From contig JAKZAN010000002.1 of assembly GCA_023053545.1 (NCBI GenBank), forward strand, positions 4,262,375 to 4,326,374: a stretch of 64,000 nt of DNA, read 5' to 3'. Below the pieces are notes generated by a model. That model saw only the letters and a program-made list of their open reading frames with translations. It ran no database searches and was not told the DNA's origin. Source of the stretch: Lepidurus packardi (lineage: Eukaryota; Arthropoda; Branchiopoda; Notostraca; Triopsidae). The position numbers were made by a program, and so were the translations under genes. Position 1 is the first letter of the stretch, and the number at the start of each line of letters is the position of its first letter. Shown in pieces: positions 1 to 64,000 of this stretch.

Positions 1-709
1 CGCCTTTAATCACACCGCTGATTTCGAAACCGTACGTCAGTTGAAAGAGAAGTTATGTTATATTGGATACAACATAGAAACCGAGCAAAGGTTGGCCCTA
101 GAAACCACTGTTTTGGTGGAAACTTACACGGTAGGGCAATATCTGTCAAGTTGTCTTTCTAGGTTCTGATTTTTTTTACAGTTGCCTGATGGACGCATAA
201 TCAAAGTTGGCGGAGAAAGGTTTGAAGCCCCTGAAGCGTTATTCCAGCCACATTTGATTAATGTGGAAGGCCAAGGCATAGCTGAGTTGGTTTTCAGTAC
301 AATCCAAGCTGGAGACATGGATATCCGTCCAGAATTATACAAGCATATCGTCCTATCAGGAGGTTCGACTATGTACCCTGGGTTACCGAGTCGTTTGGAA
401 AGAGAAATCAAGCAATTGTACCTTGAACGAGTGCTCAAAGGAGACACAGAGAAATTGGGCGTAAGTATTTCTTCAGTTCTCAATTGAGGGTCTTAAAGAT
501 GGTTGGAGTGCTCATGCTACGGTAAAATGTTGCAGAAATTCAAGATTCGGATTGAAGATCCTCCTCGGCGTAAGGACATGGTGTTCATTGGAGGAGCTGT
601 ACTGGCGGACGTTATGAAAGACAAGGATTCTTTCTGGATGTCTAGAGAAGAATACCAAGAACAAGGGTTGCGCGTGTTGAACAAATTGGGTGCCCGGGCT
701 GCTTCTTAG
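1..709 (+). CDS. Arp2: Actin-related protein 2 (Arp2), 3' part
   Basis: Arp2 is the actin-like subunit of the Arp2/3 complex that nucleates branched actin filaments in the cytoplasm. The gene enters from the left edge, so its start is outside the window. Three exons are visible: about 1-129, 182-461 and 531-709, with GT/AG borders. The protein contains the actin-fold phosphate-2/adenosine region around [20 protein letters not shown], and the Arp2-typical C-terminal run [20 protein letters not shown] followed by [10 protein letters not shown]. The family assignment comes from recognising this C-terminus, which distinguishes Arp2 from actin and Arp3. No frame breaks were seen. A polyadenylation signal follows about 220 bp after the stop. 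Confidence 0.95.
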
Positions 710-926
710 ATGGTTGCAGTGCCAAAAAAGAAAGGAAAAGAATTTGACAAATTATAAGAAACTTTCACATCTTTCTACGTCAAAATAAGAATAAGCTGGT
801 GGAAAATCCTGCTTGTAATTCTAAGGTCTTCTGCCCAACCAAATCTTGTTAATCGTTTTTGCTTCCGATTTTCTTGTATGTTGAATGAATGAGAGAAAAA
901 GCTTTGCCCAGCCCTTGATTCCATGC

Positions 927-932
927 AATAAA
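927..932 (+). terminator. Poly(A) signal for Arp2
   Basis: AATAAA hexamer about 220 bp downstream of the Arp2 stop codon on the same strand, before the next gene. Position and motif only; the cleavage site is not visible. Confidence 0.55.
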
Positions 933-1279
933 ACCAAGTTCCAAAGTTACTATCCAGCCAACATCCGTTTAGCTATCAGGGCAAATGGTTGCACAACGTC
1001 ACGTTGTCACTGAATGGTGTCTTTATAAGCAAAAGGTTTACTTTTCCACCTTCACACATGTTAGTCCCACGCTGCTAAAGGTGTTTCGGTATACGTAAAG
1101 GGTGGACGAAACATAATACAGCCTGAGCGCATTCCCGCTTAGTTTTCTGATGCGTCACATACCAAGTAATTTGGCTACCTGCAAAGTATACAAATGCTAT
1201 ACAGCTGTGTAGTTCACACGTGGAAGTTTTTTCGTAGCTCTTATCAATAAACACACCTTCCTACCTCATATTTAATAAG

Positions 1280-1287
1280 TATAAAAG
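1280..1287 (+). promoter_or_regulatory. TATA box of the EndoU gene
   Basis: TATAAAAG lies 84 bp before the EndoU start codon at 1371, so transcription would start near 1310. The intergenic stretch 710-1370 holds the Arp2 3' UTR and this promoter and no other gene that I can support. Confidence 0.5.
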
Positions 1288-1370
1288 CCATATTATACAA
1301 CTACGAGTTGTCCAGTACCCGGTATAGCTTTGTATTCTTACAAGTTCCAATTTCACAACGGAAAGAAATC

Positions 1371-3009
1371 ATGAAGATATCCTGCAGCATTCCATTGCTG
1401 CTGCTCGTCGCATTCGTGGCGACAAACGGTAAATAATTATCTAAATTCTTAACCTTGACCTTTAGTTTCTCTTTTATTAAATGCATCATTTCTACTTGGA
1501 ATGGTGACGCATCATAAACTCGTAATCGATGGATGACATAGTACTAGGTAATCATTTAATAAAGAAACAAAAACTACATTCAAATCAGCTAATTCTTCTC
1601 TACTACGTAGAGGTTCATGAAAATTAATTTGTCTAATTTGTGTCATGTTGCCTCATTTGCTTAATGTGCTTAATATGTTGTGCATTTGGATGCAGAAGTT
1701 TCCGCTTTGCGCCTGAAAGCCAGCGATTCTTGCGAAGCGAAATGCGGTAATACAGTGGACCCTACTGCAGTTTGCCAATGCAATGCGTCCTGTGAAAACT
1801 ACGGAGACTGTTGTGCCGATTTTGACGCTCTTTGCGGTTCGCAATGCGCTGAACGTTGCGGCTCTGCGTACGATCCTCTCTGGGCGTGCCAATGTAACTC
1901 GGAATGTGCTGCCCACGGCAATTGCTGCGCGGATTCCGAAACATGCGGGGGATCAGGGGGTAGGACAAACTTTAATAAAAGTTGTAATGCTGAAAAAGCC
2001 CATTAACTAATTTGCTGTTCAATTCTAGGTGCAGTTACGGACGCTGACTTGTCCGCACTCTCGGAACAACTTTTCTCGTTGGACGTGAACTCAGGAGCCA
2101 GCTCGATAATCTTCAATTTGCAAGCTAAAACCACTTCGGGTAGCACTGTTGACAACTCACCTTTACCGTAACAATTAATAGAATATACGCCCCGCTACCT
2201 TTACTAAAATGCATATGTCCCGATAGATTGTTTACAAGCGTTGATGAGACGATTTTTGAGCGTGATACGTACGTCAAGTTGTTGGCCCTTTACGACAACT
2301 ATAACCCGGATGTTAACGTAGCTGAAGTCGCCACGTCCGAAGAAACCGCTGAAGATGAAGCCTTCTTAGATGCTATCTTGGCTACAGACGTCATGAAAAC
2401 CACCCATCAGTTCTTAGCCGATAAGGGTAAAACCCCCAAAACATGAATTGAACTGAATCTTAAGAACGGAATGATCTAACTCTGGGAACTAGGTCAAGCC
2501 AACTCGGATATTTCTGTCTTTAGACAGTATCTCAAGTCCATTTGGATCGATTTTTACTCACGTGGATCTGCTGTTGGTTCTTCCGGTTTGGAACACGTGT
2601 TCTTAGGCGAGTTGAAAAATGGAATTTCGGGTTTCCATAACTGGGTGCGGTACTACACTGAAGAAAAAGCTGGAAAAATGAACTACTTTGGCTACATCAA
2701 TCTCGTACCCCTCGCTGAAGTAAAATACTCCATTATTTGATCAGGTATTGAACTTTGATCATCGTTCTTTTGTTCTAGGATACCGTAATCGAAATGCCTT
2801 TGAAATGGAATGGTGTTTACAAGTCGATCAGCTCCATTTTCATTGGAAGTAGCCCTGAATTGGACTTGGCTTTGTTGACTACTTGCTTTCTTACTCGCCC
2901 AGACTCATTGTGTCGCCTGACTTCCGGTGGCAACGTTTTCCACGCTCAAACTTACACGCTGAGCTACAGCGGCAAGGTTTACGTGGGTAGTGCCTATTTC
3001 ACTGTCTAA
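1371..3009 (+). CDS. Secreted poly(U)-specific endoribonuclease (EndoU) with two somatomedin-B domains
   Basis: EndoU-family enzymes are Mn-dependent RNases that cleave at uridylates. Animal forms with somatomedin-B domains are secreted or lysosomal. Exon 1 (1371-1428) encodes a signal peptide, MKISCSIPLLLLVAFVATN. Exon 2 (about 1696-1957) encodes two cysteine-rich somatomedin-B domains, CEAKCG to ALC and CAERCG to ETC. Exons near 2029-2170, 2226-2424, 2493-2720 and 2779-3009 encode the EndoU core. The two catalytic-type histidines are seen in GLEHVFLGE and SGFHNWVRYY, and a conserved lysine lies in the C-terminal block with MPLKWNG and SGKVYVGSAYF. All introns have GT/AG borders in matching phase. 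The start was chosen for the signal peptide and the upstream TATA box. It converges with the neprilysin-like gene on the other strand. Confidence 0.9.
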
Positions 3010-3092
3010 GTTCCGACAACTTTTTCTCTAGTCATGCTTTTGCATTATCTGCCATAACGAAACATGTCTACAACGATGGAATTCGAAATTTC

Positions 3093-3098
3093 AATAAA
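3093..3098 (+). terminator. Poly(A) signal for EndoU gene
   Basis: AATAAA 84 bp after the EndoU stop codon. The convergent neprilysin-like gene ends at 3492, so 3010-3491 is the shared 3' intergenic space and holds nothing else recognisable. Confidence 0.6.
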
Positions 3099-3491
3099 AG
3101 AAACTAAATTGAAGTGTGCTGATTGTATAGTAAATATAAAATGCTTTTTACAGTGCACTTTGCGCAGCTTATCACATACGGAATACATAATTAGAGGTTT
3201 ATGCTAAGATATATGTCATAAAAAAATAACGTAATGAAAGAGATCACTTCATTCAAATCCGTCTCCCAGTCCCAAAGTGCTCTACTCTTACATCAGTATC
3301 GAAATTGAAACTTCGTAACCGTTAAATAGCTAAAACATGAACAAATACTGCCAATTGGGCTTGGCCGGAAAATTCCCGTGACAAGTATTCTTAATTCATT
3401 AAAATGAATCGTTTCCAAGAGTCCGCCATTGTACGGAGGGCAACGGCAATTGAATAGAGCACCGAAATTTTTGGCATTTCTACCCCGATTC

Positions 3492-6400
3492 CTACCATAA
3501 AGGGCACTTGGTAACAGGATTCAGGCGACTGCCTTCAGGGCATTGAAAAATTCGACTGTAGTCTGGTAGATTCATTAGGAATCCGTTTACCCTAAAGAGA
3601 AATTAACGAAATTAATACTCCGGTTTATATAAATTTCTTACTACCTTTCGGGGTGGGGTGTGTGCTCGTCCAATCCCAGTAAAATAGCATACGCCGTAGG
3701 TGTAATAATTGAACAGTATGCCTAAGGAACGTTGGCTTAGCAACAAGCATAACTAGATATAAGCTTCTTAGTTTACCTGTGCGGCATTAATAATCATTAA
3801 TTGTTCTTGAGTGTAATTTAACGCAGGCAAGAGAGGTTCTTTTAGGGCTAATTTTTTGTAAGCATCGACTACGGCAGCAATTGCACCAACATCTGCTAAA
3901 TTTTCGTTTAAAGTCAGATCTCCGTCCACCTTAAAAATATACACATTAAAGGATTAAGAGTAAAAAATGAGCGTGTTTACTTGTAGGATGAGGGAAGATC
4001 CATTATGAGGTATAGCGGTACGGAATGATGTAGAATACTGGTTGACTAAACATTGTGTTTTGGCATCGAACTTGGTTTTCGAAGCAGGCGATAACCAACT
4101 GTTCAGCACCCCATGACGGTCAAATAAAACGCCTTTTAAATCAATCCCATTAGAATAAAAAAAAAATCCACCAGAGCGAAAGCACCTGTTCGATCGAACG
4201 CATGCATGATTTCATGGGCCATAATAAATCCTAATGTTCCCACACTCAGATACTTCGGTCCATCCATGGAGAACATAGGATCAGATAATAAAGCCAAAGG
4301 AATTACTGCAAAAGTCAGTCATTATTGTATAAACACAAATGTTAATTTAACTAACAAAGTTACCCATGCTATTAAAGTGCTGTAAATAAAATGCATTAGC
4401 CACAGTGGGGTATGACAATAGTTGCCATGTGACTACATCTTCATCAACTGGAAGGCGAAACAGACTGAAAAAGTCTTTTCGGAACAGGCGATACAACATA
4501 AGTGTCGATTCAGCAAAATCCATGCCCTTCAAGCTTACCTACAAATACGAGTCATGATATGAAAGCGTAAACTATGCAAATGCAAATTGGTGCAATTACG
4601 TTTGCTACACTTCCTTCTAAGAAAGTTACGTTGTAGAAAATCGTAGGAGTAACAAAGTTGGTCTTGATGTTACTCGCTTTTTCCACCGCTAAAGCTTTGC
4701 TACGGGCATCGAGCCAATCCGCTTGGCTTAAACCGGCAATCACGGACGATTTCACAACCTGGAACAACTCTTCCGCCTTACCAAAGAAGGTTAACCAAGG
4801 ACTTAATTAAAATGAATGGGTCTTAGTATGAGTCTATTGTGGACTCACATCCCGCTTCATTGTGTCGAGTTTTTCGCGCGGATGGTCCCAAACATAAAGT
4901 CCACTGAGAGCGTCACCAAAAGCACCACTTGCTGCCTGAACGCAAAACTGGTACCTCTCCAGTCCCATAGGAGGAGTCATAATTTCCGAACCCATGTCTC
5001 TCAGGTACAACATAAGCAGGGTGTTGTGCAACAGCCTAAGAGAAATCGTAAATCCACACAAATTGCCTATCTAAACAATTCTACCTTGTATCAAAAGTGC
5101 CGCCTAAGAAAAGCGTAAGTTTTTCCATCGTTTCGGGGAACAGGATGTTTACTGAATCGTCGGCGAAGACCTCGGACCCCACAATATTCTCGAAAAATCG
5201 TTTCCAGTTAATCTAACGACCATACAAAATCTTGTTAGCTTCAAAGAAATCCTTAGTGGATCCATTTTTACGAACTTACGAAGCCAAACTTGCGTTGCAT
5301 GTCGCTGACTGTAAATTGATGAAAAATTTCATTGTTTTGCTGTAAGGTTTTCTTTTCTTTGTCTGAGGGATAAATATGGTCTAGGAATGACATCATATGC
5401 AACTGAGCGCTGATTTCGGCTTCCCGTTCATCGTCAGTATAGTTGGCCCACATCCCCATTTCGTGTACTAGCTGCAAGGTCGCATTCAACTTCTGCATCT
5501 TCATTCCCTCCTAAAGGAAGTATTTTACCATAAATGATAGATTAAAAATTATATAAGAGTGTGACACATCCTGGGTGCTTTTGCTTGTAAGGCTAAAAGA
5601 GAAAGACACTCGTGTTTTTAGCTTACCTGCAACGCAAATAGAAAGTTAGGACTGGCAAAGCTTTCATTAGATTCCACATGACTGCCATCCATAAAGGACA
5701 GCATCCCATCGAGGGTTTGTTCGTGGGCGCCGTCTAACACGTGGTCTCCAAATTCCACTACGTTCCGCTTTTGACGACTTCTGTGACCATCCTTATTCAA
5801 GAGAGGCACGGCTTCCAACAACTCCTACTCAAATCAGCGAACAAAAATAAAAACCGTTTACCCAATAATTGCAGCATAAAAAATAAATTAAGTTTACGTA
5901 TGGGAAACGGGAATAGAACTGAGGCATAATTCCGCTTTGCCGAGGAGGACCCAATGCCAGAATATACTTGGAAGCATTATTGATGTCGACTTGAAGCATG
6001 ACATCAAAGAGGGGTGCTCCATTAACGTTAAATATCTCGGTTAGGTAGTCTGCTAAGTCGAAACCGACTCCATCCCATTTGCTTGGCTTAGGGAATCCAC
6101 CAAAGTCTTCCGTCAGCTTTTTGACTATACGAAGGAATATAATGTATACATGCTGTACGAATGTTTTATGCCCGTACTAGCTTCTTTTCTTGCTGGTTCT
6201 TCTTCGGCATCCATGCATGATTGATAGTACTCTCGTACAATCCTAAAAGCTTTCAAATCATCCTTTCGAGATGGTCGGTCCAACAAATCTAATGGGAAAT
6301 GCATAAGGTTTCGGCTTTCTTCTTGAGAAACCACCCACTTTTCAGTTCTTGGTCGATCCGTTGCTGCATGTTGTCGAGATTTATCGTAGCATAAGAACGG

Positions 6401-7296
6401 TCCGTAGGGACAACCTGCTTCTTTGCCCATCCACCGCAAGCGAATTGTGAAATGTCTTGACAAGGATCACTATTTCCGTCCATGGATGAAATGATTCGGG
6501 CAGCAATCTCGATGCAGTGCGGGCTTAAACATACGCCAGGGCCATCTTCTCCTTTGACGGTCGCCTAAAGGTCACACACAATAGGCACTTACATGTCTGT
6601 CATACAAACAAAGATCCAAAACAGCAAAGGAAGCTCACGGACATGTCAACTCATGGTTAACAATAATTCCGTGCGCATCCACCTTGCCTTGAGTCTCTTT
6701 ATAGAGATGTATTTTTATGTACTATAGTACATAAAAAAATACATCCGACTCTTATTAAATTGAACATGACTAAGCTTTCAACCTTCTTTGAACATGTACG
6801 TTCATACAATGTTCACATTTAGTAAATAGTATTAAGAAAGCGTCGTTACAAGTTATGCCCTCAAATTCTTCCTTTCTCAAAGTATGCAACTTCGATTCAC
6901 ATGCCGACTGTATAAACGTCACATGTACTTGCTGGCAAAACATGCAACCCTAAAATGAAAAGGACAGAGCTAATTTAACAGATTCTAGGACAGGAAATTT
7001 ACCTGAATACCGTGGGATTTGCAATCATCGGTGCTTTCCTGTTGTTGCAGCCGCAGACGTTGGTCCAACCGCAAATACACGTCGATGAGTACCGAGACTC
7101 CAATAATAAAGCCCAGAATTGCGACAATACAAGTTATGAAAGCGATCTTGCTCATGAGACTTTTCTTTTTCCAATAGTTCTTGCTACGGGTTATGGAAGA
7201 ATTTGACGAAACCGAGGTAGAAGCGGACGGGGTCATTGAAGAAGGCCAATTACTTTCTACGCTTTCGCTTTTACCTATCTTGTTTTCATCCGGCAT
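3492..7296 (-). CDS. Neprilysin-like M13 zinc metallopeptidase, type II membrane protein
   Basis: M13 enzymes are cell-surface ectopeptidases that inactivate small peptides. The first exon (7296 down to about 7003) encodes a Ser-rich cytoplasmic tail and one transmembrane segment, IAFITCIVAILGFIIGVSVL, giving an N-in, C-out topology. Later exons carry the CLSPHCIEIAARI and DPCQDISQFACGGW blocks, the substrate-binding ANAFYLQHF, the zinc motif HEIMHAFD, the second zinc ligand ENLAD, and the C-terminal ending CPEGSRLNPVTKCPLW. About a dozen introns are needed. One is only 50 nt and restores the frame at IDQELK/NLLDRP. The mid-region has a basic stretch, HRSRQKRN, as in some arthropod paralogues. 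The zinc motif differs from the common HEITHGFD but keeps all ligands, so activity is expected. It could be any neprilysin paralogue. Confidence 0.9.
6706..6745. repeat. Short inverted repeat in the first neprilysin intron
   Basis: Near-perfect palindrome centred on GTACTATAGTAC with arms GATGTATTTTTATGTAC and its complement (one extra A in the right arm). The flanking GAGTC and GACTC extend the pairing. It lies in the long first intron (about 6568-7002) and could be a miniature transposon remnant. Confidence 0.6.
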
Positions 7297-9201
7297 TCTT
7301 TGTTGACCTACTGTGAAAATTTTGAGTCATGAGAACTAACCAGTACCATTTCCCCTACTAGGTTTAAGTTCAGCTCTACGATCGGGGAGAGGTTTTTGAC
7401 TTTTAGAAAGGGAAAAGGGATAAGTTGTCCAGCAGTTAGCTCGTCAGAGTTTGGCAATGCGAAATGCAGATGAGCGAAATTATAGGAAAGGAGGTCAATG
7501 TGGGCACCACGGACAAAAAGCACTTTAACTTACTGTAGGTAAAAGTGAAGTTGTTTGACAATTTTGTTGGTTTACTTAGAATTCGAGTATTGTGTCACTT
7601 AATCACAAACGAGCAGCGAATATTTAAAACAAATGTTAGCTAAAGTTGTAAGACGAGAGATATGTTACTAAGATCACTTGCTGAAGGAAACTGTCGGTAG
7701 TTCGATGTGGAACTTAGCGGTTATACACCCGATCTGGGGCACAAACTTTCTCCGTAAGCGAGAAAGCACTTTCTTCTGCCTCGCTTCGGCAACAGCGAAG
7801 AAACCTAAAATCCCTTCATATCTCTCGAATCCCTTTTTGGGGGATGCGGTTATTGTTGCTTGGCTTTTCCCAAATTCTACTTCCTGCGTTTCCATTTTTC
7901 TAACTTGTTTTGCTGTAAGAGCTTGAAACTGTTTACGAACGTGACCAAAGCATGAAAAGCAAACAAAATTAATTTTCGAGAAACACAAAGACCGGTGTCT
8001 TTGCTATTGGCTCCGCTTTCTTAAAAGTGGACTAAAAAGTGGACAATACAAGCCTCATGTACCTTTTCTTTGATGTGAATTCAATTAAGGGGGTTGCGGT
8101 CTTGCTTCTCAATTGTTACACATGGACACAGTTGCCAGAGTAGAAAAGCGGTGTCACTTGGCAAGCGAAGTTCTCGAGCAAGACTGAACTTTCTCCTTTA
8201 CGCCAACTTTGTTTTCTTACGTCTCAAAGAAGCTCCAACGGATCAAGGCGGATGACTTCCACTGCAGATAAGTCCTTCAGAAAAAAAGACAAAAGAATAA
8301 CAGCTCGTGTCTTCAAACGCATGAAGCCTTGCAATGTTATGATTATGAGTTTGCTAGCCAGTGAATTGCCAAACATCTCTTCATATTATCATGACATGTA
8401 CCCGCCTTCTCTGGATCAAATACCAGAGAGATTTACAATTATTTTTTTGTAGAATGGCATTATGTCCCGACCGGGATCCAATAGGTTTAAGTTTCGATTA
8501 GGCCAGCCAGCTTTTATATCTTTATTTAATACCTTTGAAATCACCCGTCAAACATTGCTACAGTGTAGAGCAAATCATTGCTGAAGTAATAACTCATAAC
8601 AACTTATAACTTTTTAATGGTTACAATTGATCCATCAATCCGAATCCGTTATTTTCGCATTTATATTGTATTTTTATACACAGAGAAATGTTGGTTCATT
8701 AAAAACTTGGCTTGGTGTACGACATAGAATCACTGAACCGCAGAACAGCAGAAACGCCTGTCTACAAAAAAGTAAAATGAAAAATGAAAAAAAATCTCGA
8801 ACATCCGGAACTCCCGTCAGGAATCCCCGACTTTTTATTCGAAACCTGCTTCCGTTTTCCACTAACAGTGCCAATTCAGGTCACGCTATAAGGACGACCA
8901 AGGATTCATAGTAACCAAGTAATGCCAAGTTCATTAAGACTGTCGCGAATGAAAAAAAAAATGAACCGGACCGAAATTATGATGTCTTGCTGACAAGCTT
9001 TATCGCTGCGCAAAAACGCTGGAGGGGAAAAGGGAGGAGGAGGCCCTTGACAGATAATTTGGTGCATATGGTCTCCGTCAGTAAACAAACAACCGGATTT
9101 TGTTGCTCTGTTCCCTTAAGTCTGACAGCTTCTTGACTTTTAAAGCTGTTTCTTTTCGGTGTGATCGTTACAGTGAAGTTTAAGGTCCCTAAGCAGGAGC
9201 T
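7297..9201. other. 1.9-kb intergenic space between divergent genes
   Basis: This stretch separates the neprilysin-like gene (-) from the dioxygenase gene (+). It must hold both promoters and probably a neprilysin 5' UTR intron, since an AG acceptor-like CAGTAG lies just before the start codon. Short open frames at 7674-7988 overlap on both strands and match nothing I recognise, so I did not call them genes. No transposon ends were seen. Confidence 0.6.
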
Positions 9202-10313
9202 ATGCTGACGAAAGAACAGCTCGAGTTCTACGACAGAAACGGGTACATTTTGCTCGACAACATTTTCTCTGAAGAGGATATCGAGACTTGCAGTAAGGAA
9301 TATGACGCCTTGTTTCAGCTGAAAATGGATCAACAGTTTAACTTGGAAGCTACTTGGCAAGGAAATTGGGATCTGCGGAGCGCTTTACTGCAACAACCTG
9401 TTAATACTTCGGTAAGTTATTATTGCAGAAATGAGAAAATAAATCTTAACTTCTGAATTCTTGCTGGGAACATACATAGAATGCTTATTTTATTAGGTTC
9501 TATCGATACACAGTCTTCAAAACCACTCTGCAATATTTGGAAAAATGTTATTTAACCCTGCAATGTTGGAAGCCGTCTCTGAATTAACTCAAACAGAGAA
9601 TATTCTGCTACATCATACCAAAGCCCACTCAAAGCCGCCAGGCAGAGGCTCTCCCTTTCCTATGCATCAAGTTAGTTCCTTAGCAATGCTGTGTATTGCA
9701 TTATATATTTCCACCGGTTAACATTGAGAATATAAATCAGGACTATCACTACTTTCCTTTCGAGAAACACTCAATGGTAGCCATATTTATTCATTTGGAT
9801 GAAAGCAATAGCGACAATGGAGGCCTGGCCGTCTACGCAGGATCTCACAATCTCGGTCCTCAAGAAGATGTGAGTGATGTAGAGGGATGGCATTACGTAA
9901 GCCAAGTATGTTGCCGAAACCGGAAGCTTCCCTTTAAGTCAGTTTATTACAGTACTGCTCTTATAGGAGAAATTCCCTATAGAACATGCCCTTCCTTTAA
10001 TTGCAAAGAAGGGACAAGTTGCAATTTTCTCATATTTGTTAATCCATGGCAGTTACCCAAATACGTCAACTCGTAATCGTCGCATGCTTCTCTTCCAAGT
10101 AGGAAATACGAAACAAACACTTATCTTATATCATATCTCTACAGTACAAACAAGCCATCATTGTAATCAAAACTTGCTATCTCGCTTAAAATGTAGTTGA
10201 TGGGGGCAGACGACAAACCTTTGAAGGAGACGCATCTTTCCCCAGGCCAAGGTATGGTTTTGAAAGGTCGAAACGTAAACTGCGATGCGAATATACGCAA
10301 GCGCCACATGTAA
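9202..10313 (+). CDS. Phytanoyl-CoA dioxygenase (PhyH)-like Fe(II)/2-oxoglutarate oxygenase
   Basis: PhyH-family enzymes hydroxylate substrates with Fe(II), O2 and 2-oxoglutarate; the substrate cannot be read from the sequence. Five exons: 9202-9411, about 9497-9668, 9741-9891, 9967-10098 and 10197-10313. The first starts MLTKEQLEFYDRNGYILLDN, a classic PhyH beginning. The iron-binding His and Asp sit in FPMHQDYHYFP, the distal His in LLIHGSYPNTSTRNRR, and the Arg there is the likely 2-oxoglutarate anchor. The last exon, beginning LMGADDKPLKETHLSPGQGM, matches the usual family C-terminus and is joined in phase. The protein is about 260 residues with no signal peptide. Its 3' end is only 123 bp from the convergent xanthine dehydrogenase gene. 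Confidence 0.85.
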
Positions 10314-10436
10314 CTTCCGGTCATCAAAAGTCACCTGCCTACATGAATAGTCCAAGGCTTTGAGTTTTCGGCCCCAGGAAGTTTCTTAACCTATAATACA
10401 CAGTACATGTGAAAAGCTACATAAAAGAACACAAAA

Positions 10437-13400
10437 TCATGTTTGAGTAACTTTTATGGTTAAGTGATCCTTGCAAGCTACGCGAATTCGTTCTGCGGTA
10501 GCGGGACTGCCTAATGAAAAAAACTGCTGATCACCCACATCGGAACGTGCCGAATCAATTGCGTTGCGCAAAGCGATAAACACCGACGCTGCCAAGAACA
10601 ATGGCGGTTCTCCCACCGCCTTGTGGGATAAGGATACATAATGAAAGTTAGGGGATAGTGATAACGGATTTTGAATTACTTTTGACGAGTAAACTGCTCT
10701 CAAGTTTGAAGAGTCACGCAGTAAAGCTACGTTAAATTCTCGAGGAATGTCTCCCACCCCTGGGATTTTGTAAGTCCCTGGTCCTCTTGTCAGCAAAGCT
10801 CCCGTAGGCGAATACTGCAGTTGTTCTAACACATACAAACCGTAACCTTGCACAAAGGCACCTTCGATTTGCCCAGTATCAATGGCAGGATTAAGGCTCT
10901 CACCGACGTCCATCACGATATCCACTCTTAGTACCTATAAAAAAAAAAAAAAAAAAAAAATACGCCTTAGAAGTATAGACCATACAATAAAAGAGCTGCT
11001 AGTATTGAGTACTTCATGGTCTCCTGTCAGGCAGTCAATTTCTACTTCCGAACAAGCTACCCCAAACGAAAAATAATTCACAGATCGAAGCTTGCCAGTA
11101 GCTGGATTCCATCCCAGATCCGGAGTTCTAAGTTTACACAGATCAATACGGATCCAGGGCATTCTAGTTTTTTCACTTTTTCTTACTTGTAAAAGCCAGT
11201 AGCTGATAAACTAACTCGGTCCATATAAGCCGCTTCAATCCATTCCTTCCAACAACCGTCTGGGCGAGCAGCTTTATACGGCGTTAAACGTTCGTTCAGT
11301 ATTTGGCAAGCATTCTAGAAAGACAGGAAAAATAATGCCTTAGTAGCTAAAACGAATGTCCTAGGAGCTGAAACGAATATCCTAGTGATCTAGTTGCCTT
11401 GGATTAACAAAATCCGTATAATTTACAATCAGGGCAGCTCCATTGAGATCCGAACTGCAGCTCGCGGCGGTAGGAGAAGCATTGGGTACTTGATTAGTAG
11501 ATGCTTCCGAGATGTGAACCTTTCCGATGCTAACTCCCAATGCTCGACTCACGACTTGCATCATCTTCACGTGAAGGCCTTGGCCTGTACAGTGCAAGGC
11601 ACACTAATGAAAATTGCTTATAATAGTGAAAAAATATAATATTACCCATTTCGGTACCGCCATGGCTAACAAGTACAGATCCGTCCCGATAAACCAGAAC
11701 TAAAGCCCCAGCTTGGTTCATGAATAGCGCTCCAAAAGACACTCCGAATTTGGAAGGTACAATTGCTAGACCTCGCTTTCTCCAACGATTTTGCCTATTG
11801 ACCCAATGTTTTATACCATAGTTTGTATAGTCTCTTAGGACTTACTGGTTAAACATTAGCATTTGCTTTTGTCGATCCTCATAGTTACTACTACGCAATA
11901 CTTCATCCCAGCACCGCTGCAGAGTGCAGTCCGTAATTTCCTGTCCGCATCCAGCAATATCACCCTCTTGGCTCAGGTTTATTTCCCGGATCTACCAACA
12001 TGCTCGTTACTACAACCATTTTTTAAAAAAAGTTCATAAATAACGAAACTGTTTTGGCTGGAATGTCCAAAGCTTTAGCCAAGTGTTCGATCCAAACTTC
12101 GGTGGCTAACATGGATTGTGGACGGCCAAAGCATCGGAAAGCTGTGTTTGAAGGTAAATTGGTCTTGCAGGCTTTGCCTTCAATCAGTAAATTTGGTATA
12201 CGGTAGGCATTCTCAGAATGTAGGACAGCGACGCCAACGACCTGGAATGTAGCACTTATATGAACGGAAAAACACAGAAATTAATACCGATGCAGAGAGG
12301 TCCAGGCAGTAACCCCCATTTGCGTAAAGCTGAGCTTCTAAGGCCAAAATACGTCCTGTTTTCGAAGCCCCGACTTTGTACCGAATCCAAAATGGGTGCC
12401 TACCGCCAGTCATTTGCATATCTTCGTCTCTATCTAATGAACATCGTACTGGTCGCTGCAATCTACAAAGTTAAAGAGTTAAACAGGAAACCGAAAGTTT
12501 TACGAAACTGTACTTGTGTGCAGCAATAGCAACTGGTAATGTCACCATCAAAGATCTCGTTTCTTTCCCACCGAATCCTCCTCCCAAGCGTTTTACACGC
12601 ACTAGAATTCGATTAGCCGGAACACCAAGCGCGTGAGCGATGAGTTCCTGATGGAAGTTTTAGTATGGGAAGTATCGGGAAGTTTGGATTTATTACTTGA
12701 GCTTCACATTGGCTTTGAGTGGCAGTAAAAACCTCCATTTCTCCTTGTTCTCCTTTAGGCACAGCTACGGTGACTTGGGTCTCCAAATAAAAATGTTCTT
12801 GACCTTCAATACTAAAGTCACCCTCGATTACAACATCCGCTTCTTTAAACGCCTTTTCTACGTCACCGCATTTCAATTGCTTAAAAGATTCCTCAAAATA
12901 AGAACTCGATTCAATAGCCTCCTTTAAGGTCAGGATGGGCTTCAATTCTTCGTAAGTGACGAGAACTAGCTTTGCAGCTTCTTGAGCTAGCCGGTAGTTG
13001 TCAGCCACGACGGCTGCAATAATTTGTCCTACACAGGAGACCTACAACGGGGAATTCAAAACCTTTCTAGCACGACGACAGGGGCTTACTTTTTGGGATG
13101 CAAAAACCTCGTCATCCTTAACTACTGAGCCTGTTTTATTCCGAATTACATCGAGATCTTTTGAGGTGAAAACGGTTTGGATACCAGGCAACTGTAAAGC
13201 TTTCGAAGCGTCAATCCCTTTAATGTAAGCGTGAGCCTTGGTACTCGTAACGAAGGCGAGATGCAGCTCATTCTCGTAAAGCGGAATGTCGTTACTGTAC
13301 ACTGCCTCGCCTGTTGCGTGCTCATACGCCGTGTGATGCACTAATGGTCTACCAATAGGATCCGATACGGGTTGGTTTCTAGGAATCTGCAGTAAACACA

Positions 13401-15672
13401 ACTTAGCTAAACAACAGACTTAAAGTTTTATGAAGCTTTGTCTACCGAAAATAGCTGCGATCCAACAATAGGTTTGTACCGGGTCCTGAATAAAGCAGAA
13501 CGATACGACTCTGGGAAATTCGTTCCAGCTAAGCCTTCCTGGTTCAGCTCGTTTTGTACATGGATAAAGAACTTGAAAAAGAAACTGAAACCAAGGAAAA
13601 AGGTCATTAGTGTCCCTTTTTCACCCGTAATTCAAAGAAAATGAAGTACCTCAACGCTAACGACTGCCGGTAAAGCGACATTCCTCCTGGTACATTGGAA
13701 CTTAGCTGCAATTCTTGAGCCAATTCATCGAGTACGGGAGACAGGAAATCTTCATTCCACTCTTTGTTTATCATCAAAGCAGCGCTTTTTTTAGCAAATC
13801 GGATAGTGGGACCCATACCACCGAACACCAAATTGCAGTGTACGATGCGAGTGGAATTCGGCGCAAATTCCAAGCTGAAGCCTGCATTGACTATGGCAAT
13901 ATCGTCTTCGCGACGTCTAGCTTGTTTAAAACCCTTAAAGTGCTGTCCCTACGTAATACAGTGGTCAGCTGCGAAATATAATGAATGCAAATTAACCTTT
14001 CTGGAACAAGGAATAAAAATGCTTGTGAGGATCTCCGATGAATTTACAATATTCTGCCTGTAGCCAGTGTAAAATGACTCGGTAAATTCAACGTACCGAG
14101 AGTCATCTAGGTATTTGCAATTGTAAGTCAATGAAAACTAAAGAAGTAATGCTTATGTTACTTTGAGAAGTTAAAGTTAGAATAGCACCAGCAGCCATTA
14201 GTAGTGGGTTAAGGTCCGATATGGGACTCCCGGTCATAATATTTCCTCCAATGCTCTACAACGGACGTAAGAAATGTCTTCCGAGTAGGTACTAATAACT
14301 TACGGCGAAGTTTCTAATAGCTGGGCCAGCAAACCAGTTTAGCATTTCCAAGAACTCGACACAAATACAGCATGTTTTTGACCGTTCCCGGAAAACGCTT
14401 TCGAGTTTCGTTAATGTAACTGCTGCCCCCACTTCAATCCCGTTGTCTTGAAACGTGACCGCTTGAAACTCAGGAATGCAAACTAAATGCACCAACTTTT
14501 CGTAGATCTGGCCTTTGAACTTCATTTCAATACCTAGAAGAAGCCGTAGACGAAATCGTAGATTCTGCAATAGTCTTGTGAGGAATTTATACCAATTTCT
14601 GTATTCCCCACAATCATCTTGGCCTCCGGGTACTGATTCTTAATACTCAATACTTCTTGCAAGTTTACCGGTCGATACCAGGTCACACGAGGTCCATGAA
14701 ACAACAAAGTTCGTAGAGGTTGCTTTGCGAGTGCAATCTGTTTTCGCAATAATATGCCAATAAACATATAAATGAAGATGTACAGCAAATGTACCTTTAG
14801 TTCCGGCGGGAAGATTAGATCTTGCCTGGGATTATACGGGATTAGGTTATCTACTTCGGTCAGCCTGTCTTTAACCTTATCTGGTTCCTTTTTCATATTG
14901 CAGTTTGCAGTTGAGTTGGATCTTTGACAGCAATTTAGAGCTTCACAGCTCGATGTCTTTTCAGCAAAGGTATAAAACGCTTCCAAAATCGGACGGTAAC
15001 CAGTACAACGACACAGATTTCCTAACAGCTCCAAATATGCACTTTATGCGAGCTAAAGTTTAAAGAACCTCACCTTGTAAGGCAGTTTCTATTTCGTGAA
15101 ATGAAGGATTCGGATTATTTCGCAACAACGCTGCCATACTCATAACAAAACCAGGCGTACAAAACCCACATTGAGTACCATGAAACTTCGCGATGCGTTC
15201 CTGGATAGCATGAACTCGAGTTTTGGTAGAACCCAGTCCTTCCACGGTAGTAATGGCCATACCGTGCACCGCAGGAAGAGGAACCAAACATGATGTCGCC
15301 GCCCAATGCCTGTTTAAGTACTATCGCATAGCGGATATAAACCTTATGAAAATGCAACAATTACCGAAACTTATCTTCCGACGGGGACCACGAGGAAATG
15401 AGCACCGCACAAGCTGAGCAACCTCCTTCTCCACATCCTAATTTAGACCCCTTTAACCGAACTAGAAGAAAGTAACTTAAGTTTGAAAGCGCTTCATTGT
15501 TTAAACCGTAGAATCACTTTACGTTTTATACGTAAATAATCCAACAAGTTGCACTCCGGATCCACATTATCTTCCAATACCTAAATTAAATCGGATCACG
15601 TAGTTGGTTAAAACTTCTAACACTAAAAGAAAATACTTTAACTCCATTCACGAAGAACATGAGGGGTTCCAT
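10437..15672 (-). CDS. Xdh: Xanthine dehydrogenase (molybdenum hydroxylase)
   Basis: Oxidises hypoxanthine and xanthine to urate in purine breakdown; cytosolic or peroxisomal, with 2Fe-2S, FAD and molybdopterin centres. The first exon (15672-15640) gives [12 protein letters not shown] and continues in phase with [17 protein letters not shown]. The first 2Fe-2S cluster is [13 protein letters not shown]. The second is [14 protein letters not shown] with [12 protein letters not shown]. The FAD domain includes MIVGNTEIG and [10 protein letters not shown]. The Mo domain has [34 protein letters not shown] and [13 protein letters not shown]. The residues equivalent to bovine Glu802, Arg880 and Glu1261 are present, which favours xanthine dehydrogenase over aldehyde oxidase. 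Many short introns are present; one near 10940 contains a run of over 20 A. No frame breaks were found, though I did not resolve every intron. Confidence 0.93.
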
Positions 15673-16240
15673 TCTGCTAGACCTTCTCTCAAAAGTGTAT
15701 TCTCAACCTAAACACAATTTCCGTAACAAGTTATAGAAATTTGCTCAAATTTGGAAGGGTGTAGTACGTGTGAACGGTACGTTACGACCTTGCGCTCTTA
15801 CTGTAAGTTATGCTTGTCACTTGTCTTCGTTGTTTATCCACCGACTTTTGACTTTTATCCCTTTCGTACTTTATGCCCAGTTAACTACAATTTAAAGAAC
15901 AAATACTGTCGCTCTGTAGAGTTCTTACTTACGCGGACTATTACTTATCTCCTTCTGTAGACTCTGTGATAGAATAAATATGATCAAGTATCTCTTTTCA
16001 GCCAGTACGCACCATAGCACACTCTCACCTTCCCTCACGTCTATTTTTAAACTGAACCAAGAACTGTCAAAACATTAAGTTAATAAAGGACCTCAAAAAC
16101 CAGTTAATCCGATTAAACCAGATAAGCGAAAACACTAAATTGAAGGCTGGCATGTATTAAGCTTCATTTTACATGTGGTTATCTCATAACGACTCCTTCA
16201 AGAGCATCATTTTAATAACGATTGCTAAAACTTTCTGTAT
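15673..16240. other. Upstream region of xanthine dehydrogenase
   Basis: Intergenic stretch between the Xdh start and the symplekin stop, both on the minus strand. It should hold the Xdh promoter and the symplekin 3' UTR. A short plus-strand open frame at 15751-15960 looks like chance. No repeat or RNA gene recognised. Confidence 0.55.
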
Positions 16241-19200
16241 TCAAAGCATTTCTTCATCCGGTGCAGGTGTTTCCGAGCTCATCACACTTTCATCCTCAAT
16301 CGGCTTGTCCTCGGCCAGTTTACCATCTGGTCGTGCAGCCTCTGTTGGCGTAACCTGTCAATCCAATGCATTCGATATAGTCTTTCCTTTTCCGTTAGAA
16401 CCAAATAAAGCTTTGCTACCTGTTCTTCTTTCTTGGACTCTTCGGCAGGAACAGGATGTGCTACGCCCAATAATACATCCATGATCGATTTGGGAATGTG
16501 CGACCGCTGGCTATCCGTATACGCCATAACGTGTCCTAACAAAGGTTCTCGAAGATCAGGGCAGGTCACGAGCACTTCATGTAGCTGAGCGGGCGGTAAT
16601 TGCAAAAGCACGGAGAAACTTTGTGGTTTGGTTCGCTGACAGCACTTGATGAAACCTTCCCATACTTTCTTTTGCTTCCAAACCTGAACAGATGAGAAAG
16701 CTGTAATCAAACTCTTGTAAACATTTGCATTTTTACCTGTTTCAAGATCAATCTCTGGAGAATGTTCATGGTGAACCCTAGCAATCGAGGATATAGGCTA
16801 AGTGACTGCAAAACAGTTCGCATCAATAGGGTCGGTAACGGCGTTTGCTCCATCAATTGCTGCATGACCACAGCCAAGACTTCTTGCGTGTAAATATGAC
16901 GTTCGCCAAAGCATAAGGAAGTGGCTTTCATGATAGTTTTCATATCACATTTGGTAGTGTCAATGTTATGCAATGCGATTAATAATTCGGCAGGCGTTAA
17001 AGGGGAGTGACTTGATCCTTCCACATGGGTTCCCAATAAGCGATTAAAAACCTGAGATGAATTCATTAAAAAAATAAGAAATACAAGCCAAAGCTTACCT
17101 CTTTAACGACTATAGGATTCAGCTTGATTAACTTGGGTAGGGCGGCTATTACTTCCTTCTTGGTGAGGCCGTGCAACACAGGAATCAAGAAACGCACATC
17201 CGGAACTCGTTTTTGGTACAGATCGCGTACTCTGGATACCAACTCCGCACTCGGGGAAACTATGACAAAGAACTCATTAAAGGGGAAAAATTTTACCAAA
17301 TATACCTTTATCTGTTAGGATATGGATTATGCGTGTCACCAATGTTTCTGCGCCTTTAGGACAGTTTTCTACCAAACGCAAAAGTTCGGGCGAATCCATA
17401 CCCATACCTTTGACAGGTCCTTCGGCCAATCTCAAAATGGCGCGCTTAACGTCTGCTGACGTTTGAACATATACCGCGGCCAACCTTAACAACAAAACAC
17501 AATTTAATTCAAGAAAAAATGATGAAATTTTTGAAATACTCGTGAATAAGTTTATGATTCTCGGGCAATAGACCTAAAACCAGGTAAAGGCAGATCCGGG
17601 CCGTTTCCTCACTCCACGCGGTTGGGATAGCCTGAACTAATCTGCCTCGTTCTTCGCCAAAAAGCATTTCAGGAGGACTGGGTTTTAACAAAAACCGTAA
17701 ATACAGTGTAGCATAGTCTTCAATAGTATGACGGAGCTCTCCTCTCTCATACAACTTCAATAGCGTGCCAATGGCTTTGCTTCGAATCTAAGAAGAATAC
17801 CGAAATCCGTCATGAGAAGCTTTACGAGCATAAAAACGGAAGCCTCTGGATTACCTCTGGATTTTCGTGGGAAAACAAGTCAAGGAGACCGTTTAAGAAC
17901 GTAAGCTGCTTGGTAGGCCGTTGCAGGGCCAATTGACGGAACAAATCCACTGCTACGACCACCGTTGCTGGATCCATGGACACTTTCCGTAGCAGATCTA
18001 CGCCAGCATCCGGAATACAAGGCGCTTCCAAGTATAAACGTGACAGGAGTCTGAAAATTCAGTTAGAGAATGAAAAACTTGTCGAAAAATAATATGGGAA
18101 GTAGATACAAGGACGAATCGACAAAAGAACTCCGTGTACTCGACGCACGGACGCCGGGCCCCGACAGAAGGTTGCCGAGCCCCGACGCAAGTAACGTAAC
18201 TACACGTAACCTAACCTAACCGAACTTAATCTAACCTTGTGGTTATATGTTTTAATACGGTTTAAGCACTTTCTAATCTCGTTGGCTCTTAACCAATGAA
18301 TAGAGATTTCTATAGGTCCCTTAAAAGATTATGAACCTGGCGCCTTCTGTCGGGGCCCGGCGTCCTTATGTCAGGTACAAGGAGTCTTTTTGTCGAGTCG
18401 TCTTGCGTCGTGTTGCCAATAATATTACAATTACAAAAAAATATAACTAATACCGCTTATTTTTAAACATGTATAAGAGTAATAAAACTCGTCGAATGAC
18501 TAAACTTACAAGTCTTTCTCCTTGACGTCAGGCTTATCCTTAAGCCCACATACTAAACTGCAGAAAACCTTCGAGTAAGCTTCAGGGTTCTTCGATTCTT
18601 GCACGCCAGGTTGGAAACCCATATACTTTCCATATTCTTGGTACAGCCAAGCCAAGGCCAAATCAATCCGACTTTTAAAGTCTTCCAATAAGAAATCCAG
18701 CAAGGCTGAAAAAAAAAATCATTTGCTAATTCACGGAGCAACTAAATGACCTACGTTGTCTTAACTCCGCTGGCAACTGGGAGGCAACATTGGCAATAAT
18801 CTTGCTTCTTACAGACCCCACACCTCCATTCACAGCGTTTTTCTCGGCTTTGAGAATGCGCTGAATAGCTAAAAGCATCATTCTATTCTTTGCGTCCGCT
18901 GATAGAGGTTTTGAAATCTCGGACAACTTCAACGTTCTCGGCTTGGACCGAGGAGTGGCTGGAAGAGTTTGTTTCTTATCAGCTACCAGTTCTGGTTTGG
19001 GTCTTAGTCCCACAGGAGCAGCAACTCGCTCTTCTTCGTCTTCATCATCCAAACCCAAGTCCATTAGAGTCGCAGGCAACGGCCCGTATCGCTCTACTCC
19101 TGGACCGATTCCAGCTGAAACGAATTGGGGGGCTAACAAACGCGTAATTTGCCGGACTTGGTGATGTACGCCTGGAGCTTGAATAGGGACATGGGCGGAG

Positions 19201-20677
19201 TAAAATGAAGATGGCATAGTAGAGGGTAAACGTCGTAGGTTCATCAGAACAAGACTGGTAGCCACTTCAGAGTTCATGCGCTCAGTAATGAATTTTTCCG
19301 TTAATTCCAAAGCTGCGTTCATAGAGGTTTGGCCTGTAGAGGAAGTTTTGGGATCCTCGTAACGCGCTTTCTTGGCGGGAGGCTCAACACGGTCTGATCG
19401 CTTGTATTTCCGGACTTGTTCCAAATTTGGCATAGCTTTCGCGATCTATAACAACCCATGAGTAATTAAACTAAGTATTTGGAAGAGTTTAATTTACGTC
19501 TTGGGGAGAAGCTCCGAGTTCAGCTAAAACGGCGGACATAGTGGCGCTGAATTCGTACGATGCAGGCACGTGTAATACGGCTAGCAACTGGGACTTCAGG
19601 TGTTTCCTGACGGAACACACCTGCGATTTAGCTAAGGTTGGTGGCAAGTTGGCTAAAGTCAATAGATAGGGCTTATTAGAGATACTCGCAAAGGTTTTGG
19701 AATCTTACCATGAAGCATATCAAAAGCTTTGACAATTTTAGGTACAAACTGTGGTCTGCCTTTGGCAATAGCGGTTAATGTACTTAAACAAGCCATTAAA
19801 TTAGCGCTGGTGATATGCGCAGAGCCATGGAACTTCAATAGAGCATCTAACATGGATCTCGCTTCCTCTTCGAGTTTTCTGGGGCGAGCTATTTTCAAAG
19901 TAAGGGGAACGTCGTCCAACGAGAACTCATGTTCGCGTTTAACACTGTCAGGTTCCAGGTACGTTTGCGTAAGGATTAGCGTTTCATAAAACTTGACTGT
20001 CAGAGAACGTACTCTGATGGGAAAAAACAAGTTAATTTAATAAGGAATGGAAAGATTCCATGCAATTTACCCGTCATTGTCATGATCAATCATTTTAGCC
20101 AATTCGTTCTTGATCTCGGTTATAGAATACCACGTTGCTTCTATAGCATCAGTAACTGCTTCTATAGTACTAAGCCATGCCAAAGCTAGTTTATGCAAAT
20201 GAGTCCAGGCTTGGATAACTCGCTTCTGGACTGCGACTACGGGGTCTTGAAGTAGTAACTGTAGGCTTGAAACTACTCTGGGTAGATAGTCCATTTTCCG
20301 TTTACTAGAAATAAAGAAAAAAATACATTAAAAGTGTCCTTATTATATTGATATATTTAAGGAAACGGAGCTTACCAAACTTCTTCTACGAAGCCTACCA
20401 CGCATTTTCGAACGTCGCCCTTTCGGTCAACCTGAAAGGCCAGAAATTCATCCAAAAATTCATCCAGCAAGGCTGGTTCCTTCCGGAGGATCAGCTCTTG
20501 CAGTTGTAATAAAGCTTCGACTTTTTTATTCTCGAAAACTTCCACTGCAGCTTCATTAAGCAAGGTGACCACCTACATAAAAGTCGACAAATTAGAAAAA
20601 TAAAATGAAAATAACTGCAACTCCTTAGGCAATATGGCGGAAAATTAGTTTACCCTATCATGTGATGACTGATCCAT
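16241..20677 (-). CDS. Sym: Symplekin, scaffold of mRNA 3'-end processing
   Basis: Symplekin is the nuclear scaffold that binds CPSF, CstF and the histone pre-mRNA cleavage complex. A tiny first exon (20677-20654) encodes MDQSSHDR. It splices in phase to [23 protein letters not shown] and the N-terminal HEAT-repeat domain ([23 protein letters not shown] then [13 protein letters not shown]). A charged middle region follows with the nuclear-localisation-like [19 protein letters not shown]. The C-terminal symplekin domain runs from about 18700 to 16440. The last intron (about 67 nt, after KKEEQ) leads to an acidic tail ending PAPDEEML at 16241. Reading through that intron gives a different, basic tail ending at 16282. 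Divergent from Chk1, 323 bp apart. Confidence 0.92.
18108..18405. mobile_element. MITE-like element with about 64-bp inverted ends, in a symplekin intron
   Basis: About 298 bp with imperfect terminal inverted repeats. The left end runs from CAAGGACGAATCGACAAAAG to GACGCCGGGCCCCGACAGAAGG. The right end is its reverse complement with a few changes (CTGTCGGGGCCCGGCGTCC to GTCGAGTCGTCTTG). There is no coding capacity, so it would be mobilised in trans if mobile at all. The interior has TAACCTAACCTAACC, resembling arthropod telomere repeats. It lies inside the intron 18053-18506, so it should not disturb the protein. Confidence 0.75.
18198..18236. repeat. Telomere-like CCTAA repeats within the MITE
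   Basis: A short degenerate run of TAACC/CCTAA units (CGTAACCTAACCTAACCGAAC and following). It resembles the (TTAGG)n telomere repeat of arthropods but has only about five units and decays. It is interior to the inverted-repeat element, so it is part of the transposon and not a telomere scar by itself. Confidence 0.5.
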
Positions 20678-21000
20678 GCTAGTAATTTAATAGTATCTTA
20701 ACATTAAGAAAGCAAACCAGCCAATATCAGACTTAAGTTGCCATAGTAATTAAACGCGACTAATATATGAATCAACAATGCTTTGGCCCCGGCTCTTGCT
20801 TGTCGTAGTACAAATAACCTCCGAAAGAGTTGCCAAAATCGGGTCAAAGAAAAGCAAAAAGAGGCGGTGCTTAAAGGCAGCTGAGTGGCTAATGTTTGGC
20901 GCGCATTTGTGTTGTCATCCTTGTTTCTTGTGTAGATTTTGAGGGATTCTGCATTCCTAAGTGTTTAACTTTGCCTAATTTGTCCGTGATTAGCACCAAC
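20678..21000. promoter_or_regulatory. Probable bidirectional promoter, symplekin / Chk1
   Basis: Only 323 bp separate the start codons of symplekin (-) and Chk1 (+), so both 5' UTRs and core promoters must lie here. I see no TATA box in a convincing position. The space between genes is all that supports the call. Confidence 0.55.
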
Positions 21001-23026
<2,026 letters not shown>

Positions 23027-23341
23027 AAATAAGACCTTTGTGAATTACACTACAGATATAATTTTGGATACTCTCAATCATCAAGCTCCACAATAGGGGC
23101 CTGTACAACCGCATGTGCACTATGGGGAGTAATACAATGTGCCTTTTTAAAACCAAAATTTCAATTTACATTAAATTTTCAATGGTATTATTAGAAAAAA
23201 AAATATTAATTTGAAAAAATTGATAGCCTGAAACGTTGGAAAACAAATCGGCGCGCTTAGTAAAGTATCGATTATGACACTGGGACTGGTAGTCGATAGT
23301 ACGTAGACGCATATGGCGGACGTTTGTGGGGAAAAGTGAGA

Positions 23342-26300
23342 ATGGCCAATTTGCCGTGGAATTTTTTGACAGAAGGTTCATTACGTTTGAAGGACTCGAT
23401 TCACCAGATTATTTATCATAAGTCATTAAATGTGGTTGTGGTCATTACCCAAGATGGAACCAGCATCGTTATTGACGTGAACAGTGGCTCAGCTTTGCAC
23501 AGAACTTCTTTGGTTCCCCCTGACCAAGGAAAACCCAGCCCAGGTTTGCCTCTTAATTGCATTAAAATAAAGATTCAGTGTGAAAAATTGTGTATCATAG
23601 AATGGGCTGGAAAGTTAACATGCTTGGCACTGCCAGAGCATTCTGCATTGCTAATAAGCAGCAATCAAGCGGTAGGATTACGTCAAGATTTGGGACAAGT
23701 TTTGCTACTCGAGTCCATTCTTCAAGTACCTGTCTCATTCCAAGATGCTGTAATCCGAATAGAAATGCCCGGTGCAGAAGTAAATAAACCTTATTAATAA
23801 TACAAATCTCGTCAGTTATTTATTTTTCTTGATTTGCGTTAGGCCATGCAACTTCTGCAGTGCCTGCAAAGTTTGGACTTGTCAGGAGAACCAGATTTGG
23901 TAGCCCATAGAGAGCAAGTTGCCGACCTTCTTACCCAACAAATACGCCAATCCTTTTCTCAGTCAAAAGCCAAATTGAAAACCTCTTCTGTAATATCACA
24001 ACTACATTAAAAGAGTTATGGATTCATTAATTGTCTTGTTTCAGTGGGCTATTATATATTTGGAGCTCCCATTGTACTCCCTAAGAACGGTTTGTCTACA
24101 CGCTGTTCAGGATATGCGTAGACATAACCGACACGTCCCCGCCTTACCAATTGCATCAGCCCTGGCCATCCGGACGGCTGTATTACTCAAAGACAACCAT
24201 CCTACTAGCCTGAGCTCGGTAGTACAGCCCGGTGGAGCTATTGGAAGCAACAAGGAGCTCAAAACCAAAGCTCCGACCCCTGCGTGGAAGATCGCCTGGG
24301 AAAAAGTTGGCGAAGGTGAAGGATCTATCCCAAGTCCTTTATCTTCCACGTTAACTAACGGCCCCAGCCACAGCTGGATGGTGAGCGAAGCAGCCCGCAG
24401 AGAGACCTTTTACCGCTGGCCTCATATGAAGTACAAGTAAGGTCTTGTGTATTCAGTTTTGTGGCTAACAAACTTCTCTTTCTTTCCATGGCGGATTCTA
24501 GATGGGCATTGCCGGAGCAAATGGCTGAAGCTGGCTTCTACCATCAACCCAATACGCCAGAAAGCGATCGAGCTGTTTGTTTCCAGTGTAATGTTTGCCT
24601 CATATGCTGGGAACCTAACGACGAACCATGGTAACGACTTCTTTCACTATATAGAGAATGGGAACGTTTCCATAGTTTACTTGTATTATGAGTCGCGCTA
24701 GGTTATACGCCGAAAGTGTCCAAATTGCAGAGTATTTTGCATTATTACAATTTCAATTTCGGTTGAAATGTAAAATACTTAAAAATTTTATTGCTCTGTT
24801 GCATGTTTACAAGGTTTCTTTTACTTCCGAATTTGTTTTTGTGATTTGGAAGAAAATAGATGGTAACCATATCCTTTTTAGGTCTGAACATGAACGCCAC
24901 GCCCCACTTTGCCAGTTTGTCAAAGGCGAATACACACAAAACGTCCCAATTGAAACAACACTAGCCACGTACCCGGCATTAACCCATTCTGAGCGAGGGG
25001 AGAGCATAGCTTGCTTAAGTACCACCTCCTGTTCTGACTACGTCGCTACCGCGACACAAACTGGTTCAGTCGTCCTTTGGAACACCTCATGCGTCCTAAA
25101 AGTAAAATTCAGCATGAACAAAAACGTTCCTAATTGTTAATTTGTATTTTATTTTTTACCTTTTTTTCTGTAGCGCGATGTAACTTTCTCGATTGACTGC
25201 CAAGCAATATTAACATTTAATGCTCCTTCGTCAGCCATCCACACAAGTTTAAACGTCGAAGCCATGTCAGTGCTCGGCTCCCAGAAATCTGGCGTTCCCG
25301 TATCTAGAACGAGAGACAAAGAAGCCTCCAAGCCTCGGCCTTGCCTCGTAGTCGGCGTTTCTGTCAAGTCCGTACATTTGGAACGGGACGACCAGGGTTC
25401 CGCCTTGCAGCCAGACGAAAAGGGTCAGGTTGAAGTGTTGAATGACGTCAACAGCCGTCATAAAGGCCTGGACATTATGGAAGTCGACAGAGATGATTCC
25501 GAGCTGAGTTGTGCGACGCATCTCACTTCTAATTGGGCCGCAGACTTGTACTTGCTAGTTTACGACGTTTGCCAGCGAAAAACGTCCCCACCAACACCGC
25601 CCATCAACAAAGACGAGCAAGAAGGAGGCCCGATTGGTTCCCAACCTTCATCCTCGACTGGGAGCGTGAAAAAAGGCAGTTTGGGCGGCACGACCAAGAA
25701 ACCTGGCACGGGAACAACCTCTTCCGGCACTCAACAAGAATGCAGCCTCTACAATCAGAACCGAGACATGTTTTACAGCGTCTACGATGACCCTTTGGTG
25801 GACGACATGATGGCTTTTGCAGAAGAATCGGCCGCTGGCTCTTCCTTACAATCCAAATTGAAGAAAGTGGCGTCGTTTTCGTACGAATTGGGACAAGCTG
25901 GCTCGGCGTTTACCAATCCCGTGTCCATGAAAGTCAGTCCCCCTCTTATTGACGGGTTTCCTTACAGTTTGAGCAAGAAAGAAATCCATGACGGGACGAC
26001 CACGCCCAACGTGACGCCAACATTGGTCCAGAAAATCGACTTGAAACCGTTTCTGCAAAACAACCAAGTCAATCATGCCTTTGTTCTCTCGCTGACGCCG
26101 AGTTACGACGGGAAATTCCTACTCGTGGCAGTCGGACCCAAGCCGGAGCCCGTCGTGGTCAAGCAGAAACACGAAGCTTCGTTTCCGACGCTATTGTCAG
26201 ACATCAACGATACAACGCCGTCGTTAATGAGCGACGAGAGCCAAGAAGCGCAGCTGAGAGCGCTCTGGAGCCCCATGCAAGAAGAAAACGTTTCCATGGT

Positions 26301-29300
26301 CAGAAATTTCTCGTCGCCAGGCGCCAGCCAAGCAACCGGAAGCTTAATCTTGCTCGCCGTTAATTCAGAGAAAGAGATGATGACGGTTCAAGAAGAACCT
26401 TTAATGGTCCAACATATTTCAAATGGAGAGTCCCCGCGTGCTGTTGTTATGTTACCAACGACTTCAGACGACGCTGCAATGGTTCTGGTTGGACAAGATG
26501 GCAAATTGAGGCTCTATCATTTACTCAACTTGGAATTGAAGGCTGAAATGAGCCATCAAGATGGATTTGTCTCGGCGACGTATTGCACGAGTAAGTTGGT
26601 TCTTTCATTAATTTTATGTAATATTTATTAATGTCATTGGTTATCTTATTGAACATTCAAATTTTGATTATTAAGGCTTACCTTAGCTCGATATAGGCAT
26701 TTAGCATGAGGAAATTCGGAACAACATTTGAGAAAATCAGTACATTTTATGAAAAAATTCTTCGATAGTAATCTTAAGCTAGTATCAAGTAATGCACAAT
26801 TAAAGCAAATTTGTTTCCAGTGATTAATAAATTAGCAATATGCAAATAAAATTTGCAACAATACGAACTACGTTGCCTAGAAATCAGTAATTTAGTTGTG
26901 CACTTGCTGTTAAAAAAGGAAACTTTTGTTTTAGATTACTTTTAAATCTGACAAGCCTTTGTTGAGAAGTCTTGTTCCCAAAGTTCGACAAGTGGCTACA
27001 ACACACTGTGGTGACAAATGGTACTTTTTAGAATCAAAACAAGCGTTGAAACATGCTACAATTAGCGATCAATTTTTTTTTTTACTTTCTTACGCAAGGC
27101 TTTCTCAAAACAATAATAAACAGTCCCGTCTGTGACCGTTTTATATTTATACTTGTGATCGATTATTTTATTAGTTGTTGTAATCTAATTATTGTTTGAT
27201 TAATAAGTTCATAATTAGTTTGTTTACAATTTGTTATTGTCTGCATTTTTGTTTATTTTACCTATTTATCCTTAATCATTGTTGGTTTTTCATACTTTTC
27301 TGTGTTTCTTTGTTCTGTAGATATGGAACGGTTATGTGCGGCTACGAAGGAGGGAGTTTTGTGTTTTTACCGCATTAATTCGAACACTGGTACATCACAA
27401 GACGAGGATTTCGTGGATGGAAGTGTGGGTTTCAGCAAAATGGAGTTGGATTTGGCAGAAGAGAACATTAAAGGCAAAGGGAAGGGAAAAGCACCTGTGA
27501 AATTGCTTATCAATCAACCTTTAACGCAAGAAAACTTGCTCCAGCTTCATGCGTTAACTGAGTGCGAGAACATTCCACAAGGATTTAGCGCAGTGGTGCC
27601 TTCTTGTTGGTTAGAACTGCCCCAAGCTCAGAAACTACGTAGACAACCTCAGCCATTGCAGGCAGTCGGGGAAGAAGCACACCATACTCGAACGTGGCGT
27701 TTGCAACCAGACGGATCAACATGGGATGAGCATTTGCTGGAAATCTCCTTGGCCCAAACATGGACCCTCGGACATATCGATATACGTTTCACGCTGGTAG
27801 CTGGCTGTACCCATGTTCCACAAGTCCAGTTCTCATTATTAGAACATCGTTCTTCCAATGCACCCTTGGGAATGAGCAAAGCATGGGGTGATGAAGAAAT
27901 CGCAGTCGAAGTTGATCAAGGACTGGAATTTACACCCTTAGGAGGTGAGAAACCTGTCCATTGTGCTTGTTTTTCTTTTAATTATAGAATCTTTTTTAGG
28001 AAGTATTAGCAATCCTGTGCTAACTACCGAGTTCTTGGAGACACATGATGCAACGTTGTTATGCGGGCCAATTGCTCTCGATACCTGCTTGGATTCTACG
28101 GGGCAAAGCGGTACCATTACCTTAGCTAGTCCCTTGTTGTTGGCCGCCCATAGCCGGCATTATCTTATTCATCTCAAATATATCCCGCAGGTAAAATTGC
28201 TTTAAAGAAACTTAAACGAATCATTTGTTGGTGTATTATTGTTCGCGTAGGGAGATTCAGCGATGGAACAAGATTCGGTGCTAATGCAGTGGCCTTTTCG
28301 CAACAGTGGCAGCAAAAGTGTCCTCGATCGCCTGCCTTTGAATTCGACGAAAAGACCCGCCAAAGGTTGTGATGTGCTGCAGGAAATCAGCGTTAGTTTA
28401 AGGAAAACTAAGTCTACCACCATTCCTCGAGACAAGTAAGTTCTTGTCATAATAATTCAAGTAACAATAAAATAGTAATGATATAAAGAAATAAAATGCT
28501 AATGATATAAAAATATATTTGTACAAAATATATTAATAAATGAAATAAATCCTATAAAATAAAAATAAATATATAGGATGCAAACTATAACTGTATAAAA
28601 ATAAAATATTCGTGATAATAGTGATAATAATGATAGTAAAATAATAAAAGAATTATGTAAAATGACAGCATAATTTTCGCATTTCTTTTCGATCGTTTTA
28701 CTTAGATTGCAGAGATGCATGATGCTTAACAATGCGAGTTTCGTGGGTAAATTGCGCGACGAGATTATCCGCGAACCTGTGGTACGCCTTAACCAGAATT
28801 TAGCTTTGGATATCGCGATTTGGGTGGCGACAGTTTGTACTGGAATGCCAGGTAAAAACTCAAAACTTTCCCTTTTTATTTTTTATTACGAATGAATTTC
28901 TATATTAGTAGATACCGCCGAGAAAAATGGGAAAACTGGAAGCGTCATTCTGGAGGAGTTGTCGAAAAACCTACTGCCTTTGGTCCACCGCGTTTGGATC
29001 CGGGGGTACCGAACTTCTGCAGAGAAAATGGCCAAATTAGTCCTCGCTTGTTTACAGTAGGTTTCCGAATCATTATTAAGATTTTTAACTTTTATTTCAC
29101 AAATTTGAATTGATTTTTGTTTAATATAATCTATTCAGGTTAGAGAAAGACTGTGGAGGAAGTAAAGTGTTTCAGAAAGGCTTGCTAGAAGCTCAACAAG
29201 AGGCGTTACCTCAGTTGGTTTCGTGTGATTCGCCGTCTGCCATGTATTGGTTCACTGCAATACTCAGTCGACTCGTCAGTTTGGATCCTCAGGCAGTCAG

Positions 29301-30830
29301 CGACGCAGCATGGGCCTTACTCAATCGCGTGAGCCAAGTGTACCAATCCCAGACTCACCCATTGCATCTTTTGCTTCAAACGAGGTAAAAAAATAAAATC
29401 CTAAAAATGGAAGAAGAAAGTATTGAAGGGAAATATTCGTCAGGTTTGGCTTATATGGGAAGCCTTTTGAGTCAGTTTTGTTCACCTTACCCTCTCCCGG
29501 AGGTCTCAACATGGGTGGTTTCTCCGGACCAGCTTCAGTCAACTGGGGACCCTCTGTAAACAGCAAAAGTACTGGCAGTACGAACGCTGGAACTTCTGGG
29601 GCTGCTATGGCAGGTCGAATGGCATTGGATAGCAAGTTTGCATTGTCTGCAGCTGCTTTGGCCTTAGGAGGCGAAGGAAAGGATGTGAAAGATATTCTGA
29701 AGCGCGGTTATGGCAACCATCAACTCTTGATCAAGGATTTGACTGAAGTCGAGCCTCTGGCCGTCACTTTGTGCCAAGCAAGTGATGGAACGCGCTTGGA
29801 GAAACTGGATGCAGGTAATACATCGACAAAATAGACAATAAGAAGTATTTATTTTATTTTATTTTTTAAATTGCATATTTTTTTAATTTTAAAGGTCCTG
29901 GCTTGTTTGGTACAACGTCCTCGGCTGGGTTCTTGCAAACGAGCTCGAATTCCGCAGCAGGAGTTTCAAGCTCTGCGGGAGAAAAGGCCAAGCCGTTTTT
30001 GTGGCAGCATTTACTATTGGCTCCCCATTTGTACGCCTGGTACCTCGAACGCCTGCATTCTGGGGCCAGGAGGTTCCTCACACTTGATTTGGGTCAGCCG
30101 GTGCTACTTACGGATATCTGCATTCCTTCCTGTCCCGAATTTGTGTGCCTAGCGGTTGATGTTTGGCTCAAGAAGGAAGAAGCGGACGGTTGTCGGCTGG
30201 CATTAGCTACGGATATTGCCAGCAAGCCTATTATGCTCCTGGATTTGCAGCCTCCTCCTCTCTGCCGATACATTAAGGTGAAATTCAATCAAACGTATAT
30301 GGAACGTATCAAATTTTGACGTGAAATATGCTTTATAACGGAATAAGTTATCATTTTCAACTAAATCTTATTCCTGTTTACAGTTAACGATCGTGGGGAG
30401 GTACGGGATGTCTACTACCTCTGTAAAAACGCCATTGGGGTACTTTTATGGCCATACTGTCCTTGTTCCTAATGAATCTAGAGTAAATGATCAAGTGCCG
30501 TTGAAAACGGAAGAAATTCAAGTAAATCTGAAGGAAATCTGACTCGTCCGGTGCTGATTCAGTGTTTTAATTAGGCGGAATTGGAGGTGATAGAAGGATT
30601 AGCGGATCAAGTGACGTGCCATTACCATTTGGCCACTTCCAAGCTGCAGACCCTTTTATGGCCTTTGTTGGATTCGCGCCGCTGCAATCCAGTTATTTCC
30701 CATGTCCAACACTACCTGAAATGTCAACTGGAGAGCCAAAGGAGCTTTAGCACCGCATTCAAAGGGCAAGTCAGTGAATCGGACAAAGTTTGCAGCGTTT
30801 ACGAGGTATTTTGGTCGTACACAGCGTTCG

Positions 30831-30861
<31 letters not shown>

Positions 30862-33800
30862 TTTTTTGTTGTTTTTTAAAAAATTTTGAAGGAGTGCTTG
30901 AGATTGCAGCTGCAATGGAATACGTTAAAAGGCGTGGCTAAACGATTGCGTCGCGCCTTGGTGGAATTGGGAGTCCTGGAAAGCGAACCTCAAGAAACTG
31001 ATAATGAAGAAGCTTTGAAAGAAGCCGGGTCCGATAAACTGCAGTTTCTGGCCCATTCTCTAGTCAACCTGCTATTGAGTATCAATTCTTTTCAAGAAAA
31101 TACGAGTCAAGTATGTTTCCTTTCAGTGACTCACTAACTACCAACACGGTTTATTTTTTTTCTTTTCCTTATAGCAATCGACGACTGAAATAGCTTGTCA
31201 AACGTTGTTTGAACGCCTTTTGGTCACTGCACCGCCGCCATTACAACTAGGAGGAGCTTCGCTCTTAGCCCATCGCTGCGGTACGGAACTTTGGTGGGGT
31301 AATTTCATTGCGAACATGGTCAAGAACCATCTTGCCTCTCGACAAGAATATCCTTGGCCCCAAGACAGGTATTTTTTTTTTTACTGTGTATAATAGCTTG
31401 AGCTATGCTAAGTTTGTATGTAGGATTCTCACTTTCTTCACACAAAAAAATCTTCTAAAACCCTGGCAAAATTTTGTTTTCAGTTAGATTGTTGGCGAAA
31501 TTTGAGCAAATGAGTGCAAACAAAGCGTTATTGACATCATAATTGACGTAATTTGGATATTTTGGCAGAGTTTTTTTGGCTTTAACCTTCATGGCCCACA
31601 AGACAATGGCCATCTCAGCTTCCAAAGTACTGGACGCCTTAAGTCAAAGCTTGTGTCAAAGCCTGGACGTTCTGGACTCTTGCCAGTCGACAGTCTTACC
31701 GGCCATGTTATGCCGCGTCGACTTACCATTCATTCACTGGCACTTGCTCTTCATGACCTACCTTTTGGACCGTCTCTCTTGCGTTCCAACAGACACAGAA
31801 GACGAAGAAGGCAAGGAAAACGGTGCTGCTAGCTCTTCGAAAAGCAACAATAGTCACAACCTTCCCGGCACGAGTACTGGGAGCGGGTCACGTTGGGAAT
31901 TCCTGCAAGGAGAGTCGTCTTTGCACAAGGTCAACCCCTTAGCCTCTTCTCGCAGCTCTGCTGGCCGACTTTTCCGGCGCAAACTGCAGAAACGCTTATT
32001 CCACCATAAACAACAATGGGAGGAGCTGGAGCTGAAAAAGATCTTCAAAGACCCCGCCCCCGAGTTGACTTCCTTGGCTGGCAGCGCGAAGAAAGTTGTA
32101 GGTGGCTACCGCACATCCTCGAACCCCTTATCCAAGGCTGGAAACAGCAACAATAACCTGAATTCCGGAGGGGGGGCGGGGCCTATCCGCAGAGGGGATG
32201 GGAACGCTACCAGCAGTAACAGCACGGAAGAACGACCCCGGGAAGAACGAAGGATTATTGGCTGGCGCCACGCAGTACTTTTGGTGCGCAGATTGGTCCA
32301 ATTGTTGCTCTTAATCGGGGACAATCATCAGTCCGATACTTTCTTACTGATCGCGAAGGTACTGGGCAAGATCGCCAACATCGTACGCCCAATACTTCAT
32401 CTAGGGGACGTCATGACCACTGATCAGTTGGTGGAATTACTCCAAAAAGCGGTGAAACCCTGCATCATTGCTGGGGATGCCATCGCCCATCAATGGATGA
32501 ACCACGCCATTACTTGCCTCCTTCAAGACTTTCTGGCCCAGTCGAAGAAATCAAGTCCAGCGACGCGCTTTTACAACGCGTCGGGCAGTAATACGTTTAC
32601 GTCAGTTAACCCAGCGAATGTGGAGGAAAACAAGGATAGTAATGCGAGTGGGATCAAAACCGATGATGCGGCGGTCATGAGCGAGTACATGGAAGGCGTG
32701 GAAGAAGAATCGGTAGATGCATTGCAGAATTTACCACCGAAAGAGGCGAGTTCTTCATCAGCAAAGGCAGTTGGAGGAACCCAAAGTAGTTTGGCGCAAG
32801 ACGCGACTGATATTGACTTGTTGGTTAGTGGATTGATGGAAGGAGCGAATGACTTTGCGCTCAGTGATGAAATGTACGGGCACCTGCTAAAAGCGCCCAA
32901 GAATTCCAAGCCAATTCACGTCCCGCCGCCGACGTCTACGGCGGCGACTTTAGGGGCTCAGAATGGGCCGTTTACACTTAACGAATTGGAACCGCTGCCC
33001 ATATCGCCGGAACATCTTCCTTTCTTGTCTCCCGCCAGTCCGACGACACCTGTTATGACGCATAATTACCCGGGTGCCAACCAAATGAGTAAACACAAAG
33101 CAAATGGTGTGGAAACGTTCATATCGAAGTTGCTGGATAATTATCCACCAGATAATTACCCCAAGCCGCCTGTTTGTTCAAGGTAAACCTGAAAATCAGT
33201 TAATATTAGTAGTAATATTGACAGAAGTAATTAGTAAAATTTTAATATGATGTATTAAATGATTTGTTTGCTTGGTTAGGGTTGTAAGAGTGTTCCCCTC
33301 GAAGGAAGAAAAGCTGAAAGAAGAAGCGTCCTTGTCTAATATATCCTCCGCAAGCGATAGCCGAATGGAAACGCGGGTCGAAGGGGGTTTGGGACAGAAA
33401 TTGGAGCTATTTTGCTTACTGCATGAAGAATCAGTACATCAAGTCATGGTGAACCCAATTGCGGTAAGTACGTTTTTCTTGTTAGTGATGTTCTATGTTG
33501 CTCTGTATTGTTCTGTCACTTTCTATGTTTCTTGTTCTGTGAATTTGTTCAATGATTAGATGTATTGTTTATATTGAATGGATATCCCTAAAGGGACGCT
33601 ACCAGTATGGGTACTCCCACTACTGATCCGTCCCTACTCATTTTTAAAAGTTTTTTTCATTTTTGAAAAGAATTTTTAAAAGTTCTATTAATTGTATAAT
33701 TTTTGTAGTTTAGTTAATTGTTAATTTATTAATTACTTTTTTGTTAATTATTTTCAGGCTGAAGTTCCTGCCGCTAGAATTGAAATAACGGTTGTTGAAG

Positions 33801-36800
33801 ATTCTCTACCTTCATTGTGTACAGGGACCAATATTAGCATGCTCTCTACTGCGTTTAACCAGATATTCACTCAGCAAATCAATACGGTAAATGATTGCTT
33901 CAGGATTTTCGTAGAGTTTCGTTATTTAAGTACATTAATTGGCGTTTGTTTCTTTCAAAGATGGGAGTGGAAGCTGTTTCTGCCTTGAGGTTATGGATGC
34001 AGGTTAACCTGGAAGTTTCCGAGAGCCCCACCCAAGGAGTTTACGAAGCAGCGACGGTTCCTGCCATAGTTCTTAGTCTGGAAGCTATTAGGAATCTCTT
34101 AGCCGTACTTTCAAGGTATAAAAATCCTCTACTTCACATGAAAAGCGCTTTAGCTTTAGCGAGTTTAATTTAGACAACCACAATTGGATGTTGGAGCCTG
34201 GTGCACATTATTCCAAGCCTTGTCTTGGTTATGCAACTTGCGTTGTACTTCTCCTCCTCGCGCAGCAGGAACAGATGCTCCGCCCCCTATGTTAGCCAGT
34301 ACTGGAGTTTACGACTCGGTTTTAGAGGAATTGGCAGGCATATTTTTAGCAGGAGGAATCTTGAGAGACCCCGCTTTAGTACCACTGTTGTACAACTTCC
34401 TCTCCGGTAATGCGTTACCCCCTAATATGGCCGGCGATAGATGCTGGGTAAGTATTCAGGATACTAATTTTCATTCATAGCGTTCTTTCTTATTAGAATT
34501 TTTTTAATGCATTTTGTTGTTATTTTTGTAATTTCTAGGTTGGCCCAAGTGTAACGTCAGCCTTGTCAGATCTGCTGATGCGGTTACGTCTGTGGTGCAG
34601 TATTTCGGCAGTCGGAAGTCGCTTAGGAACAGAGCTTCGTCGTGCTCTCTTGGGCCTGGCCTTACAGCTCTGCCAACCAGGTGGTTCTTTCGCTTCTGGG
34701 CGTGGTCCTCTCGACGCCCAATCCCTTTTATTGGACTCGATGTTGAAATTAGTATACGATGGCGCGGACACTCCTACCTGCATTGCGTTAGTAGAAGCCA
34801 TCGCCTGTTTAGTCCACAGTAAAATGGAAGGCTGTGAGCAAGTGACGTCATCCAATTCAGTATCCCACGTGGTCAACCCGTTTCTCTGCTTCGGGGGGCT
34901 GGTCTTGGCCCATGCCAACAAGGAAATGGCGGGAAGCCACGCCTTAGCCACTTCGGACCATATCTTCTCGAGTTTGCTGCAGCTCGCAGCCAAATTAGCT
35001 AGCGCACCATTAGCTCCACCTCTCCCCACCCCTTCTGTCGCTTCCTCTTCCTCTACCTCACCATCTGTGGTCTTTTGCGAGGAATCCCTGACGGATTCCA
35101 GCAAGATCGAGCAAGCTGAGAGCCTGGAATCCGATTCCCAGACTGACGAACGCAAAGTGGAGCAACAAAACGAGCGCGCGAGTCATATTCGCCCCGAAAA
35201 CAAACCCCCCTGCTATGCTGACGTCATGCTGCAGAATCCATCGATTGTCTTAGCATTACTTTCTAGCTTAACTAAATGCCAAGCGTCGTTACTAGCATTA
35301 ACTTTAGGTCCCGCCACTTTAAGCGGGGGGAAATTCCCATTCGGCGATCCGTCTTCCTTGGGGGATCACGTGATCCACTTGTTACTCACTTTACTGAACA
35401 AAACGACCAGTCCGAATCTAATTATCGCGCCGTTGTGCAGATTCCTGGCAGACACTCAAAACACGACCGGTTTATCCGATCCTTTGCTCTGGTTTGTATT
35501 GCACGTCTTGAATACTTCCAAGTTGGTGCAGGATTTCCACTCCGCGTCGGGCGTCTTCCTCGTCGCCAACCACGTGGTCCGCAGTCACGTGGCGCTCTCC
35601 AACAACCAGCTCGGGTTAGTCTCAAACATCATCAGGTACATGAGCTTAGCCGTTAGCCACGCCTCCATGGCGGGAACTTCAGGTGGAGGATCGATGGTTG
35701 GACCCGGCGGATCTTCGAGTGCCGCGGGTACCAAAATGGGCACAAGTCTGGGGACGGGAATTCTGGTAGGGTCCGCGCCAGCTACAGTCTCGGCAGGCGG
35801 GACGGTAGCGGTATCGGCCCGTAAATCACCGGCCGCTGCGTTAGAGAGCGTAGAAGGACTCCTGAACTTCGCGCCGCTCGGTTCTATTGCATCGAGCAAT
35901 CCCAGTGCGCAGCCGGCGGACGCGTTACTGCTCTCCGTCCCGCCGCATCGTCGCGCCAGGACGCCGGCCTGGTCGCATCATTTCTACCCGGCGGAGCACT
36001 GGGTCGAACTCACCGTAACCCTCCCATGTGCGGTTCTCCTGCACGAGATCCAGTTGCAGCCGCATTTGACGTCGCTGGCCACCTGTCCGGCGGCTGTCGC
36101 GCTAGAAGTGTCGGCCGAAGGTCCCGCGTCGCTTAGTCCAGTTTCCGGACCGGTCAATACCACTGGATTAGCGTTTATCGCCCTGAAATTACCGCGTCCC
36201 AAGATCGCCAACGTGGTCCTCATTCGGCTGTACAAACCTCGCGATTCCTCCAACGTAGGCCTTGCGCAGCTGCGTCTTTTGGGGTCTCTAGCGATTCCCA
36301 CGGGTTCCGGTAACGGTCCGCTGGCCAACTCTGCTACGCTAAGTAAGACACCTGGTGTCCACGCAAGTTGGATCCATTTGCTGCACCATTGCGTTGAGAC
36401 GGTGACGGGTGATGCGCAAAACGCGCTGCTATCCGCGTTGAGTGGTTTGCCGAGGTTGGTTGAGGGTTGTTGCGCACATTTCGTGACGCTGAGCAGTACA
36501 GGCAGTATTAGCTGTAGCCAGAAGGGGGACCTGAAGGCCAAACTCCATTCGATCATTCTGCGCGTCGGAAGGTTGGATTGCGCGGTCGGATTGCAGTGTC
36601 TGCAATGGTTCTTGGACGCCGAAAGTGGTGGCGAAGCCGTAGCGCACCTAATATACGAGTTGTGCTTGACGCGAGATGAACACGTATCCCAACGGTTACA
36701 GTGCCTATTAGAATGGCTCCAAAGCGTCGTCCAGGGACAGCAAACGGCGACTCTTGCCCAAACGGGTATTCTCATCCACTGCGCGGCCGCAGTACTCTGG

Positions 36801-39800
36801 GCTTGGCAGGAAACAACTGACGTTGCTGTGTTAGTCGCTCCGTTTGCGTTGGGCAGACTGGCGCAGTGTATTTATGCGTGGGTTTTAAGGGTAAGTTTAT
36901 TGTTACCTGTGGACGGGACCAGTCAAGGGAACGAAGGTTTGGAAAACGGAGACAATAGTTTGAAAAAGGCGTTGGATTCAGCCTTATGTGCGTTAGCTTA
37001 CGTCGACGCAGGGATCATGGACCAGGTCTTGAACTGGACGCGCATGACCTCTTTTAAGGACGATTTGGCGGGGTCGAGTCTGACCGACGATTCTAAGGGA
37101 ACCGCGTCGACTTCCGCGCCTTCCACCAGCGCTACATCGTCGCCTACTTCTTTCTTATTCGGGTTGAGCCCTGGACAGTTGACAACCATTGCGCGAACTG
37201 CACAGTCGCCCTTGGCTTCTCGTAAATTCTTTGATTGTTTACTGGTTAAAAAGCTAGCCCAAATGGTAACGGACTACTGTCGAAACGCGCAAGAAGCGCC
37301 GGATCAGAACGTGAATCCGGTCGCGTCGACCTCGAGGTCATTGACGGATTCCGATAAGGAGCAGTGGCGTCATCATTTCCCGCGTCAGCGAGCACAAGCC
37401 GTAACGCAAGTGCTGCGTTTTTTCACGCATTTGTGTGCGGAAGGCGGGTTCCGCAATGCGTTAATCGAGAAGTTGGAACCGGATTTCATGTCAATCCTCA
37501 TATCCACGTTCTGTAGTCCCGGTGGCGTTGCTAAAACACACGCGCGATCAAACGACCTGGAAGCCGCGGTGGTGCGCTTCTTGCAAGTGTTCTGCTGTGC
37601 GCATCGAGAGAACCAACGCAGATTAGCGCATGCGCTTTACGCCGTTCTGGAAGCGGGCCAAAACTCAGGCTCCACACAACATATCCAACCCGTTTTGACC
37701 GGTTTTACGCGGAGACTACTATTCCAACTCCTCCTAGAAACGGAAAAACTGTACCTGTTCGTCCAATCGCCGGAAGTTCTACCCGGTAGCATTTTGGCTG
37801 TCGAAATACTCGAACCCAGACACCCCAAGTATGGCGTCGGACCTCAGCGTAGGCTAATCCAAGTCGGCGCCAACTGTACCGTGGACCAAGTATTGGATTG
37901 GCTCACCAATGGAAGCCCACCTCGCGGGAGTGGTGCGTTACTCAAGTCGCCTTCCGAAGCGGTGGCTGCTGCCACAGCCGCCGCAGCGGCAGCTACAAGT
38001 GGTACCAGTACCGGAGCTAAAGGGGGTACTAGCGATCCCGTCAACCAGAAGCTCATCAACGGGTACTTGTCCTTCAGCGACCAACTAAGCTTCGTTTTGG
38101 GCACTTTGAATCAAGAAAAGCGGGCCAAAAGTGGTATGAGTCGGAGCGGGTTAGGTTCGAATACCAGCAAGTTGGAAGCTGGCCTGAATCCATTTTCGAA
38201 AGCGTCGATTGCGCAATCCCTGCGCTCGGGTCTTCAGTTCGTCGTTTCTAACCCTACGTTACACCTCAGCGAGTGGCCGGGTGCCATCCCTGGTCACGTG
38301 ACCTTCTCCCAGTTGTACACGTGGTTAGAACGCAAGGGTAAGAACCTTGACCCACCGTGTATTCACTTGAATATCAGCTTTAGTCATGAACGATCGGAAA
38401 GAATGGATATTTTAGAACGTACCGACCCCTTTCCTACGATTCTGCAGGATTTCGCAGCCATCGGGGGGTTAGCACTGCTGGCGCATTACCTACCACTGGT
38501 AACTTCCGATGTACCGCTAGTAAGGAGTCCGGTGTTGGCAGCAGGGAGCTCAGGCGCTGGAAGTAGTGGACCCGGGGCCATTTCGGGCAACGAACCCCTG
38601 GATGTTTGGGTTAAGATCGAGGAAAACGAGGATTTGGATGACGACATCGAAGAGATTATAATGTCGGGTTCCATGGGACCTGGAGGCTCGAACAGTGCAC
38701 TGAAGAAACTCAAGGCGAGTTTGCCCTTGACACTCCCGCAACACAGTCTAGCGGCGTTCAGTCTATTCCTGCGCATTCCACTCTACGCAGACGCATTACT
38801 TCGTGATCGCCAGAGGGCTCAAATGCTGCTGCGTTTAGCACTGGGAGTCTGCGATGACGGAGAAGGTGGGGATATCCTAGCGAGTCCTGAAAGTGCGTCC
38901 TTACCAACACTTCCCTTTGCATTACTGAAACAATTACTCATTACACAACCACCTTCGACCGACGACGGACTCATGCTGCGCAAAAAAGCGTTGGAAGTGG
39001 GAGCTGTGCAGCTTTTGTTAGCTTGTTTGGCCGTTTTTACCCAACAGTTACCCTCCGCGGCGGTTTTGATACCGGGGTTAGGACGGCAGTTGGTTATTAC
39101 TGCGCCAACTACGTCGCCTGCGGGTACGCATGCGCAAGGAGGAGCCGGGAATCCCAACTTTGCCGTCTCCGTTCCTAATAAAGCGAGCTATTATAAGGAG
39201 TTTATGCCCTCGGATGAAGATGATACCATGCCCTTGCCAGTAGTGGACGGATTAACCCAGACTTCGACGGCCAATATTGCGAACAATGTGGCGGGTACTG
39301 CTAACGTGAGCCAGGTGCCACAGTACTGGGCAAAAGGCACGGGTTTTGGGACAGGATCGACTGCGCAGTCGTGGGACGTGGAAGAAGCGTTGTTAAGACA
39401 GAGAGCGCAGGAAGAACAAGCTACTTGCTTGGTATTGACCTTAGCGGCTTATGTGCGACCTGAAGTGGGCGAGCCCATGGAGGAAGATGAACTGGGGAGT
39501 AGGCAAGAAAGAGATGGCCTGCCTGAGGGCTTGTTGAACGTACTGAAGGAATCGTGTTTAGTTCAAGCCATTTGTTCCTACCTTCGTAACGATTCTGGTA
39601 AGGACTACGCTATTTATACTTCATTTTTGTTTTATTTATTTTGTTTATATTCTTTGTTTTGTTTATATTTATTGTTTACATTCACGCATGTTATTCTTTT
39701 GTGTTTGTATTTATGTTTATTGTGTCTTGTTGTTTTGCTGCGAGTAAAGAACTCGTTTATAAATTTGAGTTTAATTATATTTTTATTATTAACAGTAAAG

Positions 39801-42077
39801 TTTTATTATTAACTTTTGATGTTACTTCCAAACTCGCAATTATGTTTATTCATTAATTTAGATAACGATAGTCACTTATTGATACTTTTGCAAATATTTG
39901 TGAGCGTTCAGTTTTTTATGTCTAATATTTGAATGCGTTTAATTTCACAGTGATGGATATGGCGCGGCATGTACCCTTGTATAAAGCTTTGTTACAGTTG
40001 GTACGGGCATTGGCATTGAGTTCCTCGTTGTCTACTTTGTTGTGTTCTCCTCATAATAAAAAAGACCTGGAAGAAATGTCAATTTTCAACTTGCTAGGCA
40101 AGATGAAGGATTATGTCAGCACGTATGCCGCTCGTATCGCGTAAGTACTCGTTATCTTATTGCTCTAGTCATAATTTAGTTTCGTGTTCCTCTATTTTTA
40201 CCACGATTTATGTACTTTTCTTTGTATTGAGTTGTACGTTTTTTTACGATTTTCCTAGTGCCACGCATAGTCAAACCGAAGATACGGATGCTGACGGTGG
40301 ATTGGCAGACTTGATTGCGGATATCACTAGTACCTGGCCTGTGGTTCAGGTAAATTTCCTCTCTTCTTTCTTAAATTAGAAGAGTGTACTAACTTATCAG
40401 CAATCAGTCTTGTACTAAATTATCAGCGACTAATTTTCTTAAATTAGATGAGTGTCATTTAATAGATACTTTGTATGTTCTAGAAGGCGATTCAACAAAT
40501 TGTGGGCTCAGATACTATGGACACTATCAGCGATTCAGGTTCACTCCTCCTGGATGTATGCCATGGCCCCAAGCTGCCGAGTTTAACACCAGAGCAGTGT
40601 TACATGGAAGTTATGCGCAAACTCCAATTTGGTAACATCTACTACTAAGGATAATAATCACTTCAAGAAAACGTCGAGTACTGTGAGGTGCTAATGGCGC
40701 TTTTGATGTTTTTGTCTGTCAGAATCTTTCGAAATGTTGGTGGAAAGTGAAGGAGGTGGTTACAAGTTCACAGTTCCTTTCCATTTTGAGGGAGCCGTAC
40801 GTCTTGCAGGGGAACGGAGTCACCCTACACGTATGAAACGATTGGCACAAGAAGCAGCCACGTTGTTAACATCTTTGCCGCTCTCCGCATCTTCCTCCGT
40901 CTTTGTCCGATGTGATACAGACCGACTAGACGTCATGAAAGTAAGTTTGAATCCTAAAGTCTTCGTCACGTTGAAGAGATCGCTTATATTTCTTTAATTT
41001 TCCGGACACAGGTTTTAATTACCGGACCAGCTGACACACCGTATGCAAATGGGTGTTATGAGTTCGACGTCTACTTCCCTGTGGACTACCCTCAATCGCC
41101 CATGCAGATCCACCTGTGTACGACCGGAAGACAGACGATCCGTTTTAACCCAAATTTGTACAATGACGGCAAGGTTTGCCTCTCGGTGCTCAATACTTGG
41201 CACGGCCGACCAGAAGAGAAGTGGAATTCGAGCACTTCTAGCTTTCTTCAAGTTCTAGTGTCTATCCAATCGCTTATCCTCGTCTCAGAACCCTATTTTA
41301 ACGAGCCAGGCTATGAACGGTCACGTGGTACACCCTCTGGCACTCAAAATTCGAGGGATTATGATGCCAATATCAGACAAGCCAGCGTACGATGGGCCAT
41401 GCTCGAGCAACTGCGAAATCCTTCAACCTGTTTTAAAGATGTAATACTGTCTTGTGAAACGCTGCACAACTCTGGCTAACTTGCGTCTCCTTGATTTAGG
41501 TCCTCCAAGCACACTTTTGGCTCAAACGCGAAGAAATTGAACAGCAAATCGAAGGTTGGCTTGAAGAAATGGAGTCTCAAGTAGCCCAAGATCCTACAGC
41601 TGCCAGAGCTGTTTCGGTTAGCCTGCTTGCTCTTGAGGTATTTAGTTAGTTTTAGAATCTGTTTTGAGATCACGAAGTTTCACGAAGTAATTTTGATATT
41701 TGCAGAGACATTACACGCAACTAAAGGAAGAGTTGTCTCGGTTATCGCCACCAGGTGGCGTGGAAGGTAACGCAGAAGGGAAAAACAACAGTCAGTGTAA
41801 GCCTGAGAAAGACGAAAACGCGGAGGAAACTCGTGAAAGAGAACCATCAGGAAATCAAGAAGAAGAAGCTAGTGGTCAAGAAGGAGAAGCGATAGCTATG
41901 GAAACGAGTCCAAGTAGTCAAGTGCCTGGTGCAGAAGAAGAGAAAAGTCACCAAGAAGCCAGCAATGGACAGATATGGACTCAGGACTTTGGAGAAATAC
42001 CTTCGCCATCATGGAAACTGGACAGTGATGAGGACAGCGACGAGTTTGATAGCTTCATTTCCCAATTTATTGTTTGA
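23342..42077 (+). CDS. Bruce: BRUCE/BIRC6, giant BIR-repeat ubiquitin-conjugating E2/E3 enzyme
   Basis: BRUCE is a membrane-associated anti-apoptotic protein that ubiquitinates caspases and IAP antagonists and also acts in cytokinesis and autophagy. I count about 31 exons giving roughly 4,950 residues, the size of the fly protein. In order: an N-terminal beta-propeller-like region from [18 protein letters not shown]; the BIR domain (exons 24048-24440, 24503-24631 and 24882 onward) with zinc ligands in CFQCNVC, SEHERH and PLC spaced C-x2-C-x16-H-x6-C; long Ser/Gly-rich linkers; a discoidin-like beta module near 35940-36290; and the C-terminal UBC domain (about 40723-41440) with the catalytic Cys in [15 protein letters not shown]. 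One exon, about 34539-39598, is close to 5 kb. The C-terminus is very acidic. The start at 23342 was chosen as the first Met in frame with the propeller; an ATG at 23313 runs into a stop. Confidence 0.95.
26593..27320. other. Longest Bruce intron, no recognisable content
   Basis: A 0.73-kb AT-rich intron, large for this gene, between the exons ending FVSATYCT and beginning with [17 protein letters not shown]. It contains T-runs but no gene, repeat or transposon end that I recognise. Confidence 0.6.
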
Positions 42078-42410
42078 GAAGTTTGAAAGGAAGTGAAAAG
42101 GTGAGAATTAAGATAAAGGAACAGGGACATATTAGGTACCCTATTATTCAAGGAAAAAGGGGGAAAATTTGGCTATGTGGTAAAAATTTAGTGTTTTGTT
42201 GACGAAGGAGTGGACATCTATGATCTATGAATTGTGGCATTGGACCCGAGTTTAAACTTATAAACTGGTTAATCCTAATTCCTATCGTGGCGTTATTCTC
42301 TTTCTAAAGCAGGCCAAGTTGTCTTTCAGTTGCTCCAGAATTCCTATCCTTGCTAGTAACAGTTACATTCTCGTTAACTTCAGATTTTAACTTGAGGAAG
42401 TAACGTTTTT

Positions 42411-44133
42411 TTACTCTTGGTGTGAATGGGGAGAAGGAACCGACAACACATCTTCCATGGCAAGTAACTCTAGGATGGGTTTCATGACCACGCTATTTTT
42501 GGTAAACCCACTGGTTTCCTGTGAGTACAGAAATGAATTATTTTACGAGAATTCATTTGGAAAAATTTGGAAAACAGAAATGTTTCAGAAAGTTTCGGAA
42601 ATGTTACTTGAAGTAAGCTCTCTAGGACTGTTTTAGCTTGAATTATGAAGGTGACGTGTTTGGCACGAACTTGCTGAGTTTCGTCGAGTAACTGCACCCA
42701 TTTGCGCTCGCTTTGGCGCAGAAAAGTTATCTCCTTCTCTTGTTCTGTAGCTGAAATTGTTAGCTCCGTTAGTTCTTGTTTGCACCGATCAAACTCCTCG
42801 GAGAAGTTTGCATGCCGCTTCATTTGATGCTTGATGTTAGATAGCTCTCGATGCAGCGTGTCCTTTTCTCTGTTGACCTTATTGTGCACCTGCGAAAAAT
42901 TAGTGACTTTATAGGTCTTTTGTAGGTCCTATTGGTTTAAAACGTATACTTTCTTCAAGTGTTTGAGTTGGACTTCGGAATTCTCCAACTGCTTCTCAAG
43001 GTGGTGGACTAAGACTTGAGAGCCTTGAATTTTTCGCCGAGCTGCATCTGTTTCCGTTGTAAGGCAAACGACTCGTTTGGCCAAAGTTTGAATCTAACAT
43101 AGTCTTTCCATGTGTGCTTTCGTTAAATGTGTATGTTCAAACCTGACCAAGAAGAGTAGAGTTCTCTTCTAGGGCTTTGCGGCTTGTGACGGATAGCTTA
43201 GAAAAGGCCAGTTTTTCAAGTTCTTTGGACAGAACTTTCATTCGATCTTCGTGTTCCTCTTTTAAGCTAAGCCAAACCGTTATTAAGTTAGGCTTCTTCT
43301 TAGCAAAAGAAGTAGCTTACTTTTGCATTCGCAAGATTGATTGTCGCTCAAGCTCTTCCGTAGCTTCGCGGTGAATTTCGTCTTTGTCCCGTAGTTGCTG
43401 TTCAAGAGACGCAAAACGCTGGTTTAGCTCCTCCTGCTGGAGGCGAAATTCCTCTAAAGAGGTCAGTTTTCCCTCTAATTAACAAAATAATTATAACACT
43501 CTTATTACAAGTGTAAGATTCTTACGCAGAAGTTTGTTCTCCGAAGTGAGTTGCTGGTCTAAGCTGGCGTAGTTTGCTTTCAGTTCCGAAATTTGAGACT
43601 CGTAGCACTGTTTTTCCGCTTCCCGGGTCTATTGAACCAACGCCACATAGTACTTATATTACGATGCAAAACATTTCGGTACTTTTCGCAGCCCCGCTAG
43701 TCGTTCTTCTAACTCCAGAATCTGGTCCTGGCGGTTTTGTAACGAACGTTGAAAGAATTGGGCGATATCGTTTTTGTCTTCTAATGCCTGGGATAACTGA
43801 TCTCGTATAGTTATGGCTTCGTCGCGAACAACCTTGTTTTCTTGCTTAGCTCTAAAGTTATTTGCACATGATACATGGACGAATGTAGAGTTTGCTTATT
43901 TGGTACCTTTCTAACTTGGCTTCTAAATCGCGAATTCGTATGTGGAACCATTCACGGTCAACTTCGCTTAACTGGTTTTGCGGGGCTTCGATTTCAGCAT
44001 TGAGCTCTTCTTTGGAAGCTTCATTGGCACCGCGTTTTGTTCCCGGAGTATTTTTCCGACTTGAAGAAAAAGGCTTTGATCCTTTTCTTTCCCGGGCACT
44101 TCCTAAGGAACCAGGTCGGCTTAACTGCTTCAT
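42411..44133 (-). CDS. Cfap157: CFAP157, coiled-coil cilia- and flagella-associated protein
   Basis: CFAP157 is a basal-body/axoneme coiled-coil protein needed for motile cilia or sperm flagella. The start MKQLSRPGSLGSARERKGSK leads a basic, low-complexity tail. The family signature FHIRIRDLEAKLERYQ follows, then heptad coiled coil with LDQQLTSENKLL and LTSLEEFRLQQEELNQRF. Further coiled-coil exons run to KHVTFIIQAKTVLESLLQ. An intron of about 95 nt is then spliced in phase to a last exon (about 42521-42411) ending PSPHSHQE. Reading past that donor instead would give an unrelated tail ending at 42482. There are about eight exons. The gene converges with Bruce, 333 bp apart, and diverges from EIF1AD. 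A fragment of its exon near 43021-43080 recurs in the pseudogene at 57000. Confidence 0.82.
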
Positions 44134-44426
44134 GTTTACTACATTTGTATAACACTTCCGGCTGAACTGCGGAGATATTTTCTGAATTAGCTTACAGTTT
44201 AGTAGTCTTATTGATCAAACTTACCGTTTAACGAGCGGTAACTACGGCTCGATTGAGTTTGCGTATGCTGGCATGGTTTAAAGTATATTCGGAACGTGGC
44301 GCGCTTTTTGCACGGATCGATATTTCTGTATTATCGATTTCAGTCCAAGTTCAACATTAACACGTGGAAGATGCGCTTGCAATTGTGATTGATTCGTGTC
44401 CATGCAGTCTGTGTTTTTAAGCTAAA
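44134..44426. promoter_or_regulatory. Probable bidirectional promoter, CFAP157 / EIF1AD
   Basis: A 293-bp gap between divergent start codons. The duplicated unit B has lost this whole stretch, so the EIF1AD copy there has no promoter of its own. Confidence 0.5.
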
Positions 44427-45139
44427 ATGTCCAAAACGACTAAAAGGAAATATGTTAGCAAAGAAGTCACTGATAACTTCATACTTCCTACCTCAGATCA
44501 CAGCATTGTTAAGGTAAACTATTGATTTGCTAAATAATTTTCGTTTTAAGAATTCCTATTTTCGCATTTTTATTTTCTGTATATTTCCCAAATTATACGA
44601 ATGAATTGAATAGATTCTATAGTATAGTCTGTGTATTTTTTATCGTAGGTATTGGGTGGCAGAGGCAACAATTTGCACGAAGTTCAAGCTCCTAATGGAG
44701 AAACGTACCTGGTTTCAATGCCAACCAAATTTCGAAGAAACATTTGGATTAAACGTGGCGATTTCGTCATGGTCCATCCCATTGAAGAGGGCGAAAAGGT
44801 GAAAGCAGAGATTCTCGCTATCCTTTACAAGGAACAAATTAGATACATTCAACAGGAAGGGAAATGGTAAGGAATTTGACAATCTTTTGCCATCTCAGTC
44901 GCAATAATTAAAGCTCCTGTCTGAGCAGGCCGGAAGCGTTCAATCTAGCGAAGTTAGAAGAACCTTTACCAGCTCAGGGCGCTGAAAACTCATATTCTAC
45001 ATCCGAAGGCTCTGAATCAGACGACGAAGACGATTTAACTCCTAATCCCAACAGAGCTTTCCAAACTTACCGACAGGACACTTCCAGTAGCTCATCAGAC
45101 GCATCTTCAGCAGAAGAAGATGAAAGCAAAGGCCAATGA
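44427..45139 (+). CDS. Eif1ad: EIF1AD, S1-like (eIF1A-type) RNA-binding protein
   Basis: EIF1AD (haponin) is a small nuclear protein with an eIF1A-like OB fold, implicated in stress response and late ribosome biogenesis. Three exons: 44427-44514 ([20 protein letters not shown]), 44649-44868 and about 44930-45139. The OB-fold exon has [20 protein letters not shown] and [20 protein letters not shown]. The last exon is an acidic, Ser-rich tail with ESDDEDDL and a run of Ser, ending DESKGQ. The length of about 170 residues fits the family. The second and third exons recur, damaged, at 57071-57520. Confidence 0.92.
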
Positions 45140-45245
45140 TAAGAACGATTGTGTGAACGACTCCTTTGGCCACCCTTGCATACTGACTTATGACCTGGAT
45201 AAATTAGACCACTGCTGACTGAACGTGGGAATGTCCTTTTGACGC

Positions 45246-45793
45246 CTAGTCGCTTGATTGGAAAAGTGGTAACTGGTCTGGGTGGACTCGTAATGGAGTG
45301 CGGTGTGGTTTTCGCAACTTATAAAAAGGGGTTTTACTTTTGGTAAATTTTGGAAGAAAAAAACGCCCGACTTGTGTTCTTCTGTGGCTGCCATGGATTT
45401 CAACCAACTCGGTAAACATCGTTGAAAGTTTGGATCGCCTTACTTCTTCTGGAACTGGCTTCAGGTGGAACTCCTTGGTTTCTTGCATGTTCGACCTGTT
45501 GCAGAAGGAAAGCTCTAGAATCCTGCATGGTGCATCTAGTTTCCATTGGCAGTTTTGTGCTAAAACGTTCCTGAAGGCAGAGGGGAGCGTTACTTACGCT
45601 AACCAAACCTTGGATGCATACAGTACGTGAATTCAATCGTGTTTTCCAAACGTTTCTCACTGCTCAGCATTTCCGTGATGTTTGTTACGATCAGAAACAA
45701 GGTGGAGTTCTGTATCTCTGCTTGAAGCACATATTGTGAGCCATTGATGATTGCCTCTTTAATGTTATAGTAGTACGAAAAAGTTGTAGACAT
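45246..45793 (-). pseudogene. TRAPPC13-like relic, unit A
   Basis: Minus-strand reading frames contain YYNIKEAIINGSQYVLQAEI followed by QNST. In a second frame there is QDSRAFLLQ, then in a third ETKEFHLKPVPEE. These fall in the same order as the middle of TRAPPC13, a subunit of the TRAPP vesicle-tethering complex. An intron of 56 nt (45571-45626) could join the outer two frames into a protein of about 164 residues ending LPLFQSSD. That model skips the QDSRAF match, and the N-terminal half of TRAPPC13 is absent. I therefore call it a degenerate fragment. The same layout is preserved in unit B (57725-58272), so the decay, or the unusual gene, predates the duplication. The family match is from memory and weak. 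Confidence 0.4.
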
Positions 45794-46469
45794 TATTCGC
45801 TTCGAATCTGGGTTGGACAACAGTCAACAACTCACGCCCCTTGCCATCTCGAACTTACAACTGCAATGCTGCGCTGCCATACTGTTGGATTCATTGATGG
45901 ATGTTTCAGAAAAGATCAGACCAAACGGTCGGATCGGATCGAAATTTTCAGGAAATTTACCGATCCAAAGTCAGGCCATCTAGTGGTCATGGTTGAACTT
46001 TTTCTACTCCGTTTCTAACAGCGAGGGGATTTGGCAAACGAGGTTTCGGGTAACAAACGCGTTTTTCGTTTTCAATTCACGTTTGTTAAGCATAATAGTA
46101 CTTAACTTTATGATTACTATTGTTTATAATGATCTGATATTTAATCGGATCTACGACGCTGATCGAAAATTACCTAAGATCCGACAAAAAGCCAAGATCC
46201 GGTGCACTGCTTAACTTACATCTGTAATTAGCTTTTGCTTAAAATATCAGAACGCATATCATTGAAATTATAGAAACGAAAGCCCGAGTATTTCAAGTAC
46301 TATGCAACTCGAACCCACGAGGATGTCAGAGAGTACCGATTTCATTTACACTGAAAATGATCGCATACTTGATGACCTCAAGATAACGTATATGCCTATT
46401 ACTTTCTGTAAATACCGTAAGTAACGCATTAATTCCTGTGCTGCGTCTCGAAGAACATTGTAACACTAA

Positions 46470-47535
46470 AAAATGTTCTTCGGTTTGACATATTTATCGT
46501 GCGTGAGTATTTTTCTGACAGGGGAAAGTGTTCTCTGTGCGCCATGTGACGCCGAGAATCTAATTCCCTTGCAATTGTACATCCCGCGAGGAGAAGTAAA
46601 GCATATAATCCAATAAACGATAGCTTCGATTCTGAGCAACGTCAATGGAAATGGAAACTTCTAGAATCTACTCCCAAATGTTAGCACTGCTCCAGGAGTA
46701 AAAACGGAAAGTCTGGTGAACTAATTAACCCGACTGGTCTTAAAACTCGGCCAGTCTTGGACTTTACGCGTAATTGAAATGTATATCTATATGCAGCTCT
46801 ACAGGCAGTACTTTGTGTCAACTGTATATAAGTCAATTTATGCATGGAGTAAGTTGTGCAGATATCATAGTTAATCAAAACGCTACGAAGTCGGGCCTCT
46901 ACTTGGTTCATCCGACTAATTTGGTTGAGGGACCGCGGAAAGTGTTTTGCGATATGGGAACTGAAGGCGGTGGTTGGACAGTTTTCAGACAAGATACAAT
47001 GTCGAACTTCTCGAAAATTTCACTAGTACTTTCAAAGAATATGAGGTATTTGCCATCAGTGTTAAAGTTTTCGGAAACTTTTAAAATTTGGTGTTTGAAA
47101 ACTAGCTGGGTTTTGGGGATATTGATCGCTAATTCTGGATGGGAATGGATTGCTTTAGGCTCTCACATACGATGATAGTGGAGGATCGGTATTCAGGATT
47201 GCTCTCATTTCCAGCTTTTATAAGCTGTCATCGTAGGGTGGTTGGTGGTACTATAGTTGCCATACCTCAAACCTTAATGGCAAGTATTTACGAGGCCCTC
47301 ATGACAGTTATGCGGATGGGATCAATTGGTAAAAATGTTCACATTAGAAGTTTGAATTCAATTAAGTTATGTTAGGCTCGACTTTAAAGGGTATTACTAT
47401 TCATTAAAGAAAACCGTTATGCGATTCAGGCCTCAAAATTTTGATGCTGTGGCCGTCGACAATCCACCAGAGTTTCAGACCAAGAAGAGCGTTGCTGACT
47501 TGATTAAGGACGGTGTTACGTTAACGAAACCTTAA
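46470..47535 (+). pseudogene. Fibrinogen-related (FReD) pseudogene, unit A
   Basis: Fibrinogen-domain lectins of arthropods are secreted recognition proteins. Here the first exon, which in unit B encodes a signal-peptide-like start, has an in-frame stop shortly after IPRGEVKHIIQ. The next exon has the domain start GLYLVHPTNLVEGPRKVFCD and GGGWTVF. After an intron, LGFGDIDR is followed by a stop (TAA) where unit B has Glu. The exon coding for the middle of the domain is deleted (about 0.2 kb around 47190). The last two exons are intact: [20 protein letters not shown] and, after an intron, LDFKGYYYSLKKTVMRFRPQ, ending at the stop near 47535. Several lesions, so non-functional. Confidence 0.8.
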
Positions 47536-47665
47536 CGATATTGCAACGTTATCGCAAGTTCGTAGTGGCATATTTAGTTTATTAAAATTATCGCTCAACG
47601 CAATTTTTGTTTCGCTGGGAATTCGTGATCATATTTACGTAGTTGCGTAACAAAATAATACAGGG

Positions 47666-49636
47666 TTAAGGAGGGGTGGGCATGCTACCAAGAATTTGAA
47701 ACGCAGCCTTTTCTAAACTTTCGCGGTGGTCAGGATGCGCAATTCGAGTTAATTCGTACGAACGACGAAGGAGAGGAAGTCCAAACAGATTGCAAATGCC
47801 ATATTCCGTTACAACCCAATGTACGTGAGCTCTTGTGGTAACCACACCAGCCCCTATACGATGTCATTTACAGGAATGAATAGCAAAAGTCGACCAATAA
47901 ATAATAACTAATTAACTCACCTTGTTTTAGGAAAGGTACAATTCGCGACTCGCCTTTACCAGTTGTAGAGTGTAGAGCCACAACTGCTTTTCCGTTCTGA
48001 CTTAGGGAAGCACCTCGAATAAAGTCGACTTGTCCGCCAACTCCGGAATAAATGTATGTTCCAATGGAATCCGAAACAGCCTGGCCAGTAATATCCATTT
48101 CTATGCAAGAGTTGACGCCAACGACATTGGGATTCTTAGCAATGATATTAACATCGTTAACCCAGTCAGCATCTCCGAAATCTAATTTCACATGAAAAAG
48201 TAAGTGAAATTCCTAACAAAGGTTGCATTCCTGCATTTCGTACAGATATTTGGGTTGTCATTCACGTAGTCGTATAGTTGCTGCGATCCGAGGCAAAACG
48301 TGGTTACTGTTTTGCCACGCATTACTTTTTTATGCGCGTTGGTAATGCATCCAGATTCGATTAAATCCATAGCCCCATCGCTGATCATCTCTGTATGAAT
48401 GCCCATATCTTTGCGGTCCTTTAGAAGACTCGTTACAGCGTCCGGAATATTCCCAATACCTTCAAATGAAAAAAAAAACATTCGTTGCATATTCAGAATG
48501 ACTTGCAAATGATATTAACCGAATTGTAAGGTAGCGCCATCTTGTACTAAATTATCAGCGACCAATTTTCCAATTTTCCAGTCGTTTTCATCTGGCTCAA
48601 ATTTGGGCAAACAGACCAACTCGTAGTCATCTTCAACGATGCAATCAAAGTGTGACATGTGGATTAAGCCGCTGCCGAATGTCCTCGGCATCTGAGGGTT
48701 AACCAATCCTATATCATTGTAGCAATATAATTATGCTTTAGCTTGGTAAATCATTTCATTACAGATTACCTATGAGATATTTGGCGCTCTTGACTACAGA
48801 CATGTTGGCATCTACGGAAATCCCCAAGGTACAGAATCCGTGTTTATCAGGGGGAGATACCTTTTATAAATTAAGCACCGTACTACATATGGTAGGAAAG
48901 ATAAACCAATTAGATTGTACCTGGACCATAGCCACATCGATGTTGACATAGGACGTAAAATACTTCGGAACATCGGACAACATAATAGGCAAGTAGTCGC
49001 CTTTACCTTCTTTGATGGCTTGCCTTCCGAATGGTCCGATAAAAGTAGAACCAAGCCGAAAATGAGCTTAAACAAGAAAGATAAATTCTATCCTCAAATA
49101 TACCACTAGGAAATTTAATTGGTACCTTCAAAGTCGGAGTCTAAAAATGGCATTGGTTCTACCTGTAGCCCTTGAAAGACGTAGACGTCTTTCAAGTTAG
49201 CTTGCTTGCCATATTCTGTCAATGCGTAAAGTAAAGGGCGAGGTACAGCTGCAGCCGTTTGAAAGCAAACCACGTTTTCTAAATGGTTAAATGTTAGCAA
49301 GACATGTTGAGAACATAGTAATACCTTTTGGATAGTACTTGACTGTACGACTTTAACAGCTTCTTCCGCACTTACGACAGGTGGTTTGCGCGGTAAAACA
49401 TGAGTCGGTTCCCTCGAGTACGTATAATAAAACCGCTGTCCAGCTGCGGAGCTTTGACATGGGGTCAAACGCTTTAAAGTTTGGAGCAAATTTCCTGAAA
49501 GTTTCCGGGTACCCATAGTGGATATTCGTTGGTCAACGGAATATTGCAAACTGAGACGGAATAAGTTTGAACGGGTCCTATTCAAGTATTTAGCGAATAC
49601 AGGATGCACTGGCCTTGTTAGAAAACCCCTTATCAT
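47666..49636 (-). CDS. Acetyl-CoA hydrolase/CoA-transferase family protein (4-hydroxybutyrate CoA-transferase-like), copy A
   Basis: Members of this family move CoA between carboxylic acids, for example from acetyl-CoA or succinyl-CoA; animal forms are mostly mitochondrial. The N-terminus MIRGFLTRPVHP, Arg-rich and without acids, looks like a mitochondrial presequence. An internal Met (49516, MGTRKLSGNLLQTLKRL) is an alternative start. In order: PPVVSAEEAVKVVQ; HFRLGSTFIGPFGRQAIKEG; VSPPDKHGFCTLGISVD; VNPQMPRTFGSGLIHMSHFD; GIGNIPDAV; GVNSCIEMDITGQ, with the likely catalytic Glu; and GAGVVTTRAHVHWVVTEYG, ending ILGSMPTPP. About eight exons, with GT/AG borders at all those I followed. No break was found. 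The substrate cannot be told from sequence. Confidence 0.88.
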
Positions 49637-50008
49637 TAAGGAAAAGGAAAGGTTAAAGTGCAAAATGCAGAATTGGAATTGTATATGCAAGTTCAAAAGT
49701 CTAATGTACAAATGAAGCCAGTGAAGAGAAATGGGATATATAAGATAGGAAATTACTGTAGAACGGGAATTACGTGTATGGAGAAATGTTATCAAGCCTG
49801 ATAACAGTATAGTAAAACACCTTGGATCTCTGAAGTTTCCTGAATCTCCCAATCTATCTTTACAAAACTTAAATCCATATCGGAGTCCATTCATACAGTA
49901 AAGTCGAAGTAAGGGAGCATATTTCCTTGTAATGGAACAGTAATTCAAATATTGATTCCTTGACGGTGACTAATTTCTCGTTAACAGGAACGAATATGCC
50001 AAAAAAAA

Positions 50009-50062
50009 CCGGGCTCCTTTCGTTCCCCAGTCGTGCGTCCTATCCATTCGGTCACACGCTTG
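50009..50062 (-). other. tRNA-like fragment (possible SINE head)
   Basis: Read on the minus strand, GCGTGTGACCGAATGGATAG resembles a tRNA D-arm with an A-box (TGACCGAATGGA). A run of T, a Pol III terminator-like signal, follows about 30 bp later. There is no recognisable T-arm, so this is not an intact tRNA. It may be the head of a short interspersed element or chance. Confidence 0.3.
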
Positions 50063-50097
50063 TAATGACATGTTTGCAACACACATAAATAGAATGC

Positions 50098-50135
50098 ATG
50101 AACTAAGCTATGTATATATACATAGCTTAGTTCAT
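50098..50135. repeat. Perfect 38-bp palindrome
   Basis: ATGAACTAAGCTATGTATA is followed directly by its reverse complement. It has no spacer and could extrude as a cruciform. The centre is TATATA. It lies in the unique spacer beside the rearranged retroelement. Confidence 0.9.
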
Positions 50136-50544
50136 TCATTTCAGTTCCTTCAACGATTAATGAAAATATGATTAATGAATGAATTAATGAATATGATCGA
50201 TTAATGAAAATATGACCGTTTGGCTATTGCCATACCTTGTATTCCCTCGATGTTTCCAATGTCATATTTTATTTGTTCTCGTTATTTTGAAATATATTAA
50301 AAACTCCTTGTATTTTGCTTTACATTACTTGTATGAAAAGCTCACACATACAATACACTTTTCAGATGACAACCTACGGTCGCTATGGACCACAATGCCA
50401 GTCACGCCAAGTACAACACTTACTCTTTTGAAGCCAGTTTTTTAATAATGACGAAAGATTTGTTAGAATTTGATTTGCATAAAACCTATCCGTAACGTCT
50501 CCATCTGATTCAGGGCAAACACACTCCTTGATGCGGCATTATGT

Positions 50545-50874
50545 TGTTGTTCCATAAACCAATACGTCATCCAGGTAGACCAGACACTGATGCCATTTTA
50601 AGCCAACTAAGACTCTGTCCATGAGTCGCTGGAAGGTGGCAGGCGCGTTGCTTAAACCGAATGGCATCCTCTTGAATTCATAAGAGACCATCTGGAGTCA
50701 CGAAAGCTGTCTTTTCTTGATATTCAGGATCCACTGCTACTTGCCAGTAACCGCTAGCCAAGTCTAGGGAAGTGAAGTATTTTGCGTTTCCAATCCGATC
50801 CAAAACGTCATCAATCCTCGGCAGGGGGTATACGTCTCTTTTTGTGGCCGCATTAAGACGTCGGTAATCCACGC
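50545..50874 (-). repeat. Inverted RT arm, left
   Basis: Reverse complement of 53769-54097, with one extra T (in GGTCTCTTATG versus GGTCTCTATG). The left end stops within RT just past the YLDD catalytic motif, at GGAACAACA, with unrelated DNA beyond. Confidence 0.9.
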
Positions 50875-52318
50875 AGAATCGCAGCTCTCCATTCTTCTTC
50901 CGTACCAGCACGACTGGAGACGACCAAGGACTTTCTGATGAGGTAATTATTCCCTTTTCCAACATGTCGGATACTTGTCCGGCTATTACTTCTCTTTCTC
51001 CCGGCGACAATCTTCGAGGGAGGCAGGAAAGGGGCGGGGCGTCAGAAGTCTCGATCCGGTGTCTGACAATATCCGTATGGCCCAAGCTGCCCTCAGATTC
51101 TTGAAAGCAATGTTGGTACTTCTGAACAAGTTGTCGTACGGCTTCGGATTCTCTGGGCGGGAGTTCAGGGTTGATATCCAGTTGCAACGGTGACTTGGAG
51201 GCGGCATTTCCTTCGGATACGCTTAGGATTACATCGGGTGATCCATTCGTCTCCTTAACTTCGGCTACTGGCATCCCTGGCTTCGTTACTCTGCATAGGC
51301 GTTGACCGCTTCGGAATCGAATTGGCGACGAACTTAAATTGACCACTGGAATATCTATGAAGCCTTCCTGCACGGCGAGTATGCTCTCGGGAATCACCCA
51401 CTCTCTTCTAGATCGAGCGTGACGGTCTAACGGAACGACCACCGTCTCCGGAGAACCTCGAGGGGCGTGAACTCGAACGAAAACCATGGTAGAGGCGGGT
51501 AGGGACGTGGTACCGCAGATAGTACAGATGCCTAAGCTCTCCGTGACTGGGTCGAAGCCGGGAGGGGACCAACACGATTCTTCGGGGTTGGGTTCCACAG
51601 AAATATCTGGAAGTACTGTGGGGATTGTAGGCAGCTCTTCCTGTTGACTGACTGGTCCTACTGGTTCGGCGACCGCCACAATACTTTGGTCCTCGATTTG
51701 TTTCAAAACCCACGATTCTTCGGTGTTCAGTTCCACAGAAATATCTGGAAGAACTGTGGGGATTGTAGGTAGTTCTTCCTGTTGGCTGACTGGTCCTACT
51801 GGTTCGGCGACCGTCCCAGTACCTCCGAATGCCGTGGAATTATTTGTTAAATCCGTCGATAGCTCGACACTTTGGTCCTCGATTTGTTCCAAAACCCACG
51901 ATTCTGTCTTCGGTATGTGAAGCCGTTGACTCACGCGCGGGACGGCAATAGTGCTTCTACCCAGTACCATGGCGCCAACGTCATTCCGCCCCATCCAGTC
52001 TACGCCGAGTATAACGGGGAATGGGCAGTGCCGGACCACGATAAATCGGTTGACCGTGTCTACTCCTCCGGCCTTCCACACAACTCGGAGTTCAAGTGTT
52101 CCCATAACCGGCAAATCTTCCTTGGCCGCTCCACAAATATTCGGACCTAAATATGGTTCGATTTGGTCACGAATTCCGGTTATCATGTCTTCTCGTACTA
52201 ACGATCGTGCGCCACCCGAATCCACTACTGCTGGTACTCCGTCGATACATCCGCCCAAATGGATGAAGATGAACGGCAAAGTGGTTGGTCGACTACCCAG
52301 AGAAGTTGTCGAAACCAC
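50678..52318 (-). pseudogene. Retroelement protease and partial reverse transcriptase (pol, 5' part)
   Basis: The open frame carries a retroviral-type aspartic protease with VVDSGGARSLV and, about 70 residues on, VILGVDWMG. A linker follows with an internal duplication, then the RT fingers and palm start: IITSSESPWSSPVVLVRKKN and LDLASGYWQVAVDPEYQ. A one-base insertion ends the frame right after VTPDGLL, before the catalytic YLDD. The rest of RT continues out of frame to 50545 and is then cut off. It follows gag in another frame, as is usual for gag-pol frameshifting. Confidence 0.88.
51585..51910 (-). repeat. Tandem duplication in the pol linker
   Basis: Two copies of a block encoding ESWVL-QIEDQS followed by VAEPVGPVSQQEELPTIPTV and LPDISVE. 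The copies differ by a small internal deletion in one (loss of the ELSTDLTNNSTAFGGTG stretch). The duplication keeps the frame, so the linker between protease and RT tolerates length change. Confidence 0.8.
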
Positions 52319-52344
52319 TGGGACGAAAGGGGCTTCTGCGGAAG

Positions 52345-53382
52345 TTAGGGCCGACCCTGCCCTCCCGGGGCGGCCCGTGGGTTTTCCGACCGATTACGGT
52401 AAGCGGCATCTTGACCCGGACGATTTCCGCTACCATGGTTAAAACCGTCGGAGTTGGGGCAATTACGGCTAAAGTGTCCTCCCCCACATTTGTAGCACGT
52501 GGAGGCCCTTCGATTTGGACAGTCTCTGGCCAAATGTCCGACTCTGCCGCACTCGAAGCATCCTCTCCTTTCGTTCGGATCTGGCGGAAAATCAGGTCGG
52601 GGCGGGGTCCTGGGGTGGTCTGAAGGCATGGCTGAATGACCGACTCTGGCTAACAAGGTGCGGATCCCCGCGATCAACTCTCCATCGTGACCAATGCCGC
52701 TGGGTGTGCCCGGTACGTTAACGGGCTCTTGTGTGGGGATGCCAGTAATTTCCTCTAGTCGCTGGGCTGCATCGATGAAATCACTGATGCTTTTCGCCGG
52801 GGAGACCATCAGTGCGGCAGCGTGTTCAGGACGGGCGAGTCCGCGGATCAGGTAGGGGATTATGGCCTCCTCGTTGATGCCTTGGGGGCACCTCTTGCAA
52901 AGGGCGGCCTTCCTGAGGATATAATGTACCACCGGTTCTCCCGCCTCCTGTCGTCGTGACTTCACTAAAGGCAACCACTCTTCCATCGTCATTTTCTTTT
53001 CGAACACCTTCTCCAGCTTGGACCGCCAGTCCGTCCACCGAGTGTGGGTCTGTCCGTCTGTTTCATGCCACGATAGGGCCAATCCTTGGATTTTGCTAAT
53101 GGCAATCCTACGCTTAAGCGTGTCGTCCCATCCTTCCGTTTCTGAAGCCAACTTGAAATTTCGCAGCCAGGCGTGTACATCCCCTTCGCCATCGTAGGTT
53201 GGTATGGTAGACGCTGTTTTAGAGATAGGCTTCGTATTACGGGAATGTTGGGCTGCCAAGCTTTTGATCAGTTGATCGTGGTCCGACCGTTGGGTTGCCA
53301 CGCTTTGGGTTAGTGCCGACTGTTGGGCTACCAAGCTTTGGGTTAGTGCCGACAGCGTTTTGATTAGCTCTTCGGTGGCCAT
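52345..53382 (-). CDS. Retroelement Gag with two zinc knuckles
   Basis: Gag packages the element RNA. From MATEELIKTLSALTQSLVAQ there is a short repeat-rich coil, then a capsid-like domain (DVHAWLRNFKLASETEGWDD; EEWLPLVKSRRQEAGEPVV). Two CCHC zinc knuckles follow: CFECGRVGHLARDC and CYKCGGGHFSRNC. The frame is intact. An earlier Met at 53499 would add residues coded by leader repeats, so the start at 53382 is preferred. Confidence 0.85.
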   Translation of the reverse strand: MATEELIKTLSALTQSLVAQQSALTQSVATQRSDHDQLIKSLAAQHSRNTKPISKTASTIPTYDGEGDVHAWLRNFKLASETEGWDDTLKRRIAISKIQGLALSWHETDGQTHTRWTDWRSKLEKVFEKKMTMEEWLPLVKSRRQEAGEPVVHYILRKAALCKRCPQGINEEAIIPYLIRGLARPEHAAALMVSPAKSISDFIDAAQRLEEITGIPTQEPVNVPGTPSGIGHDGELIAGIRTLLARVGHSAMPSDHPRTPPRPDFPPDPNERRGCFECGRVGHLARDCPNRRASTCYKCGGGHFSRNCPNSDGFNHGSGNRPGQDAAYRNRSENPRAAPGGQGRP

Positions 53383-53439
53383 TCTGACTTGCCCGGGGAT
53401 AACTCTGCGATATCCGCTTGAGTACCCGGTGACGCCACT

Positions 53440-53590
53440 ATGAAATTCGTCAACACTGAAAGTAACCGGCGATATGCACTTGGGTCCGCAGTGACACAAC
53501 TATGAAATTCGCCAACACTGAAATTCTTCAACAGTGAAACTCGCAACACTGAAACACTGCAACTATGAAATCCTGCAACACTGAAACTTG
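53440..53590 (-). repeat. Short repeats in the retroelement leader
   Basis: At least six irregular copies of CAACACTGAAA / CAACTATGAAA (plus-strand reading) at about 15-30 bp spacing, between the PBS and gag. They vary by one or two bases. The function is unknown; the leader position fits packaging or translation signals, but this is inference. Confidence 0.65.
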
Positions 53591-53744
53591 ACGTTTCATG
53601 CGCAAATTACGTGTCTTTTTTCACAAAATACTGTTTTTTTTTTTCACAAAATCAGGTTCTTTCCAACGTGGAATCCAATCACAAACACTCTCCGTCACTG
53701 GAAATCGTATGACACTTTGATTAATACCACAGGATTGCTGCAGA

Positions 53745-53762
53745 ATCCCACTCCTGACACCA
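53745..53762 (-). other. Primer binding site of the retroelement
   Basis: On the minus strand TGGTGTCAGGAGTGGGAT starts with TGG, as expected for pairing to a tRNA 3' CCA end. It sits 2 nt from an ACA that matches the last bases of the LTR at 56918-56920. This fixes the 5' end of the minus-strand half. The priming tRNA is not assigned. Confidence 0.75.
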
Positions 53763-53768
53763 AATGTC

Positions 53769-54097
53769 GCGTGGATTACCGACGTCTTAATGCGGCCACA
53801 AAAAGAGACGTATACCCCCTGCCGAGGATTGATGACGTTTTGGATCGGATTGGAAACGCAAAATACTTCACTTCCCTAGACTTGGCTAGCGGTTACTGGC
53901 AAGTAGCAGTGGATCCTGAATATCAAGAAAAGACAGCTTTCGTGACTCCAGATGGTCTCTATGAATTCAAGAGGATGCCATTCGGTTTAAGCAACGCGCC
54001 TGCCACCTTCCAGCGACTCATGGACAGAGTCTTAGTTGGCTTAAAATGGCATCAGTGTCTGGTCTACCTGGATGACGTATTGGTTTATGGAACAACA
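53769..54097 (+). repeat. Inverted RT arm, right
   Basis: Partner of 50545-50874. It begins at GCGTGGATTACCG immediately after the LTR-derived TGTC. The two arms with the 2.9-kb interior form a large inverted repeat. Confidence 0.9.
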
Positions 54098-55462
54098 TTT
54101 GAAGAACACCAGAGTCGATTGCAGACTGTACTAGAGGCGATTTCCCGGGCTGGACTTACCTTGAAAACCCAGAAGTGTGCGTTCGCCTACGAGGAGATTA
54201 AGTTCCTGGGCCATGTCCTCAATCACCAAGGAATCCGGCCTGACCCAGATAAAGTTCGTGCCGTCACGGAATTTCCAGTACCCCAGAATGTTCGTCAAGT
54301 ACGAAGCTTCCTCGGCCTCAGCAGCTATTACCGAAGATTCGTTCCCCGCTTCGCAGCCGTCTCGAAACCACTCACGGAACTTCTACGAAAGCGCCAAGTA
54401 TGGAAGTGGGACATTAAGCAACAGGCTGCTTTTGACGGACTTCGCCAGTTACTAACAACCCCACCCGTGCTCGCTTCCCTTCGGACTGGATGGGATTTAG
54501 AGGTCCATACAGATGCGTCGGGAGATGGATTGGGAGCTGTCTTGATTCAGCGGAACGGGGAGTGCGAAGAAACGATTGCCTACCTAAGCCGGAGATTGAC
54601 CCCCAGTGAAGAAAACCACCACAGTAACGAGTTGGAGTGCTTGGCGGTTGTTTGGGCAGTTGAAAAGCTCCGGTCGTATGTTTTTGGCCGTCCATTCCGG
54701 GTTATTACCGATAATTCGTCCGTCACTTGGCTCTACTCAAAGCAAGTCCTTCCAACCAAGTTCAGCCGCTGGATAATGGCCCTACAAGAGTACGAGATTA
54801 CGTTTAAACACCGCAGTGGTAGGGCAAATGTCATCGCTGACGCCCTATCCCGTGCTCCGGTAGGAACAGCCGAAGACACGACAGTCCCAGCGGAGCTTAC
54901 AGTTTGCTCCATCAGCACAAAATTTCCAAGGACCACCCTGGTTTTGATGCAACGGGCCGATGCTAAACTAGCACCCATACTTCAGAAGCTGGACGAATTC
55001 GGAGGCGGTGACGGTATTGGTAACTGCGAAGCCAACGTTTGTATTCGAGACTCGAGTACTGCATCTAAGCGGGAACAAAAACGCTTACATGAGGAATTTG
55101 TCATTCGGCATGGAGTTCTGTACAGGCGTGGAGGCCCTAATGGAAGACCGTCACTCATTGCTATCCCGGCGCCAATGAAGCGGACTATCTTAGAAGAGTG
55201 TCACTCGGGCTCTACGGGCGGACATCTGGGAGTAACCAAAACGATTGCCAGGGTACGACAACGGTATTGGTGGCCGAAACTTCGTCGCCACGTTGGACAG
55301 TTCATCGCCGGATGCCCGCATTGTCAAGTGTACAAACAACCACCGGGGCTACAAGCCGGGCTACTGCAGTCCATTCCCCCCCCCCTTCCCGACCTTTCGA
55401 AGTCTTGGGTATCGATCACGTGGGTCCTCTCCCCCGTACAGAAGGAGGCAATCGCCATGTGA
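53769..55462 (+). pseudogene. Retroelement reverse transcriptase, RNase H and start of integrase (pol, 3' part)
   Basis: The frame opens upstream at 53588, but element pol sequence starts at the joint at 53769. RT carries the catalytic [12 protein letters not shown] and FLGLSSYYRRFVPRFA. RNase H has the acidic residues in VHTDASGDGLG, NELECLAVVW and VITDNSSVTW. The integrase zinc domain has H-H-C-C in GGHLGVTKTI, RRHVGQF and CPHCQ. The frame is lost at a run of ten C at 55376-55385, after which integrase continues one frame over. The RT N-terminus and everything before it are missing in this orientation. Confidence 0.88.
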
Positions 55463-56541
55463 TCGTTTGTATCGATTATGGTACGAAATGGATTGAAGCT
55501 CAAGCCGTCCCAGATACGACATCCCAAAGAGTCTGCAACTTTCTGATGCAAAACATCGTTCTTCGGCATGGTACACCAAACAAGCTTATCAGCGATCGTG
55601 GCACTGGTTTCACGGCTGAGTTGCTTGAGGAAGTCTTGGAAAAGATGCAAATCCAGCATGCGATGTCGGCCGCCTACCACCCGCAGACCAATGGTTTATG
55701 TGAACGGGTAAATCGGACATTGGTGGAAGTATTATCCGGTCTAGTGACTCCAAGTCAATCCAGCTGGGATGTGTATGTTACGCAGGCCTGTTTTGCAATC
55801 AACACCGCTGTGCAGGAGAGTACTGGGTTTACGCCGTTCCAGCTCGTGTATGGGAGACATGCAGTTCTGCCCGAAGAAACCAAATATCCCTGGCCAGAAG
55901 ATGCGCCGGAAACATACAGCGAATTTCTTGATCGGGTCGAGTCTACGCGTCTGTGGGCCATCGAGAGTGTCAAGTCCAAGCAGAAAAAGCAGAAAACAAA
56001 TTTTGATGCCCACCGGAAGCTGTCGGTTCCCTATCACGAAGGAGATTTAGTTTTGGTTCGTCGACGACTACGAGTGGTGGGGAAATGTCAGAAGATGCTC
56101 CCCAAGTATATAGGACCGTTTCAGGTGGCCGCCAAGCTTACGGAGGTGACCTATCGTGTTATGGATCTCCCAGGCCTAGAGACAAGAAAGGCATTACGAA
56201 TTTTTCCGGTCCACGTATCCCAAATGAAGTCGTATCACGAAGGTTATCAGTCGGACGAAAGTGATCGGTCGTTTGAATCGGACGTCGATGGGGGAAATAA
56301 CACGGGGGATTTACAGCCAGGTCCAGCGCAGGAGGAAGCCACGGACGTCCAACAGGTAGCCGGCGGTGGTATAGAACTCGAAGTGCCAGACAACACAAGA
56401 GAGGATTCTGGTGGGATGACGCCGGAAGAAGGGTTGAAAAGTACTGGACGTAACGACATCGGAACAGCGAAGAAGGAGATTGCGTTGAGCCTTCCTGCAC
56501 GAGTAAGGAAGCCTCCTAAGCGCTACGTCGAAGAATGTTGA
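55386..56541 (+). pseudogene. Retroelement integrase, catalytic core and C-terminal domain
   Basis: This continues the integrase after the C-run frameshift. The DDE catalytic triad is visible as Asp in GIDHVGPLPRT and VCIDYGTKW, Asp in SDRGTGFT, and Glu before the NHxxG-like region around HPQTNGLCERVNRT. A C-terminal SH3-like part (GDLVLVRRRL; YIGPFQVAAKLTEVTYRV) precedes an acidic tail. The stop at 56541 is followed by about 215 bp of non-coding element before the LTR. Confidence 0.87.
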
Positions 56542-56755
56542 ACCGGTTGATGCTAAATTGTATTACGAGTAACCTTGGCACGTGCTTTTGTTTGTGGGAA
56601 GTTGGTAAAATGGTAGTTTAACGAGGTCTAGCCTTTGTAGTAGTTTTTCCTTTGTAATGTGGTGTTTTTCTTTGTTGGGTATTTTCACTGTCCCGATTGC
56701 TTTGAGTGTATGTCTTTTTGGAAATTTTAAGAGGTTTGTTAAAATTTATGTGGTC

Positions 56756-56768
56756 AGGAAAGGCCGAG
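56756..56768 (+). other. Polypurine tract
   Basis: AGGAAAGGCCGAG directly precedes the LTR start TGTAGCGG. This is the place where plus-strand priming occurs in LTR elements. Two C interrupt the purines. Confidence 0.55.
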
Positions 56769-56920
56769 TGTAGCGGTTCGCGAGTCGAACCGCTAGCGAA
56801 CCTCCGAGCAAGTAGAGAGAGAGTTGCGAGGGAGAGTGGTAGAGCCTAGAGCGGGCTCGGGAGAAGACAGACGCGAGGGGTGGAGGCGTGGTGCGTACCA
56901 GAATTGAACTCCACGCGACA
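56769..56920 (+). repeat. 3' LTR, 152 bp
   Basis: It starts TGTAGCGG and ends CGCGACA, giving the canonical TGT...ACA. The right end is fixed by the same CCACGCGACA found (reverse complemented) next to the primer binding site at 53765-53774. The first 27 bp form a palindrome, TAGCGGTTCG and CGAACCGCTA around a 5-bp loop. This is a short LTR. The 5' LTR is missing, so no target-site duplication can be checked. Confidence 0.75.
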
Positions 56921-56999
56921 ATACGAACTATAGAGCAAAACAAAATGACGTTAAACTCACATGCCAAAGTCAGGCTGTTTTTGTAGGCGGGGTTTTTGT

Positions 57000-57520
57000 A
57001 GCCTTGAATTTTTCGCCGAGCTGCATCTCTTTCCGTTGTAAGGCAAACGTCTCGTTTGACGTGAAAATTTGCTCCTAATGAAGAAACGTACCTCGTTTCA
57101 ATGCCTAACAAATTTCGAAGAAAAATTTGGATTAACCGTGGCGATTTTGTCATGGTTCATCCCATTGAAGAGGGCGGAAAGGTGAAAGCAGAGATTCTCG
57201 CTATCCTTTACAAGGAACAAATTAGATACATTCAACAAGAATGGAAATGGTAAGGAATTTGACAATCTTTTGCCATCTCAGTCGCACTAATTAAAACTCC
57301 TGTCTGAGCAGGCCGGAAGCGTTCAATTTAGCGAAGTTAGAAGAACCTTTACCAGCTCAGGGCGCTCAAAACTCATATTCTACATCCGAAGACTCTGAAT
57401 CAGACGACGAATACGATTTAACTCCTAATCCCAATAGAGCTTTCCAACTTACCGACAGGACACTTCCAGTAGCTTCCAGACGCATCTTCAGCAGAAGAAG
57501 TTGAAAACAAAGGCCAATGA
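57000..57520 (+). pseudogene. CFAP157-EIF1AD chimeric pseudogene
   Basis: 57000-57059 matches the CFAP157 exon at 43021-43080 (antisense here). 57071 onward matches EIF1AD from within exon 2 (44688). The first OB-fold strand, the EIF1AD start and the promoter are gone. The remaining frame reads [20 protein letters not shown]. The third exon has lost one A at the AFQ codons, which shifts the acidic tail out of frame. This is a dead copy. Confidence 0.88.
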
Positions 57521-57724
57521 TAAAAACGATTGTGTGTGCAAAAAGGACTAGCTATATATTGGTAAATATAAAAAATTGATTTACATGTCAAATAGCGGAC
57601 TTATTTTCGGGTCAATCACTTTCACTAGAAGAAAATTGGACTCCTTTGGCCGGCCTTGCACTCTGACTTTGACCTGGATGGATTAGATCACTGCTGACAG
57701 AACGTGGGAATGTCCTTTTGACGC

Positions 57725-58272
57725 CTAGTCGCTTGATTGGAAAAGTGGTAACTGGTCTGGGTGGACTCGTAATGGAGTGCGCTGAGGTTTTCGCAACCTA
57801 TAAAAACGGGTTTTACTTTTGATATATTTTGGAAGAAAAAAACGCCCGACTTGTGCTCTTCTGTGGCTGCCATGGATTTCAACCAACTCGGTAAACATCG
57901 TTGAAAGTTTGGATCGCCTTACTTCTTCTGGGACTGGCTTCAGATGGAACTCCTTTGTTTCTTGAATGTTCGACCTGTTGCAGAAAGTAAGCTCTAGAAT
58001 CCTGCATGGTGCATCTAGTTTCCATTGGCAGTTTTGTGCTAAAACGTTCCTGAAGGCAGAGGGGAGCGTTACTTACGTTAACCAAACCTTGGATGCATAC
58101 AGTACGTGAATTCAATCGTGTTTTCCAAACGTTTCTCACTGCTCAGCATTTCCGTGATGTTTGTTACGATCAGAAACAAGGTGGAATTCTGTATCTCTGC
58201 TTGAAGCACATATTGTGAGCCATTGATGATTGCCTCTTTAATGTTATAGTAGTACGAAAAAGTTGTAGACAT
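57725..58272 (-). pseudogene. TRAPPC13-like relic, unit B
   Basis: Same layout as 45246-45793: YYNIKEAIINGSQYVLQAEI in one frame, QDSRAYFLQ in a second, and ETKEFHLKPVPEE in a third, with the same possible 56-nt intron. A few amino-acid changes distinguish it (for example Met to Ile before QETKEF). No new stop was seen in the 164-residue model, so a real short gene is not excluded. The family call is weak. Confidence 0.4.
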
Positions 58273-58950
58273 TATTCGCTTCGAATCTGGGTTGGACAAC
58301 AGTCAACAACTCACGCCCCTTGCCATCTCGAACTTACAACTACAATGCTGCGTTGCCATACTGTAGCATTCATTGATGGATGTTTCAAAAAAGATCAGAC
58401 CAAACTGTCGGATCGGATCGAAATTTTTAGGAAATTTACCGATCCAACATCAGGCCATCTAGTGGTCATGGTTGAACTTTTTCTACTCCGTTTCTAACAG
58501 CGAAGGTCTTTGGCAAACGTGGTTTCGAGTAACAAACGCGTTTTTCGTTTTCAATTCACCTTTGTTCAGCATAGTAGTACTTAACTTTATTATTACTATT
58601 GTTTATAGTGATCTGATATTTAATCGGATCTACGACGCTGATCGAAAATTACCTAAGATCCGACAAAAAGCCAAGATCCGGTGCACTGCTTAACTTACAT
58701 CTGTAATTAGCTTTTGCTTAAAATATCAGAACGCATATCATTGAAATTATAGAAACGAAAGCCCGAGTATTTCAAGTCCTATGCAACTCGAACCCACGAG
58801 GATGTCAGAGAGTACCGATTTCATTTACACTGAAAATGATCGCATACTTGATGACCTCAAGATAACGTATATGCCTATTACTTTCTGTAAATACCGTAAG
58901 TAACGCATTAATTCCCGTGCTGCGTCTCGAAGGACTTGTAACAGTAAAAC

Positions 58951-60245
58951 ATGCGCTTTGATTTGCAATATTTATTGTACGTGAGTATTTTTCTGAGAGG
59001 GGAAAATGTTCTCTGTGCGCCATGTGACGCCGAGAATCTAATTCCCTTGCAATTGTACATCCCGCGAGGAGAATTAAAGCAAATAATCCAAGAAGCGATA
59101 ACTTCGATTCTGAGCAGCCTCAATGGAAATGGAAACTTTCAGAATCTACTCCCAAATTTAGCGCTGCTCCAGGAGTAAAAACGGAAAGTTCAGGAGTAAA
59201 AACGGAAATGTCAACTAATTAACCCGACTGGTGTTAAAACTCGCCAGTCTTGGACTTTACGCGTAATTGGTATGTATATCTATGTACAGCTCTACAAGCA
59301 GTACTTTCTGTCAACTGTATATAGGTCAATTTAAGCTTTGAGTAAATTGTGCAGATATCATAGTTAATCAAACGCTACGAAGTCGTTCCTCTACTTGGTT
59401 CGTCCGACTAATTTGGTTGAGGGACCGTGGAAAGTGTTTTGCGACATGGAAACTGAAGGCGGTGGTCGGATTGTTTTCCAGACAAAGGGCAATGTCGAAC
59501 CTCTCGAAAATTTCACTCGTACTTTCAAAGAATATGAGTATTTGCCATCAGTGTTAAAGTTTTTGGAAATTTTAAAAATTTGGTGTTTGAAAACTAGCTG
59601 GGTTTTGGGGATTTTGATCGCGAATTCTGGATGGGAAATGTATTGCTTTGGGCGCTCACTAACGATGATAATGGAGGATCGGTACCAGCATATGGAGCTA
59701 GTTGTCGACATGGAAACCTTCGATGGAGATACGCGGTTTGCTCGCTACACGAACTTTTCAATTGATTCCAATAAAGATGGCTATAGTCTGCACCTCCACT
59801 CGTATTCTGGTAATGCTGGGAACAGTTTGTCAAAGCATAGATTGCAAGTTTTTGTGACCGTAGATAGAGAACGTAACAATTGCGCCAAGACATTTAAAGT
59901 ACATCTATAATTGCTCTCATTTCCAGCTTTCATAATCTGTCATCGTAGGGTGGTTGGTGGTACTATAGTTGCATACTTCAAACCTTAATGGCAAGTATTT
60001 ACGAGGCCCTCATGACAGTTATGCGGAAGGGATCAATTGGTAAAAATGTTCACATTAGAAGTTTGAATTCAATTGAGTTATGCTAGGCTCGACTTTAAAG
60101 GGTATCACTATTCATTAAAGAAAACCGTTATGCGATTCAGGCCTCAAAATTTTGATTCTGTGGCCGTCGACAATCCACCAGAGTTTCAGACCAAGAAGAG
60201 CGTTGCTGACTTGATTAAGGACGGTGTTACGTTAACGAAACCTTA
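58951..60245 (+). pseudogene. Fibrinogen-related (FReD) pseudogene, unit B
   Basis: It keeps the first exon, which encodes a signal-peptide-like MRFDLQYLLYVSIFLRGENV followed by LCAPCD. The domain start LVEGPWKVFCDMETEGGG leads to ENFTRTFKEYE, where loss of one G damages the splice donor. After the intron comes LGFGDFDREFWMGN with ALTNDDNGG, then a one-base shift into MELVVDMETFDGDTRFARYT and LHSYSGNAGNSLSKH. A 50-nt intron (starting GTACATC) follows, then GGWWYYSC, where one C is lost compared with unit A. The last exon ends as in A. Several frame lesions mean no full product. Confidence 0.8.
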
Positions 60246-60376
60246 ACGATATTGCAACGTAATCGCAAGTTCGTAGTGGCATATTTAGTTTATTAAAATT
60301 ATCGCTCAACGCAATTTTTGTTTCGCTGGGAATTTGTGATCATATTTACGTAGTTGTGTTACAAAATAATACAGGG

Positions 60377-62347
60377 TTAAGGAGGGGTGGGCATGCTACC
60401 AAGAATTTGAAACGCAGCCTTTTCTAAACTTTCGCGGTGGTCAGGATGCGCAATTCGAATTAGTTCGTACGCACGATGAAGAAGAGGAAGTCCAAACAGA
60501 TTGCAAATGCCATATTCCGTTACAACCCAATGTACGTGAGCTCTTGTGGTAACCACACCAGCCCCTATACGATGTCATTTACAGGAATGAATAGCAAAAG
60601 TCGACCAATAAATGGTAACTAATTAACTCACCTTGTTTTAGGAAAGGTACAATTCGCGACTCGCCTTTACTAGTTGTAGAGTGTAGAACCACAACTGCTT
60701 TTCCATTCTGACTTAGGGAAGCACCTCGAATAAAGTCGACTTGTCCGCCAACTCCGGAATAAATGTATGTTCCAATGGAATCCGAAACTGTCTGACCAGT
60801 AATATCCATTTCTATGCAAGAGTTGACGCCAACGACATTGGGATTCTTAGCAATGATATTAACATCGTTAACCCAGTCAGCATCTCCGAAATCTAATTTC
60901 ACGTAAAAATGTAAGTGAAATTCTTAACAAAGGTTGCATTCCTGCATTTCGTACAGATATTTGGGTTGTCATTCACGTAGTCGTATAGTTGCTGCGATCC
61001 GAGGCAAAACGTGGTTACTGTTTTGCCACGCATTACTTTTTTATGCGCGTTGGTAATGCATCCAGATTCGATTAAATCCATAGCCCCATCGCTGATCATC
61101 TCTGTATGAATGCCCATATCTTTGCGGTCCTTTAGAAGACTCGTAATAGCGTCCGGAATATTCCCAATACCTTCAAATGAAAAAAAAACATTCGTTGCAT
61201 ATTCAGAATGACTTGCAAATGATATTAACCGAATTGTAAGGTAGCGCCATCTTGTACTAAATTATCAGCGATCAATTTTCCAATTTTCCGGTCGTTTTCA
61301 TCTGGCTCAAATTTGGGCAAACAGACCAACTCGTAGTCATCTTCAACGATGCAATCAAAGTGTGACGTGTGGATTAAGCCGCTGCCGAATGTCCTCGGCA
61401 TCTGAGGGTTAACCAATCCTATATCATTGTAGCAATATAATTATGCTTTAGCTTGGTAAATCATTTCATTACAGGTTACCTATGAGATATTTGGCGCTCT
61501 TGACTACAGACATGTTGGCATCTACGGAAATCCCCAAGGTACAGAATCCGTGTTTATCAGGGGGAGATACCTTTTATAAATTAAGCACCTTACTACATAT
61601 GGTAGCAAAGATACAACCATTAGATTGTACCTGGACCATAGCCACATCGATCTTGATATAGGACGTAAAATACTTCGGAACATCGGACAACATAATAGGC
61701 AAGTAGTCGCCTTTACCTTCTTTGATGGCTTGCCTTCCGAATGGTCCGATAAAAGTAGAACCAAGCCGAAAATGAGCTTAAACAAAGAAAGATAAATTCT
61801 ATCCTCAAATATAACACTAGGAAACTTAATTGGTACCTTCAAAGTCGGAGTCTAAAAATGGCATAGGTTCTATCTGTAGCCCTTGAAAGACGTAGACGTC
61901 TTTCAAGTTAGCTTGCTTGCCATATTCTGTCAATGCGTAAAGTAAAGGGCGAGGTACAGCTGCAGCCGTTTGAAAGTAAACAACGTTTTCTAAATGGTTA
62001 AATGTTAGCAAGACATGTTGAGAACATAGTAATACGTTTTGGATAATACTTGACTGTACGATTTTAACGGCTTCTTCCGCACTTACGACAGGTGGTTTGC
62101 GCGGTAAAACATGAGTCGGTTCCCTCGAGTACGTATAATAAAACCGCTGTCCAGCTGCGGAGCTTTGACATGGGGTCAAACGCTTTAAAGTTTGGAGCAA
62201 ATTTCCCGTAAGTTTCCGGGTACCCATAGTCGATATTCCTTGGTCAGCGGAATATTGCAAACTGAAACGGAATAAGTTTGAACGGGTCCTATTCAAGTAT
62301 TTAGGGTATCTAGGATGCACTGGCCTTGTTAGAAAACCCCTTATCAT
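60377..62347 (-). CDS. Acetyl-CoA hydrolase/CoA-transferase family protein, copy B
   Basis: A duplicate of the gene at 47666-49636 with the same exon layout and all the same motifs, including the catalytic GVNSCIEMDITGQ. Changes are mostly single substitutions. In the presequence, RYPKYLNRTRSNLFRFSLQY replaces VFAKYLNRTRSNLFRLSLQY. No stop or shift was found in the exons I followed. Further upstream, the copies differ by small indels. Both copies could therefore be active, unlike their neighbours in the duplicated block. Confidence 0.85.
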
Positions 62348-62721
62348 TAAGGAAACGGAAAGGTAAATAAGAAAGTTTAAAGTGCAAAATGCAAAATTGG
62401 AATTGGATATGCAAGGTCAAAAGTCTAATGTACAAATGAAGCCAGTGAAGAGAAATGGGATATATAAGATCGGAAATTACTGTAGAACGGGAATTACGGG
62501 TATGGAGAAATGTTATCAAGCCTGATAACAGTATAGTAAAACACCTTTGATCTCTGAAGTTTCCTGCCTCTCCCAATCTATCTTTACAAAACTTAAATCC
62601 ATATCGGAGTCCATTCATACAGTAAAGTCGAAGTAAGGAGCATAATTCTTTGTAATGGAACAGTAATTCAAATATTGATTCCTTGACGGTGACTCATTTC
62701 TCGTTAACAGGAACGAATATG

Positions 62722-63309
62722 TCAATTACGGACTAGGAGGATAAGGGTATAACAGGACGATTCTAGTCAGCTCAACAGCTAAACATGGACCAAGCCTAGA
62801 AAACATGCAAAAAGCATTTTTTGCAAGAGCTCCAATTGGCTTTGATTGTCAAATGTTTCGGAAAGCGAACGATGGCAATGGATATATGAACAAAATTTCG
62901 TTCTCATCCTCCAGCCAAGTATGTTCTATCTTACATTTATATATTTAATAAGACGTTTCACGGGTTTCATGCAAATCGGCCTTCAAACAAATCTGCTGTA
63001 TGCAAAATAAGTGCAAATGAGGTGTTTGGCTCCCCACCGGAGGTCCTTATTTCTTGTGTCCAAAACGTTCCCCGTAAAATCTAGTTTCCAAGCATGCTCG
63101 TTTGTGTACGGTTTTTAATTATTCTGAAATAAAAGCGAAAATTTGGAAAATTTTCCCGTGATTTCTCAAAAAATCCCCTAAAAGGGGTGTGGCCTATGAA
63201 AAAAGGACTAATCCTATTGGTGGATTTGATCAACAAGTGGGCGTGGCTCCTTTTCAAGGTGGATAATCGTTTTCAGGGCTTTTCTCCATAAGGAATAATG
63301 CTGTATCAA
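62722..63309. other. Unique region without recognised gene
   Basis: Sequence after the end of unit B. No conserved protein, RNA or transposon end was seen. It leads into the tandem-repeat array. Confidence 0.5.
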
Positions 63310-63842
63310 GCTAACCATAGACAACAGTGGCGGTCTTTGGCGGGCAATTCCTCTTGAAAACATCGTTGGAGGTTTTTATTAGGGCGGTGGCTAACCATAG
63401 ACAACAGTGGCGGTCTTTGGCGGGCAATTCCTTTTGAAAACATCGTTGGAGGTTTTCAATAGGGTGGTGGCTAACCATAGACAGCAGTGGCGGTCTTTGG
63501 CGGGCAATTCCTCTTGAAAACATCGTTGGAGGTTTTCATTAGGGCGGTGGCTAACCATAGACAACAGTGGCGGTCTTTGGCGGGCAATTCCTTTGGAAAA
63601 CATCGTTGGAGGTTTTCATTAGGGCGGTGGCTAACCATAGACAGCAGTGGCGGTCTTTGGCGGGCAATTCCTTTTGAAAACATCGTTGGAGGTTTTCAAT
63701 AGGGTGGTGGCTAACCTTAGACAGCAGTGGCGGTCTTTGGCGGACAATTCATGATGAAGATATCGTTGGGTGGTTTTCATTGTGATGGTGGCTAACCTAA
63801 GACAGCAGTGGCGGTCTTTGGCGGGCAATTCCTTTTGAAAAC
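63310..63842. repeat. 80-bp minisatellite, about 6.7 copies
   Basis: Units begin GCTAACCATAGACAACAGTG at 63310, 63390, 63470, 63550, 63630, 63710 and 63791. The first five spacings are exactly 80 bp and the last two are more diverged. Variants alternate: units 2 and 5 share CAATAGGGTGG, while units 1, 3 and 4 have ATTAGGGCGG. Minus-strand frames of 65-70 codons across the array repeat themselves and are not taken as genes. Confidence 0.95.
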
Positions 63843-64000
63843 TTTTGTTATATTCGGGTGTGGTGATGAAGAGGCGGAGTAAGTTTTGACTTCTAATTTT
63901 TGTAATTCTTTATACTAGTGTTGTTGTTTTTATTCAAATAGGCTATCCATTGGATTCCCTGCGTTATTACTTAACAACATTTCAATGACATTGTGCCTTT
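63843..64000. other. Right edge, nothing recognised
   Basis: The last 158 bp are AT-rich, with no repeat unit and no supported coding sequence. Confidence 0.4.

What the first reader, a model, noticed from the sequence alone, without database searches (positions are those of the whole stretch)
50545..56920. Retrotransposon rebuilt as two inverted halves joined at a 7-bp microhomology
Seen: the minus-strand half ends at its PBS plus 11 bp of LTR end (TGTCGCGTGGA). The plus-strand half starts inside RT. The LTR end and RT share GCGTGGA exactly at the joint (53769-53775). The result lacks a 5' LTR and has 330-bp inverted RT arms. Inference: a template switch during reverse transcription, or end-joining of a broken cDNA copy, made the structure. 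Classical autointegration is less likely because the joined LTR end is the inner one, not a cDNA terminus.
Basis: partly seen in the sequence, partly recalled or inferred. Interest (0 to 1): 0.75.

Follow-up and report, generated by a model that had tools for sequence, protein, structure and literature searches.

The report
Back-to-front retrotransposon inserted by one end
A Ty3-like jumping gene landed in this genome as two head-to-head halves, probably because its DNA copy was miswired while being made and only one end was then inserted by its own enzyme; it is an unusually clean example of a known kind of copying accident.

Summary
50545-53775 is the PBS-to-RT half of a Ty3/gypsy-type element on the minus strand; 53769-56920 is the RT-to-3'LTR half on the plus strand, joined at GCGTGGA. 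The 330/329-bp RT arms differ by one inserted base. Of 10 matching places in the 108.6-Mb assembly, only the window spans the joint. A duplicated locus 21-27 kb downstream gives the empty site: both flanks are contiguous there over 109 bp with 4 mismatches and no gap. So the 6.4 kb came in as one insertion, without target duplication or loss. Six of nine other readable insertions have perfect 4-bp duplications (ATAC or ATAT). The window's 3' LTR ends at CA against ATAC, so integrase most likely joined that end; the other end is an RT-internal break with a 3-nt filler. Best model: a template switch during reverse transcription 11 nt into U5, then one-ended integration, then host repair of the other end. 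Host-polymerase priming after one-ended integration is the main rival. The kind is known from retroviruses and DNA-break repair; this is a new variant of modest interest.

The parts
50502..50541 (+). left host flank, ends ...GGCATTA
   Evidence: matches C2:4340346-4340385 at 97.5%
50542..50544 (+). 3-nt filler TGT at the left joint (or slippage of TGT/GTT, or 3 nt of LTR terminus)
   Evidence: present neither in the empty site nor in the element at this point
50545..50874 (-). left RT arm, 330 nt; its edge lies at an LTR-end-like word (sense ACAACA|TTTG)
   Evidence: inverted repeat of 53769-54097; motif count
50545..53775 (-). PBS-gag-RT half; gag ORF 52345-53499 (384 aa, zinc knuckle), ORF 50678-52318 with the start of RT
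53744..53762 (-). primer binding site, 19 nt, matches the 3' end of a tRNA-Leu(CAG) gene plus CCA
53765..53775 (-). last 11 bp of the LTR (U5 end), all that was found of a 5' LTR
53769..53775 (.). inner joint, microhomology GCGTGGA (7 bp with the window's own LTR type, 6 with the commoner sister type)
53769..54097 (+). right RT arm, 329 nt
53769..56541 (+). RT-RNase H-integrase half; ORFs 53588-55462 and 55198-56541 lie in different frames
56769..56920 (+). 3' LTR, 152 bp, TGTAGC...GCGACA
56921..56989 (+). right host flank, begins ATAC (family target motif RTAY)
   Evidence: contiguous with the left flank at C2:4340346-4340454

Best explanation
This is one insertion of a miswired cDNA of a low-copy Ty3/gypsy-type element. 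Inferred step 1: during reverse transcription the minus strand had passed the PBS and copied 11 nt of U5. Its 3' end (...GCGTGGA) then left its template, paired with the complementary bases in the RT region of a minus-strand cDNA (its own, folded back, or a sister copy), and was extended in the opposite sense to the 3' LTR end. Step 2, well supported: integrase trimmed and joined the only complete LTR end to an ATAC target, its usual kind of site. Step 3, inferred: the other end, cut back to an RT-internal position, was joined by host repair to the free 3' end of the nicked target, with a 3-nt filler. That order gives no target duplication and no target loss, as seen.
For: Empty site: 109 aligned bp, 4 mismatches, no gap across the insertion point. 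Six of the nine other insertions with both ends readable have perfect 4-bp duplications, ATAC or ATAT; the window's right flank begins ATAC and its left flank ends ATTA. RTAY makes up 1.5% of window positions outside the element. The 3' LTR ends exactly at CA, without the TT that follows the LTR inside the element. The joint lies 13 nt from a PBS matching tRNA-Leu(CAG), where the minus-strand 3' end sits during the second strand transfer (established knowledge). Microhomology of 7 bp (3.9e-4 at random) or, with the other LTR type, 6 bp (1.4e-3). Among sites covered by at least 4 copies, both halves carry a similar private load (4 substitutions in the 3231-bp half, 5 in the 3152-bp half, plus one indel site each); at 8 sites, in both halves, the window sides with C1:4.90 and C1:8.19 against C1:13.36, 7.28 and 9.69. 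A sister copy, C2:12.36 Mb, has two internal deletions, one at a 10-bp microhomology. Precedents: one-ended HIV/ASLV integration whose aberrant end can carry viral DNA in either orientation (PMC5041404); yeast inverted inserts with longer inner (median 6 bp) than outer (median 2 bp) microhomology (PMC11724301).
Against: No reads were seen. The right half runs past 54097 to the 3' LTR while the left arm stops at 50545, so a simple self-fold-back needs a later loss of the minus-strand 5' part, or a second template. The microhomology would serve a host polymerase equally well. Two sites (A-90 and B-3149) go against the shared-allele pattern and others are mixed. The C2:12.36 deletions could postdate insertion. 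The pre-insertion ATAC is read from the window's own right flank; the paralog has AGAC there. Three of the nine other insertions lack a perfect 4-bp duplication, and the one at C1:13.36 Mb counts only if a 41-bp LTR head 3 kb away is taken as its 5' edge.
Confidence: 0.55

Rival explanations
1. Host-polymerase model: a normal cDNA was integrated by its 3' LTR end only; the free, truncated end (in RT) was used by a host repair polymerase as a primer on viral DNA at the LTR/PBS boundary through TCCACGC, copied PBS-gag-RT, then was joined to the target.
For: This class of product is described for HIV/ASLV: a truncated aberrant end, short homology, appended viral DNA in either orientation (PMC5041404 passages and Discussion). 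The filler and short outer homology fit end joining, and templated insertions are common at fly alternative end-joining junctions (PMC2895639 passages).
Against: It does not predict that the copied tract begins 13 nt from the PBS or ends at an LTR-end-like word. In that paper large duplications or deletions of host DNA were the usual outcome; here target change is zero.
Confidence: 0.25
2. Two broken or partial cDNA pieces were end-joined and captured at a chromosome break without integrase.
For: Capture of two inverted pieces of one locus with inner microhomology of 2-11 bp is documented in yeast (PMC11724301 section 19).
Against: The right edge is a perfect processed LTR CA end at the family's ATAC target, and no target bases are lost.
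Confidence: 0.1
3. A normal insertion was rearranged later in the chromosome (inversion or deletion within the tandemly duplicated region).
For: The insert sits in a tandem duplication, 44688-50002 ~ 57071-62725, a place prone to rearrangement.
Against: It would have to remove the 5' LTR and one 4-bp duplication exactly, leaving the flanks flush with the empty site.
Confidence: 0.05
4. Assembly or amplification artefact (chimeric inverted read).
For: No reads were available; inverted chimeras with microhomology are known from whole-genome amplification (recalled).
Against: The arms are 2.9 kb apart, so this is not a missed adapter. The arms differ by one base. The insertion is flush with an empty site and its LTR end sits at the family target motif. 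It lies inside a 13.5-Mb contig.
Confidence: 0.05

Closest known systems
Aberrant one-ended HIV-1/ASLV proviruses (PMC5041404; passages and Discussion read)
   Same: One LTR end is joined normally by integrase; the other end is often truncated, can carry viral DNA in either orientation, and usually uses short homology.
   Different: Those were provoked by inhibitors, integrase mutants or a bad end, and most commonly come with host duplications, else deletions. This is a natural Ty3-type insertion with no host change.
Template-switched complex LTR retrotransposons in Triticeae (Sabot and Schulman 2007, PMC1950507; part 1 of 2 of the text read)
   Different: Those are head-to-tail with three LTRs and flanking TSDs. 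This one is inverted, with one LTR and no TSD.
Inverted double insertions at yeast double-strand breaks (PMC11724301; passages and section 19 read)
   Same: Two inverted pieces of one locus, partly overlapping, with longer inner and shorter outer microhomology.
   Different: Those are far shorter (medians of 50 and 150 bp are given) and do not involve an integrase end.
LINE-1 5' inversions (twin priming recalled; 5'-inverted copies mentioned in an abstract start seen, PMC2912911)
   Same: An inverted 5' part in a retroelement insertion.
   Different: LINE-1 is target-primed; this is an LTR element with an integrase end.

Membership tests
Ty3/gypsy LTR retrotransposon | RT-RNase H-integrase order with Ty3-like RT | tested here: met
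   Pfam RVT_1, RT_RNaseH, Integrase_H2C2, rve in that order; best PDB match is Ty3 Gag-Pol. A protease domain had no Pfam hit at E 0.001.
Ty3/gypsy LTR retrotransposon | LTRs TG...CA, PBS to a host tRNA, short TSD | tested here: met
   For the family: LTR TGT...ACA, PBS matching tRNA-Leu(CAG), perfect 4-bp TSD in 6 of 9 other insertions with both ends readable.
Normal (concerted) integrase insertion | Both LTRs and a target-site duplication | tested here: not met
   No 5' LTR found; left ATTA versus right ATAC; flanks flush with the empty site.
One-ended (half-site) integrase insertion | One processed LTR end at a normal target, other end aberrant | tested here: met
   3' LTR CA|ATAC; left edge inside RT with a 3-nt filler. 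That integrase did it is inferred from sequence.
Reverse-transcription template switch | Joint made in the particle before integration | not testable with these tools
   Consistent by position and microhomology only; needs cDNA or particle data.
Autointegration product | Joint made by an outer LTR terminus (CA) attacking an internal site | tested here: not met
   The joined end is inner, still attached to the PBS, and lies 11 nt inside U5 rather than at CA.

The most novel reading that the evidence does not exclude
Both edges of the left half were set by the first few nucleotides of minus-strand strong-stop DNA. The tRNA-primed strand (CCA-AATGT) jumped at once to an LTR-end mimic in RT (sense CAACA|TTTG; 7 shared bases, CAAATGT), which started a cDNA there. 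That cDNA later ran through the PBS into intact U5 RNA and jumped again through GCGTGGA. An element with mistakes at both strand transfers would show that nascent strong-stop DNA is a source of inverted insertions, with the pseudo-LTR terminus TGT left at the edge.
Probability: 0.12. Interest if true: 0.55.

Novelty: new variant of a known kind. Interest (0 to 1): 0.37.

Why it matters
It is a natural insertion in which the joint, the empty site and the family's normal target can all be read, so steps inferred from drug-treated or mutant retroviruses can be placed in order. A young inverted copy with a 330-bp nearly perfect stem could also make double-stranded RNA against its own family if it were transcribed from a flank; nothing here shows that it is.

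Tried and rejected
Considered and rejected: nested insertions (no LTR or TSD at the inner or left edge; flush empty site); autointegration (inner LTR end still attached to the PBS); a shifted or mutated TSD, e.g. ATTA with one base lost (needs a deletion plus a 3-bp indel in the paralog, against one substitution for no TSD); other copies with the same joint (none among the 10 places; the tool calls its repeat counts lower bounds). A search for a second empty-site paralog with either flank gave only C2:4340346-4340454 besides the window itself. The exact tRNA pattern gave nothing; two mismatches gave 14 places, and ARAGORN on 4 of those loci called tRNA-Leu(CAG) in 2. The gag homology search gave 4 hits: the best (E 7.9e-36, 32% identity) has no name, and the two with names are fungal hypothetical proteins; the host was not identified. 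Paper searches gave no closer case in the rows listed; the library is open-licence PMC only, so this does not show that none is in print. PMC8705849 held only a reference to aberrant integrations, and two passages of PMC12220202 on HIV provirus deletions were not used.
Full report
What is there. The window is C2:4262375-4326374 of a 108.6-Mb, 344-contig assembly without named source. At 50545-56920 lies a Ty3/gypsy-type element in two inverted halves. The minus-strand half reads, in element sense, 11 bp of LTR end, TT, PBS, gag (384-aa ORF with a zinc knuckle) and a further ORF into RT; the plus-strand half reads RT, RNase H, integrase and one 152-bp 3' LTR. The best PDB match of the RT part is Ty3 Gag-Pol. 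The PBS matches the end of a tRNA-Leu(CAG) called by ARAGORN in 2 of the 4 loci scanned, out of 14 places found.

The joint. Three other copies checked read TTCT-GCGTGGA-TTACC in RT. The window's own 3' LTR end reads, antisense, TGTC-GCGTGGA-GTTC; the joint reads TGTC-GCGTGGA-TTACC. That is 7 shared bases. Many sister LTRs carry CCCCACG in place of CTCCACG; with such a source the shared word would be 6 bases. Among all random inverted pairings within this element, shared arm left out, 7 or more occur at 3.9e-4 and 6 or more at 1.4e-3. Of 10 places that match the joint query, only the window covers the whole of it; one of the other 9 is the window's own left arm. The search tool warns that its counts of repeats are lower bounds.

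The empty site. The left flank 50502-50541 and the right flank 56921-56989 lie end to end at C2:4340346-4340454, a copy of a duplicated segment, in 109 columns with 4 substitutions and no gap (found). The paralog also carries about 390 bp not in the window, just left of this stretch and flanked by an 8-bp repeat, and its farther left flank is only 72% alike. The insertion therefore most likely entered as one piece. The base A at the border may belong to the flank or to the LTR. Three bases, TGT (50542-50544), belong to neither the flank nor the element at that point.

Which end did integrase join? Nine other insertions have both outer ends readable. Six have perfect 4-bp duplications: ATAC at C1:8.19, C1:4.90 and C5:11.33 Mb (the last present three times with the same 3' or 5' flank), ATAT at C1:13.36, C2:0.974 and C2:12.36 Mb. 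For C1:13.36 Mb the left edge is a 41-bp LTR head about 3 kb from the rest, taken here as the same LTR split by a later insertion. One has GTAT/GTAC (C1:9.69 Mb), one TGTAA in another register (C6:4.456 Mb), and one a disrupted 3' end (C1:7.28 Mb). The window's 3' LTR ends GCGACA directly before ATAC, and the TT that follows an LTR inside the element is gone. The left flank ends ATTA. So the 3' end looks integrase-joined at the family's own target, and the left end does not. When integrase joins one end only, the target keeps a free 3' end next to the 4-bp target (established knowledge of strand transfer). Sealing the other cDNA end to it gives just what is seen: no duplication, no loss.

How the inverted cDNA arose. 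The joint lies 11 nt into U5, 13 nt from the PBS, where the minus-strand 3' end stands during the second strand transfer (established knowledge). A switch from there to a minus-strand cDNA in RT would write RT to 3' LTR in the opposite sense and finish at a normal LTR end. That the switch was made by reverse transcriptase is inference. The right half runs beyond the end of the left arm, so either a longer minus strand was folded back and later trimmed, or a second cDNA was the template. Among sites covered by at least 4 copies, the halves carry similar private loads (4 substitutions in the 3231-bp half, 5 in the 3152-bp half, and one indel site each). At 8 sites (A-1052; B-752, 902, 1888, 2298, 2483, 3059, 3067) the window sides with C1:4.90 and C1:8.19 against C1:13.36, C1:7.28 and C1:9.69; at 2 (A-90, B-3149) it is the other way, and other variable sites are mixed. 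One parent RNA or two near-identical ones both fit.

The left edge. It falls at sense CAACA|TTTG in RT, which mimics the LTR/PBS border (GCGACA|TTTGG, or GCAACA in some copies). The 7-mer ACATTTG occurs in the two halves at only two internal sense sites besides the true border. This was noticed after the fact. It is the basis of the novel case and is otherwise unexplained.

Age. The arms differ by one inserted T and no substitution in 329 columns; the T is missing from the 8 other copies covering the site. Five sister copies have 0 to 2 substitutions between their LTRs over 145 bp. The insertion looks young, but no clock was applied because the host is not known.

Rearranged sister copies. C2:12.36 Mb lost two internal stretches, with 10-bp (GTACGACAAC) and 2-bp junction homology and a 44-bp piece kept between them, inside an intact 4-bp duplication. 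It is consistent with template switching in this family but could postdate insertion.

Known relatives. HIV/ASLV integrations with one good end show a normal junction at one side and an often truncated other end that can carry viral DNA in either orientation, explained there by host polymerases that prime on short homologies (PMC5041404; passages and whole Discussion read). Yeast break repair gives inverted double insertions with median inner homology of 6 bp and outer of 2 bp (PMC11724301; passages and section 19). Fly alternative end joining often gives templated insertions (PMC2895639; passages). Template-switched LTR elements in grasses are head-to-tail with TSDs (PMC1950507; first of two parts). 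The kind is known; the combination in a natural Ty3-type copy with a readable empty site is a new variant. Ten paper searches listed no closer case in the open library held.

Verdict. Most likely a real, single, one-ended insertion of an inverted cDNA. The one-ended step is well supported by sequence; the template switch is likely but not shown.

Noticed in passing
44688-50002 and 57071-62725: Tandem duplication, 93-97% identical in three aligned pieces, on either side of the insert; the ORF at 57101-57250 matches Pfam eIF-1a (E 1.6e-9), so an eIF1A-type gene is probably duplicated here.
   Followed up: partly
C2:4339954-4340345 (L051): About 390 bp in the paralog, absent from the window and flanked by an 8-bp repeat: perhaps a short transposon; it contains CCTAA repeats.
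   Followed up: no
63310-63842: Minisatellite with a period of about 80 bp.
   Followed up: no
C5:11.25, 11.33 and 11.355 Mb: What looks like the same insertion occurs three times with shared flanks, in both orientations: probably a recent segmental duplication carrying the element.
   Followed up: partly
C2:12.36 Mb (L042): Sister copy with two internal deletions (10-bp and 2-bp microhomology) and a 44-bp piece kept between them.
   Followed up: partly
LTR start, 56773-56793: The LTR head holds an inverted repeat, GCGGTTCG-CGAGT-CGAACCGC, that is deleted or altered in LTRs at C1:8.1915 and C1:13.36 Mb.
   Followed up: no
C29:4653 and C1:11177651: Same 5' flank and near-identical LTR on two contigs, but the match to the element runs about 1.1 kb further on C29: haplotype, nested insertion or assembly split.
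   Followed up: no
55376-55385: Poly-C run near the point where the pol reading frame changes between ORFs 53588-55462 and 55198-56541; it could be a true frameshift or a sequencing error.
   Followed up: no
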